Positions 1 to 64,000 of a stretch of DNA of 64,000 nt are shown here, one piece after another (within the stretch, counting starts at the first letter, position 1; every line of letters begins with the position of its first letter). The translations under genes were made by a program, and so were the position numbers. Under the pieces are notes generated by a model. It searched no databases and was not told the origin of the DNA. It saw nothing but the letters and a program-made list of their open reading frames with translations. The DNA lies in assembly GCF_000706765.1 (NCBI RefSeq), contig NZ_CP006018.1:558001-622000 (forward strand). The letters are read 5' to 3'. The stretch is from Bifidobacterium [indicum] DSM 20214 = LMG 11587 (GTDB taxonomy: Bacteria; Actinomycetota; Actinomycetes; Actinomycetales; Bifidobacteriaceae).

Positions 1-1094
1 TGGGCGAGGCACGGCGTATGGGGATCCAGATCCTGCCTCCGGACATCAACGAGTCCGTGGCCGCTTATTCCGCAGTCGGCGACGTGGTCCGCTTCGGTCT
101 GGCGGCCATCCGCAACGTGGGTTCCAAGGCGGTCCAGGCGATCATCGACGAGCGGTCAGGTCCCCGGGGCAGGTTCGTCAACTTCATGGACTTCGTCAAG
201 CGGGTGCCCATGGACGTCCTCAACAAGCGCACTGTGGAATCCCTGATCAAGGGTGGTGCCTTCGACGGGATCGACCCCAACAGGCGGGCCCTCTTCCAGG
301 TGCATGACGAAGCCATCGACCAGGTCATGCCTATCAAGCGCAAGCAGGCCGAGGGGCAGTTCGACCTCTTCGCGGAGGCCGATGACGACGGGGGGAACGA
401 GTCGGATGCCCTCGGTGATGCCCAGGTGACCATTCCCGACATCGAGGAGTGGGAGAAGTCCACCAAGCTCAACTTCGAACGCCAGATGCTGGGCCTCTAT
501 GTATCCGACCACCCGCTGAGCGGTATGACCTCGGTTCTGGCGGGTATGCGCGATATGTCGATCGCCCAGCTGCTGAACCGGGCGAACACCATGGGCAACC
601 AGACCGTCACCCTGGCAGGACTGGTCACGGCCGTCGACAGGAGGGTCTCCAAGAAGGGGAACCCCTGGGCCATTGTCACCATCGAGGATTTGGAATCCTC
701 CATACAGTGCATGTTCTTCGGGAAGGTATACGACGCCAATGCCGACGACCTCTCCCTGGACTCGGTGATCCGGGTGCGGGGACTGGTGGAGTTGCGTGAT
801 GAGGAATCCAGCCTGCGGGTCACCGACATGGAGGTGCCCATGCTGGAGTCGGCCGATGAACGGCCTCTGACCATCACCCTGCCCAGGACGGCCCTGGACC
901 GCGGGCGAATGGAGCGGCTGGCGCAGATTCTGAAGACCCATCCAGGGTACTGCCAGGTCAGGCTGGCTGTGACCGATGAGCGGGGGAACGTGCGCATGCT
1001 GACCTTCGGGGACGGCTTCAGGACCACCCACGACACCTCGATGCTGGCTGAGATCAAATCGGTCTTCGGGCCCTCCTGCCTTCCCTCGGCCTAG
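1..1094 (+). CDS. dnaE: DNA polymerase III alpha subunit, C-terminal part (5' end outside window)
   Basis: Replicative DNA polymerase, polymerising subunit. Only the last 363 residues are present; the reading frame is open from base 3 (GEARRMGIQ), so the gene starts upstream of the window. The visible part begins with the conserved RMGIQILPPDINES segment, continues through the helix-hairpin-helix region (about residues 20-100 of this fragment) and then an OB-fold (about 195-265, VTLAGLVTAVDRRVSKKGNP). The gene ends with TAG 82 bases before hisD, which has its own apparent promoter, so it is probably not part of the his operon. The family assignment is clear; nothing can be said of the catalytic PHP and palm domains, which are outside the window. 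Confidence 0.96.
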   Translation, partial: GEARRMGIQILPPDINESVAAYSAVGDVVRFGLAAIRNVGSKAVQAIIDERSGPRGRFVNFMDFVKRVPMDVLNKRTVESLIKGGAFDGIDPNRRALFQVHDEAIDQVMPIKRKQAEGQFDLFAEADDDGGNESDALGDAQVTIPDIEEWEKSTKLNFERQMLGLYVSDHPLSGMTSVLAGMRDMSIAQLLNRANTMGNQTVTLAGLVTAVDRRVSKKGNPWAIVTIEDLESSIQCMFFGKVYDANADDLSLDSVIRVRGLVELRDEESSLRVTDMEVPMLESADERPLTITLPRTALDRGRMERLAQILKTHPGYCQVRLAVTDERGNVRMLTFGDGFRTTHDTSMLAEIKSVFGPSCLPSA

Positions 1095-1164
1095 GACGCC
1101 TGCGGAACCGTCTCACCATTTGGGATGGAGGTGAACGCCTGGCCTCGGCGACACAAAAGTTCAC

Positions 1165-1170
1165 TACCAT
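1165..1170 (+). promoter_or_regulatory. Candidate -10 element of a leaderless hisD transcript
   Basis: TACCAT fits the actinobacterial TANNNT -10 pattern and ends 6 bases before the ATG at 1177, which would place the transcription start at or next to the start codon. No convincing -35 is visible. The same arrangement is seen before nrdR, dtd and the gene at 38294. The alternative is a conventional ribosome site, GAGGT at 1172-1176, serving the internal ATGs at 1189/1192. Confidence 0.4.
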
Positions 1171-1176
1171 CGAGGT

Positions 1177-2574
1177 ATGTCAAAACTCATGATGAGAACC
1201 ATGGATCTGCGCGGGAAGACCATGTCCCGCGCCCAGCTCCTCGCCGCCATGCCCAGGGCCGATATGGGTACTCGGGAGGCAAGCAGTCAGGTGCAGCCCA
1301 TACTGGACCAGGTGCGTGAGCGTGGGGCTGCGGCCCTTCGTGATCTGGAGGAGCGGTTCGACCATGTGCGTCCCCATGATTTGAGGGTGCCGGCTGCTGC
1401 CATGCAGGAGGCCCTTGAGGGACTGGATCCCAAGGTCAGGGCGGCCATAGAGGAATCCGTCACCCGCATCCGCAAGGTCTGCGCCGCCCAGGTGCCCGAG
1501 CCCATGGCCACTGACCTGGCCCCCGGTGCCCGTGTCAGCGAGCGATGGATTCCCGTCGAGCGCGTCGGTCTTTACGTACCTGGGGGCAAGGCTCTCTACC
1601 CCTCCTCGGTCATCATGAATGCGGTGCCCGCCCAGGTGGCAGGCGTCGATTCCCTGGCCGTGGCCACCCCGCCTGCTTCCGATGACCCCCGTGGCCTGCC
1701 GGCGGCGATCATCCTGGCCACCTGCGCCATCCTGGGGGTGGATGAGGTCTATGCCGTGGGCGGTGCCCAGGCCGTGGCCATGTTCGCATACGGAGCCAGG
1801 GGATCGGAGCCTCAAGACGGGGAGATCCTCTGCGATCCGGTCGATAAGATCACCGGCCCGGGTAACATCTTCGTGGCCACAGCCAAGCAGATGGTCTCAG
1901 GCATGGTGGGAATCGATGCCGTGGCTGGGCCTACGGAAATAGCCATTTTGGCTGATGGGGAGGCCAATCCCGACTGGGTTGCGGCGGACCTGATCGGGCA
2001 GGCGGAACATGATGAGCTGGCCGGTTCGGTCCTCGTCACCGACAGCCAGGACCTGGCACAGGGCGTTCAGGAGGCTCTGGAGCGCAGGGTGCCGCGAACC
2101 GAGCACGCTGACCGGGTGCGTACATCGCTGAGTGGCAACCAGTCGGGAATCATCCTGACCGATGGAATCGACCAGTCGATTGATGTGGCCAACGCCTATG
2201 CCGCCGAGCACTTGGAGATCCAGACGGCCGACCCGGATGCCGTCATCGACCGGATTCGGAACGCCGGCGCCATCTTCCGTGGCCCATACTCCCCGGTGCC
2301 CTTGGGGGACTACATGTCCGGATCCAACCACGTCCTGCCCACCGGCGGCACAGCCAGGTTCGACGTGGCCCTGGGCGTACACACCTTCATGAAGCCTGTT
2401 GAGGTCATAGAGTATGACCGGGAGGGACTCAAGCCCATCGCAGCCAAGATCAACGATTTTGCCGTCTCCGAGGACCTGCCCGCCCACGGCGAGTGCATCC
2501 TGAGCCGGTTCCTGGACGACCCGTACGACAAGGCCGACCTGGAATCCAACGAAGAGAAGGCCGGCTTGCGGTGA
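1177..2574 (+). CDS. hisD: Histidinol dehydrogenase
   Basis: Catalyses the last two steps of histidine synthesis, NAD-dependent oxidation of L-histidinol to histidine. It is 465 aa, slightly longer than the usual 430-440 because of the N-terminus. Visible signatures are VGLYVPGGKALYPSSV, VDKITGPGNIFVATA, GIDAVAGPTEIAILAD, the zinc-binding QAEHDELAGS segment and GDYMSGSNHVLPTGG near the C-terminus. I chose ATG 1177 because a TANNNT box 6 bases upstream suggests a leaderless mRNA; ATG 1189 or 1192 would give a protein 4-5 residues shorter. The stop overlaps the hisC start by four bases (GTGA), so hisD and hisC are translationally coupled. It is the first gene of the his cluster. Confidence 0.96.
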   Translation: MSKLMMRTMDLRGKTMSRAQLLAAMPRADMGTREASSQVQPILDQVRERGAAALRDLEERFDHVRPHDLRVPAAAMQEALEGLDPKVRAAIEESVTRIRKVCAAQVPEPMATDLAPGARVSERWIPVERVGLYVPGGKALYPSSVIMNAVPAQVAGVDSLAVATPPASDDPRGLPAAIILATCAILGVDEVYAVGGAQAVAMFAYGARGSEPQDGEILCDPVDKITGPGNIFVATAKQMVSGMVGIDAVAGPTEIAILADGEANPDWVAADLIGQAEHDELAGSVLVTDSQDLAQGVQEALERRVPRTEHADRVRTSLSGNQSGIILTDGIDQSIDVANAYAAEHLEIQTADPDAVIDRIRNAGAIFRGPYSPVPLGDYMSGSNHVLPTGGTARFDVALGVHTFMKPVEVIEYDREGLKPIAAKINDFAVSEDLPAHGECILSRFLDDPYDKADLESNEEKAGLR

Positions 2575-3719
2575 GTGCCATACCTGCCGATCTTCCCCTC
2601 CGCACGGATCTGGTGGGAGAGGAGCCTTACGGTGCCCCCCAGCTGGATGTTCCGGTCTGCCTGAATGTCAATGAGAACCCCTACCCGCTGGACCCGGAGG
2701 TGGTCGAGGCCATCTGCCGACGTGTGGGGGAGGAGGCCCCTGGGCTCAACCGGTATCCCGACAGGGAGCACGAGGGTCTTCGAAAGGCCCTTGCCGCCTA
2801 CCTGAAGGAGGAGTCCCAGGCTGCCTTGGAACCCGACCAGGTATGGGCGGCCAACGGGTCCAATGAGATCATGCTTCAGCTCTTCCAGGCTTTTGGCGGG
2901 CCGGGCAGGACCGTGCTGGGTTGCGATCCGACCTACTCCATGTACCCCGAGTATGCCAGGGATACCTTTACGGACTGGGAACTGGCTCACCGTCTTCCTG
3001 ATTTCAGCCTGGACATGGAAACGACGATCGAGCGAATCAAGGCCCTTGGGCCCGCCATGGTCCTGGTGACCAGCCCCAACAACCCCACGGGAACGCCTCT
3101 GCCCATGGAGGAACTGACCCGGCTTCTTGAGGTCTGCTCACAAGTCCATGTATCGGGTGCGGACCAGTCGGCCCGTCCCATTGTGGTCGTAGATGAGGCA
3201 TACATCGAGTTCCGTGACCCCGGCACCCCCTCGGCGGTCAGCCTGATTGGGCGATACGACCATCTGGCGGTCAGCCGAACCATGTCCAAGGCCTTTGCCT
3301 TCGCCGGTGCCAGGGTCGGCTACCTTGCAGCATCACGGGGAATAATCGACGCGGTCCGCATCGTCCGGATGCCCTACCACCTGAGCGCCCTCACCCAGGT
3401 CGCCGCCCTGGCCGCCCTGGAGCACACCGACCTCCAGCTGGCTCGTGTGGGCAAGCTTCGTGAGACCCGCCGGAAGACCGCCGGATGGTTGTCGGAGCAG
3501 GAGTACCACGGTCAACCACTGACTGTGGTTCCGTCGGCATCCAACTTCATACTCTTCGGTATCTTCCCTGACCGAAATGCCATCTTCGGGGCCATGAAAG
3601 AGGCCGGCGTGCTGATCAGGGCCGTAGGCCCTGAAGGCTACCTGAGGGTATGCATGGGCACCGATGCGGAGATGGAACGGTTCCGCGGAACCCTGGTCGA
3701 TGTCCTGAAGCGGTTCTAG
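2571..3719 (+). CDS. hisC: Histidinol-phosphate aminotransferase
   Basis: PLP-dependent transamination of imidazole acetol-phosphate with glutamate to histidinol phosphate. It is 382 aa. The fold-type I signatures are VCLNVNENPYPL near the N-terminus, VTSPNNPTGTPL, VVDEAYIEF and the PLP-lysine motif SRTMSKAFAFAGARVGYLA. The GTG at 2571 overlaps the hisD TGA. The frame is open further upstream to 2493, but that stretch lies inside hisD and reads as low-quality Pro/Arg-rich sequence, so it was rejected as coding. GAGAAGG about 11 bases upstream may help reinitiation. A gap of 127 bases separates it from hisB. Confidence 0.95.
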   Translation: MSAIPADLPLRTDLVGEEPYGAPQLDVPVCLNVNENPYPLDPEVVEAICRRVGEEAPGLNRYPDREHEGLRKALAAYLKEESQAALEPDQVWAANGSNEIMLQLFQAFGGPGRTVLGCDPTYSMYPEYARDTFTDWELAHRLPDFSLDMETTIERIKALGPAMVLVTSPNNPTGTPLPMEELTRLLEVCSQVHVSGADQSARPIVVVDEAYIEFRDPGTPSAVSLIGRYDHLAVSRTMSKAFAFAGARVGYLAASRGIIDAVRIVRMPYHLSALTQVAALAALEHTDLQLARVGKLRETRRKTAGWLSEQEYHGQPLTVVPSASNFILFGIFPDRNAIFGAMKEAGVLIRAVGPEGYLRVCMGTDAEMERFRGTLVDVLKRF

Positions 3720-3846
3720 GGGTATACGGACCAGCGGCACGGCTATGCTGGTGGTCTAGAGGCCGTGCGCGAACCCACAGTGTGGACCGACAGTGGTCGA
3801 TGGCCCGCGGTGCAGAACGGTGTGCGGCAAGAGCAGAGGAGCAGCA

Positions 3847-4449
3847 ATGGCAGGCAGAACAGCCACCATCACACGCCAGACCAGTGAATCCAAGGTGAGT
3901 CTGAGTCTGGACCTGGATGGTACCGGGGCGACCAATATCGACACCTCGGTGCCTTTCTACGACCACATGATGACGGCCCTGGGCAGGCATTCCCTGATCG
4001 ACCTGACCATCAAGGCCAGCGGGGACACCCCGATTGATGTTCATCACACCGTCGAGGATGTGGCAATCGTCTTCGGTGAGGCGCTGGCCCAGGCCCTGGG
4101 TGACAAGCGTGGCATCAAACGGTTCGCTGATGCCACCGTGCCCCTGGATGAGGCCCTGGCCCGAGCTGTGGTCGACATATCCGGCAGGCCATATGCGGTC
4201 TGCACCGGAGAACCGGAAGGGTTCGAGTATGCCATGATTGGCGGGCACTTCACGGGCTCCCTGGTCAGGCACGTCATGGAATCCATCGCCATGCATGCGG
4301 GAATCTGCCTTCACCTGACCCTCTTGGCCGGAAGGGACCCGCACCATATCGCCGAGGCTGAGTTCAAGGCCCTGGCCCGGGCCTTGCGCTTCGCCGTGGA
4401 GCCGGATCCCAGGGTGGACGGCATTCCCAGTACCAAGGGATCGCTATGA
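3847..4449 (+). CDS. hisB: Imidazoleglycerol-phosphate dehydratase
   Basis: Dehydrates imidazole glycerol phosphate in histidine synthesis. At 200 aa it is the monofunctional actinobacterial type, without the phosphatase domain found in enterobacteria. The metal-binding histidine clusters are visible: [29 protein letters not shown] and [19 protein letters not shown] 3847 is chosen because AGAGGAGC lies just upstream; an in-frame extension to 3793 has no homologous look. The stop overlaps the next gene by four bases (ATGA). Confidence 0.96.
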
Positions 4450-5237
4450 GTGCGGACGGGAATGAGGACAAGGACCGGAAGGACGATGGTCTGCCCGATT
4501 TCGGCCACCATCTGAGTGACGAGGAGATCGAGCGGGCCTTGGCCGGCTTTGAGGCCGAGTTCGGTGAGGGCCGGGATCGGACCGATCGGAACACCGATGA
4601 CGATTCCAAGGAAGACTCACGATTTGAGTCGGATATGGATTCCGAATCCGGCACGGAAGCCGAGGCCGGTGATGAAACCGGGCCGACCGGCGAACAGCCT
4701 ATGGAGCAGAACGGGAACCTTGATGGTGTTGCCGACTTCGATCAGGAGCTTGAAGGGCTGATTGGCAACCGGGCCAAGGCCGCCGTCATGGTGACCCGTC
4801 TGGCCTCGGCCGAGCTTCTGGCGGCGTTCTGCCAGATCTCCGATATCTCGGCCTGGTGCATACAGGCCCGTGAGGGTGCCGTGGCGGTTCTGAGAAACCT
4901 GGATGGGGATGGACCCGAAGCGGCCATCCGCGACCTGACCACCGTCGTCTCGGGGCTTAGTGCCATCCTGGCGGTCAACCGGGCCGACAAGCTTGAATCG
5001 ACCCTCTGGATCAACGGGCAGTCGGGCCAGACCTTCGCGCCCCCCATGCTCTTCGCCTCCACCGCCGACTTTGTGGAGGATCTGATGATCGGGACCACCA
5101 CAGTGGACAGGTTGCGTGAGGAAGGGGCCACCATCTTCGACTCGGGGGAGTACAACCGCGAGAAGGCCATGGGCATCATCGCCGCGCACACCAGGTTCGG
5201 GGCCGGGGGATCGGCTCGGAAGGGTCGCGTCGAATAG
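4446..5237 (+). CDS. Uncharacterised acidic protein encoded between hisB and hisH
   Basis: No function recognised. The 263-aa product has a strongly acidic, probably disordered N-terminal part (about residues 1-95, rich in D, E, S and G) followed by a compact, mostly helical C-terminal region (about 100-255, from [21 protein letters not shown] to [14 protein letters not shown]). There is no signal peptide, membrane segment or recognisable catalytic motif. It starts inside the hisB stop (ATGA) and ends 31 bases before hisH, so it is clearly part of the his operon. The position suggests a role linked to histidine synthesis or its regulation, but that is inference from context only. Confidence 0.85.
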
Positions 5238-5268
5238 ACATCGGGCAGAGGACCTTGCAAGGAGGAAC

Positions 5269-6018
5269 ATGACCAGGATACAGGTGCTTGACTACGGGTT
5301 CGGCAACGTACGGTCCATGGTGCATGCCTTCTCCCAGCTTGGGATCGATGCGGAGCTCAGCGCCGATACGGACCTGGCCATGAGCGCCGATGGCCTTGTC
5401 ATCCCCGGTGTGGGGGCATATGGAGCCTGCATGGCGGGGCTGCGCGCCGTTGGCGGAGACCGCATAATCCACGACCGTATCGCCCTGGGTCTGCCGGTTC
5501 TCGGTGTCTGCGTGGGTCTCCAGGTCATGTTTCAGGCCGGGGACGAGGATGGTCATGATGAGCCCGGTCTGGGGCTGATTCCCGGACGGGTAACGAAGTT
5601 GGATGCCGATGTGGTGCCCCATATGGGGTGGGACGAGGTGCAGGTGCCCCAAGGCTCGAGACTCATGGCCGGGGTCGAGGACCAGCGCTTCTACTTCGTC
5701 CACTCCTACGCGGCCATGGCTGCGCAAGGGGACGGTGATGGAGGGGAAGCGGGCCCTGACCTGTCATTGCTGGTCCCCGTGTCCGGCCGGGACCGGAAGG
5801 ACGGTGAGCGGATGGAGCCGTCCGGAAATGCTCCCGCCCCGCTGGTCACATGGGCCGGTTACGGGCGTAGCAGGTTCGTGGCGGCCTATGAGTGCGGCCC
5901 CTTGAGCGCCACCCAGTTCCATCCCGAGAAGTCGGCCATGGCGGGTGCGCGATTGCTGACCAACTGGGTGCGGACCCTATCGGGGAATTCCACCCCTGCA
6001 CCCGAGAAAGGTGAATGA
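5269..6018 (+). CDS. hisH: Imidazole glycerol phosphate synthase, glutamine amidotransferase subunit
   Basis: Class I glutaminase subunit that supplies ammonia to HisF for ring closure of imidazole glycerol phosphate. The nucleophile sits in [11 protein letters not shown] and the His-Glu pair in FHPEKS; the N-terminus [12 protein letters not shown] is typical. At 249 aa it is longer than the usual 200-215; the surplus is a Gly/Asp-rich insertion (about residues 155-190) between [10 protein letters not shown] and [15 protein letters not shown] 5269 has a strong GGAGGA site 3 bases upstream of the spacer. HisF, its partner, is not in the window. Confidence 0.94.
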
Positions 6019-6019
6019 G

Positions 6020-6751
6020 ATGCTGACACTCTTACCAGCAGTTGATGTCCGCGACGGGAAGGCGGTCCGCCTCAGGCAGGGTGTCTCCGGTTCCGAGAAG
6101 GTCTATGGGGAACCCGCCGATGCCGCCAAGGCCTGGGTGGATCAGGGTGCCGAGTGGCTCCACCTGGTAGATCTGGATGCGGCTTTCGGTACTGGAGACA
6201 ACCGTGACAAGTTGGCCTCCCTGGTCAACGAGCTGGGAGACCGGGTCAAGGTGGAGCTCAGTGGTGGAATCCGAGACGATGCCAGCCTGGAGGCCGCCCT
6301 GGAAGCCGGTGCGGCCCGGGTCAACATCGGCACGGCCGCCCTGGAGAACCCGGACTGGACCAGTCGGGTCCTGAGTCGTTACGGGGAAAGGGTCTGTGTA
6401 GGTCTGGATGTGCGTGGGCACACCCTGGCCGCCCGAGGCTGGACCAGCAAGGGCGGGGATCTCTTCGAGACCATGAAACGACTGGACGATGATGGATGCG
6501 GTCGGTACGTGGTCACCGACGTGGCCCGGGACGGGATGATGACCGGCCCCAACCTGGACCTGCTGGGTGAGGTGTCCAGTCGGACCCCGGCCAAGGTAAC
6601 CGCTTCCGGGGGCATCTCCAGCCTCAATGACCTCAGGGACATCGCCGGGTTGTCCGATCGGGGTGTGGACAGCGCCATTCTGGGCAAGTCCCTCTATGAG
6701 GGGGCCTTTACCCTGGAGCAGGCTCTGGACCTGGTTTCCGGGCATTGTTAA
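6020..6751 (+). CDS. priA: PriA-type phosphoribosyl isomerase (HisA, probably also TrpF activity)
   Basis: (beta/alpha)8-barrel isomerase converting ProFAR to PRFAR; actinobacterial PriA proteins also do the TrpF reaction of tryptophan synthesis. The 243-aa product starts LLPAVDV with the catalytic Asp9, has the second phosphate-site region SGGIRDD, and the later Asp in VVTDVARDG (167-172). The RGW segment at 139-141 matches the Arg and Trp residues used by mycobacterial PriA for dual substrate binding, so bifunctionality is expected; this is inference from the motif. ATG 6020 is preceded by AAAGG at good spacing; a GTG at 6011 in the same frame is less likely. It begins one base after the hisH stop. 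Confidence 0.92.
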
Positions 6752-6788
6752 CGCGATAGGCAAGTCGGCGAAATATAGGAATGGGAGC

Positions 6789-8136
6789 ATGAGCTCTATG
6801 GATAAGCAAGAGGAATTTGCGCTGCGCACTGTCGAGGAGCGCGATGTTCGGTTCATTCGACTCTGGTTCACGGACGTTCTGGGCACGCTGAAATCGGTGG
6901 CCATAGCCCCGGCTGAGCTGGAGGTAGCCTTCGAGGAGGGACTCGGTTTCGATGGGTCCGCAATCGAGGGCATGACCAGGGTCTCCGAGGATGACATGAT
7001 CGTCAAGCCGGATCCTTCGACATTCCAGATTCTTCCCTGGAGGGGAGGCCCCCAGGGTACCGCCAGGATTTTCTGCGACGTGCTCACGCCCGACGGCGAG
7101 CCCAGCAGCGGTGATCCACGACACGTACTTGAAGCGTGCCTTGGCCCATGCCAAGGACAAGGGTTTCATCTTCTACACCCATCCCGAGATCGAGTTCTAC
7201 CTCTTTGAGAACCAGGAGGACTGGTCCCAGCCCCCGGTTCCCATCGATGAAGGCGGCTATTTCGACCATGTTCCCCGCAGCCCGGGAATGGACTTCCGCA
7301 GGGCCTGCGTCAACATGCTGGAGCAGATGGGCATCTCGGTGGAGTACTCCCACCATGAGGCCGGACCGGGCCAGAACGAAATCGACCTGCGCTACGCCGA
7401 TGCCCTGACCACGGCCGACAACATCATGACCTTCCGCACCGTGGTCAAGGAGATATCCCTGGAACGAGGGATTTACGCCAGTTTCATGCCCAAGCCGTTC
7501 ACCGATCAGCCGGGATCGGGCATGCACACCCATCTGAGCCTGTTCGAGGGCGACAGCAATGCCTTCTACGAGGTGGGCCAGGAGTTCAACATGTCGCAGA
7601 CCGCCCGTCAGTTCGCGGCCGGCATTCTGGCCCACGCCGCCGAAATCTGCGCGGTGACCGACCAGTACGTCAACTCCTACAAGAGGCTTTGGGGAGGGGC
7701 TGAGGCCCCCAGTTACGTATGCTGGGGCCACAACAACCGCTCGGCCCTCCTGCGCATACCCCAGTACAAACCCGGCAAGGGAAACTCGGCCAGGATGGAG
7801 TTCCGCGGCCTGGATCCGGGGGCCAACCCCTATCTGGCATACTCCGTCCTCCTGGCTGCCGGCCTGGATGGGATCGAGCAGAAGATGACCCTGGGGGAGC
7901 CCACCAGTGACGATGTCTGGGAGTTGACCGATTCGGAGCGGCAGGCCATGGGAATCGCACCCCTGCCGGACTCTCTGGACTCCGCCCTGAAACTGATGGA
8001 GAAATCGGACTTTGTGGCCGAAGTCCTGGGAGAACACACGTTCGAGTACTTCCTGCGCAATAAGCACAAGGAGTGGAACAGCTACAGCAGGCAGGTCAAT
8101 CCCTACGAGCTGGAGTACTACCTGCCGCGCCTCTAG
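6789..8136 (+). pseudogene. glnA: Glutamine synthetase (GlnA2-like), interrupted by a single-base frameshift
   Basis: Would condense glutamate and ammonia to glutamine. From ATG 6789 (or 6798, which matches the family start MDKQEEF) the frame reads a normal GSI N-terminus up to GDPRHVL at about 7130. It then leaves homology and stops at 7208. The rest of the enzyme (KRALAHAKDKGFIFYTHPEIEFYLF, SGMHTHLSLF, the ATP-site and C-terminal parts) continues in the +1 frame from about 7131 to the TAG at 8136. Removing one T from the TT at 7129-7130 restores one open frame of about 449 codons, the normal length of GlnA2. It could be a real null allele, a reversible frameshift or a sequencing error. It follows priA by 37 bases. 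Confidence 0.85.
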
Positions 8137-8158
8137 GACCCCTGCCGTCAGGTGGTAG

Positions 8159-8168
8159 CCCCCCCCCC
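8159..8168. repeat. Homopolymer of ten C
   Basis: Ten consecutive C residues lie between the glnA stop and the last base of the convergent minus-strand gene, whose TAG stop is encoded by 8168-8170. Such tracts are prone to slippage; here it is essentially non-coding, so length change would have little effect on protein. Confidence 0.9.
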
Positions 8169-9061
8169 TACTCGTCGGCCCTTCCGAACCAGGCATCGTA
8201 GATGATGACGAAGTTCCTGTTCCCGTAGCTGGAACAGGAGTCGCCCTCACCGTCACCGGCTGCCAGGGCTGCGGTGTTGGGCTGGTAGGGGGTGTAGATG
8301 TAGAGCAGCGCCGTGGCATCGTTCTCGATATAGACATCAGAGGCACCACAGGAGGCTTCGGGACTGAACCTGACCTGATTGATGGCCCTTGTCTGGAACT
8401 GATAATCGGATCGGTGGGTCTCATAGTACCGATAGCGCTTGGCGGCTCCGTAGACCTGGTTGAAAAAGCCGGCATATCGGGCATCACAGGCAGCATCGTC
8501 TGGGCAGGAGAGCCCCATGGCCGACCTGATTTGGGTGGGGTCCGGATTCTTGGACGTGACCAGGTGCTGCTCTTTTTGGAGCATGGTCAGCAGTACCTTC
8601 TGACTGATGCCGCAGGATCTTGCCGCTCCGTCGATGATCTGTGCCGCAGTCTGTCCCTTCCCACCCTGGTAGGGGTCACAGAGCCCATCCCCGTCAGGAC
8701 TGGGGGTGTCCACCCTCATGGTTCTCAGGCAGGAGTCCCCGGTGCAGTCGGCCCCCTTCTGGTCCAGAAAGACCTGGACGTCCTCGGCATTCATGCTGGT
8801 GGTGTCATGGAAACGCTGATCGGTGATGATTCTGCCCGGGTTGAACTCATACTGCCTGGCCATCTCGTTCTGATGCTCCCGGGTCCTGCCGACCAGCTCC
8901 CGATATGAGACGAAGTGCAAAGACACGATGACCAAGGCGACCACAAGAACCAGGGCCATCACTGTCGCCGCAACGGCCTCGACGCGGCGGGTGGTCCCCA
9001 TCCGCTTCCAGGTCCTGGCCAGATTGCTGCTGGTATGTCGTTTGCCCGGTGTCTTCCCCAT
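8168..9061 (-). CDS. Membrane-anchored, cysteine-rich hemagglutinin/lysozyme-like protein
   Basis: Predicted cell-surface protein of 297 aa. A basic N-terminus is followed by one membrane segment (about residues 29-51, ATVMALVLVVALVIVSLHF), with no signal-peptidase site that I can see. The outer domain has eight cysteines (for example GADCTGDSCLR, GLSCPDDAACD, GDSCSSYGNRNF), consistent with disulphides, and the segment AAQIIDGAARSCGISQKVLLTMLQKEQ that resembles lysozyme-like domains. Actinobacterial relatives are often labelled hemagglutinin, a name without firm functional support. It begins two bases after the hrpA stop and is probably cotranscribed with it. Confidence 0.8.
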   Translation of the reverse strand: MGKTPGKRHTSSNLARTWKRMGTTRRVEAVAATVMALVLVVALVIVSLHFVSYRELVGRTREHQNEMARQYEFNPGRIITDQRFHDTTSMNAEDVQVFLDQKGADCTGDSCLRTMRVDTPSPDGDGLCDPYQGGKGQTAAQIIDGAARSCGISQKVLLTMLQKEQHLVTSKNPDPTQIRSAMGLSCPDDAACDARYAGFFNQVYGAAKRYRYYETHRSDYQFQTRAINQVRFSPEASCGASDVYIENDATALLYIYTPYQPNTAALAAGDGEGDSCSSYGNRNFVIIYDAWFGRADE

Positions 9062-9063
9062 GC

Positions 9064-12000
9064 TCAGGCCTCCAAGACCTTCTCGATACGCTGCAGGCTC
9101 ACAGGCGTGGCCGTACCCAGCTCCTGGGCCCAGATGGAGACATAGTACTCTTCAAGCATCCACCTGGCCCGCTGAATCCTGTCCATGGCCGCATCACGGG
9201 CGGGACCGTTGGGGAGTGCCGAGGCCGTCTTCCGTGCCTTGTCCACCTTGTCCTGGGCGGTCTGGGCCTGCCAGGCCCATCGCACATCCCGGTCCTTGTC
9301 CCTGCGGGCCTTCTCCAGGCGCATCAAGTCGGCATGGAGATACGTCTGCAGGCGGGGCAAGGCATAGGGAGGATCAACCCCGATGAACCCTTTCTGCACC
9401 AGGGTTGATGCATGCTGCCGTATCCATTGCAGAACGGAAAGGAGGGGGAGGTCGGCAGGACCCGATACGGCCTTGTCGACCTCCGCGTAGCGTTGGAGGA
9501 TGGCAATCGCATCCTTGGCCACCTGGTAGACGGTGTCTTCGAAGACCTGCCCCAGCCCGGACACCGTCTCCTGTAGGGTCTGGTCATCGGTGATGGCTTC
9601 GGTTTCGGGAATCAGGCGTTTCACGGCCGCCAACTGAAGGTCCCTGGTCAGGGCATCCGTATTGCGGTAGGGGGCTGAGGCCAGCATCAGTGATTCGCGG
9701 CTCAACCAGCGGGAGGATATGCGTTGGGAGGGGAGCTCAAGCTTCTCCAGAGCGGCCTGCCATATCATGTCCTTCCGGGACTCGGTTGTGGCTCCTGCCT
9801 TATGGAGCAGGTCGGCGCGCCTGACCGCCTTCCCCTCCTTGGCGGCCTGCGAGGCCCTGTTTCCGACCACGGTCCGGGCGGACTCCCTGGCAAGTCCGGC
9901 CAGGCGTGACTGAAGCTCGGACAGGGATTTGGATTGCCCCAGCACCTTCGGCTGTTCCGGAGCTGGTTGCCCTGCGCTCGGCCTATCGGCACCCGGACGG
10001 TCCTGGCCTGACGCGACCGGATCGGAGCGGCCCTTCCTGACGCGACCATGCTTGCGATGACGACTGGGTTCCTCCTCGACCTGGAAGGTCATTCGCAGGT
10101 AGGGAGGCAATCGGTCGAGTTGAGCCTGGTCGAATACCTCGGGGTGGATCTGCGCGCCGACCACATCGATGGCGGCGGCGGTGAAGACATGGGTGAAATC
10201 AGGCCAGGTTCCAACCGTCGATTCCTGGTCGACTGCCTTGCCTCTCCCGTTCGTGCCTGATCCGGAAGCGGTGGACGACCCGTACACGGGTTCCTGCCCT
10301 GCCCCGCTGTAATCGGACCCGGGGAGGGTGGCGTAGTGCCCGTCGATCCACCGGCGGATGGCCCGGGCCGTGTCGGGTGCGGGAACGAACTGGACACGAA
10401 GAGTCTTGGGGAGGGATTTGATGGTCGAGACGATGAGGTCATCCAGGAGTCCGGGCACGTTCCAGGTGAACTCTTGTGGGTTCAGTTGTGAGAGCGTGCC
10501 GACCGGTATGTGGATTGTGACCCCGTCGTTCGGGTCGCTGGGGTTGTAGACGTAGGTCAGGGGGAGGTCCAGTTCGTTCCCGTCCCTGCCCAGGGTATGC
10601 CAGTGGTTGGGATAGTCGCCTGGCCGGTATCCCTCCTCATTCCGGCTGAGTCGTTCCACCTTGCCGGGGTCGAAGTCCAGAAGGTGCGGATCCTGGTCGT
10701 GGTTGTGCCTCCACCAGTTTCCGAGGGCTGCCACGGAGGTTGCCTCATGGGGGAGTCGTTCAAAGTAGAAGTCGGCCAGGTCGGTCTCGTTGATGGTGTC
10801 GGCCACTTGGCGGGTTCGGCTGGTCTGGTCGTCGGCCTCCCGGAGGATGTCACGATTGGTCCGGATGAAGTCGTCGTGGGGGAACCTCTGCCGTATGTCG
10901 CCTTCGACCAGCCCCTGACGCACCAGGAACTCCCGGGCCTGGGTGGGGTTTATGGAGCCCCATTGGATGGTCTTGTCCTGAACGATGGGGAGGCCATATA
11001 GGAGGACCTTGGAGGATGCCACGGCCGCACCGCGTGAGGCTGACCAGTGGGGTTCCGCATAGGTGGTCCGGGTCAGGGACCTGGCCAGGGGTTCCGCCCA
11101 GGCCGGGTCGATGGCGGCGCAGTACCGGGCCCAGAGCCGGGAGGTCTCCACCAGTTCGGCCGACATGATCCAGGCGGGGGTGCTCTTGGAGACGGCCGAT
11201 CCGGGGAAGATGGCGAAGTGGGTGCCCCTGGCGCCCTGGTACTCGTTCTTGGAGCGTTTTTGGGCACGTTTCATGGCCTTGGCTCTGGCGGCACCTTTGA
11301 GGCCGGTGAAGTCCGAGGCCTTGGGTTCATGGATGACCTGCATGCCGATACTGGACAGGAGACCGGAGAGCATGGAGCGGTGGATCCCCTGGTCGTCCCA
11401 GGAACATACCAGGGAGTGGGCGGCCTGTTGGGCCTGGGGGAGGTTCAGGATTCCCTTGTCCGGTGCCTTGATGGGCTTAGGGTTCCCCACCTGCATGTGC
11501 ATTCCCTGGCACATCTGTACCAGTTGCTGGTAGAGGTCGTGCCACTGCCGCATCCGCATGAAGCTGATGAACTCCTGCTTGCAAGCCTTGCGCAGGGCCG
11601 AGTTGGAGGACTGCTTCACCTCCGGGAAGAAGCGGTGCCAGATATTCAGGGCGGTCAGGAAGTCGCTCGTCGGGTCGTCATACCGAGCATGGAGGCGATC
11701 GGCTTCCTCCCGTTTCTCCTCGGGGCGCTCGCGGGGATCCTGGAGGGAGAGGAAGGCGACGACCACCAGAACCGCCGCCAGGGTGTCGGGCGTGGTGTCC
11801 TGGCCCGCCTGGAGAACCATCCTGCCCAGGCGGATGTCGATGGGGATCCGGGCCAGTTTCCTGCCCAAGGGGGTCAGTCTGACCTCGCCCCGGGTCCGGG
11901 CCACAGCCTGGAGTTCGGTCAGTTCGTTGAAGCCGTCGGTGACCGCCCTTGTGTCCGGTGGGTCGATGAACCCGAAACCGGTTACATCCTCGGCGGTCTT

Positions 12001-13254
12001 TGCCACGCCTACCGAGAGCATATGGAGAACCACCGCCCCCAGAGAAGTGCGCAGAATCTCCGGATCCGTGAATCTGGGTCGTGTATCGTAGTCGTCTTTG
12101 CTGTACAGGCGGATGGCAATGCCATCGGCCACGCGTCCACAGCGCCCGGCCCGCTGGTCGGCGGATGCCTGGGAAATGGGTTCGATGGGAAGCCGTTGCA
12201 CTTTGGCCGACTTGGAATACCTGCTGATCCTGGCCATGCCCGGGTCCACCACATAGCGGATGCCGGGTACGGTCAGGGAGGTTTCGGCCACATTCGTGGC
12301 GATGACGATGCGCTGGTGGTTGTGCTGTTCGAAGACCCGGTGCTGCTCCTTGGCCGAAAGCCTGGCGAAGAGGGGAACCAGCTCTATGGCATCGGTGCGC
12401 TGCATATCCGAAGCCCTGGGGCCGAAGTGGCGCCTCAGTGCGGTCTCGTACTCGCGGATGTCGCGCTCGCCGGCCGCAAAGACCAGGATGTCACGTGGAC
12501 CGTTCACATGCGTGGAATGGATGACCAGTTCGGCACATGCTCTGGCAACGGCGGTGGGTACGTCCAGGTCATCCTGGTCCCCGTCACCTTCCTGGAGGAA
12601 TCCTCCGGAAGAGAAACCGGGCACCGCCCGCATAAGGGCGGGTGGGGATCCGGCGGGTTCGTAAAGGGTCTGGACCGGGTAGGTGCGGCCTGAGACCTCA
12701 ATGACCGGGACCTGCGTATGGAGGGCCTTGGCGAAGTGGTCTCGGAACTTGACCGAGTCGATGGTGGCCGAAGTGATGATCAATTTCAGATCACGGCGTT
12801 TGGGCAGTAGAGCCGTCAGGTACCCCAGAAGAAAGTCGATGTTCAGACTGCGTTCATGGGCCTCGTCGATAATGATCGTGTCGTAGGCCCGCAGCTGGGG
12901 ATCACCCTGTATCTGGGCTAACAGGATGCCGTCTGTTACCACCCGCAGACGGGTGCGTTTGGAGGACTGGTCGGTGAACCTGACCTGGTAACCGATTTCC
13001 TCACCCAACCGCACCCCTGTCTCGGATGCGATTCGCTCCGCCACCGTCCTGGCGGCTATGCGCCTGGGCTGGGTGTGGACTATCTGGTGGCCGTGGGTTC
13101 CCCTCCCCATTTCCAGGAGGATTTTGGGTATCTGGGTGGTCTTGCCCGACCCGGTCTGCCCCGAGACGATGACCACCTGCGAGGTTCTGACGGCCTGCGC
13201 TATGTCGTCCTTGGCTGCACTGACCGGCAGCTCCACAGGGTATTGGAACCTCAT
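9064..13254 (-). CDS. hrpA: ATP-dependent RNA helicase HrpA (DEAH box)
   Basis: Large DEAH-box helicase thought to act on RNA and ribosomes. It is 1396 aa, close to the usual 1300 for HrpA. Motif I is GQTGSGKTTQ (32-41), motif II IIIDEAHERS, motif III TSATID, motif V ATNVAETSLTVPGIRYVVD and motif VI QRAGRCGR. The long C-terminal region carries the HA2/OB-fold part and the HrpA-specific DUF3418-like end. Its ATG overlaps the TGA of the upstream methyltransferase gene by four bases (13251-13254), so the two are coupled. Confidence 0.95.
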   Translation of the reverse strand: MRFQYPVELPVSAAKDDIAQAVRTSQVVIVSGQTGSGKTTQIPKILLEMGRGTHGHQIVHTQPRRIAARTVAERIASETGVRLGEEIGYQVRFTDQSSKRTRLRVVTDGILLAQIQGDPQLRAYDTIIIDEAHERSLNIDFLLGYLTALLPKRRDLKLIITSATIDSVKFRDHFAKALHTQVPVIEVSGRTYPVQTLYEPAGSPPALMRAVPGFSSGGFLQEGDGDQDDLDVPTAVARACAELVIHSTHVNGPRDILVFAAGERDIREYETALRRHFGPRASDMQRTDAIELVPLFARLSAKEQHRVFEQHNHQRIVIATNVAETSLTVPGIRYVVDPGMARISRYSKSAKVQRLPIEPISQASADQRAGRCGRVADGIAIRLYSKDDYDTRPRFTDPEILRTSLGAVVLHMLSVGVAKTAEDVTGFGFIDPPDTRAVTDGFNELTELQAVARTRGEVRLTPLGRKLARIPIDIRLGRMVLQAGQDTTPDTLAAVLVVVAFLSLQDPRERPEEKREEADRLHARYDDPTSDFLTALNIWHRFFPEVKQSSNSALRKACKQEFISFMRMRQWHDLYQQLVQMCQGMHMQVGNPKPIKAPDKGILNLPQAQQAAHSLVCSWDDQGIHRSMLSGLLSSIGMQVIHEPKASDFTGLKGAARAKAMKRAQKRSKNEYQGARGTHFAIFPGSAVSKSTPAWIMSAELVETSRLWARYCAAIDPAWAEPLARSLTRTTYAEPHWSASRGAAVASSKVLLYGLPIVQDKTIQWGSINPTQAREFLVRQGLVEGDIRQRFPHDDFIRTNRDILREADDQTSRTRQVADTINETDLADFYFERLPHEATSVAALGNWWRHNHDQDPHLLDFDPGKVERLSRNEEGYRPGDYPNHWHTLGRDGNELDLPLTYVYNPSDPNDGVTIHIPVGTLSQLNPQEFTWNVPGLLDDLIVSTIKSLPKTLRVQFVPAPDTARAIRRWIDGHYATLPGSDYSGAGQEPVYGSSTASGSGTNGRGKAVDQESTVGTWPDFTHVFTAAAIDVVGAQIHPEVFDQAQLDRLPPYLRMTFQVEEEPSRHRKHGRVRKGRSDPVASGQDRPGADRPSAGQPAPEQPKVLGQSKSLSELQSRLAGLARESARTVVGNRASQAAKEGKAVRRADLLHKAGATTESRKDMIWQAALEKLELPSQRISSRWLSRESLMLASAPYRNTDALTRDLQLAAVKRLIPETEAITDDQTLQETVSGLGQVFEDTVYQVAKDAIAILQRYAEVDKAVSGPADLPLLSVLQWIRQHASTLVQKGFIGVDPPYALPRLQTYLHADLMRLEKARRDKDRDVRWAWQAQTAQDKVDKARKTASALPNGPARDAAMDRIQRARWMLEEYYVSIWAQELGTATPVSLQRIEKVLEA

Positions 13255-13961
13255 GCCCGGCCTATCTCGATGATTCGGAAGCCCTTTGCCGAGGCGGCCT
13301 TGGTCACGGTCCAGCCATCTCCGAGGTTCTTGGACAGCCAGGGGACAAGGGAATCCGCACCCAGGTTGCGTTGGACGACCAGGTAGGCCCGGCCCTCGGG
13401 TTTCAGGCGGGGCAGGTAATTCATCAGGAGTTCGTGCAGTGCCTCCTTGCCGACACGAATGGGTGGGTTGGACCAGATCAGGTCGAACATAAGGTCGTCC
13501 GGCAGTTGGTCGGGGAGGACCGCCTGGATGCCCTTCAGCCCATTGGATTCGGCATTGCGCCGGGTCAGGTCAAGGGCCCGCTCGTTGACATCCACGGCGT
13601 AGACGTTTGCTTCGGGGGAGAGGAGTCCCATGCTGAGGGCGATGGGCCCCCATCCACAGCCCAGGTCGAGGAAGTCGCCGGTCGGCGGAGGGGTTGGGAC
13701 CTTCTTCAGGAGGACGGAGGTGCCAAGGTCCAGTCTGTTGGCGGAAAACACCCCGTTGGAGACCTGCACCGGAATCTGATGGCCTGCCAGGTTGACCTGT
13801 ATGGTCCTGCGCTCGTCGGGGGAGGCCGGCGTAGCGGTGAAGTACTGCTCGCTCCGGCCTGAAGTCCGCCGCCCGTCCGTGGGTGTTTCCTGGTTCTTGT
13901 CCGTCATACCCGTCCCGTCCGTTCCATCCATCCTGTCCGCCCTGTCACCATCCGCCTGCAT
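13251..13961 (-). CDS. RsmC-like 16S rRNA guanine-N2 methyltransferase
   Basis: SAM-dependent methyltransferase of 236 aa with motif I FLDLGCGWGPIAL, motif II VYAVDVNERALDL and the NPPI tetrapeptide in IWSNPPIRVGKEALHELL, which is characteristic of rRNA N2-guanine methyltransferases of the RsmC/RsmD group. The first 40 or so residues are low-complexity and hydrophilic; ATG 13961 has a GGGAGAG just before it, but the ATGs at residues 11 and 19 are possible starts. Precise target (G1207 of 16S rRNA in E. coli RsmC) is inferred from family. First gene of a minus-strand unit with hrpA. Confidence 0.82.
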   Translation of the reverse strand: MQADGDRADRMDGTDGTGMTDKNQETPTDGRRTSGRSEQYFTATPASPDERRTIQVNLAGHQIPVQVSNGVFSANRLDLGTSVLLKKVPTPPPTGDFLDLGCGWGPIALSMGLLSPEANVYAVDVNERALDLTRRNAESNGLKGIQAVLPDQLPDDLMFDLIWSNPPIRVGKEALHELLMNYLPRLKPEGRAYLVVQRNLGADSLVPWLSKNLGDGWTVTKAASAKGFRIIEIGRA

Positions 13962-14102
13962 CTCTCTCCCGGAAGGCCCGGCCCCCGACTCGGCTCAGGG
14001 TTTCTCAATGTCTGCTAAGACGATGATAATAAAGACCATGCCTTGATTCCGCTTATACCGGATTCCGGACTGATTCCATCATCTATCTGTGCAGAGGTGC
14101 CT

Positions 14103-15659
14103 TTGACCCAGAACCATTCCAGCGAAGACAGCACGGGCATCGGGAAGACCGACCGCCCGGAATCGTCCGTGCCGCAGTTCGAGGAAGTGTCCTCACCCTC
14201 GTCTCCGGGACATGTTGACCGTCTGACCGGGCGTTCGGACGTTCTCTTGGAGCAGTCCGCCGGGGATGCACCCCAGACCGTGGACCAGGTGGAATGGGAG
14301 GAGCGCGAGCGACGCAATCAGTTCAGACATGTTGAGGGACTGGGTGAACTCAGGGACGTAACCGAGGTCGAGTACAGGAAGATCCGCCTTGAACGGGTCG
14401 TTCTGATTGGCGTATGGTCCAACGCCCGGACTCGGGTGGAGGAGGCCGAGGAGTCCCTCCGTGAGTTGGCGGCGCTGGCGCAGACAGCTGGTGCAGAGGT
14501 CCTGGATGGTCTCCTCCAGCAGCGGGCCAAGCCCGACCCGGCCACCTATGTGGGGTCGGGCAAGGCCAGGGAACTGGCGGATATCGTTGCCGGGCTTGAG
14601 GCGGATACAATCATCGCCGACGACGACCTCCATCCCTCCCAGCGGCGTGCACTGGAGGATGTGACCAAGGTCAAGGTGGTGGACAGGACCGCCCTGATTC
14701 TTGACATCTTCGCCCAACACGCAACCAGTCGCGAGGGTAAGGCCCAGGTGGAGTTGGCCCAGTTGGAGTACATGCTGCCCAGATTGCGTGGCTGGGGTGG
14801 ATCGCTCTCCCGCCAGGCCGGTGGTCAGGCAGCTGGACAGTCCGGTGGTATCGGGTCGAGGGGTCCGGGCGAAACCAAAATCGAGACCGACCGCCGCGTC
14901 ATTCGTCACCGTATTACCCGCCTGAAGCGGCAAATCGCCCAGATGTCACCCTCTCGAGAGGTCAAGCGAGGGTCGCGGCAGCGCTTCGGCCTGCCGACCG
15001 TGGCCGTAGTGGGCTATACCAATGCAGGTAAGTCCTCGCTGACCAACAGGTTGACCGGGTCCAGCGAGCTGGTCGAGAATGCTCTCTTCGCCACCCTGGA
15101 TACGGCTGTACGACGCACCAAGGCCAGGGACGGAAGACTCTACGTATATGTCGATACGGTCGGTTTTGTGCGCCGCCTGCCTACCCAGCTGGTTGAGGCT
15201 TTCAAGTCAACCCTGGAGGAGGTCGCCCAGGCCGACCTGATTCTCCACGTGGTGGATGGATCGCATCCTGATCCCTTCGGGCAGATTCGCGCCGTCGACA
15301 AGGTCCTGGCCGATATAGAAGGCGTGGGGTCCATTCCCAGGATTTTGGTCTTCAACAAGGTCGACCTGATGGAAGGGGCCGCCCGAGACAGGCTATCCAA
15401 TCTGGAACCGGATGCCTTCCTGGTTTCGGCTCGTAGTGGAACCGGTATCGATGACCTGCGTGAGCGGGTGGAGGACCTTCTGCCCAAGCCGGAGGTCCAC
15501 GTGGAAGCGCTTATGCCTTATACCAGCGGATCCCTCTTGGCCCGGGTCAGGCAATTTGGCCGGGTGACGGGATTGGACTATCGATCTGATGGCATCATGC
15601 TGAGTGCCGATGTGGACGACGGACTGGCGGCCGCCATCCTGAAGGAATCAATAGACTGA
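14103..15659 (+). CDS. hflX: Ribosome-associated GTPase HflX
   Basis: GTPase that splits stalled ribosomes. It is 518 aa. The HflX N-terminal domain is visible (TYVGSGKARELADIV, ADTIIADDDLHPSQRRALED), then the linker GGIGSRGPGETKIETDRR, then the G domain with GYTNAGKSSLTNRL (G1), DTVGFVRRLP (G3) and NKVDLM (G4). The start is uncertain: TTG 14103 has GAGGTG at 14094-14099 and is preferred over TTG 14043, whose upstream region has no ribosome site. The first 70 residues are poorly structured in either case. It diverges from the minus-strand rsmC-like gene. Confidence 0.92.
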   Translation: MTQNHSSEDSTGIGKTDRPESSVPQFEEVSSPSSPGHVDRLTGRSDVLLEQSAGDAPQTVDQVEWEERERRNQFRHVEGLGELRDVTEVEYRKIRLERVVLIGVWSNARTRVEEAEESLRELAALAQTAGAEVLDGLLQQRAKPDPATYVGSGKARELADIVAGLEADTIIADDDLHPSQRRALEDVTKVKVVDRTALILDIFAQHATSREGKAQVELAQLEYMLPRLRGWGGSLSRQAGGQAAGQSGGIGSRGPGETKIETDRRVIRHRITRLKRQIAQMSPSREVKRGSRQRFGLPTVAVVGYTNAGKSSLTNRLTGSSELVENALFATLDTAVRRTKARDGRLYVYVDTVGFVRRLPTQLVEAFKSTLEEVAQADLILHVVDGSHPDPFGQIRAVDKVLADIEGVGSIPRILVFNKVDLMEGAARDRLSNLEPDAFLVSARSGTGIDDLRERVEDLLPKPEVHVEALMPYTSGSLLARVRQFGRVTGLDYRSDGIMLSADVDDGLAAAILKESID

Positions 15660-15682
15660 AACTGCTGGTATCATTGACTTGA

Positions 15683-16837
<1,155 letters not shown>

Positions 16838-17176
16838 TTTCTGTACCGTCCGTTCCTGTACCGGTTCACCTGTCGGATTCGGGCGACTGATAGCGCCTGT
16901 CGGCTTTTAGCGAGGACCAGGACCATGGGTTTGTTTGCCTTGTCCTGGTTCTTTCTTTATCGTTCGGCGCTTAGGTGAAGATATTCCTGTCTCCTGGTCG
17001 ACGATGATAGGATGGCACCGATTCGGGGTCATCCGTTCATTGCTAACAGACCCTCGTAGGTATCTGATGAAGTTGGGCACCGGCTGACATCTGACTGTTT
17101 CGCTCGGTGGCTGGTGCCGCTGCAATACGGTGTCCTGGGGTTCGGGCGTCGTGAGGCTTATATTTGGAGGTGTTCG
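16838..17176 (+). other. Intergenic region ldh to CDF exporter
   Basis: This 339-base stretch contains the ldh terminator (16916-16960) in its first third. The remaining part has no open frame with coding character on either strand and no RNA gene that I recognise. The promoter of the exporter gene must lie here, but no clear -35/-10 pair is visible. Confidence 0.6.
16916..16960 (+). terminator. Intrinsic terminator downstream of ldh
   Basis: Perfect 8-bp arms ACCAGGAC (16916-16923) and GTCCTGGT (16942-16949) with an 18-base loop, followed by the T-rich TCTTTCTTTAT. Confidence 0.7.
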
Positions 17177-18127
17177 ATGGCTGAAGATGCTGTATCCAGT
17201 GGGTTCCACGATGGGCACCAGGCTCCTGCCGGTGCCAAACACCGCAAACAACTCTTGATGACCCTGGCCCTGACGGGGAGCGTCTTCCTGGCAGAGGTGG
17301 TCGGGGCGATAGTCACCAACAGCCTGGCCCTTCTGGTCGATGCGGGTCACATGATGACCGATATGGCCGTCCTTATTGCATCCACGGTGACCGCGATCCT
17401 GATGGAGCGGCGCCCGACCTCCAACAGGACTTGGGGCTGGTCGCGACTGGAGGTCATCACCTCGGCAGGGGGCGCAATTGTTCTCCTCCTGGTGGGAATC
17501 TATGCCATCGTCGAGGCCGGGATACGCCTCTTTGTGCCGAATCAGGACCAGGTGGAGGCTATGGGGCTCCTCCTGTTCTTCGGTGTTCTGGGACTTGCGG
17601 CCAATCTGGGGTCCATCTTCGTTCTGTCGTCCAGTCATGACGACAACCTGAATATGAAGGCGGCCTTCCTGGAGGTCATGAACGATGCACTGGGTTCCGT
17701 GGCCGTCATCATTTCGGCTGTGGTCATGCTCCTGACGGGGTGGAACGGGTTCGATGCCGTTGCTGGTGGTCTCATTGCCATCCTGATGATACCGCGTGCC
17801 CTTTCACTGCTTTCGAAGAGCATCAGGGTCCTCCTTGAGGAGCCTCCCCAGGGACTGAACATGGATCATGTCCGAGAGCATCTGGAAAAGGTACCTGGTG
17901 TTCTTGAGGTGCACGACCTGCATGCCAACAGTGTCTCCAGCGGTTTGCCCCAGCTCACCGCCCATGTGATTGTGAATACCGACTCCACCACTGATGAAAA
18001 CGAGCAGATACTGACCAGTATGCAGAAATGTCTGCGAACCCACTTCCCGGTTTGCGTCGAGCACACCACGTTCCAGATTGAGCCCCAGGGTCACCAGGAC
18101 CTGAGTGGTGAACGCCTGAGCATGTGA
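17177..18127 (+). CDS. Cation diffusion facilitator (CDF) metal exporter
   Basis: Membrane exporter of divalent metals in exchange for protons. The 316-aa protein has about six membrane segments (for example 28-50, 95-117, 128-150, 171-190) and a cytoplasmic C-terminal domain (about 215-305). The TM2 metal-site motif is DAGHMMTD (His58, Asp62). In TM5 the usual HxxxD is replaced by ExxxD (FLEVMNDALGS, Glu166 and Asp170), which may alter metal preference away from zinc. ATG 17177 has TTGGAGGT at good spacing. It converges with lexA over a strong hairpin. Confidence 0.9.
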   Translation: MAEDAVSSGFHDGHQAPAGAKHRKQLLMTLALTGSVFLAEVVGAIVTNSLALLVDAGHMMTDMAVLIASTVTAILMERRPTSNRTWGWSRLEVITSAGGAIVLLLVGIYAIVEAGIRLFVPNQDQVEAMGLLLFFGVLGLAANLGSIFVLSSSHDDNLNMKAAFLEVMNDALGSVAVIISAVVMLLTGWNGFDAVAGGLIAILMIPRALSLLSKSIRVLLEEPPQGLNMDHVREHLEKVPGVLEVHDLHANSVSSGLPQLTAHVIVNTDSTTDENEQILTSMQKCLRTHFPVCVEHTTFQIEPQGHQDLSGERLSM

Positions 18128-18190
18128 GTGAGATCCGGTGCCGTCCCAGGTTGTGGTCCAAGACGGTCCTTGATTTCCACTTGTGCCTGT

Positions 18191-18235
18191 AAGATTGGCC
18201 CCCTCCGACCGCAATGGTCGGAGGGGGCCAATCTT
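18191..18235. terminator. Perfect 20-bp hairpin between convergent CDF gene and lexA
   Basis: Left arm 18191-18210, loop GCAAT, right arm 18216-18235; the arms are exact reverse complements and include a run of CCCCC/GGGGG. It lies 63 bases after the exporter stop and 9 bases from the lexA stop, so it can serve both strands. Flanking T-runs are weak. Confidence 0.8.
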
Positions 18236-18243
18236 CTATCTCG

Positions 18244-19023
18244 TCAGACCTTGCGCAGGACGGTTACCACCTTGCCCATTATCTTGGCATGGGTGCCGTC
18301 GATGGGGGAGTAGGACGGGTTATGGGGGATGAGCCACACATGGCCCTTCTCGCGCCGGAAGGTCTTGACAGTAGCCTCATCGTCAAGAAGCGCAGCCACA
18401 ATATCGCCGTTCTCGGCTTCCTGCTGCTGGCGCACCACGACGAAATCACCGTCGCAGATTGCTGCGTCCACCATGGAGTCTCCGTGTACTTCCAACATGA
18501 AAAGCTGCCCGGTACCGGTCAATCGCTCGGGCAGCCGCATGACATCGTCGACATGCTGATCGGCCAGGATGGGCTGCCCGGCCGCAATCCTGCCCACCAG
18601 GGGAACGTCGTGCGAACCGACAATGGCCTCGTCCGTGTATTGGTCCGGAAAGGGGATGACGGTGGATGATGCCTGTTTCTGCTCGGGTTGGTCGTGGACC
18701 AGTTCGATGGCCCTGCCCTTGTTGGCCGTAAGGCGGATGTACCCCAGATCTTCCAGAACCTGAAGCTGATGTTTTACCGAGGAGGTGCTTTTCAGTCCGG
18801 CGTTCTTGCCGATTTCACGATAGGAAGGAACGAAGCCACGCTCGGACAGGTGGGTTTTGATGGCCTGGAGCACCCGCTCCTGACGGTCCGTGAGCTGGGG
18901 CTGCTCTTGTGCATCGGGAGACGGAGCCGTAATCCCGTCATGCGTGGCGCTGGTTTCCTCGGCCGCTGTCTGACCAGTGAGTGAACCCATGCCTGTCTCG
19001 GGTCTGTATGGGACGGTGCTCAC
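18244..19023 (-). CDS. lexA: SOS repressor LexA
   Basis: Repressor of the DNA-damage response that self-cleaves when RecA filaments form. It is 259 aa counted from GTG 19023, which has AAAGGAG 9 bases upstream. A 40-residue Thr/Ser/Pro-rich N-terminal extension precedes the winged helix DNA-binding domain (about 43-110, TDRQERVLQAIKTHL, VPSYREIGKNAGLKSTSSV). The cleavage site Ala148-Gly149 is in VGRIAAGQPI, the nucleophile Ser183 in HGDSMVDAAI and the general base Lys220 in TVKTF. All catalytic parts are intact. It is divergent from the LysM gene with LexA boxes between them. Confidence 0.96.
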   Translation of the reverse strand: MSTVPYRPETGMGSLTGQTAAEETSATHDGITAPSPDAQEQPQLTDRQERVLQAIKTHLSERGFVPSYREIGKNAGLKSTSSVKHQLQVLEDLGYIRLTANKGRAIELVHDQPEQKQASSTVIPFPDQYTDEAIVGSHDVPLVGRIAAGQPILADQHVDDVMRLPERLTGTGQLFMLEVHGDSMVDAAICDGDFVVVRQQQEAENGDIVAALLDDEATVKTFRREKGHVWLIPHNPSYSPIDGTHAKIMGKVVTVLRKV

Positions 19024-19078
19024 GACAGGCTCCTTTCCTAGTTGCTGCCGGTAATCGTATCTCAGCAAAAAGCAAAAA

Positions 19079-19094
19079 TCAAACAAATGTTCGA
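19079..19094. promoter_or_regulatory. LexA box 1 (near lexA)
   Basis: TCAAACAAATGTTCGA differs at one position from the actinobacterial SOS box TCGAACNNNNGTTCGA. It lies 56 bases upstream of the lexA start, fitting autoregulation. Confidence 0.75.
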
Positions 19095-19130
19095 ATGGGG
19101 CTTGCCAAGTTCTCCGACCCATGCCACAAT

Positions 19131-19146
19131 GAGAACATCTGTTCGA
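19131..19146. promoter_or_regulatory. LexA box 2
   Basis: GAGAACATCTGTTCGA keeps both core half-sites GAAC-N4-GTTC. Its centre is 16 bases from that of box 3, so two repressor dimers could sit in tandem before the LysM gene. Confidence 0.75.
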
Positions 19147-19162
19147 TAGAACATTTGTTCGA
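19147..19162. promoter_or_regulatory. LexA box 3 (immediately upstream of LysM gene)
   Basis: TAGAACATTTGTTCGA keeps GAAC-N4-GTTC and ends 12 bases before the ATG at 19175, adjoining the ribosome site AAAGGGG. Occupancy should block transcription of the LysM gene. Confidence 0.78.
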
Positions 19163-19174
19163 AAGGGGCTTCTG

Positions 19175-19576
19175 ATGACAGCTTGCAGTGCTACTAAGGT
19201 TCTCGTGCCGTCCTCTGCGTCGGGTCGGTCATCCCTGTACCGGCTCAATGGGTTGAAGCCAGCCGGTCATAAGGTGGAATCAAGGAGGATTCGACTGAAC
19301 GCAAGAGGCAGGCTTATCACCTTCCTCCTGAGTGTGGCGCTCGTTTTTGCGGGACTCAGTGTCGGTGTCCAACATGCAGAGTCGACCACGGGTCCCCAGG
19401 AGGTCATCTCCTACACGGTTCGTCCGGGTGACACAATCTGGTCTTATGCAGCCTCGGTCACTCCAGCCGGAGGGGATGTCAGTGCTTCGGTTGACCAAAT
19501 CATGCAGATGAATAATCTGTCCTCTCCCAGACTTCAGGTCGGTGACCGAATACTGGTCCCGGACAATCAGGCCTGA
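19175..19576 (+). CDS. SOS-controlled LysM membrane protein, candidate cell-division inhibitor (YneA/ChiZ-like)
   Basis: Small 133-aa protein with one membrane segment (about 47-66, RLITFLLSVALVFAGLSVGV) and a C-terminal LysM domain (about 78-129, ISYTVRPGDTIWSYA to LQVGDRILVPD) that would bind peptidoglycan outside the cell. The gene is divergent from lexA and directly preceded by two LexA boxes; nrdR follows. The same layout is known for B. subtilis yneA and M. tuberculosis chiZ (Rv2719c), whose products delay division during DNA damage. Function here is inferred from architecture and position. ATG 19175 has AAAGGGG 7 bases upstream. Confidence 0.82.
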   Translation: MTACSATKVLVPSSASGRSSLYRLNGLKPAGHKVESRRIRLNARGRLITFLLSVALVFAGLSVGVQHAESTTGPQEVISYTVRPGDTIWSYAASVTPAGGDVSASVDQIMQMNNLSSPRLQVGDRILVPDNQA

Positions 19577-19820
19577 TGTCCTTTTCGTTGCTTATCCGGC
19601 CGTTCTCTTGCCGGTGAGGAGGTACCCCTCGCTTGCCGATGTCCGCTTCGTTTTCGATTGAATGGGGTTGTTTGCGGATGGCGGTACGGATGGAGTGGGC
19701 GTGTTCTAATCCCTGAACACAAGATGTGGCGGCTCCTGCAGGCCCGCGTGATGGAAGTCGAAGGTTATGGTGATAGTGTCCAGTGTCGGCTCACTGCCTT
19801 ATTTCTGGGCATGCAGGCGC

Positions 19821-19826
19821 TAAACT
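19821..19826 (+). promoter_or_regulatory. Candidate -10 element of leaderless nrdR transcript
   Basis: TAAACT ends 7 bases before the nrdR ATG at 19834 and no Shine-Dalgarno sequence precedes that ATG, which together suggest that transcription starts at the start codon. Confidence 0.5.
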
Positions 19827-19833
19827 GGCAGGC

Positions 19834-20313
19834 ATGCATTGTCCTTTCTGTCAGAATCCGGATACGAAGGTTGTGGATACCCGTATCAGTGAAGATGGTC
19901 ACGCCATCAGACGTCGCCGTGAATGCCCGGAATGCTCCCGGCGCTTCACCACGGTCGAGACCTCCATACTCCTGGTGATGAAGAGGTCCGGTAATGCCGA
20001 GCCTTTCGACAGGGACAAGGTCATCACGGGTGTTCGAAAGGCATGCCAGGGCAGGCCCATAGATGAGGATGACCTCAAGCAACTTGGCCAGCAGGTCGAG
20101 GAGGATCTCAGGTCGCGAGGTCTCGCACAGGTCGACTCGGAAGAGGTTGGCAGGGCCATCCTCAAACCGCTTCGAGAGCTTGATGAGGTTGCCTACCTTC
20201 GTTTCGCCTCGGTATATCAGAACTTCGCTGGATTGGCGGATTTCCAGTCCGCTATTGACTCCTTGCGAGAAGAAGACGAATCCCCGGACCGACAGGAATC
20301 AATATCCGCCTGA
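19834..20313 (+). CDS. nrdR: Transcriptional repressor NrdR
   Basis: ATP/dATP-responsive repressor of ribonucleotide reductase genes. The 159-aa protein has the N-terminal zinc ribbon with Cys3, Cys6, Cys31 and Cys34 ([19 protein letters not shown]) and an ATP-cone domain (about 45-135, [24 protein letters not shown]). The start is fixed by the family N-terminus MHCPFC. There is no ribosome site; a TANNNT box 7 bases upstream suggests a leaderless message. No nrd genes are in the window. It lies 257 bases downstream of the LysM gene and ends before a strong hairpin. Confidence 0.96.
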
Positions 20314-20318
20314 AACCG

Positions 20319-20359
20319 GGATGGTCGTGCAGTCGAACCCACTGACTGCACGACCATCC
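20319..20359. terminator. Perfect 16-bp hairpin between convergent nrdR and helicase genes
   Basis: Left arm GGATGGTCGTGCAGTC (20319-20334), 9-base loop, exact complement at 20344-20359. It begins 6 bases after the nrdR stop and ends 31 bases from the stop of the opposing gene, so it probably acts as a bidirectional terminator even though no long T-run follows. Confidence 0.75.
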
Positions 20360-20390
20360 TGCGTGGTACTGCCTAACCGGCCTTATCTGA

Positions 20391-22661
20391 TTACAGGTCC
20401 AGAGACTGCGCGTCCTCGCTGGTCTGTATGACGACCAGCTTCTGTGTGGGGCGGGTCATGGCGACGTAGAGATCGGCCGCGGCCGTGAGCCTCGATGGGG
20501 CGTCGTCTTCTATTCGTCCGGGGTTGACCAGGACCACGGCATCGAATTCCAGTCCCTTGGTCTGGTTGGTTTCGGTCACCAGGATCTGGCGGTCCCACAG
20601 GGGTTGATCCTGTACGGCGGCGTATTCCGGGTTGGCCGCAGTGATCTGATCGACCAGGCGCTGGAGCGGCTGAACCATGCCGTCGGGTGCTATGACCGCG
20701 AGACGACCTGTTCCGTCATTGCCCACATATTCCCCTGCCAGGGAGTATATGCGATCGTGGGCCACTTCCATGAGCTGGTCCAGGGTGTCGACCCGCACCC
20801 GCTCGACGGCGTGATCAACCTGGCGAACGGCTTCCAGCGTGGATACCTCGAGACCCTCGGACCTGGCAAAGTCTGAAGCCAACTGAGAGACCTGGCTGGG
20901 ATTGCGGTAGTCAATGGTGAGCTGGCGCAGGTCCCACTCCTCGGGGCCGAACAGTCGATCCATGGTCCGTTGCCAGGATCTGGTCCCTCCAAGAGCCGCG
21001 GTCTGAGCCACGTCTCCGACGATGGTGAAGGATCGCGAGGGGCACCGCCTGATCAGCATCCGCCAGTCCATGGCTGTGAGTTCCTGGGCCTCGTCAACAA
21101 CGATATGACCGAAGACCCATTCGCGGTCGCCGGCAGCCTGTTGGGCCGCCAGGGCTTCTTCCGAGCCGTTGATGGAGTCCAGGAGCATCTGGGATGTGAC
21201 GATGCCCGAACCAATTCCACTCTGGGCCAGGGTGTCGCGGGCGAACTGACGTTCCTCCTCCTTGCGTGCCTCCTCGGCCCGGCGGCGTTCATCTTCTCTG
21301 GGGTCGGGACCGAGGAGTTCCATGGCCTCATCGAGAATGGGGATGTCCGAAACGGTGAGTTCCGATCCGCTGGGCCGGGTCAGCTCTGATATGTCATCGT
21401 TGCTCAGCCATGGGGCGAACCTGCGCAGCCGGTCCGGACGTGACCAGAGGTTGTCCACCAGCCAGAGGGGGTTCATGGGCAGCCAGGCAAGGTTGAGGGT
21501 ACGGCGGACCTTGTTGTTCATCCTGAGCAGGGAGGCGGCCCGGGCAAGCTCGTCCTCCTTGGGCTCGTAATCCAAACGTTCCGCATAGCGGTTGGTCATG
21601 GCCGCAAGAGCCGACCGGACGAATGTGGCTCGGGCCCGGTTATGCGGCTGACGGCTCCGGTGGGCATCGGTCAGGGCCTCCTCCAGATCGATGGCAAGCA
21701 TGGGCACCGACACCCCATCCACCATGACCGTTGGCAGGTTCTTGGGGACCCGTTCCCGTGCGGCAACGGCTCTGGCCACCACCTGGGCCATTCTGTGATC
21801 GCCCTTGAGCATGGCGGCCCGAGGGGAATCATGGGCCTTGGCGCTGATGCCAGGGATCAAATCCGCCATGGTCCTGCTCAGTACGCCGGTCTCACCCAGA
21901 GAGGGGAGAACCTGGTCGATGTAATGCAGGAAGGCCGAACTCGGGCCGACCATCAACACGCCTGAGCGCTCCAGCATGCGCCGATGTGTATACAGCAGGT
22001 AGGCGGCACGATGGAGGGCCACTGCAGTCTTGCCGGTACCCGGTCCGCCTTGGACCACCAGGGGGTGATTCATGTCGGATCGGATGATTCGGTCCTGCTC
22101 CGCTTGGATCGTGGCCACGATATCGGTCATCCGCCCGGTCCTGCGGCTGGAGAGCGAGGCCATGAGGGCGCCCTCTCCGGCCAGGGTCCCCCTGTCGGCT
22201 GCCTGGCCCACCTCAGGTGCCTGGAGGTCAAGAATCTCGTCCTCGATGCCCGTGACCTTCCGGAAATTCAGCGTGATGTGACGGCGCATGACGATATCGC
22301 CATGGTTGGATGGCGTCGCTTCATAGAAGGGTCTTGCCGCCTCGGCGCGCCAGTCGGTGAGAATGGGCTCATGCTCCTTGTTGAGCAGTCCGATCCGGCC
22401 GATGTATCGACGCTGGTTTTCGGTGGTGTCCAGACGCCCGAAGACCAGGCGGTCCTCAACCGCCCGGAGCTGGGTCAGCCTGTCCTCGTACATGGTGGCG
22501 AACGAATCGCGCTCGGTTCGCTGGGTGGGTGATCCGTATGAACCTGCCGCCCTGACCGCATCCAGTCGGGTCTGAGCCTGCTTCCGCAGGTCGTCCAACC
22601 GTCCGTAGGCCTTGTCCACCGCTTCCTGCTCTTCATGCAGCTGTGAGGAATAGCTTGACAT
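20391..22661 (-). CDS. UvrD-family ATPase resembling HelD/HelR (RNA polymerase-recycling motor)
   Basis: Superfamily 1 ATPase of 756 aa. An N-terminal coiled-coil-like region (about 1-60, QLHEEQEAVDKAYGRLDDLRKQAQ) precedes Walker A VVQGGPGTGKTAVAL, the DEAQ-type motif HIVVDEAQELTAMDWRML, SFTIVGDVAQTAALGG and the C-terminal motif VLVNPGRIEDDAPSRLTAAADLYVAMTRPTQ. The long N-terminal arm and spacing fit actinobacterial HelD/HelR proteins, which free stalled RNA polymerase and in some species protect it from rifampicin, rather than DNA-repair UvrD. ATG 22661 has GGAAG upstream; an in-frame TTG at 22709 is less likely. Confidence 0.85.
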   Translation of the reverse strand: MSSYSSQLHEEQEAVDKAYGRLDDLRKQAQTRLDAVRAAGSYGSPTQRTERDSFATMYEDRLTQLRAVEDRLVFGRLDTTENQRRYIGRIGLLNKEHEPILTDWRAEAARPFYEATPSNHGDIVMRRHITLNFRKVTGIEDEILDLQAPEVGQAADRGTLAGEGALMASLSSRRTGRMTDIVATIQAEQDRIIRSDMNHPLVVQGGPGTGKTAVALHRAAYLLYTHRRMLERSGVLMVGPSSAFLHYIDQVLPSLGETGVLSRTMADLIPGISAKAHDSPRAAMLKGDHRMAQVVARAVAARERVPKNLPTVMVDGVSVPMLAIDLEEALTDAHRSRQPHNRARATFVRSALAAMTNRYAERLDYEPKEDELARAASLLRMNNKVRRTLNLAWLPMNPLWLVDNLWSRPDRLRRFAPWLSNDDISELTRPSGSELTVSDIPILDEAMELLGPDPREDERRRAEEARKEEERQFARDTLAQSGIGSGIVTSQMLLDSINGSEEALAAQQAAGDREWVFGHIVVDEAQELTAMDWRMLIRRCPSRSFTIVGDVAQTAALGGTRSWQRTMDRLFGPEEWDLRQLTIDYRNPSQVSQLASDFARSEGLEVSTLEAVRQVDHAVERVRVDTLDQLMEVAHDRIYSLAGEYVGNDGTGRLAVIAPDGMVQPLQRLVDQITAANPEYAAVQDQPLWDRQILVTETNQTKGLEFDAVVLVNPGRIEDDAPSRLTAAADLYVAMTRPTQKLVVIQTSEDAQSLDL

Positions 22662-23168
22662 GTGCTTCCATTTCTGTGGCGAATTTGCGGGTAGACCGCC
22701 GGTAATCAAAAAACCGGGCTACTAAATATACCGCTTGACCTATACCTTTCCCTGTATTCCGCCACCTTTTGGCCGGAATCGATATGAACCTACGAGGATG
22801 GTCTCCGTGGTGCAGGCATCCTCATTGGTTGCCTGGGGAAGCTCGCCACCGCTATATGAGCATCGAGCGGGACGGTCACAGCAGGTGCAGGAGAAAATCG
22901 CCGTCGTGGATTCCCCCATCGGAGCCGGGAATCCGATTGTCCGGGACCGGTAGGAGGAGCTGTTCCGCCTCGGTTTTCACGACTTGCAGGAATCGGGAAG
23001 AAACGCCGTGTGAAGTCATTTTTGGTGTCAAAACCCTAATTCGGTGTCCATTTGGCACATTGGTGGTGATTCATGGTGATTCGTGGGGTAAAGTGGGGAA
23101 CGTTGTGAATCGGGGCGCCTTTCTGAATGGGGAGTCCCCTCGGTGCTCGTTGCATAGGAGGTGGGGAA
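22662..23168. other. Intergenic region between divergent helicase gene and mraZ
   Basis: This 507-base stretch holds the promoters of two divergent units. The mraZ side has the phased MraZ operator (23064-23108). Near 23020-23055 the hexamer GGTGTC occurs twice about 20 bases apart. Small open frames at 22735-22953 and 22769-23176 have no coding character. I see no RNA gene. Confidence 0.6.
23064..23108 (+). promoter_or_regulatory. MraZ operator: 10-bp-phased TGGKG repeats
   Basis: Four direct repeats start at 23064, 23074, 23084 and 23094 (TGGTGATTCA, TGGTGATTCG, TGGGGTAAAG, TGGGGAACGT), with a weaker fifth at 23104 (TGTGAATCGG). This matches the known MraZ target of TGGGN repeats separated by 5 bases, lying upstream of mraZ. 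Autoregulation of the dcw cluster follows by inference. Confidence 0.75.
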
Positions 23169-23711
23169 ATGGCTGACAGGCCACTTGAAGCGACCCCACC
23201 GGTCCAGGACCTGGAAACAGGCCGAAATGGCAACGGAAATGATCAGGATGTACTGCAGGGCGCGGCCCTGCCGCCCCTCCTGCTGGGCACTTACACGCCC
23301 AAGATGGATGCCAAGGGCCGCATGGCCCTGCCGGCAAAGTTCAGGACCGAGTTGGGTCAGGGTCTGGTCATGACCAGGGGGCAGGAGCGATGCGTCAGCC
23401 TCCTTCCCGTGGACGAATTCCGTCGGATGGCCGTGAGAATCCAGCACACCTCCATGGGCAACAAGGCCGCCAGGGACTATCTGCGCGTCTTTCTTTCGGG
23501 TGCCGTCGACCAGACCCCGGACAGGCAGGGTCGCATTCTCGTGCCGCCCATGCTCCGCGATTATGCACGGCTCACCTCGAAGGTGGTCGTGATCGGTGTG
23601 GGCACCAGGGCCGAGATTTGGGATCAGGACGCCTGGCAGACCTATCTGGACAGCAAGGAGCAGGGGTACTCCGACATTGCAGACGACGTTCTGCCGGCGG
23701 TGGACTTCTGA
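23169..23711 (+). CDS. mraZ: Transcriptional regulator MraZ
   Basis: DNA-binding protein that represses its own dcw operon. It is 180 aa with two SpoVT/AbrB-type repeats, MDAKGRMALPAKFR and DRQGRILVPPMLRDYA. An extra N-terminal tail of about 33 residues (from MADRPLEATP to LQGAALPPLLL) is absent from most MraZ proteins, which start near LGTYTPKMD. ATG 23169 is preceded by a full AGGAGGTG, which makes the tail likely to be real. Its stop overlaps the rsmH start by one base. Confidence 0.95.
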   Translation: MADRPLEATPPVQDLETGRNGNGNDQDVLQGAALPPLLLGTYTPKMDAKGRMALPAKFRTELGQGLVMTRGQERCVSLLPVDEFRRMAVRIQHTSMGNKAARDYLRVFLSGAVDQTPDRQGRILVPPMLRDYARLTSKVVVIGVGTRAEIWDQDAWQTYLDSKEQGYSDIADDVLPAVDF

Positions 23712-24856
23712 TGGGCGCCATGGAAGAGAACCGGCGACAGATGACCGGCAGGCCCGACCAGGAGGCTGTTGACAGGGGACAGGTGCACCAGCCTGTGCTC
23801 CTCCAGACCTGCCTCGACCTTGCCGCCCCTGCTCTGGACCATCCCGGAGCCACGGCGGTGGATTGCACACTGGGATTGGCCGGACACGCCACGGCCTTCC
23901 TGAAGGCTTGCCCCCAGGCCAGGTTGGTGGGCATCGACCGTGACAGGGAGGCGCTGGATCTGGCCACCGGCAGGATGCACGATGCGGGTCTGGCCGACAG
24001 GTTCATTCCGGTCCATGCCGCCTTTGACCAACTGGATCAGGTCTTGTCGGAGGCCGGGATCGGTCAGGTCGATCTGGTCTTTATGGACCTGGGTCTCTCC
24101 TCTCTGCAGATAGACCAGCAGGACCGGGGTTTCAGCTATCGCCAGGATGCCCCCCTGGATATGCGTATGGACACCGACCAGGATCTGACCGCGAGTCGGA
24201 TTCTTGCCGAGTACAGCCAGGAGGACCTGACCAGGATTTTCAGCGCCTATGGGGAGGAACGTTTCTCCGGCCGCATAGCCCGGGCCATCGTTGATGCGAG
24301 GGACAAGGAACCCCTGACCACCTCGGCGCAGTTGGATGACCTGGTCGACAGGACCGTGCCCAAGGCCCACAGGGCTCCGGGCAATCCGGCCAAGCGGGTT
24401 TTCCAGGCTCTCCGAATCGAAGTCAACGGTGAGCTGGACAAGCTGCAGCGGACCCTTCCGCAGGCTGCTCTGAGACTGGCCCAAGGAGGGCGCTTGGTTG
24501 TGGAGTCCTACCACTCCCTGGAGGACCGCGCCGTCAAGAGGTTCATGGGGGCCGGTCTGCATGTGGACCTGCCTGCCGGCATGCCTGTGGTCCCTGAAGA
24601 GGCCAAGCCCTTCTTCAAGGATCTGACCCACGGTGCCATCAAGGCTGACCGTCAGGAACTCGACATGAACCCACGTTCCGCTTCGGTGAGACTGCGGGCC
24701 GTGGAATTGACCGGCCCCATTCCCGAGGAACGGCGCAGGGAAATGGAAACCCTGTCCAAACACACTGACTTCGCTGACTCCAAGACCCGGAAAGGGAAGG
24801 GAAGGGGCCGTTCGGGCCCCGCCGGGTCCGTACACGCTTACAGAAGGGGATTGTGA
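23711..24856 (+). CDS. rsmH: 16S rRNA (cytosine-1402 N4) methyltransferase
   Basis: Methylates C1402 of 16S rRNA with SAM. The 381-aa protein has HQPVLLQTCLDL, DCTLGLAGHATAFLKACP (SAM loop, with Leu in place of the more usual GxGGH pattern), DLGLSSLQIDQQDRGFSY, and the C-terminal signatures RVFQALRIEVNGELDKL and SYHSLEDRAVKRFM. ATG 23711 overlaps the mraZ TGA; ATG 23720 is an alternative three codons on. A basic tail (RKGKGRGRSG) ends the protein. Length is 50-60 residues above the average for the family because of both ends. Confidence 0.95.
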   Translation: MGAMEENRRQMTGRPDQEAVDRGQVHQPVLLQTCLDLAAPALDHPGATAVDCTLGLAGHATAFLKACPQARLVGIDRDREALDLATGRMHDAGLADRFIPVHAAFDQLDQVLSEAGIGQVDLVFMDLGLSSLQIDQQDRGFSYRQDAPLDMRMDTDQDLTASRILAEYSQEDLTRIFSAYGEERFSGRIARAIVDARDKEPLTTSAQLDDLVDRTVPKAHRAPGNPAKRVFQALRIEVNGELDKLQRTLPQAALRLAQGGRLVVESYHSLEDRAVKRFMGAGLHVDLPAGMPVVPEEAKPFFKDLTHGAIKADRQELDMNPRSASVRLRAVELTGPIPEERRREMETLSKHTDFADSKTRKGKGRGRSGPAGSVHAYRRGL

Positions 24857-25323
24857 TGGCATCGGCAGCTCGTACCGTGCGCTCCAAGGCGACACCGGGC
24901 AAGGGTCACCCGCAATCGCAACCCATTTCGACCCGTCCTGAACTCAGTCTGATCAAGGGTGGCCGGTCCGACGACAGGAGCGTGGCGGAGGGGGCCAGGA
25001 AGGTCATCTCCTGGACCCGCAACCGTGGTACTCCCATGATGCACATCCTGGTGGCGGTCATCTTCCTGGCTGCCTCCATGTTCGGATCCCTGATGCTCCG
25101 TACCCAGATGATCCAGAACTCCTTCGAGGCCACCCGGGTCCAGAACTCGATCAGCAACCTGACCCAGGATGTTCAGGACGACCAGAACCAACTGGACCAG
25201 CTCCAGGCTTCCCTGCCCGATAAGGCCCAAGAACTCGGTATGCAGCCTCAGCAGGGCCTGAATTCCATCGATCTTCAGGGATACCAGGCTCCTTCCATAG
25301 ACGCGACGGGCGGTCAGCAGTGA
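24856..25323 (+). CDS. ftsL: FtsL-like septum protein
   Basis: Bitopic division protein expected to form a complex with FtsQ and DivIC/FtsB. The 155-aa product has a basic cytoplasmic tail (1-60), one membrane segment (about 62-83, MMHILVAVIFLAASMFGSLML) and a short coiled coil (about 85-125, NSISNLTQDVQDDQNQLDQLQ) with a Gln-rich end. Sequence identity in this family is low, so the call rests on topology and position between rsmH and ftsI. ATG 24856 follows GAAGGGG; a GTG at 24853 is also possible. Confidence 0.85.
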   Translation: MASAARTVRSKATPGKGHPQSQPISTRPELSLIKGGRSDDRSVAEGARKVISWTRNRGTPMMHILVAVIFLAASMFGSLMLRTQMIQNSFEATRVQNSISNLTQDVQDDQNQLDQLQASLPDKAQELGMQPQQGLNSIDLQGYQAPSIDATGGQQ

Positions 25324-27104
25324 GCCGCAGATCGGGTACGTCCATCTCGTGGCGTCGTCCTTTCTGCCGCAGGTCGCTGGTGGTGGGCCTGGTCTTGGTG
25401 ATTGTTGCGCTGGCGGCCCTTGGCAAGCTGGCTTATATCCAGCTGTTCGACGGTCGGTCCATGGCTCAGGCTGCGGCTGAAAGCCGCACGGTTCCGCACA
25501 CCATCAAGGCTCAGCGGGGGCGGATTCTGGATGTGAATGGGCGGGTGCTGGCCCAGAGTCTGGAGCGGTACACGATTGTGGGCGATCCGAAGGCTGCGGC
25601 TGATTTCGTCCCCATCGACTGCACCAAGAAGACCAAGGAGAACTGCCACAGTATCGGCGGGAACCCGGTTGGGGCCGATGGAGCGGCAGGCGTGGCGCGT
25701 CTTCTTGCGCCCGAGCTGAACATGAATGCCATGGAGCTTGGCGGCAAGCTCAGTGTGCCCGGGCGTTATGTGATTCTGGCCAAGCAGGTCACCCCCGAGG
25801 TCAAGCGCTCCATCGACAAGCTGGGGCTGGCCGGTATCATCACGGCCGAGCTCAGCAGCGAGCGCACATACCCGCATGCCGACCTGATGGGTTCACTGAT
25901 AGGCGGCATCGACGCCGAGGGCAAGGGTGTCGCCGGCCTGGAGCAGCTCGAAAACAGACAGTTGACGGGCAAGGATGGATACGAGGTCTACCAGCAGGGG
26001 ATGCTGGGCCAGCAGATTCCCGGCACCGTGACCAGGTCCAATCCGCCCGAGAACGGCAAAGATGTGAGGCTTACCATCGACCAGGATGTGCAGTGGTACG
26101 TCCGCCAGGCCTTGAAAACCGGTCGTGATCGATTCCACGCGGACTGGGCTCTGGCAGTGGTCCAGGATACCCATACCAACCAAATCGTGGCCTTGGCCGA
26201 CACCGATGACTATCTGGCAGGCAGCGATGATGCCAAAATCCACTCATCCCGTGCCGTGGCCGAGACCTTCGAGCCTGGTTCCATCGGCAAGACCATCGCC
26301 ATATCGGGTATGCTCCAGGAACAGCTGCACACCATGTCCGACAAGTTCACCGTGCCGGACCACATCACCGTCGACAACCAGCAGTACAAGGACGCCTTCG
26401 ACCATCCCACTGAACACTGGACCCTGGCTGGCATACTCCAGAATTCCTCCAATGTGGGCATGGTCATGGCAGGCGACAAGTACCCTGACCAAAAACGCTA
26501 TGACTACCTGACCAGGTTCGGCATAGGCCAGCCTTCCGCTTTGGGGCTGCCCGGCGAGTCCAAGGGCCTGCTGACCACGCCTCAGACCTGGGACCGCCGT
26601 ACGCGCAACACCGTTCTCTTCGGTCAGGGCTATGCCACCAATGCCATCCAGCTCACCAACGCGGTCGCCACCTTGGCCAACAAGGGGGTGCGCTCCGACC
26701 AGTCCATCATCCTCAGCGAGGGGAAGACCAACGCCAACCAGGTCAGGGTGGTCGATGAGGCGGTGGCCGCCTCGCTGATGAACGGCATGGAATCGGTGGC
26801 CGAGCTCTATCAGAACACGGCCAGGGTCGAGGGGTACCGGGTGGCTTCAAAGACCGGTACGGCCGAGGTGGCCGATAACTCAGGTAAGCTGACCGGCATC
26901 ATCAGCGACTGGGTGGGAGTCCTCCCGGCCGACGACCCCCACTTTGTGGTCACCGTGGTCCTGAAGAACCCCAAGAGCAGCGACGGTGTCTTCGGTAGCA
27001 TCACGGCCGGCCCGGTCTTCGCCCAAATCGGTGAATTCCTTATGCAGAAATACCGGGTCCCCGCCTCCTCGCCGAGAACCGATGCTATCCCGGTAGAATG
27101 GTGA
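25320..27104 (+). CDS. ftsI: Septal peptidoglycan transpeptidase FtsI (class B PBP)
   Basis: Cross-links septal peptidoglycan with FtsW. The 594-aa protein has an N-terminal membrane anchor (about 20-42), the class B dimerisation region (RGRILDVNGRVLAQS, 67-80) and a transpeptidase domain with the active serine in SIGK (Ser321), SSN (376-378) and KTGTAEV (Lys511). There is no C-terminal PASTA domain. The GTG at 25320 overlaps the ftsL stop. All catalytic motifs are intact. Confidence 0.96.
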   Translation: MSRRSGTSISWRRPFCRRSLVVGLVLVIVALAALGKLAYIQLFDGRSMAQAAAESRTVPHTIKAQRGRILDVNGRVLAQSLERYTIVGDPKAAADFVPIDCTKKTKENCHSIGGNPVGADGAAGVARLLAPELNMNAMELGGKLSVPGRYVILAKQVTPEVKRSIDKLGLAGIITAELSSERTYPHADLMGSLIGGIDAEGKGVAGLEQLENRQLTGKDGYEVYQQGMLGQQIPGTVTRSNPPENGKDVRLTIDQDVQWYVRQALKTGRDRFHADWALAVVQDTHTNQIVALADTDDYLAGSDDAKIHSSRAVAETFEPGSIGKTIAISGMLQEQLHTMSDKFTVPDHITVDNQQYKDAFDHPTEHWTLAGILQNSSNVGMVMAGDKYPDQKRYDYLTRFGIGQPSALGLPGESKGLLTTPQTWDRRTRNTVLFGQGYATNAIQLTNAVATLANKGVRSDQSIILSEGKTNANQVRVVDEAVAASLMNGMESVAELYQNTARVEGYRVASKTGTAEVADNSGKLTGIISDWVGVLPADDPHFVVTVVLKNPKSSDGVFGSITAGPVFAQIGEFLMQKYRVPASSPRTDAIPVEW

Positions 27105-27151
27105 CACCGGCGGGCCACCGTCGAATTCCCGAGCAAAGGAGAGATTGAAGA

Positions 27152-28030
27152 ATGAGCGCGTTGAGCGAGTCAATCTCCCGAAGAATGACCCTGGGACAGC
27201 TCAAGGGGAGGTATGGGCTGACCCTGATTCCTTCGTTTGCGGAACCCGTCACGGTCACATCCCTGGCCAATGACCTGGTATCAGTGCGTCCCGGCAGCCT
27301 CTATGTGCCGGATGGGGAGGCAGACCAGGGCATGGTGGACGAGGCCGAGCGCAGAGGCGCCTATGCCGCCCTCCTGCCCTCCACGGATCGGCACAAGATA
27401 CGAAATGCTCAGATTCCCCTCCTGTTTGGCAATATGCTTCCTTCCCAAATGGGACAGCTCCTTTCCACTGTGGCGGGTGATCCTTCCAGTTCCCTGGCCG
27501 TCTTCGGCCTGGTCGGGTCTGATGTGTACGGCGGGGTGGATACCCTGGCCGAATTCCTGCATGTCCTGGGCAATCCGGTGGGGGTCATCAGCGCCCACGG
27601 TTCCTATTCCCTCGATCGCGAGCTGAATTTGGACTACCCGCTGAGCATGTTCGACATCCAGCGTTGTCTGTCCATATACCTTGAGGATGGCGCCGCCGCG
27701 GTTGTCATATCGGTGGGGGAGGAGACCCTGCAGAAGGATGCCCTCCGGTCTGTCGACATGGACGTGGTGGCCCTGGGTGAGCAAGAGGCTTCCGCCAGCG
27801 ATCTGCGACGTGCAAGGATGCTCTCCCATGCCCGACGATTCGGATTCGGCCTGGGCGGGCGGACCACTGTGGCACGGCGAACCGACGATTCGGATTCCCT
27901 GGCCAGGCAGTCGGTGCTCCCGGGATCGCCCTTCGAGGATTTGTCCCTGTGCATAGCGATGACCATGGCCGCCGGGGTCAAGCGCAACAACATCAGGAGC
28001 GCCCTGCGTGTCTCCCGCGAAATGTCCTGA
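27152..28030 (+). CDS. Degenerate MurE-like protein without ATP-binding loop
   Basis: Located at the standard murE position between ftsI and murF. The 292-aa product matches the MurE N-terminal substrate domain (TVTSLANDLVSVRPGSLYVPDG, compare SDSRxVxPGxLFVA) and then the start of the central domain. At the place of the GTxGKTTT loop it reads VFGLVGSDVYGGVDT (117-131), so the ATP-binding lysine is lost. It ends about 200 residues short of a full MurE, without the C-terminal domain. It has a good AAAGGAGAG site and no internal stop, so it is probably expressed. It may be a pseudoenzyme with a structural or regulatory role, or a relic; a functional murE lies at 55665-57269. Confidence 0.8.
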   Translation: MSALSESISRRMTLGQLKGRYGLTLIPSFAEPVTVTSLANDLVSVRPGSLYVPDGEADQGMVDEAERRGAYAALLPSTDRHKIRNAQIPLLFGNMLPSQMGQLLSTVAGDPSSSLAVFGLVGSDVYGGVDTLAEFLHVLGNPVGVISAHGSYSLDRELNLDYPLSMFDIQRCLSIYLEDGAAAVVISVGEETLQKDALRSVDMDVVALGEQEASASDLRRARMLSHARRFGFGLGGRTTVARRTDDSDSLARQSVLPGSPFEDLSLCIAMTMAAGVKRNNIRSALRVSREMS

Positions 28031-28039
28031 GAGGTGAGG

Positions 28040-29554
28040 ATGAGTCAGTGTGTTCAGGCAGGGACCATGCCCATGACCCTGCAGGAGGTAGCTCGGAGTG
28101 TGTCGGGCCGTCTGATTCCCGTCGAAGGTTCGGAGCCGATTGAAGGTGGCGCCGCCCAGTCCGTATCGCTCCGGGTGGTCTCAGATTCACGGCAGGCAGG
28201 GGAGGGCTCCCTCTTTGTGGCCATCCATGGAGAACGGGTGGACGGGCATGATTTCCTGCCCGGGATGGGTGCCCGTGGAGTGTGCGCCGCCCTGGTGGAC
28301 CACCCGGTTTCCGGGGCTGACCTGCCGCAGATTCTGGTGGATGACACCATCGAGGCTCTGGGGCTCCTGGCCAAGCGCAATATTGAACTGCGCCGGGCGG
28401 CGGGTACTGATTTCACGGTCATCGGCATCACCGGTTCTGTCGGTAAGACCACGACCAAGGACCTCCTGGCCTCCCTGCTGTCAGCACTGGGGACGGTCGT
28501 GGCTCCGGTCGGTTCCTTCAATAATGAGATAGGACTGCCGCTGACAGCCCTGCAGGTGGGTGAGGGGACGCGGTTCCTGGTGGCCGAGATGGGGGCCAAC
28601 CATATTGGTGAGATAGCACATCTGACCAGGATTGTTCCCCCTGACCTGGCCCTGGTCCTCAAGGTGGGTGTGGCCCACCTGGGCGAGTTCGGCTCGGTGG
28701 ACCGCATAGCCCAGGCCAAAAGCGAGATGGTCCAAGGACTGGTCCCTGGAGGGCTGGCCGTGCTCAACGCCGACGATTCACGTGTTGCTGCCATGGCGCC
28801 TCTCTCTCCGGGCGGTGTCCTCAGGTTTGGCATGAACGAGGAGTCGTCTGATTTGGATGCCCGTGCGACCGATGTGGTCAGGGATGGCCTGGACCGCCCC
28901 TCTTTCACGCTGACCTTCGCCGGAGCCGATCCTGTCCGCGTCCACCTGGGCATATCGGGCATGCACAATGTGATGAACGCCCTGGCTGCGGCTGCGGTAG
29001 CCCATCATCTGGGTCTGGACCCCGATGCCATTGCCGAGGGTCTGGGCCGGGATGCCAGGATCAGCCCACACCGCATGGCTGTGGGAACAGTATGGACCGA
29101 CAGGGCGGGATTCACCCTGATTGATGACTCCTTCAACGCCAATCCCGATTCCATGCGGGCCGGGCTGGATGCCCTGTCCACCTGGCAGGGAGCCGGGAAC
29201 CAGGGCAAACCCTACCGGGTCGCGGTCCTGGGCGTCATGCTGGAACTCGGTGACCAGTCGGCGCAACTGCATGAGCAGATCGGTGCTTACTGCCGTCGGA
29301 TCGATCTGGATGCCCTGGTTGCCGTGGGCTGTGATGATGCATCAGCAAACGACCTGGTTCGAGCCATGGTTCGGGGGGCCGGCGGAGAGACCGGGGGGTC
29401 CGATGTGCCCATGCGGGTCATCTATACGCCCGATGCGAACCGGGCCGGAGAGACGGTAGAGGGTCTGGCCGCAGAGCATCCCGGAGCCCTGGTCCTTTTG
29501 AAGGGGTCGCACATGTCCGGCCTTTCGGCCCTGGCAGACAGGTGGCAGGGCTGA
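28040..29554 (+). CDS. murF: UDP-N-acetylmuramoyl-tripeptide--D-alanyl-D-alanine ligase
   Basis: Adds D-Ala-D-Ala to the UDP-MurNAc-tripeptide in the cytoplasm. The 504-aa protein has the N-terminal domain VVSDSRQAGEGSLFVAIHGERVDGHDF, the ATP loop GITGSVGKTTTKDL, FNNEIGLPLT, EMGANHIGEI and the C-terminal DDSFNANPDSM. Start choice: ATG 28040 behind GAGAGGTGAGG; ATG 28067 would also fit the family. It follows the degenerate MurE-like gene by nine bases. Confidence 0.95.
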   Translation: MSQCVQAGTMPMTLQEVARSVSGRLIPVEGSEPIEGGAAQSVSLRVVSDSRQAGEGSLFVAIHGERVDGHDFLPGMGARGVCAALVDHPVSGADLPQILVDDTIEALGLLAKRNIELRRAAGTDFTVIGITGSVGKTTTKDLLASLLSALGTVVAPVGSFNNEIGLPLTALQVGEGTRFLVAEMGANHIGEIAHLTRIVPPDLALVLKVGVAHLGEFGSVDRIAQAKSEMVQGLVPGGLAVLNADDSRVAAMAPLSPGGVLRFGMNEESSDLDARATDVVRDGLDRPSFTLTFAGADPVRVHLGISGMHNVMNALAAAAVAHHLGLDPDAIAEGLGRDARISPHRMAVGTVWTDRAGFTLIDDSFNANPDSMRAGLDALSTWQGAGNQGKPYRVAVLGVMLELGDQSAQLHEQIGAYCRRIDLDALVAVGCDDASANDLVRAMVRGAGGETGGSDVPMRVIYTPDANRAGETVEGLAAEHPGALVLLKGSHMSGLSALADRWQG

Positions 29555-29628
29555 GGTATGGGTAAGCTGGAGACCGGTTTTCAGGCGAAATCGTTCACGG
29601 ACATGATCCAAGAGTTGGAGTACACACA

Positions 29629-30732
29629 GTGATAGCCCTCATCATAGGAATTCTGGTCTCCCTGGTGGTCACGCTGGCTGGCACCCCTCTGCTGATCAGG
29701 TTGGTGCACCGTCTTCACTACGGGCAGTACATCCGCCAGGACGGTCCCCAATCCCACCAGATCAAGAGGGGGACTCCGACCATGGGCGGAGTGGTCATTA
29801 ACCTGGCCATCCTCCTCGGGTGGGCCGCTTCCGCGCTTTACCGCTACTTGTCGCGGGGAGAGACTCCATCCCTCTCGGCCATGCTGGTCCTCTTCGCCAT
29901 GCTCTCCATGGGCGGGCTGGGCTTCATCGACGATTTTGCCAAGGTCCGCAAGAAGCAGAACCTGGGTCTTTCCGTCAAGGCCAAGTTCACCGGGCAGTTC
30001 ATCCTGGCCACGATCTACGCCATCCTGGCCCTTCAGCTCCCCACCAAGAACGGCTTTCCCAGCGCCCAGGCCGGGATATCCTTCGTGGAGCATCCCATCA
30101 TCAATTTCGAGGCGGCGGGCCATGTGGTGGCCATCATCCTCTTTATCATCTGGGTCAACCTCCTGATGACGGCCTGGAGCAATGCCGTCAACCTGACCGA
30201 TGGCCTGGACGGCCTGGCTTCGGGCAGTTCCATGATCGCCTTCACCGGGTACACCGTCATCGCCTTCTGGGAGAGCTACCACCTCAAGGGATCAGGGCAT
30301 CCCGGCCATTCCTATGCTGTTTCGGACCCCCTGGACCTGACCATCATCGCCTGCTGTGCGGCCGTGGCCTGCTTCGGCTTCCTCTGGTACAACACCAATC
30401 CGGCCTCCATCTTCATGGGCGACACGGGATCCCTGGCCCTGGGCGGGCTCTTTGCGGCCCTTTCCATCGCCACCCACACCGAGCTTCTGGCGGTCATCCT
30501 GGGCGGACTTTTCGTGATCGAGACCGCTTCGGATGTAATCCAGGTGGGGTATTTCAAACTGACCCATAAGCGTGTCTTCAAGATGGCACCCATCCACCAC
30601 CACTTTGAATTGCTGGGATGGCAGGAGTCCAAGGTTGTGGTCCGGTTCTGGATGATCGACCTGATTTTCGTCCTCCTGGCCCTGGTCCTCTTCTACGTGG
30701 ACTGGGTGGCCCGGTCCGGCCTGCCCATCTGA
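29629..30732 (+). CDS. mraY: Phospho-N-acetylmuramoyl-pentapeptide transferase
   Basis: Integral membrane enzyme that makes lipid I from UDP-MurNAc-pentapeptide and undecaprenyl phosphate. The 367-aa protein has about ten membrane segments and the active-site motifs MGGLGFIDDFAK, NAVNLTDGLDGLASG and the C-terminal HHHFELLGWQESKVV. GTG 29629 follows TTGGAG at a spacing of 8. It is separated from murF by 74 bases with no terminator. Confidence 0.96.
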   Translation: MIALIIGILVSLVVTLAGTPLLIRLVHRLHYGQYIRQDGPQSHQIKRGTPTMGGVVINLAILLGWAASALYRYLSRGETPSLSAMLVLFAMLSMGGLGFIDDFAKVRKKQNLGLSVKAKFTGQFILATIYAILALQLPTKNGFPSAQAGISFVEHPIINFEAAGHVVAIILFIIWVNLLMTAWSNAVNLTDGLDGLASGSSMIAFTGYTVIAFWESYHLKGSGHPGHSYAVSDPLDLTIIACCAAVACFGFLWYNTNPASIFMGDTGSLALGGLFAALSIATHTELLAVILGGLFVIETASDVIQVGYFKLTHKRVFKMAPIHHHFELLGWQESKVVVRFWMIDLIFVLLALVLFYVDWVARSGLPI

Positions 30733-30819
30733 GCGGCTGAAATTGCAGGGTATCGGTCCACCGGCGGCCGGAACCACACCCAGGAACCGCCGGTCGAGTG
30801 AAACGGGGTGTTTCCCTTC

Positions 30820-32253
30820 ATGGACATGAGCGACAAGCGGGTACTGGTCGTAGGGTTGGGCATCTCCGGCAGAAGTGTGGCCGAAGCCCTTCGGGGACGT
30901 GTGGCCGCCGTGACCACCCTGGACCAGAACGTGGCCGAGGCCGACCTCCGGGACTTCGAGTCCATCGACTGGGGCCAGACCGACCTGGTTGTGACTTCAC
31001 CGGTCTTCAACCCGCGCACTTCCTTCATTCTGGAAGCGCAAAGGCGGGGCATTCCGGTGGTGAGCGAAGTCGAGGCGGCATGGCGTATGCGGGTGAACAG
31101 TACGCGGACCGGAGCCCCGGCACCCTGGATAGGCATCACGGGCACCAACGGGAAAACCTCGACCACACAGATGGTTTCAGCCATGATGGAGTCATCGGGC
31201 ATGCGGGCACCAGCGGTCGGCAACATCGGCAAGGCCGTCTCGCAGGCTGTTCTTGATCCTGCAAATGATGTGCTGTGCGTCGAGTTGAGTTCCTTCCAAC
31301 TCCATTTCACCGAATCGCCGGCCCTGGAGTGCGCAGCCATCACCAACCTGGCTGCCGACCACCTGGACTGGCACGGCGGGTTCGAGCAGTATGCCGCCGA
31401 CAAGGCCATGATTTACGAGGGTGTGCGTAAGGCCCTGGTCTACAACGCCGATGATCACCGGGTGTGTGCCCTGGCCGACCAGGCCCATCCTGCTCCCGGA
31501 TGTGCCAAGGTGGGATTCACTCTTGGTGCCCCCGAGCCAGGCCAGATCGGCGTGGACGGAGGCTGGGTCGTCGACATGAGCGGTCTCGGTGGAGGTCAGC
31601 CGGGACTGGCCGAGCGCCTGGTCGCCCTTGCCGACCTGACCCACCTGTGCGAACCGGACGGGACCGTCTATCCGCATCTGCTGGCTGATGCCCTCTGTGC
31701 CCTGGCCCTATGCCTGGGTGCGGGCGCCGATAGGGATGCCGCCCTGGAGGCCATGCGGGTCTTTGCGCCGGGAGATCATCGAATCCAGACCGTGGCCAGC
31801 CTGGGGTCCGGGGCGGAGGCCATCAGGTTTGTGGATGATTCCAAGGCCACCAACGCCCACGCTGCCAAGGCCTCCCTGTCCAGCTACCCGGACGGCTCAG
31901 TGGTCTGGATTGCCGGCGGCCTGGCCAAGGGAGGTCGGTTCGAGGACCTGGTACGGACCCAGGCCAGGCGGATGGCAGGCGCCGTCATCATCGGCAAGGA
32001 CCAGACCACCATGCTTCAGGCCTTCGAATCCGAGGCTCCGGATATCCCCCTGACCATCATCGACCCGGACTCCGAACAGGATGTCATGGGCAGGGCCGTT
32101 CGGGCCGCCGGAGATTACGCCCACCCCGGTCAGGTGGTCCTCCTGGCACCGGCCTGTGCCTCCATGGACCAGTTCAAGTCCTATGCCGACCGTGGTCGAA
32201 AATTCGCTGACCAGGCCAGGAGGTGGGTGAAGGCTCATGGCGAAAACCGCTGA
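30820..32253 (+). CDS. murD: UDP-N-acetylmuramoylalanine--D-glutamate ligase
   Basis: Adds D-glutamate to UDP-MurNAc-L-Ala. The 477-aa protein begins [18 protein letters not shown], has the ATP loop [14 protein letters not shown], the Mur ligase motif [21 protein letters not shown] and the C-terminal [18 protein letters not shown] 30820 follows an ACGGGG-containing leader; GTG 30808 and ATG 30826 are alternatives. Its last 17 bases overlap the start of ftsW. Confidence 0.95.
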
Positions 32254-33466
32254 CCCGAACAAGGACGACAGGAGCAAGGGCAAGGGAGGGGCACGCGACC
32301 CATATCGGGGCTGGCGGGCCATCCTGAATCCGGTCTGGTGCTATAACGGGTTCGTTACCTCGGTCATGGCCACCACGGTCTTCGGTCTGATGATGGTCTT
32401 CTCTTCGTCCTCGGTCGATCTGGTGGCCCAGGGCAGTTCTCCCTGGAGCCAGGTGATTCGACAGGCCATCTACTGCCTGGTCGGCCTGGCCTGCGCCTTC
32501 GTTGCCCAGCGCATCAAGGTGGAGAGTTATCAACGTTGGTCGATGGCATTCCTGGTTTTCAGCCAGTTTACACAGCTTCTGACACGTACCCCACTGGGGC
32601 GCTCGGCAAACGGCAATCAGGGGTGGATATCAATCGGCGGCATCTCCATGCAGCCGGCCGAGATGCTCAAGCTGGCCTTGTGCATCTGGCTTCCCCAGGC
32701 GCTGATAGTGGCGCAGCACGAGATTCGTGACGGGAAGGATCCCGCCCATCCCTGGACACCATATCTGAAACCGATTATCGGATTTGTACTCAGTTTCGGC
32801 CTGATCATGCTGGGCAAGGACCTGGGTACGGCCATGATCATCGTCATTATAGGTTTCGTGGCCTTCTTGGTTTCTGGTTTCCCCCTGAAGTGGCTCCTGA
32901 GTCTGGCCACGCTCGGCCTGGCCGGAATCGTCGGCTTCTCCGTCATGGGGAACGGCAACAGGACCCAGCGCATCCTGGCGGCCTACGGGGAGTGCTCGGC
33001 CGATGACATTCAGGGAATCTGCTACCAATCCATACATGGACTCTATGCCATGGCCTCCGGTGGACTCACCGGTGTAGGGCTCGGCAATTCCAGGGAGAAG
33101 TGGAATTACCTGCCCGAGGCGCATAACGACTTCATCTTCGCTGTGATCGGCGAGGAGCTGGGCTTCTTCGGTGCAGTCCTGGTCATCGTGGTCTTCATCG
33201 CCATGGGATGGTGCATGTTGCGCATCGCCCTGACCACCGAAAACAGGTATGCCGGTATGGTCTTGGTCTGCCTGGATGTATGGCTGGTGGGTCAGGCCCT
33301 GATCAACATCTGTGTGGTCCTCGGACTTCTCCCGGTCATCGGTCTGCCGCTACCCTTCGTCTCCGCAGGCGGTACGGCTCTGATCATGTGTCTGGTTTCG
33401 GCCGGAGTGGCCCTGAGCATGATTCGTACCCAACCGGATGTCAATGCCATTGCTACGGGGGAATGA
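32237..33466 (+). CDS. ftsW: Peptidoglycan glycosyltransferase FtsW (SEDS family)
   Basis: Polymerises glycan strands from lipid II at the septum together with FtsI. The 409-aa protein has about ten membrane segments. SEDS features are [50 protein letters not shown] with [16 protein letters not shown], and the C-terminal [15 protein letters not shown] basic tail of about 25 residues precedes the first helix. ATG 32237 lies inside murD, 11 bases after AGGAGG. Confidence 0.95.
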
Positions 33467-34701
33467 GTAGAATCTTCACCATGATTGACGAGGACCGAAC
33501 TGAAGTGGCAGAGCAGAGGAAAGAGGCCGGAAAAGGGCCTCATGTGGTCTTGGCCGGAGGCGGCACTGCCGGGCATGTCAACCCCCTGTTGAGTGTGGCA
33601 GCTGCCCTGCGGAAGGAATGTCCCCAGGCGCACATCAGCGTCATCGGCACTGCCGTGGGTCTGGAGCATGAACTGGTCCCTGCTGCGGGATTCCCCCTGG
33701 AAGTAATCGAAAAGGTGCCCTTTCCCCGTCGGCCCAACCTGGATGCCCTGAGATTCCCTGTGCGTTGGTGCAGGGAGGTCGGTAGGGTCAAGAAGATTCT
33801 CCGCCGCCAATCGGCCGATTTGGTTGTCGGTTTCGGTGGGTACGCCGCGGCACCGGTATACCGGGCGGCCAGGGTGATGGGCATCCCCATCCTGATTCAT
33901 GAGCAGAATGCCCGGGCCGGCATGGCCAACAAGCTGGGAGCCCGCTGGGCAGACTATGTGGGAACCGCATACGGGCACACGGGCATCAAGGCCCGTCCCG
34001 GCGCTCCGGTCGAACGTGTCGGTCTGCCCCTGAGGCCGGCCATTGCGGATCTGGTCGACAGGATGGAGCGCGATCCCCGATCCGTCCGGGTCGAGGCAGC
34101 GACACGGCTGGGCCTGGATCCGGACCGGAAGGTGATTCTGGTGACGGGTGGCTCCCTGGGAGCAGCCAGTCTCAACAAGGCCGTATCCGCTTCCGCAGGG
34201 AGGCTTCTGGAGCTGGGGCAGGTGATTCACCTGACCGGTCGCGGCAAGGCGGAACAGGTGAGCAGGCGTGTGGTCGGCGACCTGGGCGAGGGAGTGGTCA
34301 CCGATCTGGATCCGGCGCATCGTGGGTCCGGTGATTACCACATGGCCGAGTATCTGGAGCGCATCGACCTGGCCTTTGCCTGTGCCGATCTGGTGCTATG
34401 CCGGTCCGGTGCAGGCTCCGTCAGTGAATTGACGGCGCTGGGACTGCCTGCGATTTACGTTCCCCTGCCGATCGGCAACGGAGAACAGCGGTTCAATGCC
34501 CAGCCTGTGGTCGAGGCAGGGGGAGGGGTGATGGTGGGCGATGCCGACCTGACTCCTGCTTGGATTAAAGACCATGTGCCCGACCTCCTGGCCGATGAGG
34601 ACGCGCTTCGGACCATGCGACGACGTTCATGGGAATACGGTATCCGTGATGCCGCTCAGGTCATGGCTTCCCGGATCCTATCCACGGCCGGGAAGGGCTG
34701 A
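33463..34701 (+). CDS. murG: UDP-GlcNAc--lipid I N-acetylglucosaminyltransferase
   Basis: Converts lipid I to lipid II on the inner face of the membrane. The 412-aa protein has the glycine loops [19 protein letters not shown] near the N-terminus and [13 protein letters not shown], and the donor-site region [27 protein letters not shown] 33463 overlaps the ftsW stop (ATGA) and has ACGGGGG just upstream; ATG 33481 is possible but has no ribosome site. Confidence 0.95.
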
Positions 34702-34795
34702 TGTCCACCCCAGGTCCATGCCTGGAAACGGCTTCCCCTGCGTACAGGTCTGCCGCCATAATGAAGTCAGTATGAATCGTCCGAGGAGATGTATC

Positions 34796-36574
34796 TTGCC
34801 CAGCAATGATCGTAGGAATCCAGCCACAGGGAACCAGTCGGCTCAGGCCATGGACTCGTCGGTGCCGACTTCGGATTCTCCGTCCCTGTGCTCGGGTGTG
34901 ACGCAAGGCGCTCAGGGTGCCGACTCGGCAGGGCTGGATCCGACCCGTGATTCACTGGTCGGATCGGGAATCATCGACCCTCGGGCCCTGGGTGCGACCC
35001 ACTTCATCGGTATCGGGGGAGCCGGTATGAGTGTTCTGGCCGAGATGCTCCATGAGACCGGTGTCCAGGTTTCGGGTTCCGACAGGCAGGCCAGCGAGAA
35101 GACCGAGCGTCTGGAGAAGCTGGGCATTACGGTTCACATAGGTCAGAAGGCCGAGAATGTGCTGGGTGCCCGGACCGTGGTCTGGTCCAGTGCCATCAAG
35201 CCGGATAACCCTGAGATTCTGGCGGCCCGAGCTCAGGGCTCCAGGATCCTGCACCGCAGCGACATCCTCGCCCTCCTGATGGCCTCGCGGCGTTCCGTGA
35301 CCGTCGCAGGTGCTCACGGTAAGACCACAACCAGCGCCCTGACCGCCCATATCCTGACTGAGGCCGGAACAGGTCGGCTCGCCGATCCAAGCTACGCCAT
35401 CGGGAGCTCCATCCAGTCGGCACAGGGGGCCATCGACGGCGGACATGTCGGGCAGGGTGACGTGCTTGTGGCGGAGGCGGACGAGTCGGACGGCAGTTTC
35501 AGCAAATACCACCCCACCATTGCCATCGTTACGAATGTGGAACCCGACCATCTGGACCATTATGGAACGCCGACCGCCTTCCGCCAGGCCTTCGTCGACC
35601 ATGCCCGCCGTGCCGAGGGGTACCTGGTCATCTGCGGTGACGACCAGGGGGGACTGGATGTTCTCAGGGACCTGGATGGGGATTGCCGGGCCAGGATTGT
35701 GGTCTACTCGACCGGGACGCGTTCGCAGCTGGGGGAGGAGACCCTGGAGGGGGCCAGTCTGGTCAGAATCGTATCCGAGTCGGAGGCCAGTGGATCCGGG
35801 CGTGAACGGTGCACCCTGCGGATTCCTTCCAATCTCCTGGACCTGAATGCAGGCGGGTCGGGAACCGATACGGGGAGGTCCGGTGGTTCAGGTGATTCCG
35901 CAGGCCGGGGGGATTCGACGGACCGAACGGTCGACATCCCCGTCGACCTGGCCATACCCGGCCTGCACAATGCCAGGAATGCCGCTGCGGCCATCATCGC
36001 CTGCACCCTTCTGGGTATGGATCCCCAGGCCGCAGCCAGGGCGGCGGGGGACTTCCGTGGCGCTTCCAGGAGGTTTGAAGTCAGGGGGGAGATAGGCGGC
36101 GTGACCCTGGTGGACGACTACGCCCACCATCCCACCGAAATCGCAGCCCTTCTGGATGCCGCCCGCAGGCGGTATCCGAATCGGGTCATCCGGGTGCTCT
36201 TCCAACCCCACCTGTTTTCAAGGACCCGGATCTTCGCCGACCAGTTCGCTGCAGCCCTGAGCCAGGCGGACGATGTGACCGTGACCGGTATCTTCCCTGC
36301 CCGGGAGCGCCAGGAGGACTACCCGGAGGTTGGCCCTGATACCATCCTCCAGGCCCGACGATCCGCGAAGGCGGAGGATGCACCGGGGCACCAGGCCGAC
36401 TTCCACGCATGTGAGGACATGAACCAGGCGGCTCTGGATGTCGCTGACCGGGCTCAGCCCGGTGATGTCATCATCACGGTCGGGGCCGGTGACATCACAA
36501 CCATGGGGCAGGTCATCCTTGACCGGCTGGCCTCCAGGTCCGAGGGCCGGGACCGGAGAGAGGGCGCACGGTGA
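34796..36574 (+). CDS. murC: UDP-N-acetylmuramate--L-alanine ligase
   Basis: First amino-acid ligase of the stem peptide. Core motifs are FIGIGGAGMSVLAEML, VAGAHGKTTTSAL, DESDGSF, NVEPDHLDHYG and VDDYAHHPTEI. At 592 aa it is about 100 residues longer than usual: a Ser/Ala-rich N-terminal tail of about 60 residues and a low-complexity Gly/Ser/Asp/Thr insertion (about residues 350-380) before VDIPVDLAIPGLHN. I chose TTG 34796 because GAGGAG (34783-34788) stands 7 bases upstream; ATG 34772, in frame, has no ribosome site. Confidence 0.92.
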   Translation: MPSNDRRNPATGNQSAQAMDSSVPTSDSPSLCSGVTQGAQGADSAGLDPTRDSLVGSGIIDPRALGATHFIGIGGAGMSVLAEMLHETGVQVSGSDRQASEKTERLEKLGITVHIGQKAENVLGARTVVWSSAIKPDNPEILAARAQGSRILHRSDILALLMASRRSVTVAGAHGKTTTSALTAHILTEAGTGRLADPSYAIGSSIQSAQGAIDGGHVGQGDVLVAEADESDGSFSKYHPTIAIVTNVEPDHLDHYGTPTAFRQAFVDHARRAEGYLVICGDDQGGLDVLRDLDGDCRARIVVYSTGTRSQLGEETLEGASLVRIVSESEASGSGRERCTLRIPSNLLDLNAGGSGTDTGRSGGSGDSAGRGDSTDRTVDIPVDLAIPGLHNARNAAAAIIACTLLGMDPQAAARAAGDFRGASRRFEVRGEIGGVTLVDDYAHHPTEIAALLDAARRRYPNRVIRVLFQPHLFSRTRIFADQFAAALSQADDVTVTGIFPARERQEDYPEVGPDTILQARRSAKAEDAPGHQADFHACEDMNQAALDVADRAQPGDVIITVGAGDITTMGQVILDRLASRSEGRDRREGAR

Positions 36575-37599
36575 CAACCCGCAGAGTCATCAGCTCACAG
36601 GACCCGAAGGGGCAAGAGGGGTCCAAGCGGTCGGTCAAGTCCGGAGGACTGATTTCCCGCCGGGGGAAGACCAAGGGGAAGACACCGGCTGATGTCGACA
36701 AGTCGTCCGCCCGCACCATTAGCTCAACCAAGAAAAGCAAGACCGACGACTTCGTCGACGCCAGGAACATGCCCTCCAACCAGGCGGTATCGAACCGTAT
36801 CGGGGCCGACCAGGATCAGCAGGGCATGGGGGTCTTCGTCCGTCCCAAGGTCATCGATTTCCAGGCCAGGGTCCAAGAAAAGAAGTCGGTCAATCGCCGG
36901 GTCGTCCTTATCCGTACCGGTATCTCCGTCCTGGTGCTGGCCCTTGTTGCCGCCCTGGTCTGGCTTCTCTTCATCTCGCCCGTCTTCAGGCTACATGCCG
37001 AGGACATCGAGGTTTCGGGCGGCAATGCCTGGGTGAACAACGAACGGGTGGAGACAATCGTCAAAGGGCAGGGTGACCGGTCCCTCCTGTTGATTTCGAC
37101 GGGGGCGATCGAGCGGGACATCGGCGGTATGGCCGGAGTGACCGACGCCCAGGTGCACAAGCACTTCCCCCACGGTCTTCGTGTGACCTTCAACGCCCAG
37201 GAGCCCACTGCAATCCTCAAGGATTCCAACGACACCATGACTGCCGTGGACCGGGAGGGGCGGGTGCTCAACACCGTCGACAAGCCTGTCAATGACATTC
37301 CCATCATCCAGGTGTCCAACCTGGAACACGGCAAGAGCGACCTGGTGGTCAAACAGACCCTTCGGATACTCTCCGCCATGCCTGAAACGATGCGCCACTC
37401 CGTGACCAAGGTGACGGCCGACACCCAGGATTCCATCACCACCGAGCTGAATAATGGTGAGCGCGTGATTGTCTGGGGCGACAGTTCCGATCTGAAACTC
37501 AAGCTGGCCGTCGTGGATAAAATCATCAACGATCCCAGCAAAATCGGAGACAAGCACCAGCTCGATGTCTCCGCGCCCCTCAGGCCCATAGTCAGATAG
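36571..37599 (+). CDS. ftsQ: Cell division protein FtsQ/DivIB
   Basis: Bitopic division protein bridging FtsW-FtsI and FtsL-FtsB. The 342-aa product has a long basic cytoplasmic tail (1-108), a membrane segment (about 110-133, VVLIRTGISVLVLALVAALVWLL is the core), a POTRA domain (about 138-210, FRLHAEDIEVSGGNAWVNNERV) and the FtsQ beta domain. GTG 36571 overlaps the murC stop by four bases. It is the last gene of the dcw cluster; ftsZ does not follow. The convergent dtd gene ends four bases away with no terminator between. Confidence 0.93.
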   Translation: MTTRRVISSQDPKGQEGSKRSVKSGGLISRRGKTKGKTPADVDKSSARTISSTKKSKTDDFVDARNMPSNQAVSNRIGADQDQQGMGVFVRPKVIDFQARVQEKKSVNRRVVLIRTGISVLVLALVAALVWLLFISPVFRLHAEDIEVSGGNAWVNNERVETIVKGQGDRSLLLISTGAIERDIGGMAGVTDAQVHKHFPHGLRVTFNAQEPTAILKDSNDTMTAVDREGRVLNTVDKPVNDIPIIQVSNLEHGKSDLVVKQTLRILSAMPETMRHSVTKVTADTQDSITTELNNGERVIVWGDSSDLKLKLAVVDKIINDPSKIGDKHQLDVSAPLRPIVR

Positions 37600-37603
37600 G
37601 TGC

Positions 37604-38077
37604 CTACATCAGTTCGTCGGTGTCCAGGAGGATGGTCACAGGGCCGTCGTTGATGAAGTCAAGCCGCATATGGGTGCCGAAACTGCCGGTGGACACCTTG
37701 ATTCCGTATTCTGACAGGGCCTGATTGAAATCCTCCCAGACCGCCTTGGCGTGGTCCGGCTTGCCGGCTCCTATGAAGCTGGGTCGGTTGCCGCGGCGGA
37801 TATCGCCGTAGAGGGTGAATTGGGAGATCGACAGAATCTGCCCCCGGCAGTCGAGTACTGACCTGTTCATCTTGCCTTGTTCGTCCTCGAAGATCCTCAT
37901 ATTGACGATCTTCCTGGCTGCGTATGCCACCTGGTCCGGGCCGTCCTGATCGCTGACCGCCACCAGGAGCAGAAGTCCCTGGTCGATCTGTTGCGGAGCA
38001 AACCCGGTGTCTGGACGGCCCTGTTCGTCCACTACGTTCACGCGACCCCGGGTAACCCGCTGAATGACGATTCTCAT
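37604..38077 (-). CDS. dtd: D-aminoacyl-tRNA deacylase
   Basis: Removes D-amino acids mischarged onto tRNA. The 157-aa protein starts MRIVIQRVTRGRV and has the two active-site motifs SISQFTLYGD and NDGPVTILLDT. An in-frame extension upstream to 38185 has no family resemblance. There is no ribosome site before ATG 38077, but TAGACT stands 7 bases upstream, pointing to a leaderless mRNA. The link to the nearby D-Asp and D-Ala wall pathways is thematic only. Confidence 0.96.
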   Translation of the reverse strand: MRIVIQRVTRGRVNVVDEQGRPDTGFAPQQIDQGLLLLVAVSDQDGPDQVAYAARKIVNMRIFEDEQGKMNRSVLDCRGQILSISQFTLYGDIRRGNRPSFIGAGKPDHAKAVWEDFNQALSEYGIKVSTGSFGTHMRLDFINDGPVTILLDTDELM

Positions 38078-38084
38078 GGTTACC

Positions 38085-38090
38085 AGTCTA
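38085..38090 (-). promoter_or_regulatory. Candidate -10 element of leaderless dtd transcript
   Basis: On the minus strand TAGACT ends 7 bases before the ATG, the same spacing as for nrdR and the gene at 38294. No clear -35 is seen. Confidence 0.5.
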
Positions 38091-38176
38091 AGGGCCGCCG
38101 CCTGACTACGTTGGCTGGGTCCTGTGGGGGAGGGCACCCGGTGAACTGACGGTGCCGATAACGAGGTTGGTGCCCG

Positions 38177-38215
38177 TGTCTGCATCTCTGACTGCGGGTG
38201 TCAGAGATGCAGACA
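38177..38215. repeat. Perfect 16-bp inverted repeat between two divergent genes
   Basis: Arms TGTCTGCATCTCTGAC (38177-38192) and its exact complement (38200-38215) with a 7-base loop. It lies between the promoters of dtd (minus) and of the small gene at 38294 (plus), so it cannot terminate either message. It may be an operator or part of an unrecognised transcript. Confidence 0.8.
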
Positions 38216-38280
38216 GTTTCGATGTCTTCGCTCCGGCTAAGCCTTTGGTAAGAAATAACTTGTATTTGTCCACGAATGGG

Positions 38281-38286
38281 TAAGTT
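38281..38286 (+). promoter_or_regulatory. Candidate -10 element of a leaderless transcript
   Basis: TAAGTT ends 7 bases before ATG 38294. TTGTAT at 38260-38265 is a possible -35 with a short 15-base spacer. There is no Shine-Dalgarno sequence. Confidence 0.45.
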
Positions 38287-38293
38287 TGACCCC

Positions 38294-38560
38294 ATGAAAT
38301 ACCAGGATCCGGCAGATGTCGTCCTGCGCTCGCCCCGCTATTCCGGCCCTGAGTCGCCCGATCAGTACCATGCCCGCATACGTACCTTACTTGAAAAACG
38401 CAAGGATCAAGTGCTCTACCAGCTCGATGACCCCAGCCTGACCCCGCCCCGTCGCGACAGTCTGGTCGCCCAGTACCGTCAGATAAAGGCCGATATCGAG
38501 TCCATCAGGCTGGACGCCCGCGAATCCCTCTGTGCTGAACTCGAACGGAAATACGCATGA
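38294..38560 (+). CDS. Small hydrophilic protein of unknown function
   Basis: No family recognised. The 88-aa product is charged and probably helical (about residues 25-86, YHARIRTLLEKRKDQVLYQLDD to ESLCAELERKYA), with one cysteine and no membrane segment. The chosen ATG 38294 has a TANNNT box 7 bases upstream and no ribosome site, consistent with leaderless expression; a GTG-like extension upstream is unlikely. It is divergent from dtd and convergent with the fructokinase gene. Confidence 0.7.
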   Translation: MKYQDPADVVLRSPRYSGPESPDQYHARIRTLLEKRKDQVLYQLDDPSLTPPRRDSLVAQYRQIKADIESIRLDARESLCAELERKYA

Positions 38561-38617
38561 CTTCGCTCGGGCACGTAAGGGCGGTGAATCCATCGGGCGG
38601 TTTGGATCGCTGGATTT

Positions 38618-38696
38618 GACGGGATAGGGTTCCCGTCGGCCAGGGGTGGCGAGGCAGAGCCAAGTGAAAGACGAAGCGGTGGCAGCTATTGCCACC
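38618..38696. terminator. Two hairpins between convergent small gene and fructokinase gene
   Basis: First hairpin: GACGGGA (38618-38624) with TCCCGTC (38631-38637). Second: GGTGGCA (38678-38684) with TGCCACC (38690-38696). Both have 7-bp perfect stems and 5-6 base loops in the 181-base convergent gap. Neither has a strong T-run. Confidence 0.45.
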
Positions 38697-38741
38697 CCGT
38701 CCCAGTTACAAGAGGCAGGTCGGGGAGTGGTTCGTCGGGAT

Positions 38742-39641
38742 TCAGCGCCCTTCCTGGGCCAGGTAATCGGGAATCTGGTCGGGGTATTCCGGCCAGGCAC
38801 CCTGCTGGGAGCAGACGAAGGCCGCCGTGTTGACGGCTGCACGGTGCGCCTGGACCAGTGAGGCCCCCAGGAGACGGTTGATGGCGAAGGTGCCGGAGAA
38901 GGCGTCCCCGGCACCGACCGTATCGGCGACTTTGATCTTGGGGGTCCGGATGCGGGAGGTCTCGCCATTCGAAAGGTAGATGGTGCTGTAGTCGCTGCCC
39001 GCCGTCAGGACGATGGTGTTCAGGTGGTACTCGTCCATGAACCACTGGCAGAGTTCGGCATCCGTATCCCCGGGGATCTTGAACATGTCACGCAGAAGCA
39101 CCAGCTCCTCGTCGTTGAGTTTGAAGACCGTTGCCATGTTCAGAAGTTCGTGAATCAGGTCCGGGGAGTAGAAGGTGCCACGCAGGTTGATGTCGAAGAA
39201 CCGCATGGCATCGGGTCGGGTGACCTTCAGGGCTTCCAAGCCGGCCTTGCGGGATTCGTCGCTGCGCAGGGCCAGGGTTCCGTAGCAGACCGAGTCGGCC
39301 TTCCTGGCAAGAGCGGAGAGCTCGTCGGTGCACCTCAGATGGTCCCAGGCCACGTCCGGCTTGAAGATGTACTGGGGGATGCCCTCGTTCAGTTCCACCT
39401 CGACCGTGCTGGTGGGATGGTCGTTGTGTTGCAGGATGGCCTTGACCCCGGCCTCCTTGATGGCCTCTTCCAGTTCCCGTCCCAGGTCGTCATTGCCCAC
39501 GGCGCTGAAGGCGTACCCGTCAGCGCCGTTCTTCGTGGCGTGATAGCTGAAGTTGACGGGGGCCCCTCCTGCACGCTTGCCCGAGGGCAGCACGTCCCAG
39601 AGGAGTTCGCCGATGCTGAGGACTATTGGTTTTGCGGCCAT
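38742..39641 (-). CDS. PfkB-family sugar kinase, probably fructokinase
   Basis: ATP-dependent kinase of 299 aa. It begins VLSIGELLWDVLPSGKRAGGAPVN (core GGAPVNFSYH substrate loop) and has the PfkB catalytic motif DTVGAGDAFSGTF near residue 250. The N-terminus closely resembles bifidobacterial fructokinases, which feed fructose 6-phosphate into the bifid shunt; the exact sugar is inferred. ATG 39641 has GGAAAGGAAG upstream. It lies 156 bases downstream of the ROK regulator gene on the same strand. Confidence 0.85.
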   Translation of the reverse strand: MAAKPIVLSIGELLWDVLPSGKRAGGAPVNFSYHATKNGADGYAFSAVGNDDLGRELEEAIKEAGVKAILQHNDHPTSTVEVELNEGIPQYIFKPDVAWDHLRCTDELSALARKADSVCYGTLALRSDESRKAGLEALKVTRPDAMRFFDINLRGTFYSPDLIHELLNMATVFKLNDEELVLLRDMFKIPGDTDAELCQWFMDEYHLNTIVLTAGSDYSTIYLSNGETSRIRTPKIKVADTVGAGDAFSGTFAINRLLGASLVQAHRAAVNTAAFVCSQQGAWPEYPDQIPDYLAQEGR

Positions 39642-39797
39642 GGTCTTCCTTTCCTGATGGTGTTCTTCAGATTGATGGTGTTTTTCTTACGGATGGTGCC
39701 TGTACGGTAGGTGCGCCGGCTGGGGGCGATGTTCGTGTTTGAGCCCCTCTGTCGGTCAGAGCAGTAGATGTCGCGAAGAATGGCCTCGCATGGTTTC

Positions 39798-41012
39798 TCA
39801 TCCCATTCCTCCCAGGCTTGAGGGGTGCTCCAGGAACTGGTTGGCGGCCACGGCGGCGGCCCCGGTCAGTGTGGCATCCGCGGGGAGGTCCGACAGCAGA
39901 ATCTCGGTGTGGTCCCGTACTTGGGGGAGGGCCCGTGCGGACACCAGGCTCTTGACCCGGTCCAGCAGGGGTTGGCCAGCCTGTGCCACCAGGTCGCCGA
40001 TGATGATCTGCGCGGGATTATATGCGTTGACGATGGTGACGCATCCGTAGCCTACGTAGTCGGCCACCTGGTCGAGGAGCGCCATGGACGTCCTGTCGCC
40101 TTGGCGGGCCATGGTGAAGAGGAGGTCACAGGCCTCCTTGTGGGTCATGGCCGCCAGTCCGGGGAAGTGGTCCCCCTGGTTGGTTCTGCCCATCAGGGTG
40201 TGTATGGCCACGGCCGAGCAGTAGCACTCCAGACATCCCCGATTGCCGCACTCGCAGGCGGTTCCGTTCATGTCGATGCTGACATGGCCGATTTCCGTGG
40301 CGGCTCCCAGGTTCCCATCCACCGGATTGCCCTGGTCGATGACTCCGAGGCCGACGCCCTCGCCCACCAGGTAATAGGCCAGGCTGGAGCCTGCGATGCG
40401 GGAATCGAAGAGACTCTCGGCCATGGCTCCGGCCCGGGCGTCCTGCTCAATGAAGGTGGGGACTCGGAAGGCTTTGCCGAACTCCTTGATGAAGTTGATG
40501 CCGCGCCAGCCCTGCATGCTGGTGACAACCGCGATTCGACCCTCTTCGCGTAGATAGGGTCCGGGTACGGCCATGCCGATGGCCACAATGGAGGGGTCTT
40601 CGTCAAGCAGGCCTCGGATGCGTCCGCGAACCTCCTCGACGCAGTCCTCCACGTTCTCATCGGCCACTGGAGGCAGCTCCTCCATGCTCAGCAGGTGCCC
40701 ACCGATGTCGAATACCGCAATCTGGACCAGGCTGCGGGCGAATTTGACTCCGATGACCTGGTAGCGTTTTGCATTCAGTTTGAGTCCAATGGAGCGGCCA
40801 TGCCCTCCGGAGGTCATTTCGCCAGTCTCGCTGACGATGCCGGCGTCGATGAGTCGGCCGACCAGCTTGCCCACTGCCGGGGCGGTGAGGTTGAGTTTCC
40901 TGGCGATGTCGGCCCTGGAGCTGATTCCATCGGCATGCAGGCTGTGCACAATCCTGGACTGGTTGAGTTCGGACATGGCTGCAGGGGTGCTGGCAGGTCT
41001 GGTATGGCGCAT
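39798..41012 (-). CDS. ROK-family transcriptional regulator (probable xylose repressor)
   Basis: Sugar-responsive repressor of 404 aa with an N-terminal winged helix (about 10-70, LNQSRIVHSLHADGISSRADIARKLN) and a ROK domain with GVIDQGNPVDGNLGAATEIGH and the zinc motif CECGNRGCLE. ATG 41012 is preceded by AAGGAGGAGG. It is divergent from xylA, with repeated 13-bp sites overlapping its promoter, so it likely controls xylA and itself. A role for the downstream fructokinase is also possible. Confidence 0.85.
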   Translation of the reverse strand: MRHTRPASTPAAMSELNQSRIVHSLHADGISSRADIARKLNLTAPAVGKLVGRLIDAGIVSETGEMTSGGHGRSIGLKLNAKRYQVIGVKFARSLVQIAVFDIGGHLLSMEELPPVADENVEDCVEEVRGRIRGLLDEDPSIVAIGMAVPGPYLREEGRIAVVTSMQGWRGINFIKEFGKAFRVPTFIEQDARAGAMAESLFDSRIAGSSLAYYLVGEGVGLGVIDQGNPVDGNLGAATEIGHVSIDMNGTACECGNRGCLECYCSAVAIHTLMGRTNQGDHFPGLAAMTHKEACDLLFTMARQGDRTSMALLDQVADYVGYGCVTIVNAYNPAQIIIGDLVAQAGQPLLDRVKSLVSARALPQVRDHTEILLSDLPADATLTGAAAVAANQFLEHPSSLGGMG

Positions 41013-41073
41013 GTCCGCCTCCTCCTTGAGTTGGGCCAACGGAAACCGCTCATGGTTTTCTGGTCCAGACGAA

Positions 41074-41086
41074 TTAACGACGTTTA
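41074..41086. promoter_or_regulatory. ROK operator copy A
   Basis: TTAACGACGTTTA, an imperfect palindrome TTAAC-N3-GTTTA. It overlaps a TATAAA -10 candidate (rc of 41083-41088) for the minus-strand ROK gene. Confidence 0.6.
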
Positions 41087-41090
41087 TAGA

Positions 41091-41103
41091 TTAACACCGT
41101 TTA
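41091..41103. promoter_or_regulatory. ROK operator copy B
   Basis: TTAACACCGTTTA, differing from copy A at two central bases and starting 17 bases later in the same orientation. The repetition supports a protein-binding site. Confidence 0.6.
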
Positions 41104-41200
41104 GGCAAACTGTCGACCGGCTGGTCGCTTTGCTCGCAGCAAGGCGGCCGCCGGCCTGTCTCCATGCAGGTAGGGTTTCCCATAGACGGATTCGAACGCC

Positions 41201-41217
41201 CGTTATTTAATTTAACG
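41201..41217. promoter_or_regulatory. Palindromic site next to the xylA -35
   Basis: CGTTATTTAATTTAACG has perfect CGTTA/TAACG ends around an AT-rich centre and ends two bases before the xylA -35 hexamer. It shares the TTAAC half-site with copies A and B. Confidence 0.55.
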
Positions 41218-41219
41218 GT

Positions 41220-41248
41220 TTGACAAATTAACTCGACTGCTCTACCGT
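41220..41248 (+). promoter_or_regulatory. xylA promoter
   Basis: Consensus -35 TTGACA (41220-41225), 17-base spacer and -10 TACCGT (41243-41248), which fits TANNNT. Transcription would start near 41255, leaving a leader of about 55 bases with AAAGGAG before the ATG. Confidence 0.65.
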
Positions 41249-41310
41249 TGTCCGATAGGGGGAGTTCTGACTTCCGCTGAATACAGTTTCATACGCAAAG
41301 GAGCAATCTG

Positions 41311-42654
41311 ATGGGTCTGTGGGATGTCGACAAGATCGAGTACGTCGGACGGCAGGGTGAAAAGGAAGGCCTCGGTTTCCGCTACTACGACAAGGACAAG
41401 GTGGTGGCCGGCAAGAAGATGAAGGACTGGCTGCGGTTTGCCGTGGCCTGGTGGCACACCTTCAACCAGGGTCTGGTGGATCCCTTCGGCGATCCGACGG
41501 CCCAGCGTCCGTATTACAAGTACACCAACCCCATGGACCAGTCCCTGGCCAAGGTGGATTATGCCTTCGAGCTCTTCACCAAGCTCGGTGTGGAGTTCTT
41601 CTGCTTCCATGACCGCGACCTGGCCCCCGAGGGCGACACCCTTCGTGAGTCCAATGCCAACCTTGACAAGGTGGTCGACCGGATCGAGAAGAACATGAAG
41701 GACACCGGGGTCAAGCTGCTCTGGAACACCTCCTCGCTCTTCACCAACGCCCGGTTCGAAGCCGGCGCGGGCACCTCGCCCTTCGCCGACATCTACGCCT
41801 ATTCCGCGGGCCAGCTCAAGCACAGCCTTGAGATAGGCAAGCGCCTGGGCGCTGAGAACTATGTCTTCTGGGGTGGGCGCGAGGGGTATGAATCCCTCTG
41901 GAACACCCAGATGAAGCGCGAACAGGACCACATGGCCCAGCTCTTCCATATGTGTGTGGACTACGCCAAGGAGATCGGCTTCGATGCTCAGTTCCTGATT
42001 GAGCCCAAGCCCAAGGAGCCGACCCTGCATCAGTACGACTATGATGCGGCCACCACCATCAACTTCCTGCGTACCTATGGTCTGCAGGACGATTTCAAGC
42101 TCAATCTCGAGGGCAATCATGCCAACCTGGCCATGCATACCTACCAGCATGAGATTCGCGTGGCCCGCGAGGCCGGATTCCTGGGTTCTCTGGACGCCAA
42201 CCAGGGCGACAAGCTGGTCGGCTGGGACATGGACGAGTTCCCCTCCGACCTCTACGACGCGACGGCCGTTATGTGGGAGGTGCTGGCCGCCGGAGGAATC
42301 GGACCCCATGGTGGACTGAACTTCGATGCCAAGCCCCGTCGCACCTCCTTCCTGCCCGAGGATCTCTTCAAGACGCATATCGTCGGTATGGATACCTTCG
42401 CGGCCGGTCTGCTGATCGCCGACAGGATGCATAAGGACGGATATATCGAGAATCTCCAGGAGGAGCGATACTCCTCCTTCGATTCCGGCATCGGCACCAG
42501 CATCGAGGATGGCTCCGCCTCCCTGGCCTCCCTGGAGGAGTACAGCATCGACAAGCCGCAGTCCGAGCTGATTGCCGCCGACAGGTCGGATCATCTTGAG
42601 GTGGTCAAGGCCACGATCAACAACTACATTGTCGATACCCTCTCAGCAGTCTGA
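41311..42654 (+). CDS. xylA: Xylose isomerase
   Basis: Converts D-xylose to D-xylulose, which after phosphorylation enters the phosphoketolase pathway. The 447-aa class II enzyme has [13 protein letters not shown] (catalytic His), [13 protein letters not shown], the metal-site segment [35 protein letters not shown] and [25 protein letters not shown] stands 7 bases before the ATG. It is convergent with xylB and ends in a strong terminator. Confidence 0.97.
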
Positions 42655-42673
42655 TTATTGACCGCCACATTGC

Positions 42674-42717
42674 AGGCCCTGCGCGGTGCTTCGGCATCGC
42701 GCAGGGCCTTTCGTTGT
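42674..42717 (+). terminator. xylA terminator with UUCG tetraloop
   Basis: A 16-bp stem (42674-42689 with 42694-42709, one G-T pair) closed by TTCG and followed by TTCGTTGT. Confidence 0.85.
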
Positions 42718-42793
42718 AATCGATACCGATTCGACTCGGATGGGAAGTAGCCCGCGCCACCTGGGGGCGGAAACGTCCGGGTCGGGGAACGTG

Positions 42794-42829
42794 AAGGGCC
42801 TCCTGCGGCAGTGCTCACAGGAGGCCCTT
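42794..42829. terminator. Hairpin downstream of xylB
   Basis: Perfect 12-bp arms AAGGGCCTCCTG (42794-42805) and CAGGAGGCCCTT (42818-42829) with a 12-base loop, 9 bases past the xylB stop. No T-run follows on the minus strand. Confidence 0.6.
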
Positions 42830-42837
42830 GTCTGGTC

Positions 42838-44343
42838 TTACTTCCGCCAGGATCGGTACTGGCGATAGGTTTCCTCCTCGGGTTCCCCCGTCAGGGTCTC
42901 CTTGACCTCGATGGACCATTCGGGAGGTTGGTTGTCCCCGGACAGGACCCAGGCGGCCTGACGGGCGGCTCCGATGGCCACGTACTCGTCGAGCTTGGGC
43001 AGCTCCACGTCCTTACCCAGGATCTGCGGTGCATACGCCCTGACTGCTCGGGATTTGGCACCGCCGCCTACAAGGAGGATTCGTCTTGTCTCGGTTCCCA
43101 GTCGTTTCAGCAGTTCCAGGCAGTCCCGCTGGGAGCAGAGCAGTCCTTCCACAAAGGCGCGGGCCAGGTTGGCCTTGGTGGTGTTACCCAGGGTGAGACC
43201 ATGGATGCTGGCCTTGGCGTCAGGGCGGTTGGGTGTGCGCTCGCCGTCGAAGTAGGGTATCAGGGTGATGCCGGCCGCGCCGGGTTCCGACTGGTCGGCC
43301 AGGTCGGCCAGTTCGTCATAGTCGACGCCCAGGGCGGTACGACCGGCGTCGAGGATCCTGGAAGCGTTGATGGTGCAGGCCAGGGGGAGCCAGTGTCCGG
43401 TAGCGTCGGCGAAGCCGGTTACCGAGGCGGTCATGTCGTAGGCGGGAACCGGGCTGATGGCTGCGGTCACTCCCGAGGTGCCCAGGGATATGGATACGTC
43501 GCCGATCTGCATGGAGAGCCCAAGGGCGGTCATGGCATTGTCGCCACCTCCCGGGGCGATGATGCAGCCTCCTGGAACATTCTTGCCGGCGATGCGTGGG
43601 TCGGCCTTGGCGCCAATCTCGTGGGGTGCCAGTACGTGGGGGAGCATCACAGTGTCGGCCATCCCCTCCGGTAGGGCCATGGCCAGGAGATCTCGTCGGT
43701 ATGTGTCGGTTGCGGAGTCGAAATAGCCGGTGCCCGAAGCGTCGGACCGGTCGGTGAAGAGGGATTCCAGTCCTGCGTTCCCGTTGCCTTGGGCGGCGGG
43801 ACCATGCCCGGCAATGGCCCAGCTCAACCAGTCATGGGGCAGGCAGATGGCGGCGATTGACCTGGCCTTGTCGGGTTCGTTGCGGCTCACCCAGGCCACC
43901 TTGGTGATGGTCAGGGAGGCCACGGGCGATGACCCCACGGCCCTGACCCAGCGCTCCCGTCCACGCATCATGGTGTCTGCGTCCAGGTCGCCCTCGTCGG
44001 CCCGGCGGGGAGGACGACCCAGACGGGCGATCAGGTCATCAGCCTCGGGTGCCGAACGGGTATCGTTCCAAAGCAGGGCATCGCGAATCACCTGACCGGA
44101 ATCGTCGAGGAGGACCATCCCGTGTTGTTGACCGCCGACCGATATGGCGGAGACGTCATCCAGGCCACCTGCCTGGCGGGCAGCCTCCTGGAAGGCCTCC
44201 CACCAGGCCTGAGGATCTATGCTGGTCCCATCGGGGTGGGGGGCCTTGCCGAACCGGACCATCCGGCCGGTTCTGGCTTCGGTGATTCTGACCTTGCAGG
44301 ATTGGGTCGAGGTATCAATCCCCGCCACCAGAATCTCGTTCAT
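42838..44343 (-). CDS. xylB: Xylulokinase
   Basis: Phosphorylates D-xylulose to xylulose 5-phosphate. The 501-aa FGGY-family kinase has VAGIDTSTQSCKVRI (phosphate loop), SVGGQQHGMVLLD (substrate site), LLWNDTRS, SISLGTSGVTAA and the ATP-site ILLVGGGAKSRAVRAYAPQIL. ATG 44343 has AAGGAGG 6 bases upstream. It is on the opposite strand to xylA, so the two are separately transcribed, and it is divergent from the second ROK gene. Confidence 0.95.
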   Translation of the reverse strand: MNEILVAGIDTSTQSCKVRITEARTGRMVRFGKAPHPDGTSIDPQAWWEAFQEAARQAGGLDDVSAISVGGQQHGMVLLDDSGQVIRDALLWNDTRSAPEADDLIARLGRPPRRADEGDLDADTMMRGRERWVRAVGSSPVASLTITKVAWVSRNEPDKARSIAAICLPHDWLSWAIAGHGPAAQGNGNAGLESLFTDRSDASGTGYFDSATDTYRRDLLAMALPEGMADTVMLPHVLAPHEIGAKADPRIAGKNVPGGCIIAPGGGDNAMTALGLSMQIGDVSISLGTSGVTAAISPVPAYDMTASVTGFADATGHWLPLACTINASRILDAGRTALGVDYDELADLADQSEPGAAGITLIPYFDGERTPNRPDAKASIHGLTLGNTTKANLARAFVEGLLCSQRDCLELLKRLGTETRRILLVGGGAKSRAVRAYAPQILGKDVELPKLDEYVAIGAARQAAWVLSGDNQPPEWSIEVKETLTGEPEEETYRQYRSWRK

Positions 44344-44390
44344 GCCTGCCTCCTTGCATGGGTGCTCGTAGCGTCCTCGCTCCATATTAG

Positions 44391-44422
44391 CCCAGTTTAT
44401 TAGATGAAAATACTAAAATGGG
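44391..44422. promoter_or_regulatory. Candidate operator upstream of xylB / ROK gene
   Basis: An interrupted dyad with outer CCCA/TGGG and inner TTAG/CTAA arms around ATGAAAATA. On the minus strand TAATAT (rc of 44384-44389) is a likely xylB -10 directly beside it. Confidence 0.4.
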
Positions 44423-44469
44423 AAAACGGTGCATCGGCTTTCCGGGTCGAGAGAAGCGAGGTGTGCTGC

Positions 44470-44505
44470 AAGGCGCATCCCGTACTGGAAAGCGGGGTGC
44501 GCCTT
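44470..44505 (+). terminator. Terminator-like hairpin in the leader of the second ROK gene
   Basis: A 13-bp stem (44470-44482 with 44493-44505, one T-G pair) and 10-base loop followed by TGTCATGTTT. No plus-strand gene lies upstream, so it is either a leader attenuator or an insulator before the promoter at 44505-44536. Confidence 0.55.
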
Positions 44506-44536
44506 TGTCATGTTTGGGCGGTCGTCATGTGATACT
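44505..44536 (+). promoter_or_regulatory. Possible promoter of the second ROK gene
   Basis: TTGTCA (44505-44510) and an extended -10 TGTGATACT (44528-44536). The spacer is long at 20 bases, partly compensated by the TG extension. Confidence 0.35.
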
Positions 44537-44591
44537 GGGAAGTCATGGAACCCGGATCAGGGGACTGTGGGTTATTTTGGAAGGTCGACCA

Positions 44592-45827
44592 GTGACTGCC
44601 TTACGCTCGATTAATCAGGATGATCTGAGGAATCACAACCTCTCGGTCATCATCGATACCATTCTGCGTTCGCCTATGCCGCTGAGCCGGGCCGATCTTG
44701 CCAAGGCCACCGGTCTGACCAAGGCGACCATGTCCCTGCTGGGTGCCCTGCTCTTGAAGAACCGGGTGGTCCGGGAGGGGAATCCGGAAACCTCGCAGAT
44801 CACGTATGGCCGTCCCAGCACCCCCCTCGCCATCTCCCATGGTCGTTGGGCTGGTGTGGGCCTGCAGATCAATACCGATGGATACGGCTGTCTGGCCATG
44901 GACCTGGACGGTAGCCTGATTGATTCGGCCTGGGTCCACGATGACATGCATGAGGCCCGCCCCGATCATGTCTTCTCCAGTCTGGATGCCTTGGTCAGGC
45001 CCCTGGAGGCGAAACTGAAGCGTAAACGGTACCGGGTGGTGGGAGCCGGGTTGGCCCTGCCTGGCCTGGTTACCGACGATATGACCCTGTTGATGGCCAG
45101 AAACCTCGGCTGGGAGAGGTTGGACCTGTCCAGGTTCGATCTGGTGCAGCGTCTTGACCCAATCGCGGGAAACGAGGCCCGTCTGGCCGCGCTTTCGCAG
45201 ATTCCCGGCTATGCCACCCAGCGTTCCACCGGTGGCGGCAATGACCTTCTTGGCCCGACGGATTCCTTCCTGTACATATCAACTGACATCGGTATCGGTG
45301 GTGCGGTGGTGCGCCATGGGGCCATTGAGGCGGGAGACCATGGGTTCGCCGGTGAGCTGGGTCATGCATCCGTCGATCTCAACGGACCGACCTGCCGATG
45401 CGGGCGCCGTGGGTGTCTGGAGACCTATGCCGGACGGAAGGCCCTGGTGGAGGCCGCCGGTATCGCCGCCGGCAGCGAGGCCCTTTCCTCACAGGCCATG
45501 GACGAGCTGTATCGGCGATGGCAGCAGGATGACCCCAAGGCCGTCGATGCCATAGATCGGGGTGTGGATGCAATGATCTCGGTCATTGCCACGGCCATCA
45601 ATATCGTGGATGTCGATACGGTCATCCTGGGTGGGTTCTGGTCCAATTTCGGCGGGGACCTCGCCCAGCGGCTTCAGAATCGTCTGAATCAGCTGACCCT
45701 GGGCCGGGATGCCGTGCACGTTCGTGTCCTCATCCCCTCAAGGACCCCCAACCCGGCCCTGAGCGGGGCTGCTCTGATAGGTCTGCGCAGGTTCATCGAC
45801 AATCCGCTGGGGTTCTTTGACGACTGA
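44592..45827 (+). CDS. ROK-family transcriptional regulator
   Basis: Second sugar-responsive regulator of the xylose locus, 411 aa. N-terminal winged helix (about 8-70, NHNLSVIIDTILRSPMPLSRADLAKATGLT) and ROK domain with the zinc motif CRCGRRGCLE and GIGGAVVRHGAIEAGDHGFAGELGH. It is divergent from xylB. GTG 44592 is chosen because GGAAGG stands 8 bases upstream; the frame is open back to 44418, but that stretch crosses a hairpin and looks non-coding. Effector and targets are not readable from sequence. Confidence 0.87.
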   Translation: MTALRSINQDDLRNHNLSVIIDTILRSPMPLSRADLAKATGLTKATMSLLGALLLKNRVVREGNPETSQITYGRPSTPLAISHGRWAGVGLQINTDGYGCLAMDLDGSLIDSAWVHDDMHEARPDHVFSSLDALVRPLEAKLKRKRYRVVGAGLALPGLVTDDMTLLMARNLGWERLDLSRFDLVQRLDPIAGNEARLAALSQIPGYATQRSTGGGNDLLGPTDSFLYISTDIGIGGAVVRHGAIEAGDHGFAGELGHASVDLNGPTCRCGRRGCLETYAGRKALVEAAGIAAGSEALSSQAMDELYRRWQQDDPKAVDAIDRGVDAMISVIATAINIVDVDTVILGGFWSNFGGDLAQRLQNRLNQLTLGRDAVHVRVLIPSRTPNPALSGAALIGLRRFIDNPLGFFDD

Positions 45828-45914
45828 GGCCGGTAGGACTCGCACGCTTCAGGCCATCAGATCGGCGGAGGAAGGTCTCCGAACGCGAAATCAAGAAGAT
45901 GAGAACAATCGGGG

Positions 45915-45950
45915 AGCCCTGCCATGCCTAATCGTCGACGGAGGGCTTTT
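45915..45950 (+). terminator. Possible terminator after the second ROK gene
   Basis: Short arms AGCCCT (45915-45920) and AGGGCT (45942-45947) with a 21-base loop, followed by TTTT. Weak stem. Confidence 0.35.
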
Positions 45951-45982
45951 CCCGTCCGTTGAACACGAAGAGGGCGCGGGCA

Positions 45983-46465
45983 TCACCGGCATGGTAGTCG
46001 CGCCTTGTAGGTGCGGACCCTTGCCATGCGCTCTACGGTGCTGTCGGCGAGTGGGGTGGGGAGGTCGTCGGGGCTGAACCAACCCACTGACAGGCTCTCC
46101 TCATCACCCACGAAGGGGTCCTTATTTCCATCAGGGCCGGGCTTGCAGATAAAGAGGTGGTCCATGTACATGGCCCGGTCGCCGTTGGGGTAGGTGACAA
46201 CCTCCCGGGAAGATGTGACCGCCACCAGATCGGTGACGACGACGTCCACCCCGGTCTCCTCCTTGATTTCGCGGGCAACGGTGTCGGCCGGGTCTTCGCC
46301 GGGCTCATTGATGCCGTAGACCAGGGCCCATTGGCCCGTATCCGCACGTTGCCCCATCAGGATGCGACCCCGCTCATCCTCCACGAACCCGGTCACCCCA
46401 TTCAGCCAGAGCAGGTCGTGGCCGATGGAGTGCCGCAGGTTCAGCACGAAGTCCGGGGTGGGCAT
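45983..46465 (-). CDS. Nudix hydrolase
   Basis: Hydrolase of nucleoside diphosphate derivatives, 160 aa. The Nudix box is GINEPGEDPADTVAREIKEETG, matching Gx5Ex7REUxEExGU in the part GEDPADTVAREIKEETGV; it lies at about residues 52-75. The substrate cannot be predicted; the short N-terminal HDLLWLNGVTGFVEDERGR strand layout is typical. It starts three bases after the aminopeptidase gene and is cotranscribed with it. Confidence 0.88.
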   Translation of the reverse strand: MPTPDFVLNLRHSIGHDLLWLNGVTGFVEDERGRILMGQRADTGQWALVYGINEPGEDPADTVAREIKEETGVDVVVTDLVAVTSSREVVTYPNGDRAMYMDHLFICKPGPDGNKDPFVGDEESLSVGWFSPDDLPTPLADSTVERMARVRTYKARLPCR

Positions 46466-46468
46466 GGG

Positions 46469-48082
46469 TCAGTCCCTGTCCTGTCCGCTCTGGGTGGCCT
46501 GCCGGGCCATCCATTCCTGGACGTCCTCAACGGTCTTGGGGATGGCGGCGGAAAGCCACTCCGGGCCATCCTCCGTCATCAGCACGTCATCCTCGATCCG
46601 AACGCCGATGCCGCGGAACTCGGGCGGCACAAGAAGATCGTTCTCCTTGAAGTAGAGGCCTGGCTCGATGGTGAAGATCATGCCGGGTGTGATGGGTGCT
46701 CCCTGATAGGACTCATAGCGGGCCTCGGCGCAGTCGTGCACATCCAGGCCGAGGTGGTGGGCGCATCCGCAAGCGTGCCAACGTCGGTGCTGCTGCCCCT
46801 CGGGGGAGAGGGACTCTTCCACACTGACCTTGAGGATGCCCCACTCATGGAGGGTCTCCGCCAGGACCCGCATGACGGCATGGTGAATGTCCGAATAGGT
46901 GGCACCGGGCTTGGCTGCCTCGAATCCGGCCAGCTGGGCCTTGAGAACGGTCTCGTAGATTCGTTTCTGAAGGGGGCTGAAGGTGCCGCCTACCGGGAAG
47001 GTCCTGGTGATGTCGGCCGTATAGAGGCTGTTTACCTCGACTCCGGCATCAATCAGCAGGAGGTCGCCCTCCTTGACTGTTCCGTTGTTGCGCATCCAGT
47101 GGAGAACAGGGGCATGGCTGCCGGAGGCGATGATGGATCCATAGCCGACATCGTTGCCTTCCTCTCGGGCGTTGGCGTTGAAGACACCCTCCAGCATCCG
47201 CTCGGAACGGGGCTTGCCGACCACTTGGGGGAGGCGGGTCAGGATTTTGTCGAATCCGTCCTTGGTGGCGGCGATGGCCTTGCGCATCTCGCCCACCTCA
47301 TAGGAATCCTTGATCATACGGGCTTCTGAGGTGAATTCCTCCAGCTTCTCATCCGCCGCCTGGTTCCTGTCGGGTCCGCCTATTCCGCTGGCCTTGCGGG
47401 CGGCCTCCACCTGGTTGCAGACCTCGGTGTCGGCGGTGCGAATCACACGGATCCTGACCGCTCCGTCATCCGGGCCCAGGTCCTTGGCGATGGCATCGGG
47501 GAAGGAGGCGATGTCGCGGGTGGGGATGCCGGTCATGACGGACAGTTCCTTCAGACCAGCCCTGGGGCCGACCCAGTATTCCCCGTACTGGGACGAACGG
47601 TAGTAGTCGGAGGTGGACTGGTCCGCCCTGGGGTGGACGAAGAGTTCGGGCGTATGCGTCCTTCCTGCACCGGCCTCTTCGCTATCGGGGGCCACTGGCT
47701 CCAGGACCAGGACCGATCCCGGCTCGAAGTCCTCGCCAAGCCCCGTGTAGTAGGCGAAGGTGGTGTCGGGGCGGAACGCATAGTCGTTGTCGTTGTTACG
47801 GGTCTTGAAGTCGCCGGCGGGGATGACGAGGCGCTCGCCGGGGAAGCGTCGTCCCAGCTCCTCCAGGCGGCGGCCGATGAACCTGCTGGATTCCAAAGGC
47901 TCCATATCGGGCTCCTGGGCCTGCCAGCCGGTGGTCATGAACTTCTGGAAGGCAGGGGAGTTGGGCCTGAGGGTGCGGTTGTTCACCCGATCGCTCATGT
48001 CCTGCTCGTTCACGTCGACATTCCTCAGGTCGGTATCGTCCCGTCCCTTGTCCTGAGCAACCTTTTCCGCGGGTGTCGTCAC
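46469..48082 (-). CDS. pepP: Xaa-Pro aminopeptidase (aminopeptidase P, M24B)
   Basis: Removes N-terminal residues preceding proline. The 537-aa metalloenzyme has an N-terminal creatinase-like domain (about 60-250) and a pita-bread domain with the dinuclear metal ligands in DAGVEVNSLYTADITRTFP, HHLGLDVHD, IEPGLYF and RIEDDVL. GTG 48082 has AAGGAGG upstream; an in-frame ATG at 48127 lacks one. A polar 50-residue tail precedes the first domain. It heads a two-gene unit with the Nudix gene. Confidence 0.92.
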   Translation of the reverse strand: MTTPAEKVAQDKGRDDTDLRNVDVNEQDMSDRVNNRTLRPNSPAFQKFMTTGWQAQEPDMEPLESSRFIGRRLEELGRRFPGERLVIPAGDFKTRNNDNDYAFRPDTTFAYYTGLGEDFEPGSVLVLEPVAPDSEEAGAGRTHTPELFVHPRADQSTSDYYRSSQYGEYWVGPRAGLKELSVMTGIPTRDIASFPDAIAKDLGPDDGAVRIRVIRTADTEVCNQVEAARKASGIGGPDRNQAADEKLEEFTSEARMIKDSYEVGEMRKAIAATKDGFDKILTRLPQVVGKPRSERMLEGVFNANAREEGNDVGYGSIIASGSHAPVLHWMRNNGTVKEGDLLLIDAGVEVNSLYTADITRTFPVGGTFSPLQKRIYETVLKAQLAGFEAAKPGATYSDIHHAVMRVLAETLHEWGILKVSVEESLSPEGQQHRRWHACGCAHHLGLDVHDCAEARYESYQGAPITPGMIFTIEPGLYFKENDLLVPPEFRGIGVRIEDDVLMTEDGPEWLSAAIPKTVEDVQEWMARQATQSGQDRD

Positions 48083-48379
48083 TATCCTCTGCCTCCTTGG
48101 GTCAATCCAGTCCGTAATCCCTCTCAATGAGCCGAGTCCGCGTCTGAGACGCGAAGGAAGAGGGATCTCTTGTGCTGTGGTTCCATGCTAGTGCCCGGCG
48201 CTGAAGAACACGAGGGCGGCATGTGGAGGAGGCGGGGCCTGCCCAGCAGGGTGGGCGGGGCTGTGCGAACGGTGGGCGGGGGATGCATCTCGGCCTTGGG
48301 ATGAAGGCCTGCCCGGACCGCCCTGACGCATAGAATAGGTAGGGCTAGTACCGTACGGGAGCAGGAGCAAGGGCTGAGT

Positions 48380-49801
48380 ATGTCATTCGAAGAACCCAAC
48401 AGCGATGGTCAGGATATCCGCGAGGTGGAGCGTGCCATCATGTCGCGCCCTGCCGAGCACAACACCACCAATCTGGACCTGGATCGGATGAGTCTGATAC
48501 TGGACCTCCTGGGGCATCCGGAGCAGAGCTTCCGTGTCATCCACATCACCGGAACCAACGGGAAGGGGTCAACGGCCCGGATGGCTGAGGCCATCGCCCG
48601 CACCTACGGCATGAGGACGGGCCTCTATACCTCCCCCCACCTGGAGCGGATCAACGAGCGGATCGCCATCGATGGGCAGGAGCTGTCGGATGAGCGCTTC
48701 GTGGATGTATACCGGCAGATTGAAGACTTCATCACGATGGTCGACGACCGGTTCGCCAAGGAGGGGCGGCCGCCGATGAGCTTCTTCGAGGTCCTGACGG
48801 CCATGGCCATCTGGGCCTTTGCGGACGCCCCCGTGGATGTGGCGGTTGTTGAGGTCGGTATGGGCGGACTCTGGGACGCCACCAACGTCCTGAGTGCGGA
48901 TGTTGCCGTCATCGGTCCGGTTGACTTGGATCACATGCAGTGGCTGGGCGACACGGTCGAACAGATAGCCACCGAGAAGGCGGGAATCATCAAGGAGGGT
49001 TCCACCGTCATCGTAGGGCCGCAGCCCCATGAGGAGGCTGTCATGCCAATCATCGAGGCGGCCGCCCGTGAGCGTGGTGCAGCCCGGGTCCTCCATGACG
49101 GGCAGGAGCTGGAGGTGGTGTCCCGGATGCCCGCCGTGGGTGGTCAGGTGGCCACCCTGCGCACTCCCAACGGGGAGTACACCGAGGTTCCCATCGACAA
49201 GTTCGGAGCCCACCAGGCCCACAACGCCCTTGCTGCCCTGGCTGCAGCCGAAATCGTCATCCCGGTCAGCGGAACCCTCAATCAGGATCTGGTGGACGAG
49301 GCCCTGAGCGAGGTCCGCGTTCCGGGGCGCATCGAGCAGATACGCAACTCGCCCACCATCATCATCGACGGCGGGCACAACCTGAACGCCGCCCAGTCCC
49401 TGAGGGAAGCCATCGAGGAGAACTACCACTTCGAACAGCTGGTCGGGGTGGTGGCCATGATGGCCGACAAACAGGTCGAGGACTATCTGGGTGTTCTGGA
49501 GCCGATCATGGACCAGATCATCGTCACCGAGAACTCCTGGCGTGACAGGGTCATGCCCGCCGAGGACCTGGAGAAGATCGCCAAGCAGGTCTTTGGTCCC
49601 GACCGGGTCATCAGGAGGGACTCCCTTCCCGACGCCATCCAGGAGGCCGTCAATATGGTCGACGCCGAGGATGAGACCGGTCTGGGATACGGCAGGGGTG
49701 TGCTGATCTGCGGCAGTTTCGTCACCGCAGGCGACGCCCGTACCCTTCTCAAGGAGCATCACAACCCCGATCTGGACAAGCCCAAATCGGAGCGTGCCTG
49801 A
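48380..49801 (+). CDS. folC: Folylpolyglutamate/dihydrofolate synthase
   Basis: Mur-ligase-fold enzyme that makes dihydrofolate and adds glutamate residues to folates. The 473-aa protein has HITGTNGKGSTARM (ATP loop), YTSPHLERINERI, VEVGMGGLWDATN, DHMQWLGDTVEQIATEKAGI and the C-terminal DGGHNLNAAQSL. The upstream 297 bases contain TAGAAT (48331) and TACCGT (48349) as possible -10 boxes. Its stop overlaps the smc start by one base. Confidence 0.93.
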   Translation: MSFEEPNSDGQDIREVERAIMSRPAEHNTTNLDLDRMSLILDLLGHPEQSFRVIHITGTNGKGSTARMAEAIARTYGMRTGLYTSPHLERINERIAIDGQELSDERFVDVYRQIEDFITMVDDRFAKEGRPPMSFFEVLTAMAIWAFADAPVDVAVVEVGMGGLWDATNVLSADVAVIGPVDLDHMQWLGDTVEQIATEKAGIIKEGSTVIVGPQPHEEAVMPIIEAAARERGAARVLHDGQELEVVSRMPAVGGQVATLRTPNGEYTEVPIDKFGAHQAHNALAALAAAEIVIPVSGTLNQDLVDEALSEVRVPGRIEQIRNSPTIIIDGGHNLNAAQSLREAIEENYHFEQLVGVVAMMADKQVEDYLGVLEPIMDQIIVTENSWRDRVMPAEDLEKIAKQVFGPDRVIRRDSLPDAIQEAVNMVDAEDETGLGYGRGVLICGSFVTAGDARTLLKEHHNPDLDKPKSERA

Positions 49802-52800
49802 TGTACCTGAAGGAGCTGACGCTCAAGGGCTTCAAGTCCTTCGCCTCGGCCACCACCCTCCGGTTCGAGCCCGGCATCACGGCCGTGGTGGGCCCGAACG
49901 GGTCGGGGAAGTCCAACATCGTGGATGCCCTGGCCTGGGTGATGGGGGAGCAGGGGGCCAAGAGTCTGCGTGGCTCCTCCATGGAGGACGTGATCTTTGC
50001 AGGCACCTCCTCCAGGCCGCCGCTTGGACGGGCACAGGTGACCCTGACGATCGACAACTCCGATCATGCCCTGGACATCGACTATACCGAGGTGACCATC
50101 TCGCGAACCATCTACCGCAACGGTGGTTCCGAGTACGCCATCAACGGATCCGCCTGCCGTCTCCTGGACATCCAGGACCTTCTGAGCGATACGGGCCTGG
50201 GCCAGCAGATGCACGTCATTGTCGGGCAGGGGCGCCTGGACGAGATTCTCAGGGCCGATCCGAGCGGGCACCGTGCCTTTATCGAGGAGGCCGCCGGGAT
50301 ACTCAAGCACCGCAAGCGCAAGGAGCGGGCCCTGCGCAAGCTGTCCAACACGGAAACCAACCTGTCGCGCCTTGATGACCTGATAGGGGAGATTCACCGC
50401 CAGCTGGGGCCGCTGGGCCGCCAGGCGAAGGTTTCCCGTCGGGCCGACAAGATACAGGTCTCCCTACGGGACGCCCAGGCTAGGATCGATGCCGAGGATG
50501 CCCTGAAATCAAAGGAGGGGCTGGTCTCGGTCCGCCAGGAGATGGGGAGTGTCCGCCAGGACCTGACCTCGCGTCAGCGTGATCTTGCCCGGGTCAAGCT
50601 GAAAATCGAACAGGCTGAGTCGGTCTCCAGCAGATCGAACCCTGAAATGGAGCGAATCAATCAGGTATGGCATGACCTGACCCAGCTTCAGGAACGGTTC
50701 CGGTCGATGGCCTCCTTGGCCGACGAGCGGGCGCGCTCCCTCCAGGGACGCATCATCGATCATCCGGGAGACGACCCGGAGATACTGCGCAAACGAGCCA
50801 AGGAGCTTGAAGATCAGGCTGAGGCCCAGGAAACGCAGGTGTCCAATGCCCGTATCGCCCTGGACAAGGCGGTGCAGTCCAGGGCCGACCAGGAGAAGCA
50901 GCTGGCGGCCCTCCGCCAAACCCTGACCGAGCTGCGACAGAACGCTCGGCGGCGTGATGCCAGGCTGGGCGACCTGCGACAGATGGTGGCCAAGGAGGAA
51001 TCGGCCCTGGATCTGGCCCAGCGACGTACGGACGACTTCGATCAGCAGGAGGTGGGGCTGGTCAAGGAGCAGGACCAGGCCAGACAGCGTCTGGACCTTC
51101 TGGAGGAGGAGTCCAGGGAGCCTGCCCAGGAAGATCCCCAGGGCATCGAATCGGCCCAGGAAGCCAAATCGAAGGCCCGGCAGGAACTGGACGCCCTGGA
51201 AGAGCAGCAGCGCCTGCTCGATGCCCGGATCATCTCCCTCAAGGCCAAGGCCGATGCCCTGACCGACACCATCGAGAGCAGGAGCGCCTCGGACAAACTG
51301 ACCGGTCAGGACGACTTGGTTTCCTTGGGTTCCGTCACTGATTTCATTCAGGTCGAGGAGGGTTGGGAGGAACCTCTGGCCCATGCCTTGCGTGATTATG
51401 CCGGAGCAATCGTCGTGGACGGTCCCGATACCCTGCTCAAGGCCCTGGACCGTGCCCGTGATGACAGACTGGGCAGGGCGGCCTTGCTTGTGCCGAGTGA
51501 CGCAGTGCAGGACGATGCCATTCAGAAGGGTGCGGGGGAAGGCGAAGGCCACAGGTCCGCAGCATCGCTGGTCGGACCACGCAAAGCAGCCTCGGAGGGT
51601 GGAAGCGGCCAGGCCGACAGGGTTCTGGCGGCCATCCGCCTCCTGCTTGCCGGAACGGCAGCTGTAGAGGACGGTCGAGCCGCCCTGGAGGCTCTGAAAA
51701 CCGGAGATTGGGATCAGGCCGTGACCCGGGATGGAGACCTTTTCGACCGGGTGGGGGCTGTAGGCGGTTCATCCCCGGCCACCAGCGACCTGGCCTTGGT
51801 GGCCCGCAGGGACAAGGCCTTGGCGGAATCCGAAGGGCTGGTCCGGGAGTCGGAAGCCCTCACACCCAAGGTGGAGGAGGCCCGGAAGACCCTGGACCTG
51901 GCTATCAGGCAGGTGGAGGAGGCCCGGAACCGACAGACCGAGGCAAGGCTCAAAGCCGAACAGTCCGCCCGTGCCCTGGAAGGGGCCAGGACCCAGGCGG
52001 CGCAGGTCAAAGCGCGGCTCCAGGACCTGAGGGAGCGCAGGGATCAGGCTCAGGAGCAGATCCATATGCACACCCTGAAGCTGGAAGACCTCAAGTCAAG
52101 CCTGGCCAAGGCGGAGGCCAACGGGGACGACCAGGTCGATCTGGATGACATGGACCGCCGGTCGGGGGAGTTGGAAGGTGCCCTGGACCAGGCCCGGTCC
52201 CGGGAGATGGAGGCCCGGTTGACCTGGAAGGAGGCCGACCGGAAGGCCGGTTCCCTGACCCGGCAGGCGGAACTGCTCATGGATCAGGCCAATCAGGCGC
52301 AGCAACGCAGGGAACATCAGCAGAAGGAAAACGAGCTGCGGCGCCAGGAGGTCGGAACACTCAGGGGCATCAGCTCCCAATCCATGCTTCTGTCCGGCCT
52401 GGTCACCAAGAGCATGGAGGCGGCCACACAGGAACGGGAACGCCTCCAGGAGCGGGTCTCCGCTCAGGATCAGGAGCTGATCGGTCTGCGCAAGGAACGG
52501 GATGGGTTGGAGCCCGAGGTGGCCGCCCTCCAGGAACGTGAGCACACCCTGGACCTGAACCGTGAACGCCTGGCCACTGAGGATGGTCAGCTCAGGCAAC
52601 GGATTCATGACGACCTGGGTATGGAGGTCGATGAGCTCATCCGCGAATACGGACCGGACAGATCGGTACCGGTCCTTGATGACGAGGGCAACCCCGTGCC
52701 CCTGGATGCGGACGGGGCCGACTCCGATTCATCTCCGGAGTCGGTGACCGATACCCGACTTTGCAAGACCGTACCCTATGTTCGTGCAGAGCAGGTCAAA

Positions 52801-53445
52801 CGACTCGAAAAGGCCAAACGGGACCTGGCCGCCCTGGGCAAGGTCAATCCCCTGGCCACCGAGGAATATGATGCCCTACAGACCCGTAACCGATACCTGA
52901 ACGAGCAGCGCAATGATGTGGTCAAATCCAGGGACGACCTGATGGGGCTGGTCAGGGACCTGGATAAGACCATGGTCCAAGTCTTCAAGGAGGCCTTTGA
53001 CGACACGGCCGAAGCCTTCGAGCGGATGTTCGGCACCCTCTTCCCCGGTGGCACCGGCAGGCTGCGTTTGGAGAACCCGGATGACCTCCTGACCACGGGG
53101 GTGCTGGTCGAGGCCAGTCCCGCCGGGAAGAAGGTCAGACAGCTGTCCCTCCTCTCGGGTGGGGAGCGCTCGCTGACGGCCCTGGCTCTCCTCTTTGCCA
53201 TCTTCACGGCGCGCCCCAGCCCCTTCTATGTCATGGATGAGGTCGAGGCGGCCTTGGATGACGTGAACCTGACCAGGCTGATCAAGGCTTTCAATCAGCT
53301 GCGTGAGCATGCCCAGCTGATTGTCATCACCCATCAGCAGCGGACCATGAGCATCGCCGATTCGCTCTATGGCATCACCATGCGTGGGGATGGTGTCACG
53401 TCCGTCATCTCCCAAAAGCTCGACAGGGAGCAGGACGAAGGGTAG
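49801..53445 (+). CDS. smc: Chromosome segregation protein SMC
   Basis: Large ATPase that loops and organises the chromosome with ScpA and ScpB. The 1214-aa protein has Walker A VVGPNGSGKSNIVDAL near residue 35, long coiled coils (about 165-495 and 680-1020), a hinge (about 500-670, SVTDFIQVEEGWEEPLAHALRD) and the C-terminal head with LLSGGERSLTALALLFAIF and Walker B FYVMDEVEAALDD. It is in an operon with folC. scpA/scpB are not in the window. Confidence 0.97.
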   Translation: MYLKELTLKGFKSFASATTLRFEPGITAVVGPNGSGKSNIVDALAWVMGEQGAKSLRGSSMEDVIFAGTSSRPPLGRAQVTLTIDNSDHALDIDYTEVTISRTIYRNGGSEYAINGSACRLLDIQDLLSDTGLGQQMHVIVGQGRLDEILRADPSGHRAFIEEAAGILKHRKRKERALRKLSNTETNLSRLDDLIGEIHRQLGPLGRQAKVSRRADKIQVSLRDAQARIDAEDALKSKEGLVSVRQEMGSVRQDLTSRQRDLARVKLKIEQAESVSSRSNPEMERINQVWHDLTQLQERFRSMASLADERARSLQGRIIDHPGDDPEILRKRAKELEDQAEAQETQVSNARIALDKAVQSRADQEKQLAALRQTLTELRQNARRRDARLGDLRQMVAKEESALDLAQRRTDDFDQQEVGLVKEQDQARQRLDLLEEESREPAQEDPQGIESAQEAKSKARQELDALEEQQRLLDARIISLKAKADALTDTIESRSASDKLTGQDDLVSLGSVTDFIQVEEGWEEPLAHALRDYAGAIVVDGPDTLLKALDRARDDRLGRAALLVPSDAVQDDAIQKGAGEGEGHRSAASLVGPRKAASEGGSGQADRVLAAIRLLLAGTAAVEDGRAALEALKTGDWDQAVTRDGDLFDRVGAVGGSSPATSDLALVARRDKALAESEGLVRESEALTPKVEEARKTLDLAIRQVEEARNRQTEARLKAEQSARALEGARTQAAQVKARLQDLRERRDQAQEQIHMHTLKLEDLKSSLAKAEANGDDQVDLDDMDRRSGELEGALDQARSREMEARLTWKEADRKAGSLTRQAELLMDQANQAQQRREHQQKENELRRQEVGTLRGISSQSMLLSGLVTKSMEAATQERERLQERVSAQDQELIGLRKERDGLEPEVAALQEREHTLDLNRERLATEDGQLRQRIHDDLGMEVDELIREYGPDRSVPVLDDEGNPVPLDADGADSDSSPESVTDTRLCKTVPYVRAEQVKRLEKAKRDLAALGKVNPLATEEYDALQTRNRYLNEQRNDVVKSRDDLMGLVRDLDKTMVQVFKEAFDDTAEAFERMFGTLFPGGTGRLRLENPDDLLTTGVLVEASPAGKKVRQLSLLSGGERSLTALALLFAIFTARPSPFYVMDEVEAALDDVNLTRLIKAFNQLREHAQLIVITHQQRTMSIADSLYGITMRGDGVTSVISQKLDREQDEG

Positions 53446-53625
53446 GGTTCATCGGTCATCGACACGGAACGCCGTGAACCACTTCGGACCGGGCCTGCCC
53501 GTGCGGGCCCAAAGCCGTCAGGGTGCTGGGCGGAGTGAACCATGTTCCCAAGAGGCTTTTCGACAACTTTGATTGAATCGCTTCTGCTGCTGCTTATTCC
53601 TGCGATTACGCGGATATAGGGTCGA

Positions 53626-54348
53626 TCAGTGGGATGATTCCGCCCGGAGTTCCTTGGCCCGTCGCACGGTGGATAGGGCCAGGATGGCCTGAGAGTCCAC
53701 GATGGGCAGGTCGGGCATGGGGTAAACCTCGTTCAGGGCCGACAGCTCGGTACAGCCCAGCAATACCGTGTCGCAGCGGTAATGTTCCAGGAACTCCTGG
53801 ACCACGGCCAGATACCGGTCCCGGTCGAACCTGCCCTCCTTTACATCCTGGTAGATCAGGGCGTTGACCTTGTCCTGGAGGGCCTGGTCCGGGTCTACCA
53901 GGTCGTAGCCCGCCTTGCTGGCAGGGCTGTGGTAGATGGCCGCATGTCGGGACCCTTCCGTCCCCATGTACCCCATCCGGGGGTGGGTGGAGGAGGGGAA
54001 GTGCTCCACGGCCCAGTCGATGGTCTCCTGGGGCATGTTCAGGATGGGCACCGTGGTGCGGTCCTGGAGGCGGGGCAGGACCAGGTGGGCCGTATTGCAG
54101 GCCATGACCATGAAGGAGGCACCCATCCGGGTGGCCTGGTCCACATCCTCGGCCAGGTAGGGGTAGGGGTCATTCGTGCTCCGCCCCAGAATGAAGTCCG
54201 TCCTATCCGGGACCGTGGCATGGTTGAAGACCACATAGTCCAGGAACTCCTGATCGCGGGTGGCGTGTGTCTCCTTGTCGAGAACGCGCACGAAGCTCTC
54301 GGTGGCCATGGTTCCCATGCCGCCCAGAACGGCGAAGAAGTTCCTCAT
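53626..54348 (-). CDS. Aspartate/glutamate racemase family protein, probable aspartate racemase
   Basis: PLP-independent racemase of 240 aa. Both catalytic cysteines are present in MVMACNTAHL and VLLGCTELSAL; the N-terminus MRNFFAVLGGMGTMATESF is typical of aspartate racemases (compare GGMGP). ATG 54348 overlaps the stop of the ATP-grasp ligase gene (ATGA) and has GGGAGG upstream. With that ligase it should supply D-aspartate for the peptidoglycan cross-bridge. Glutamate racemase (MurI) is the main alternative, but context favours aspartate. Confidence 0.82.
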   Translation of the reverse strand: MRNFFAVLGGMGTMATESFVRVLDKETHATRDQEFLDYVVFNHATVPDRTDFILGRSTNDPYPYLAEDVDQATRMGASFMVMACNTAHLVLPRLQDRTTVPILNMPQETIDWAVEHFPSSTHPRMGYMGTEGSRHAAIYHSPASKAGYDLVDPDQALQDKVNALIYQDVKEGRFDRDRYLAVVQEFLEHYRCDTVLLGCTELSALNEVYPMPDLPIVDSQAILALSTVRRAKELRAESSH

Positions 54349-55589
54349 GCCAGGCCTCCCTTGTCCCTGAAGTACTGGGCATAGCGTTTGCGGTAGATGG
54401 AGAACATATGCCGCACCATCAGCCAGCGCAGCGGATTCCTGTCCTGCCTGTACTCCAGGGTGGTTCCCCAGTCGCCGCGCTTGATCATGGACAGGGCACT
54501 GTCCTTGTCCTTGGACGGCTGGGTGTAGGTCTGGAAAATGTCCTGCGGGATTTCCATCCATAGCCTGTGTCCCCGGCCGAAGACGGTGCGGCCGTCGAAT
54601 GCCGAGTCCTCGACCAGGTCCTCAACGAAGTACCGGGCAAGGTTGAATCCGTTCAGGGTCACCACGTAGCTGCTTCGTCCCTGGCGGAGGTTGATTTCGA
54701 AGAGCTTGTATGTATCATCGCGCGGGTCGTACTTCATATCGAAGTTGGCCACCCCGCAGTAGCCGATATCCTCCAGGAACGTCTTGATCCGGTCGAAGAT
54801 GCCCTGGTTGTAATCGGGGATGATGGCCGCATAGTTCCCCACGGCCTCAGGGGTCGGGTCCTCCAGCAACGGGTGCCCCAGGAACATCATCCGCACCCGA
54901 TGGTGCTGGTCCACGTAGGCGTTGAGCACCCGCATGTTCTCATCGCCGCCGGGAATGAAGTCCTGGATGACCATCCTGCCGGTGTACCCCGCCTGGTAGG
55001 CACGGTGTATCAGGGTATCCAGCTCCTCCGGGTCCTGGATGATGAAGGCCTTCTTGCGTCCGGGGAAATCGATACCCAGCCACTCGTCGCTGTCGGCGGG
55101 CTTCATGGCCACCGGGTAGTCGAAGGGGAGGTTCCGATGCTCACCGGCCTCCACGCCGGCCTTGTCCACGCTCTTGGTCAGCGGATGGGGAAGGTCATAT
55201 TCCTCGCAAAGGTCGTAGAAGGAGGATTTCAGGCTCAGCCTGCGGTTCAGATCCGCATCGATGGCGTTGAACGCGAAATACCGGCGGAGGGGTGCGCCAA
55301 CCTGATCCAGAAGGTTGGCGTAGGTATCCCCGCAGGGTAGGAGGATGAGGGTGGTTCCGGGGTGCTTCTGCAGGTATTCCCTGGCCCAGTCCGTCAAAGC
55401 CTGGACGAAGACCTGGGGCTTGGTGAAGTCCTTTACGAGATGGACGTCGATGATTCGGCTGTACTTGGTCGGCGACAGCTGGAAGTGGGCGAAGGCGGTC
55501 GAAACCAGTCCGTAGGCCTCATGGAAGGCCCTGGCCATGCCGTAGGCGTTGATATCGCTACCTAAAATGACCGGCTGAAATCGTTTCAT
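54345..55589 (-). CDS. ATP-grasp ligase, probable D-aspartate ligase for the cross-bridge
   Basis: 414-aa ATP-grasp carboxylate-amine ligase. Visible parts are the N-terminal VILGSDINAYGMARAFHEAYG, the ATP-binding lysine region YPVAMKPADSDEWLG, the clamp MVIQDFIPGGDENMRVL and metal-site ending LFEINLRQGRSSYVV. The size and neighbours (murE upstream, aspartate racemase overlapping downstream) match the D-aspartate ligase Asl of Enterococcus faecium, which attaches D-Asp to the lysine of UDP-MurNAc-pentapeptide. Substrate is inferred from context. It starts 75 bases after murE. Confidence 0.75.
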   Translation of the reverse strand: MKRFQPVILGSDINAYGMARAFHEAYGLVSTAFAHFQLSPTKYSRIIDVHLVKDFTKPQVFVQALTDWAREYLQKHPGTTLILLPCGDTYANLLDQVGAPLRRYFAFNAIDADLNRRLSLKSSFYDLCEEYDLPHPLTKSVDKAGVEAGEHRNLPFDYPVAMKPADSDEWLGIDFPGRKKAFIIQDPEELDTLIHRAYQAGYTGRMVIQDFIPGGDENMRVLNAYVDQHHRVRMMFLGHPLLEDPTPEAVGNYAAIIPDYNQGIFDRIKTFLEDIGYCGVANFDMKYDPRDDTYKLFEINLRQGRSSYVVTLNGFNLARYFVEDLVEDSAFDGRTVFGRGHRLWMEIPQDIFQTYTQPSKDKDSALSMIKRGDWGTTLEYRQDRNPLRWLMVRHMFSIYRKRYAQYFRDKGGLA

Positions 55590-55664
55590 CTGTGTGGACC
55601 ACCTGCTGTGTTGACCTCGGTTGGAATACTCGTACGGATTTCTATCATATAGCCCGCCCTCCGC

Positions 55665-57269
55665 TCATCCCCGGGGTGTGCCTGTGGCACCCAGATCATG
55701 GCTGCGGGTTCCCAGGAGGCGTGCCACGATCCGGTCATCGCCCTCGTAGGGGATCTGCTGGTGACCAACCTTGATCCAGCGCTCCTCGCCCTTGCCGATG
55801 ACCAGGATGACCTGGAACCCGGTGCCGTCGCCCGCCCCCTCCTGGATGGCCGTGGTGATGGCCTGGGTCCTGTCGAGGATGATCGAGACGTCCAGATCGG
55901 GATTGGTCACATAGCCCAGCATTTGCCGGCAGATGCGGTCGGCTCCTTCCGTGCCTTCATCGTCGCCGGTGATGATGAGCCGATCCACCCTGTTCTGGGC
56001 GGCCTGGACGATTCCCTGGCGGCGGTCGATGGCCTTGTCGCCCGCTGAGCCGGAGACCAGGGTGACAGCCGGGTTGCGGTTGCCGAACTGCTCATCCACG
56101 AAGTCCAGGAGGGCCTTGACCGAAGCCTGGTTATGGGCGTAATCCACATAAGCCACCCGATTGCCGGAGGCAAAGTGTTCCATCCTTCCGGCGATTCTGA
56201 CTTCCTCCATGGCCTTCAGGGCCTCCTGGTCGGGTTTCAGGCCGAGAGCCTGAACCATGGCCAAGGCGGCACACGCATTCAGGGCATTGAAGTCCCCGTC
56301 CATGGACGGATTGATCGCAGTCATGGGACCCGAGGCCGGTCCAATCAAATAGGAGTCCGCCGGGCCATCCTCGTGACGTTCCCCGAGCCGGACCAGGAAA
56401 TCCGCATCCTGTCGCGGCCGGGATCCCGCCTCGGTTCTGTCCATGCCGAAGGTGGTCAACGGTGTGCCTGCGGCTGCCGCATCCTGCCTGATCAGGTCGG
56501 CATGGGCGCAGTCGGCCCCCAGGACCAGTTTCCTGGAGTTGTAGGTGAGCTGACGCTTGCAGAACAGGTAGTCTTCGAAGGTGGGATGCTCAATGGGGCT
56601 GATGTGGTCAGGGGAGACGTTGAGGAATGCGCCCAGGTCGAAGGTCAACCCATAGACCCTGTCCACCTTGTAGGCCTGGGAGGAGACCTCCATGACCATG
56701 TAGCGCATGCCGGCATCCACGGCCTGCCGCATCATCCGGAAGAGGTCCAGGGACTCCGGGGTCGTCAGTTCGGACTCCCGGTAGTGCTGCCCGTCCAGGC
56801 AGTTGTCGACGGATGAAAGGAGGGCCGCCCGTCCGCCCGAAAGCTGGTTGAGCATACTCTGGAGGAAGTAGGCGGTGGTCGTCTTCCCCTTGGTTCCGGT
56901 GATGCCGACCAGGGTGAGGTCATCCTGCGGGTATCCGTAGTGGGCCGCAGCCAGGAGGCTCATGGCCTTGCGCACGTCGGAAACGATGATGCCCGGGGCC
57001 TGGCACCGTTCGGACAGGTCAGTCTCGGCCACATAGGCAGCCATCCCGGCCTGGTCGCATCCGTCCAGGTATTCGGGCTTGAAATTCCCCTTGCAGAAGA
57101 GGAGACTGCCCTGTTCCACCTGGCGGGTGTCGTAGGTCAGCGTCTTGAACTCGGCAGGCTCGCCGTCCTGGTTCGGAGCATCCAGGGACCAGTCCCCGCC
57201 CTGAATCACCTCGCGGAGCAGGTGGTGCCTGCCCAGCAGATCCAGTGCGGAAGTCATCGTCAGAGCCAT
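55665..57269 (-). CDS. murE: UDP-MurNAc-tripeptide synthetase MurE, probably L-lysine (or ornithine) type
   Basis: Adds the third amino acid to the wall stem peptide. The 534-aa enzyme is intact: N-terminal TLTYDTRQVEQGSLLFCKGNF, ATP loop GITGTKGKTTTAYF (from residue 122), TPESLDL, the carbamylated-lysine segment DYLFCKRQL, and the C-terminal domain. Where DAP-type enzymes carry DNPR it has DDEGTEG (436-442), which argues against meso-DAP. The FCKGNFKPEYL segment resembles Firmicutes lysine-type MurE. ATG 57269 has GAAGGGAGAG upstream. TAGACT (57349-57354, minus) is a weak -10 candidate. Confidence 0.9.
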   Translation of the reverse strand: MALTMTSALDLLGRHHLLREVIQGGDWSLDAPNQDGEPAEFKTLTYDTRQVEQGSLLFCKGNFKPEYLDGCDQAGMAAYVAETDLSERCQAPGIIVSDVRKAMSLLAAAHYGYPQDDLTLVGITGTKGKTTTAYFLQSMLNQLSGGRAALLSSVDNCLDGQHYRESELTTPESLDLFRMMRQAVDAGMRYMVMEVSSQAYKVDRVYGLTFDLGAFLNVSPDHISPIEHPTFEDYLFCKRQLTYNSRKLVLGADCAHADLIRQDAAAAGTPLTTFGMDRTEAGSRPRQDADFLVRLGERHEDGPADSYLIGPASGPMTAINPSMDGDFNALNACAALAMVQALGLKPDQEALKAMEEVRIAGRMEHFASGNRVAYVDYAHNQASVKALLDFVDEQFGNRNPAVTLVSGSAGDKAIDRRQGIVQAAQNRVDRLIITGDDEGTEGADRICRQMLGYVTNPDLDVSIILDRTQAITTAIQEGAGDGTGFQVILVIGKGEERWIKVGHQQIPYEGDDRIVARLLGTRSHDLGATGTPRG

Positions 57270-57435
57270 GCCGTCTCTCCCTTCACCCATTGGGAATCTG
57301 GTCGATTGTGCCGGTAGGCGGGAATGCCATGGGCGCGACCAGAAGCCAAGTCTATATCGGCAAGGGACGGAAATCTCCTGGCGGGGCATCGCCTTGACCG
57401 AATGGACAAAAGCCCCGGGCGGGGGAGGGGAGGTT

Positions 57436-58191
57436 TCAGAACCAGGTATCGATTGCCGGGCGGCTTCCCTTTGAGGCGAGCCATTCGTTGAACTGCTCCA
57501 GCCAGGTTCTGTGCGCATCACGCTGCCAGTCCATGAGCTTGCCCAGGGTGATGCTGCCTACCTGCGGATAAAGGGTCGTCATAGGCTCGATCAGATCCAC
57601 CGAGGCCACCGTGTCGGTGGTTGCGTCGTGGAAATCCCCATGAGGAACGACCCCGTAGTATTCGGTCGTATAGGTCAGGGTCCGCCGCCCGGAGCGGTGC
57701 GAAATGGCCCTGTCGATGACCAGCGGATCGACCACCAGGAGCTCCCTCTCGGGCATTGGTTCCATCCTGCCTGAGCACCATTGGCGAATGTCGCCGTTGA
57801 GCATACGTACATCGAAGGGGGCATTGTAGGCCAGGAGCGGTATGTGCTTGCTCTGGGCCGTCATGATCAACCCGGCGATCTGCTCTATCGACTCGGCGGG
57901 TTCACTTCCGTTCGCGGCCAGGTACTCGTCGGTGAAGCCATTGACCCGGCTGGCTCCCTCGCTGATATGCCGGCCTGGGTTGATGATCCACTCGGCCACG
58001 GCATCACCCTCATACCCTGTTCGGGGGTTACGCAGTACCAGGCTGGCCGATACGATGTTGTCCCGATTGGGGCTGGTGCCCGTGGTCTCCGTGTCGAAAC
58101 CCAGGAGCCAGGACTGGTCAAGCCTGGTCGTCATATCCTGTTCAGGCGCGGAGTCAAGCGCTTCGTGCAAGGCTGTAAGAACGGTGCTCAT
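57436..58191 (-). CDS. DEDD-family 3'-5' exonuclease (DnaQ-like)
   Basis: 251-aa exonuclease domain with the three Exo motifs: LLGFDTETTGTSP (Asp-Glu), YNAPFDVRMLN and HDATTDTVASVDL. The closest families are the DNA polymerase III epsilon-like and RNase T-like exonucleases; without a BRCT or UvrC domain its specific role is open. ATG 58191 has GAAGGGAAGG upstream. A short CCCC/GGGG hairpin with TTTT (57407-57425, minus) may end the transcript before murE. Confidence 0.85.
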   Translation of the reverse strand: MSTVLTALHEALDSAPEQDMTTRLDQSWLLGFDTETTGTSPNRDNIVSASLVLRNPRTGYEGDAVAEWIINPGRHISEGASRVNGFTDEYLAANGSEPAESIEQIAGLIMTAQSKHIPLLAYNAPFDVRMLNGDIRQWCSGRMEPMPERELLVVDPLVIDRAISHRSGRRTLTYTTEYYGVVPHGDFHDATTDTVASVDLIEPMTTLYPQVGSITLGKLMDWQRDAHRTWLEQFNEWLASKGSRPAIDTWF

Positions 58192-58310
58192 GGTTGCAAA
58201 CCTTCCCTTCAGGGAACATGGTAGCCGAGGGTCTTCTCGGTTGGGTAGTTTCTGCAAGGGGTACCCATGTCGTAACCCCGTACCGGTCGGCCGAATGGCA
58301 GAATGGAGGC

Positions 58311-59000
58311 GTGGCAGATCAACAAGAGCTCGAAGACAGGAAGCGTCGGTTCGAAGAGCTCGCCATGCCGGCTGTGGATGTGCTCTACCGTCAGGCCATG
58401 AGACTGACCAACAACCCCGATGATGCCCAGGACCTGGTGCAGGATACCTTCGAGCGGGGGTTCAAGGCCTTCGACAGGTTCGAGCCGGGCAGCAACTTCG
58501 AGGCATGGATGACCACGATTGAACGCAACGCCTACTTCAACCAGTATCACAAGGCCAAGCGCCGTCCCAAGCGGGCCAATGACTCGACCGGTGAGTACAA
58601 CGACTGGGATATCTACTCCGCATCGGAGCATGGCTCCGAGGGGCTCAAATCGGCGGAACAGGAATATCTGGAGACCTTCGCCCCCCAGGAGATCATGGCC
58701 GCCCTCGACCGGCTCAGCCCGGAGCGCAGGCGGGTCTTCATCGATGCCGCCATCGACGGGAAGAGCTATCAGCAGGTGGCGGATGAAGAGGGCATCAAGA
58801 TAGGCACGGTCATGAGCCGGCTGAACCGGGCCAGGTCCCAGCTCCGTCAGGAGTTGGAACGCTATGCCAAGGAGCGTGGATACGGATCTGGCGGGTCCAG
58901 GTCCGGTAAGGCCAGTCCGGGCAAGCCCTCAGCAGAACCTGGCGGCGAAGGTGCCGCCCGTCCTAGTATGAAGTCAGGGACAGCGACCAGGGGCCGCTGA
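58311..59000 (+). CDS. ECF sigma factor of the SigH/SigR group
   Basis: 229-aa sigma factor with region 2 (about 15-85, LYRQAMRLTNNPDDAQDLVQDTF, FKAFDRFEPGSNFEAWM) and region 4 (about 130-185, LSPERRRVFIDAAIDGKSYQQVADEEG, TVMSRLNRARSQL). The extra FExxxMPxxDxLYxxA N-terminus and region 2 resemble actinobacterial SigH/SigR, which respond to thiol oxidation. A Gly/Ser-rich 35-residue tail is unusual. GTG 58311 has GGAGG very close; ATG 58365 would cut into region 2. Confidence 0.88.
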   Translation: MADQQELEDRKRRFEELAMPAVDVLYRQAMRLTNNPDDAQDLVQDTFERGFKAFDRFEPGSNFEAWMTTIERNAYFNQYHKAKRRPKRANDSTGEYNDWDIYSASEHGSEGLKSAEQEYLETFAPQEIMAALDRLSPERRRVFIDAAIDGKSYQQVADEEGIKIGTVMSRLNRARSQLRQELERYAKERGYGSGGSRSGKASPGKPSAEPGGEGAARPSMKSGTATRGR

Positions 59001-59049
59001 ACAGGGAGCATGGAGTTCCCCGATACTGTTCAGGAAGCAGGGAATCGCG

Positions 59050-59340
59050 ATGGATAGACGCATTGAAGTGAGTCAGTACGTCTCTGACGACAGTCGTGGG
59101 ACCGTCAGCATCACCAGCGCCAGCCTGCATATTCACGATGAGACCCCTATGGCACCAGTGGATGATTGTTTCGACCCGGAGACCTGTTGCGATGAGCGGG
59201 AACGTCTCCTGATCGAGGAGTTGCGGGAGTATCTGCGTCCCCAGTCTGCGCCGGCCTGCCTGATTGACCGTCTACGCCGTATGTTCGACCAACTGGAGGA
59301 TGCTCCGGTGAAGGAAGGCGACACCGCCCGTCGGATTTAG
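59050..59340 (+). CDS. Small cysteine-bearing protein, possible anti-sigma factor
   Basis: 96-aa product directly downstream of the sigma gene (49 bases), where SigH/SigR operons carry the zinc anti-sigma RsrA/RshA. It has Cys40, Cys46, Cys47 and Cys70, and His27 and His29, and a helical part CDERERLLIEELREYL ... CLIDRLRRMFDQL reminiscent of RsrA. The canonical HxxxCxxC zinc motif is missing, so it is either a divergent anti-sigma factor or an unrelated protein. ATG 59050 has only a weak ribosome site. Confidence 0.6.
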   Translation: MDRRIEVSQYVSDDSRGTVSITSASLHIHDETPMAPVDDCFDPETCCDERERLLIEELREYLRPQSAPACLIDRLRRMFDQLEDAPVKEGDTARRI

Positions 59341-59433
59341 CCGATCCAGAGGCTCCCTTGGTGGTAGTGGGTCTTCGATGACCACACAGGTCCGGTTGCT
59401 TCCATGCAGGGAGGGTCCACATAAAAAGAACCC

Positions 59434-59457
59434 CGGTACCGATAGGTACCGGGGCCA
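59434..59457 (-). terminator. Intrinsic terminator of the bL37 gene
   Basis: Perfect 10-bp arms CCCCGGTACC and GGTACCGGGG around a GATA loop, with AAAAAGAA on the plus strand to the left, which is a TTCTTTTT tract on the minus strand. It stands four bases past the bL37 stop. Confidence 0.9.
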
Positions 59458-59461
59458 ACGA

Positions 59462-59536
59462 TCAGGTGTTCGGCCTCTTGCCGTGGTTGGCGGCCTTCTT
59501 GCGGCGATCCCTGCGCTTACGTCCGCGCATGCCCAT
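59462..59536 (-). CDS. 50S ribosomal protein bL37 (24 aa)
   Basis: A 24-codon gene: MGMRGRKRRDRRKKAANHGK followed by RPNT. This is nearly the same as the actinobacterial bL37 described from mycobacterial ribosomes, which begins MAKRGRKKR and ends NHGKRPNA. It belongs to the AURKAIP1/COX24 group and sits in the decoding-centre side of the intersubunit region in the mycobacterial structures. It has AAAGGAG 8 bases before the ATG and its own strong terminator, so it is an expressed single gene. Its size makes it easily missed. Confidence 0.88.
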   Translation of the reverse strand: MGMRGRKRRDRRKKAANHGKRPNT

Positions 59537-59631
59537 AATGGACTCCTTTGCTACTGATGGTCTTATAAGCCTTGTCGATTATCGCACACCGACTTGACCA
59601 TTCTCAGATTGTACCCGTCCCGGCTGCCGGT

Positions 59632-60597
59632 TCAGACCCGTTCCGCCCTGTACCCGATCTGGGTGGTATATACCGATGCCGGTTGGAGAACCACCAGATT
59701 CTCGCCGGTGCGGAAGGCGTTTGCATAGGCCGTCATGGGTTCCACGGCGACGCCGGCCGGCCGGAAGGAGGCATCGAAACCGGTGCCGGTGCAGACCTGC
59801 CAGGACGTAATGGTCTCGTCGCCCCAGAGCTGAATCCGGATCCCGTCGGGGCGGGTGAAGACGGCCGTGCAGGTTCCGTCACCGGCCCGGTCGACATCGG
59901 TCCAGGCATCATCGAAGGCCTGTCCCTCCAGGCTTGGGCCTTCCCTGAGATCCGTACGTCCCTCAACGGGCTCCTTGCCCTGGGGGAGGAGCCGGTCTGG
60001 GCTGGCGATGATATGGGTCCTGCACGGCAGGGAGAGGGAGCACCTGCCGTTGTCCTCCTGAATGGCATCACCCTTCCCGTTGGCCCCGTTGGCCAGCCAG
60101 GGATGGATTCCGAAGGCCCAGGGTGCAGCCTCATCGCCCATGTTGGTGGCCGTGGTGGTCATGGTCAGTCCACGGTCATCCAGGGTGTACGTGACGCCGA
60201 CCAGGACGTCGAAGGGGTAGGAGGCCAGGTCGGGTACACGCCAGACCAGGGTCACCGAGGACTCGCTGAGGCGCTCAAGCTTCCAGTAATAGCGGTATCC
60301 GAAACCGTGGATGGCGGTCCGCCTGCCGTGCTCGTCGATGGGCATGGAATAGGTCTTGCCCTGGAAGGTGTACTCCCCGTCCTCGATCCGGTTGGGATAG
60401 GGGACCAGCACGCATCCGTTGGAGCAGGGGACAAGTCCGTCGGGCTCGAAGGACGCAATCAGATCCTGGTCCTGGTACCTCAGTACACGCAGGGTGGCTC
60501 CAAGCTCGGTCACCACTGCCGAGTAATCCCCATGGTGAATGCAGTATTGCTGACCTGTACGCGGCATTGCCTGGCCTGCCATCTCACTGTTATGCAT
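59632..60597 (-). CDS. Aldose 1-epimerase family protein
   Basis: 321-aa mutarotase-fold protein, expected to interconvert anomers of free or phosphorylated sugars. The region PWAFGIHPWLANG contains the catalytic His, and the C-terminal VAVEPMTAYANAF contains the catalytic Glu; the N-terminal ELGATLRVLRYQDQDLIASF is typical. Whether the substrate is galactose/glucose (GalM) or a hexose phosphate is not clear. ATG 60597 has GGAAG upstream; the frame continues open to 60711 without family resemblance. Confidence 0.88.
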   Translation of the reverse strand: MHNSEMAGQAMPRTGQQYCIHHGDYSAVVTELGATLRVLRYQDQDLIASFEPDGLVPCSNGCVLVPYPNRIEDGEYTFQGKTYSMPIDEHGRRTAIHGFGYRYYWKLERLSESSVTLVWRVPDLASYPFDVLVGVTYTLDDRGLTMTTTATNMGDEAAPWAFGIHPWLANGANGKGDAIQEDNGRCSLSLPCRTHIIASPDRLLPQGKEPVEGRTDLREGPSLEGQAFDDAWTDVDRAGDGTCTAVFTRPDGIRIQLWGDETITSWQVCTGTGFDASFRPAGVAVEPMTAYANAFRTGENLVVLQPASVYTTQIGYRAERV

Positions 60598-60847
60598 AGC
60601 TTCACTTCCGTAGTGTTTGCGACTTTCCCTCACAATCCTACCTGGTGACACCCTTCTTGGGGTTCTTGGTGAAAGAGTGGCTCCCCGCATGGCAGGGAGG
60701 GGTCGGACCACCTACCATGTGCTTGTACCGGAAGTCGCACCCGGGCGATCGGTTCAGGCCTATCGGCCAGGGTGTGGCCCGGGAGTAGTCGTTGCCCGAC
60801 CCTTGGTTCGGGTAAGGGTGTGATTGCGGTTCTGTAAGGAGTCTTCA

Positions 60848-62005
60848 GTGTCAGGGTTCAGAGCAACCGGCGTCGGGCAGGTCTTGGATCAGTCCGATAC
60901 CCAGGCCCTCCGGGACGACCGGGAGGTCATCCTCGCCGACCCCAGGGGGTTCTGTGCCGGAGTTGACCGGGCCATCCAGACCGTGGAGACCATCCTGGAC
61001 GCCTGGACTCCGCCTGACGGGGAGGCCGATGATGCCGACCTGCCGCCGGTCTATGTGAGACGCCAGATTGTGCACAACCGTCACGTGGTCGAAGACCTTT
61101 CCGACCGCGGGGCCGTTTTCGTCGACGAGCTGGACCAGATTCCCGACCGTGCCGTCCGGGCCGGGGTGCCTGTGGTCTTCTCGGCCCACGGCATTGCACC
61201 TGCGGTCCAGGACGAGGCCCGGAGGCGGGGGATGGAGGTGGTCGATGCAAGCTGCCCCCTGGTCAGCAAAGTGCACCGGGAGGTCCATCGTTTCGTCCGT
61301 GACGGGTACCAGATCGTGTATATCGGCCATCGCGGCCATGATGAGGCCATCGGCGTGGTGGGCGAGGCTCCGGAGCACGTTCACCTGATCGAGCATGAGG
61401 CCGATGTTGATGGGCTTGACTTCACCTCGGAGACCAAGCTGGTCATGCTGACCCAGACCACGCTGAGTCTGGATGAGACCGCCGATATCGTTGCGGCCCT
61501 TCATCGCCGTTTTCCCTGGATCGAAGAGCCTCCCGGGTCTGATATCTGCTATGCCACCCAGAACAGGCAACATGCCGTCAAGCTGGTGGCCGGGCATGCC
61601 GACTGTGTGGTCATCGTCGGGTCTGCAAACTCCTCGAATTCGGTCAGGCTGGTCGAAGTTGCGCAGGACGTGCTCAATGAACGGTTCGCCGCCGGTGATG
61701 CAGGTGCCGAGGGTTCCGGACCGGGGCGGGCGCATCGGGTCGATGATGCCAGTGATCTGGACCCCTCCTGGTTCCGGGGGGTCACCAAGGTCGGACTCTC
61801 ATCGGGCGCGTCGGTTCCCGAAGACCTGGTCCAGGGTGTCTTGGATGCCTTGGCGGGATGGGGCTACGGGAGGGTCTCCTACGCGGAGACCATCAAGGAG
61901 ACCATGCACTTTGTTCTGCCCTCGGCCTTGCGTTCTCGGGGTGCATCCGGCAACAGGAAGACAGGGGCTTCGTCTCCCGCCTCAGCCACGGAGCGGCGGG
62001 ACTGA
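60848..62005 (+). CDS. ispH: 4-hydroxy-3-methylbut-2-enyl diphosphate reductase
   Basis: Last step of the MEP isoprenoid pathway; makes IPP and DMAPP using a 4Fe-4S cluster. The 385-aa protein has all three cluster cysteines: Cys36 (GFCAGVDRA), Cys136 (DASCPLVSKVH) and Cys234 (DICYATQNRQ), plus HGIAP and the SxN motif GSANSSNSVRL. It is longer than the usual 310-340 because of an Asp/Gly-rich insertion near residue 285 and a polar C-terminal tail. GTG 60848 has TAAGGAG 6 bases upstream. It supplies undecaprenyl precursors for the wall pathway. Confidence 0.95.
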   Translation: MSGFRATGVGQVLDQSDTQALRDDREVILADPRGFCAGVDRAIQTVETILDAWTPPDGEADDADLPPVYVRRQIVHNRHVVEDLSDRGAVFVDELDQIPDRAVRAGVPVVFSAHGIAPAVQDEARRRGMEVVDASCPLVSKVHREVHRFVRDGYQIVYIGHRGHDEAIGVVGEAPEHVHLIEHEADVDGLDFTSETKLVMLTQTTLSLDETADIVAALHRRFPWIEEPPGSDICYATQNRQHAVKLVAGHADCVVIVGSANSSNSVRLVEVAQDVLNERFAAGDAGAEGSGPGRAHRVDDASDLDPSWFRGVTKVGLSSGASVPEDLVQGVLDALAGWGYGRVSYAETIKETMHFVLPSALRSRGASGNRKTGASSPASATERRD

Positions 62006-62173
62006 TTCCCGTTTCCGATGTGCCCGTGCCTTTCGGGAGTGGATGATTCCCGGCACTTCAGCCTTTCAGCTCGTTCCCCGCTCTTACGGTTCTGTGCTTG
62101 ACGACCCCAGGTCAGGTTATCCTTGGGTCTGTTCCATCGGGCGATGTCAAGAGGAAGAAAGGTTGGTGGCCCC

Positions 62174-62773
62174 ATGATGCAGGCAATCAACGCCTGGCTG
62201 CTTGCCGCCGTTTCCGGCGGATGGGGTCTCTGGTCCCTTTTCCTGGCGGCCTTCCTTGATGCCCTGATCATCCCCATTCCCACCGAGCTGGTGGTGCTGG
62301 CCACGGCCACGGCTTTCAGGGCGGGCGGATCCCCCCTGCCCATCTGGGTGATCCTGGTCTGCGTCCTGGCCTTCACCCTCGGGGATGTCTGCACCTATTG
62401 GCTGGGCAGACTGGTGCCATTACGACAGATCGTCTTCTTCCGGGGTGCAGCCGGAAAGGCCGTGATTTCATGGGCTCACAGGGCTTTTGAGCGCGGGGGA
62501 GGGTTCTTCACCGTGGCCTCCCGGTTCGTGCCTGCTGGGCGTACCATCATCAACCTGACCGCAGGTGCGGCCCACTACCCGCTGAGCCGATACATCCCCC
62601 TGTCGGCCCTGGCCGGAGGCCTCTGGGGCATATACATGTGGACACTTGGTTATCTGGCCTCCGCCTGGCTTGCCAATAACCCCCTGACCGTGATGGCCCT
62701 GGGTTTCCTGGTTGGTATGGTGGTCGGCTTTCTTTGCGACATACTCATGAAAACCGTTTCGCGTTCTCGTTGA
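62174..62773 (+). CDS. DedA family membrane protein
   Basis: 199-aa integral membrane protein with about five membrane segments. The DedA signature is present: FLAAFLDALIIPIPTELVVLATA near the N-terminus and FFTVASRFVPAGRTIINLTAGAAHYPL, with the conserved acidic Glu and the Arg residues of the SRFVPAGR motif. Members act as undecaprenyl-phosphate or phosphatidylethanolamine flippases, which would fit a wall-synthesis role, but the substrate cannot be read. ATG 62174 follows AAAGG at spacing 12; ATG 62177 is an alternative. Confidence 0.88.
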   Translation: MMQAINAWLLAAVSGGWGLWSLFLAAFLDALIIPIPTELVVLATATAFRAGGSPLPIWVILVCVLAFTLGDVCTYWLGRLVPLRQIVFFRGAAGKAVISWAHRAFERGGGFFTVASRFVPAGRTIINLTAGAAHYPLSRYIPLSALAGGLWGIYMWTLGYLASAWLANNPLTVMALGFLVGMVVGFLCDILMKTVSRSR

Positions 62774-62793
62774 GGAGACGGTCTCTGGGCATG

Positions 62794-62829
62794 AAAAAGG
62801 GGCCACCCCCCGATTGGAGGAGTGGCCCC
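62794..62829 (-). terminator. Intrinsic terminator of gap
   Basis: Perfect arms GGGGCCAC (62799-62806) and GTGGCCCC (62822-62829), with AAAAA at 62794-62798, which is TTTTT after the stem on the minus strand. It may also stop dedA on the plus strand. Confidence 0.85.
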
Positions 62830-62856
62830 GGACTATTCACCGCATCGGAATGATGC

Positions 62857-63912
62857 TCACTCGCCCAGCTCGGCGAAGTAGAGCAGGGTGCGAATCATGT
62901 TGCTGGTGAAGCCGTACTCGTTGTCGTAGAAGGCAACGGTGCGGACCAGCTGGTCATCGCCGTGGGTGTTGACATCGGTCTGGGTGGCATCGAAGATACC
63001 GCCGTGGGTATCGCCGATGACATCGGAGGAGACGATGCCCTCATCGTTGTAGCCGTAGTACTCGGTGCCCTCGAAGGCCTTCTTGGCGACCTCGTTGATC
63101 TGGTCGATGGTGACCTTCTTGTTGAGGACGGTGGTCAGCTCGGTGACGGAGCCGGAGGGGACGGCCACGCGCTGGGCATGTCCCTGCAGCTTGCCGTCCA
63201 CGGTGGGGACGACCTTGCCGATGGCCTTGGCGGCACCGGTGGAGTGCTCGATGGTGTTGATGGCGGCTGCACGGGTGCCACGGGGCTTGCTGCCCTTGGG
63301 GCCGTCCAGGAGCATCTGGGAGCCGGTGTAGGCGTGGATGGTGGTCATGTAGCCGATGCGGATGCCGAAGTTGTCATCCAGCATCTTGACCATGGCGGCC
63401 ATGGAGCCCGTGGTGCAGGAACCGGCGGAGATGATCTTGTCGGAAGCCTTGAGGATGTCCTGGTTGACACCGAAGACCACGGTGGGGGTGGTGTCGTCCT
63501 TGGCGGGAGCGGAGATGAGGACCTTCTTGGCTCCGGCGTTCAGGTGGGCCTGGGACTTCTCGGCGGAGGTGTAGAAGCCGGTGCACTCGAGCACGTAGTC
63601 CACTCCGTCGTTCTTGACCCACGGGATGTTGTTGGCGTCCTTCTCGGCATACACGGGGTATTCCTTGCCGTCCACCACGATGGCGGTGTCGGTGGCGGAA
63701 ACCTCGACCGGGGTGCCGTCGTCATGACGGAAGTTGCCCTGGGTGCTGTCGTACTTGAGCAGGTAGGCCAGAATCGACGGGGTGGTCAGATCGTTGATGG
63801 CTGCCACCTCGATCTCGGAGGCGTCGCCGCCACGGGCCTGCAGCTCGAAGATGCGACGGAAAGCCAGACGACCGATACGACCGAAGCCGTTGATGCCAAT
63901 CTTTACTGTCAT
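62857..63912 (-). CDS. gap: Glyceraldehyde-3-phosphate dehydrogenase, type I
   Basis: NAD-dependent oxidation of glyceraldehyde 3-phosphate, the central energy step of the bifid shunt. The 351-aa protein has the Rossmann motif [14 protein letters not shown], the active cysteine in [13 protein letters not shown] (Cys166), the catalytic His in [10 protein letters not shown] and the C-terminal [14 protein letters not shown] 63912 has AAGGGAG about 7 bases upstream. The upstream frame to 63987 is non-coding. Its promoter is within the last 88 bases of the window; no hexamers are obvious. Confidence 0.97.
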
Positions 63913-64000
63913 TGATTTCTCCCTTGGAGACCGGCCGTATACAGAACAAGTGACTCGGGACTGTACACGTCCACTTACTGATAACATCTCATACTTTAGT

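Follow-up and report, generated by a model that had tools for sequence, protein, structure and literature searches.

An ATP-grasp ligase and an aspartate racemase encoded next to murE very probably put D-Asp into the cell-wall cross-bridge of Bifidobacterium [indicum] DSM 20214. The racemase would convert L-Asp into D-Asp. The ligase would then activate D-Asp as beta-aspartyl phosphate and couple it to the amino group in the side chain of stem-peptide residue 3, a Lys or Orn that would be placed by the neighbouring MurE. The D-Asp, perhaps amidated afterwards, would form a one-residue cross-bridge, giving a wall of type A4. Between MurE and SMC there would be a fixed slot for alternative cross-bridge cassettes, the ligase-racemase pair being one of several. 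A family-wide, Lactobacillales-like MurE would have replaced the ancestral murE of the dcw cluster, where a non-catalytic MurE derivative would hold the old place. This explanation as a whole is given a probability of nearly nine in ten. Its basis was computed and consists of the genes present, the predicted fold, kinship and synteny, the mutual exclusion with Fem genes, and selection.

The features concerned lie in the window, i.e., the whole stretch of 64,000 nucleotides that was analyzed.

27152..28030, plus strand: protein derived from MurE but without the P-loop, at the ancestral murE position flanked by ftsI and murF
49801..53445, plus strand: SMC (labeled by eye from its sequence); it bounds the apparent exchange slot on the far side and is convergent with the module
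53626..54348, minus strand: predicted aspartate racemase with two catalytic cysteines (family models); its start overlaps the ligase stop
54345..55589, minus strand: predicted ATP-grasp D-aspartate ligase, Asl family, class 1 (homology, quick tree, predicted fold)
55665..57269, minus strand: MurE, Lactobacillales-type UDP-MurNAc-tripeptide synthetase; it starts with ATG at 57269, its stop codon ends at 55665, and the motif DDEG replaces DNPR
57436..58257, minus strand: exonuclease-like protein (labeled by eye); in many relatives it bounds the MurE locus on the near side

The group of murE, ligase and racemase proposed in a preliminary description of this DNA is thus present, with all three ORFs on one strand and tightly spaced. 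MurE and ligase are separated by 75 nt, and the ligase and racemase genes overlap by ATGA. Because of this overlap, the racemase start was set at 54348 instead of 54561, where the mechanically called ORF begins. A promoter and terminator scan was uninformative, with 2 and 4 matches compared to 1.3 and 2.5 expected.

The ligase-racemase pair

The racemase carries both expected cysteines (ACNTAH and GCTELS) and matches TIGR00035 (asp_race) at 210 bits, for a cut-off of 93, and PF01177 (Asp_Glu_race) at 117 bits. Its scores with the cysteate racemase CuyB model (158 bits, cut-off 190) and the glutamate racemase model (28 bits, cut-off 147) are too low. By family membership, it is probably a two-cysteine, PLP-independent aspartate racemase, with a preference for aspartate that is predicted from the models only.

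In profile searches, the ligase stayed below every Pfam and NCBIfam cut-off, and a sequence search of the PDB, run up to E 1, found nothing. It is 50-56% identical, over approximately residues 2-412, to proteins of Enterococcus, Vagococcus, Tetragenococcus and Lacticaseibacillus, and it groups with Lactobacillales ligases at 99* in a quick tree. The AlphaFold model has a pLDDT of 90.3, and its best PDB structure matches include 3vot, an L-amino-acid ligase, and 4ffl, PylC with L-lysine. The best 50 matches are all known as ATP-grasp enzymes or as proteins containing an ATP-grasp domain. The predicted fold of the ligase is therefore the ATP-grasp fold. Given this fold and the Asl-type similarity, D-Asp made by the racemase would most likely be attached to the Lys or Orn of residue 3. 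From the genes we infer which substrates are used, that they are joined and what wall results; D-Asp on residue 3 is already known wall chemistry. In the literature searched, no wall analysis of this organism and no Bifidobacterium Asl gene were found.

Lactococcus lactis AslA/RacD and Enterococcus faecium Aslfm likewise consist of an ATP-grasp ligase and an adjacent aspartate racemase. The window ligase resembles this type through full-length similarity to Enterococcus homologues, the comparison having been made with stand-ins such as E. lactis L085 and not with the characterized sequences. The Lactobacillales loci compared here presumably belong to the D-Asp ligase family. In contrast to the known systems, the window pair follows MurE directly, belongs to an actinobacterium and sits in a slot that holds other cassettes in relatives. 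The precedent is given in PMC4155827, which places aslA and racD in one operon and describes a beta-aspartyl phosphate intermediate and D-Asp on Lys. The adjacency assumed earlier for E. faecium was seen in every Enterococcus locus examined, E. lactis included; E. faecium itself lies outside the sample. Five Vagococcus loci (L068, L069, L072, L081, L084) share the window's order of the three genes, although their MurE is only 37-40% and their ligase 52-53% identical.

Pairing was also followed in 131 genomes of the family, of which 110 were counted as good. The class-1 ligase is present in 42 of the 131 and adjoins MurE in 40 of these 42; such recurrence in relatives means that the gene order is not due to chance. 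The racemase adjoins the ligase in all 37 class-1 genomes (of 42) whose flanks were examined. In the tree set, a racemase was near the ligase in 20/20 class-1 rows (19 genomes), 3/3 of class 2, 5/5 of class 3 and 0/10 of class 4. The rule for class 4 is not clean because L256 in G017, a weak ligase locus that was not part of the tree set, lies beside a gene with distant similarity to racemases (30%).

A ligase using another acid, i.e., a D-Glu, L-Asp or D-Ser type residue, next to a racemase serving another pathway is unlikely. The family models name no substrate for the ligase, and related ATP-grasp classes in the family, mostly without a nearby racemase, may use D-Glu. However, the two genes overlap, their pairing is kept in the class 1-3 loci examined, and, according to PMC4155827, the homologues in Lactobacillales are D-Asp-type enzymes.

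MurE and residue 3

MurE contains FCKGNFKPEYL and, as claimed earlier, is devoid of the DAP motif: DDEG stands where DNPR is expected. Its clade joins Lactobacillales MurEs without DNPR with a support of 100/98, which bears out the Firmicutes-like look noted previously; we take these MurEs to be Lys-type. A tree placing MurE with actinobacterial DAP-type enzymes had been set in advance as the refuting outcome. The test was run, and a grouping with actinobacterial MurEs was rejected (AU p 0.006).

MurE scored 371 bits with the L-lysine ligase model NF010628, below the cut-off of 536. Therefore, it was not filed as an L-lysine ligase equivalog. It is highly improbable that MurE adds meso-DAP and that the ligase acts on DAP or elsewhere. 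The best NCBIfam model, NF001129, does carry the name DAP ligase, but its score of 753 bits is under the cut-off of 762, DNPR is absent, and the window MurE is sister to Lactobacillales MurEs that also do without this motif. From its sequence, MurE is predicted to be of the non-DAP type, adding Lys or Orn. A MurE specific to D-Asp walls is ruled out, as a match was found in 123/131 family genomes.

The interval between MurE and SMC

The interval between MurE and SMC looks like an exchange slot. FemABX/BppA transferases, which serve L-amino-acid cross-bridges, act at the same step of wall synthesis as the ligase and have a fold unrelated to ATP-grasp. FemAB-like genes sit in the same slot in other Bifidobacteriaceae. 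Among the 131 family genomes searched, no Fem-type transferase was detected in any of the 42 with a class-1 ligase. PF02388 was found in 78 of the 89 others, and a second query brought the Fem-type count to 80/89. A kinship-aware exclusion test was weak: supported branches yielded 6 independent pairs, none of them the same way, with a median p of 0.06 on a long-branched tree. Unlike the ligase, the FemABX/BppA transferases are tRNA-dependent, as stated in PMC4155827.

The preliminary description had suggested that the whole module was acquired as a unit. This is too strong because MurE was found in 110/110 good genomes, whatever cross-bridge genes lay beside it, and because the pair is cleanly absent in 2/27 same-genus genomes. 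G054 and G062 have an orthologous MurE without the adjoining pair, G005 and G041 carry the class-1 pair elsewhere in the genome, and Varibaculum and Propionimicrobium have the pair alongside a native actinobacterial MurE. Kinship gives no direction of transfer because the MurE clades are sister groups and the racemases of Lactobacillales fall within those of the family. Base composition left no footprint of recent transfer, with 60-64% GC in the module genes compared to 62% in the window.

It is less likely than not that all three genes passed as one module from a Lactobacillales-like donor to the family ancestor, with many lineages then losing or exchanging the pair. Among the rows sampled, the nearest outside kin of MurE and of the class 1 and 2 ligases are Lactobacillales, and the racemases of the family and of Lactobacillales form one group apart from 5 actinobacterial rows (99*). 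The Vagococcus gene order and G028, which carries the whole module on a deep family branch, also fit. However, the MurE tree has two deepest branches, of which one (L151, L158, L229, L230) is devoid of a class-1 ligase, and no Enterococcus locus examined has MurE within 4 kb of the pair. The pairs away from MurE or beside a native one also count against a single module, and the nesting of the Lactobacillales racemases would be unexpected from one gift by them.

The protein in the ancestral murE slot

The earlier claim that the ancestral dcw murE was displaced agrees with synteny, a MurE-derived protein lying between ftsI and murF. It matches TIGR01085 at E 1.5e-4 and 20.8 bits, far under the cut-off of 257. 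The GKT P-loop of the Mur ligase middle domain was found in none of 32 copies from 32 genomes, the window's own included, and the window protein matched no Pfam domain. Single-sequence structure prediction gave a pLDDT of 32, too low for the model to be of use.

A decaying remnant without function is quite unlikely. The protein is short and has neither P-loop nor Pfam domain, but it was matched in 110/110 good family genomes, and its dN/dS of 0.12, against a relative at 87% identity, is as low as that of MurF (0.16). It is retained under purifying selection and is not debris. The view of a pseudoenzyme left behind therefore needs correction: a MurE derivative without P-loop does occupy the ancestral slot, but it is conserved and selected family-wide and is no leftover.

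On balance, we lean towards the interval between MurE and SMC in Bifidobacteriaceae being a plug-in site for cross-bridge genes. It would hold a D-Asp ligase with its racemase, Fem transferases, mixed sets or nothing, beside a constant Lactobacillales-like MurE. The P-loop-less pseudoenzyme would be kept under selection at the ancestral locus, perhaps to scaffold or regulate FtsI, MurF and MraY.

Wall chemistry classically serves taxonomy in the Bifidobacteriaceae, and the present analysis offers a gene-based reading of wall type for this major gut and bee-gut family. The slot gives a possible reason for cross-bridge differences between related species. Furthermore, two questions become testable: how a cell can exchange its cross-bridge chemistry at one locus and survive, and what keeps a MurE predicted to be catalytically dead in the division and cell-wall cluster.

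The module and its products

The window represents 64 kb of a source genome of 1,734,546 bases, assembled as a single contig. It holds the module next to an SMC gene.

57269-55665, minus strand: MurE, open reading frame
55589-54345, minus strand: ATP-grasp ligase, open reading frame directly after MurE
54348-53626, minus strand: aspartate racemase, open reading frame with an ATGA overlap with the ligase
49801-53445, oriented toward the module: SMC, labelled by eye

In a domain search, MurE contains the Mur ligase middle and C-terminal domains. Among NCBIfam models, a DAP ligase fits best, with a score of 753 bits that falls short of its cut-off (762), and the Lys ligase model also stays under its cut-off. 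The position of the DNPR motif reads DDEG. The racemase passes TIGR00035 (210 bits, cut-off 93) and has both cysteines; its closest solved structure is the aspartate racemase 1jfl (E 1e-30). For the ligase, no Pfam or NCBIfam model reached its cut-off, and a PDB sequence search returned no match. Its predicted structure (pLDDT 90.3, built with 23 sequences) gave 502 hits in the PDB with an E of 0.001 or less. By their descriptions, we take the 50 of these 502 that were listed to be ATP-grasp enzymes or domain-holders; the top matches among those listed include, at 2e-14, an L-amino-acid ligase and, at 4e-14, PylC with L-lysine. An alignment with 22 relatives, nine of them from Lactobacillales, has 109 invariant columns. 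The named nearest relatives belong to the Bifidobacterium asteroides group (78-90%). Comparison with the characterised E. faecium and L. lactis ligases runs through the closest stand-in, E. lactis L085 (52-53%), rather than through those sequences themselves. The D-Asp reading of the preliminary description is sound. The module is a known kind of system.

Genes for related steps are present elsewhere. AsnH amidates D-Asp in L. lactis, according to PMC4155827. The only class-II asparagine-synthase-type gene of the genome begins about 4 kb past the window end (L306:11094-12992) and may serve in D-Asp amidation or simply in making asparagine. MurT/GatD-like genes, labelled by eye, were also found. 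The wall of B. indicum LMG 11587 is presumably of the L-Lys-D-Asp type.

Cross-bridge genes in the family

Among 131 Bifidobacteriaceae genomes, 21 were less than 90% complete or more than 5% contaminated. MurE was matched in 123, including 110/110 good ones, and the ligase in 68 at E up to 1e-10. Ligases were divided by identity into class 1 (at least 62%, 42 genomes), class 2 (51-54%, four), class 3 (37-40%, five) and class 4 (weaker matches, 17 genomes, among them G119 at 34%). The class-1 ligase adjoins MurE in 40 of its 42 genomes, the exceptions being G005 and G041. Outside the family, 27/345 genomes of a phylum sample gave ligase matches with an E of 1e-20 or lower, none of them above 40% identity.

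FemAB (PF02388) was matched in 78/131 genomes, namely in 0/42 with class 1 and 78/89 others (Fisher p 2e-24, a statistic that ignores kinship). A second Fem query matched 64/131 genomes, again 0/42 with class 1, and added G095 and G114. Nine genomes have neither class-1 ligase nor Fem (G014, G017, G018, G029, G034, G045, G067, G108, G119). Kinship was considered with a long-branched SMC tree built from 52 of the 79 regions. On its supported branches there are six independent pairs in which one member has class 1 and the other does not; across 200 pairings, Fem was opposite in a mean of 5.3/6 pairs and went the same way in none. With a median sign-test p of 0.06 on this tree, the exclusion is suggestive only. 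Class 1 requires 10 changes on the tree (shuffled mean 11.7; 63/500 shuffles as low). This near-random spread fits repeated exchange, with the caveat that the regions were hand-chosen. Within the same genus (n=27), 22 genomes have class 1, three class 2 and two no ligase (G054, G062).

The surroundings of MurE were read in 79 regions. The far border of the MurE-SMC slot was observed in part of them, many stretches ending before SMC.

Genes linked to MurE in 79 family regions, window included, tallied by hand
Fem-like alone: 31
Class-1 ligase + racemase: 17
Fem + class-4 ligase: 9
Fem + class-2/3 ligase + racemase: 8
Nothing between MurE and SMC: 6
Class-4 ligase alone: 3
No recognised neighbour, no SMC in stretch: 5

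The three Fem-like proteins tested matched PF13480 and PF02388. The Fem gene lies upstream of MurE in four regions (G011, G022, G084, G088). In G054 and G062, only 178-198 nt separate the end of MurE (69-70% identity) from SMC, and a FemAB gene is elsewhere. In the tree set, a racemase is nearby in 20/20 class-1, 3/3 class-2 and 5/5 class-3 rows, and in 0/10 class-4 rows. The rule is not clean, because outside the tree set the weak, broken-up ligase match L256 (G017) lies beside a distantly racemase-like gene (30%). Class-4 ligases may use D-Glu, as no extra racemase would be needed. At L150 and L246, a class-4 ATP-grasp ligase follows MurE and a racemase is absent from the stretch.

D-Asp walls are found in B. 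adolescentis and B. angulatum, those of B. longum, B. breve and B. animalis are not known to contain D-Asp, and that of B. bifidum contains Ser-D-Asp. G099 and G121, which we take to be B. adolescentis and B. angulatum, carry the class-1 ligase. G117, G057 and G127 (presumably B. longum, B. breve and B. animalis) have Fem and no class 1, and G095 (presumably B. bifidum) has Fem, a class-2 ligase and a racemase. This agreement with the wall types of six species is a lead, not a test. The B. asteroides wall is L-Lys-Gly, whereas loci named B. asteroides (L012, L016, L017) carry the class-1 ligase. The species names or the wall type assigned may be behind this mismatch, and G054 and G062, which lack class 1, might be nearer the type strain.

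In PMC8660834, the wall of B. animalis subsp. lactis is of type A3alpha and that of B. longum of type A3beta; PMC11382707 lists A3alpha, A3beta and A4gamma for Bifidobacterium and lysine for Gardnerella. The relevant text in PMC6113628 and PMC11204305 is on other taxa. A literature search, mostly at the level of listings, returned no description of an Asl ligase or MurE-SMC slot in bifidobacteria.

Origin of MurE, ligase and racemase

The proposed kinship of MurE with Lactobacillales held. In a careful tree of 42 sequences, 17 Bifidobacteriaceae rows (100/96) join nine Lactobacillales rows (100/98). The next group has five rows, probably Coriobacteriia, a guess on our part, and 11 other actinobacterial rows stand apart (100/100). 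A forced actinobacterial grouping, the check set to refute the kinship, was rejected (AU p 0.006). A wider quick tree of 70 MurEs agrees; in it, seven low-identity family MurEs (genera g4 and g5, G034) fall outside the main family group. Of the family MurEs at the SMC locus, 27 were placed in a tree.

Other MurE types occur. L218-L221 and L225-L227 (g4, g5) have a third type with GTDGKT, with Fem genes alongside in g5. Tandem copies were read in 9/131 genomes, one truncated (loci L154, L241, L243, L247 and L255 among the tandem cases); where a second copy was read, its motif is DDPNFEDP, which some Enterococcus share, and such copies might be relevant to walls with both Lys and Orn.

In a quick tree, ligase classes 1 and 2 form one group with Varibaculum and Propionimicrobium (support 100), nested among Lactobacillales rows with a support of only 93. 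The Varibaculum and Propionimicrobium sequences come from a separate ligase search, not the phylum sample. Their ligases (99) and racemases (95) stand beside Gardnerella in quick trees, and their MurEs are actinobacterial. The ligase-racemase pair (L026; L046, 4001-6045) thus appears from these trees to have moved between actinobacteria. In the racemase tree, 15 Lactobacillales rows are nested among family rows (99 for the set of 19, quick tree), therefore transfer may run either way. Class-2 and class-3 racemases are intermixed with class-1 racemases, so the ligase seems exchangeable while the racemase remains. Arrival of all three genes as a single unit, as initially suggested, is rather doubtful, and the racemase tree slightly lowers its odds.

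The vacated murE place

27152-28030, plus strand: pseudoenzyme derived from MurE, between ftsI and murF, in murE's place

Displacement of the ancestral murE is well supported. The pseudoenzyme sits in the ftsI-murF slot, where three of four same-order actinobacteria read have a full murE; in the fourth, L234, murF could not be told apart from a long frame. It was matched in 122/131 family genomes, and three weak matches (G004, G032, G044) are other MurEs. Both ftsI and murF flank 31/32 copies read, own included; the remaining one is without a detected ftsI in the stretch. GKT is absent from all 32. The protein shares 15-21% identity with the MurE groups, none favoured by sequence. In the g5 dcw clusters L225 and L227, ftsI abuts murF, with neither murE nor pseudoenzyme between.

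The view of a pseudoenzyme left behind stands for its position as a remnant in the murE slot, but not for its fate. It is matched in 110/110 good genomes and kept by purifying selection, with a dN/dS of 0.12 (MurE 0.15, ligase 0.08, racemase 0.17, MurF 0.16; our own Nei-Gojobori script, one pair per gene). The pseudoenzyme is retained by selection. What surprises most is the apparent exchange slot beside MurE, together with this retained, selected MurE pseudoenzyme.
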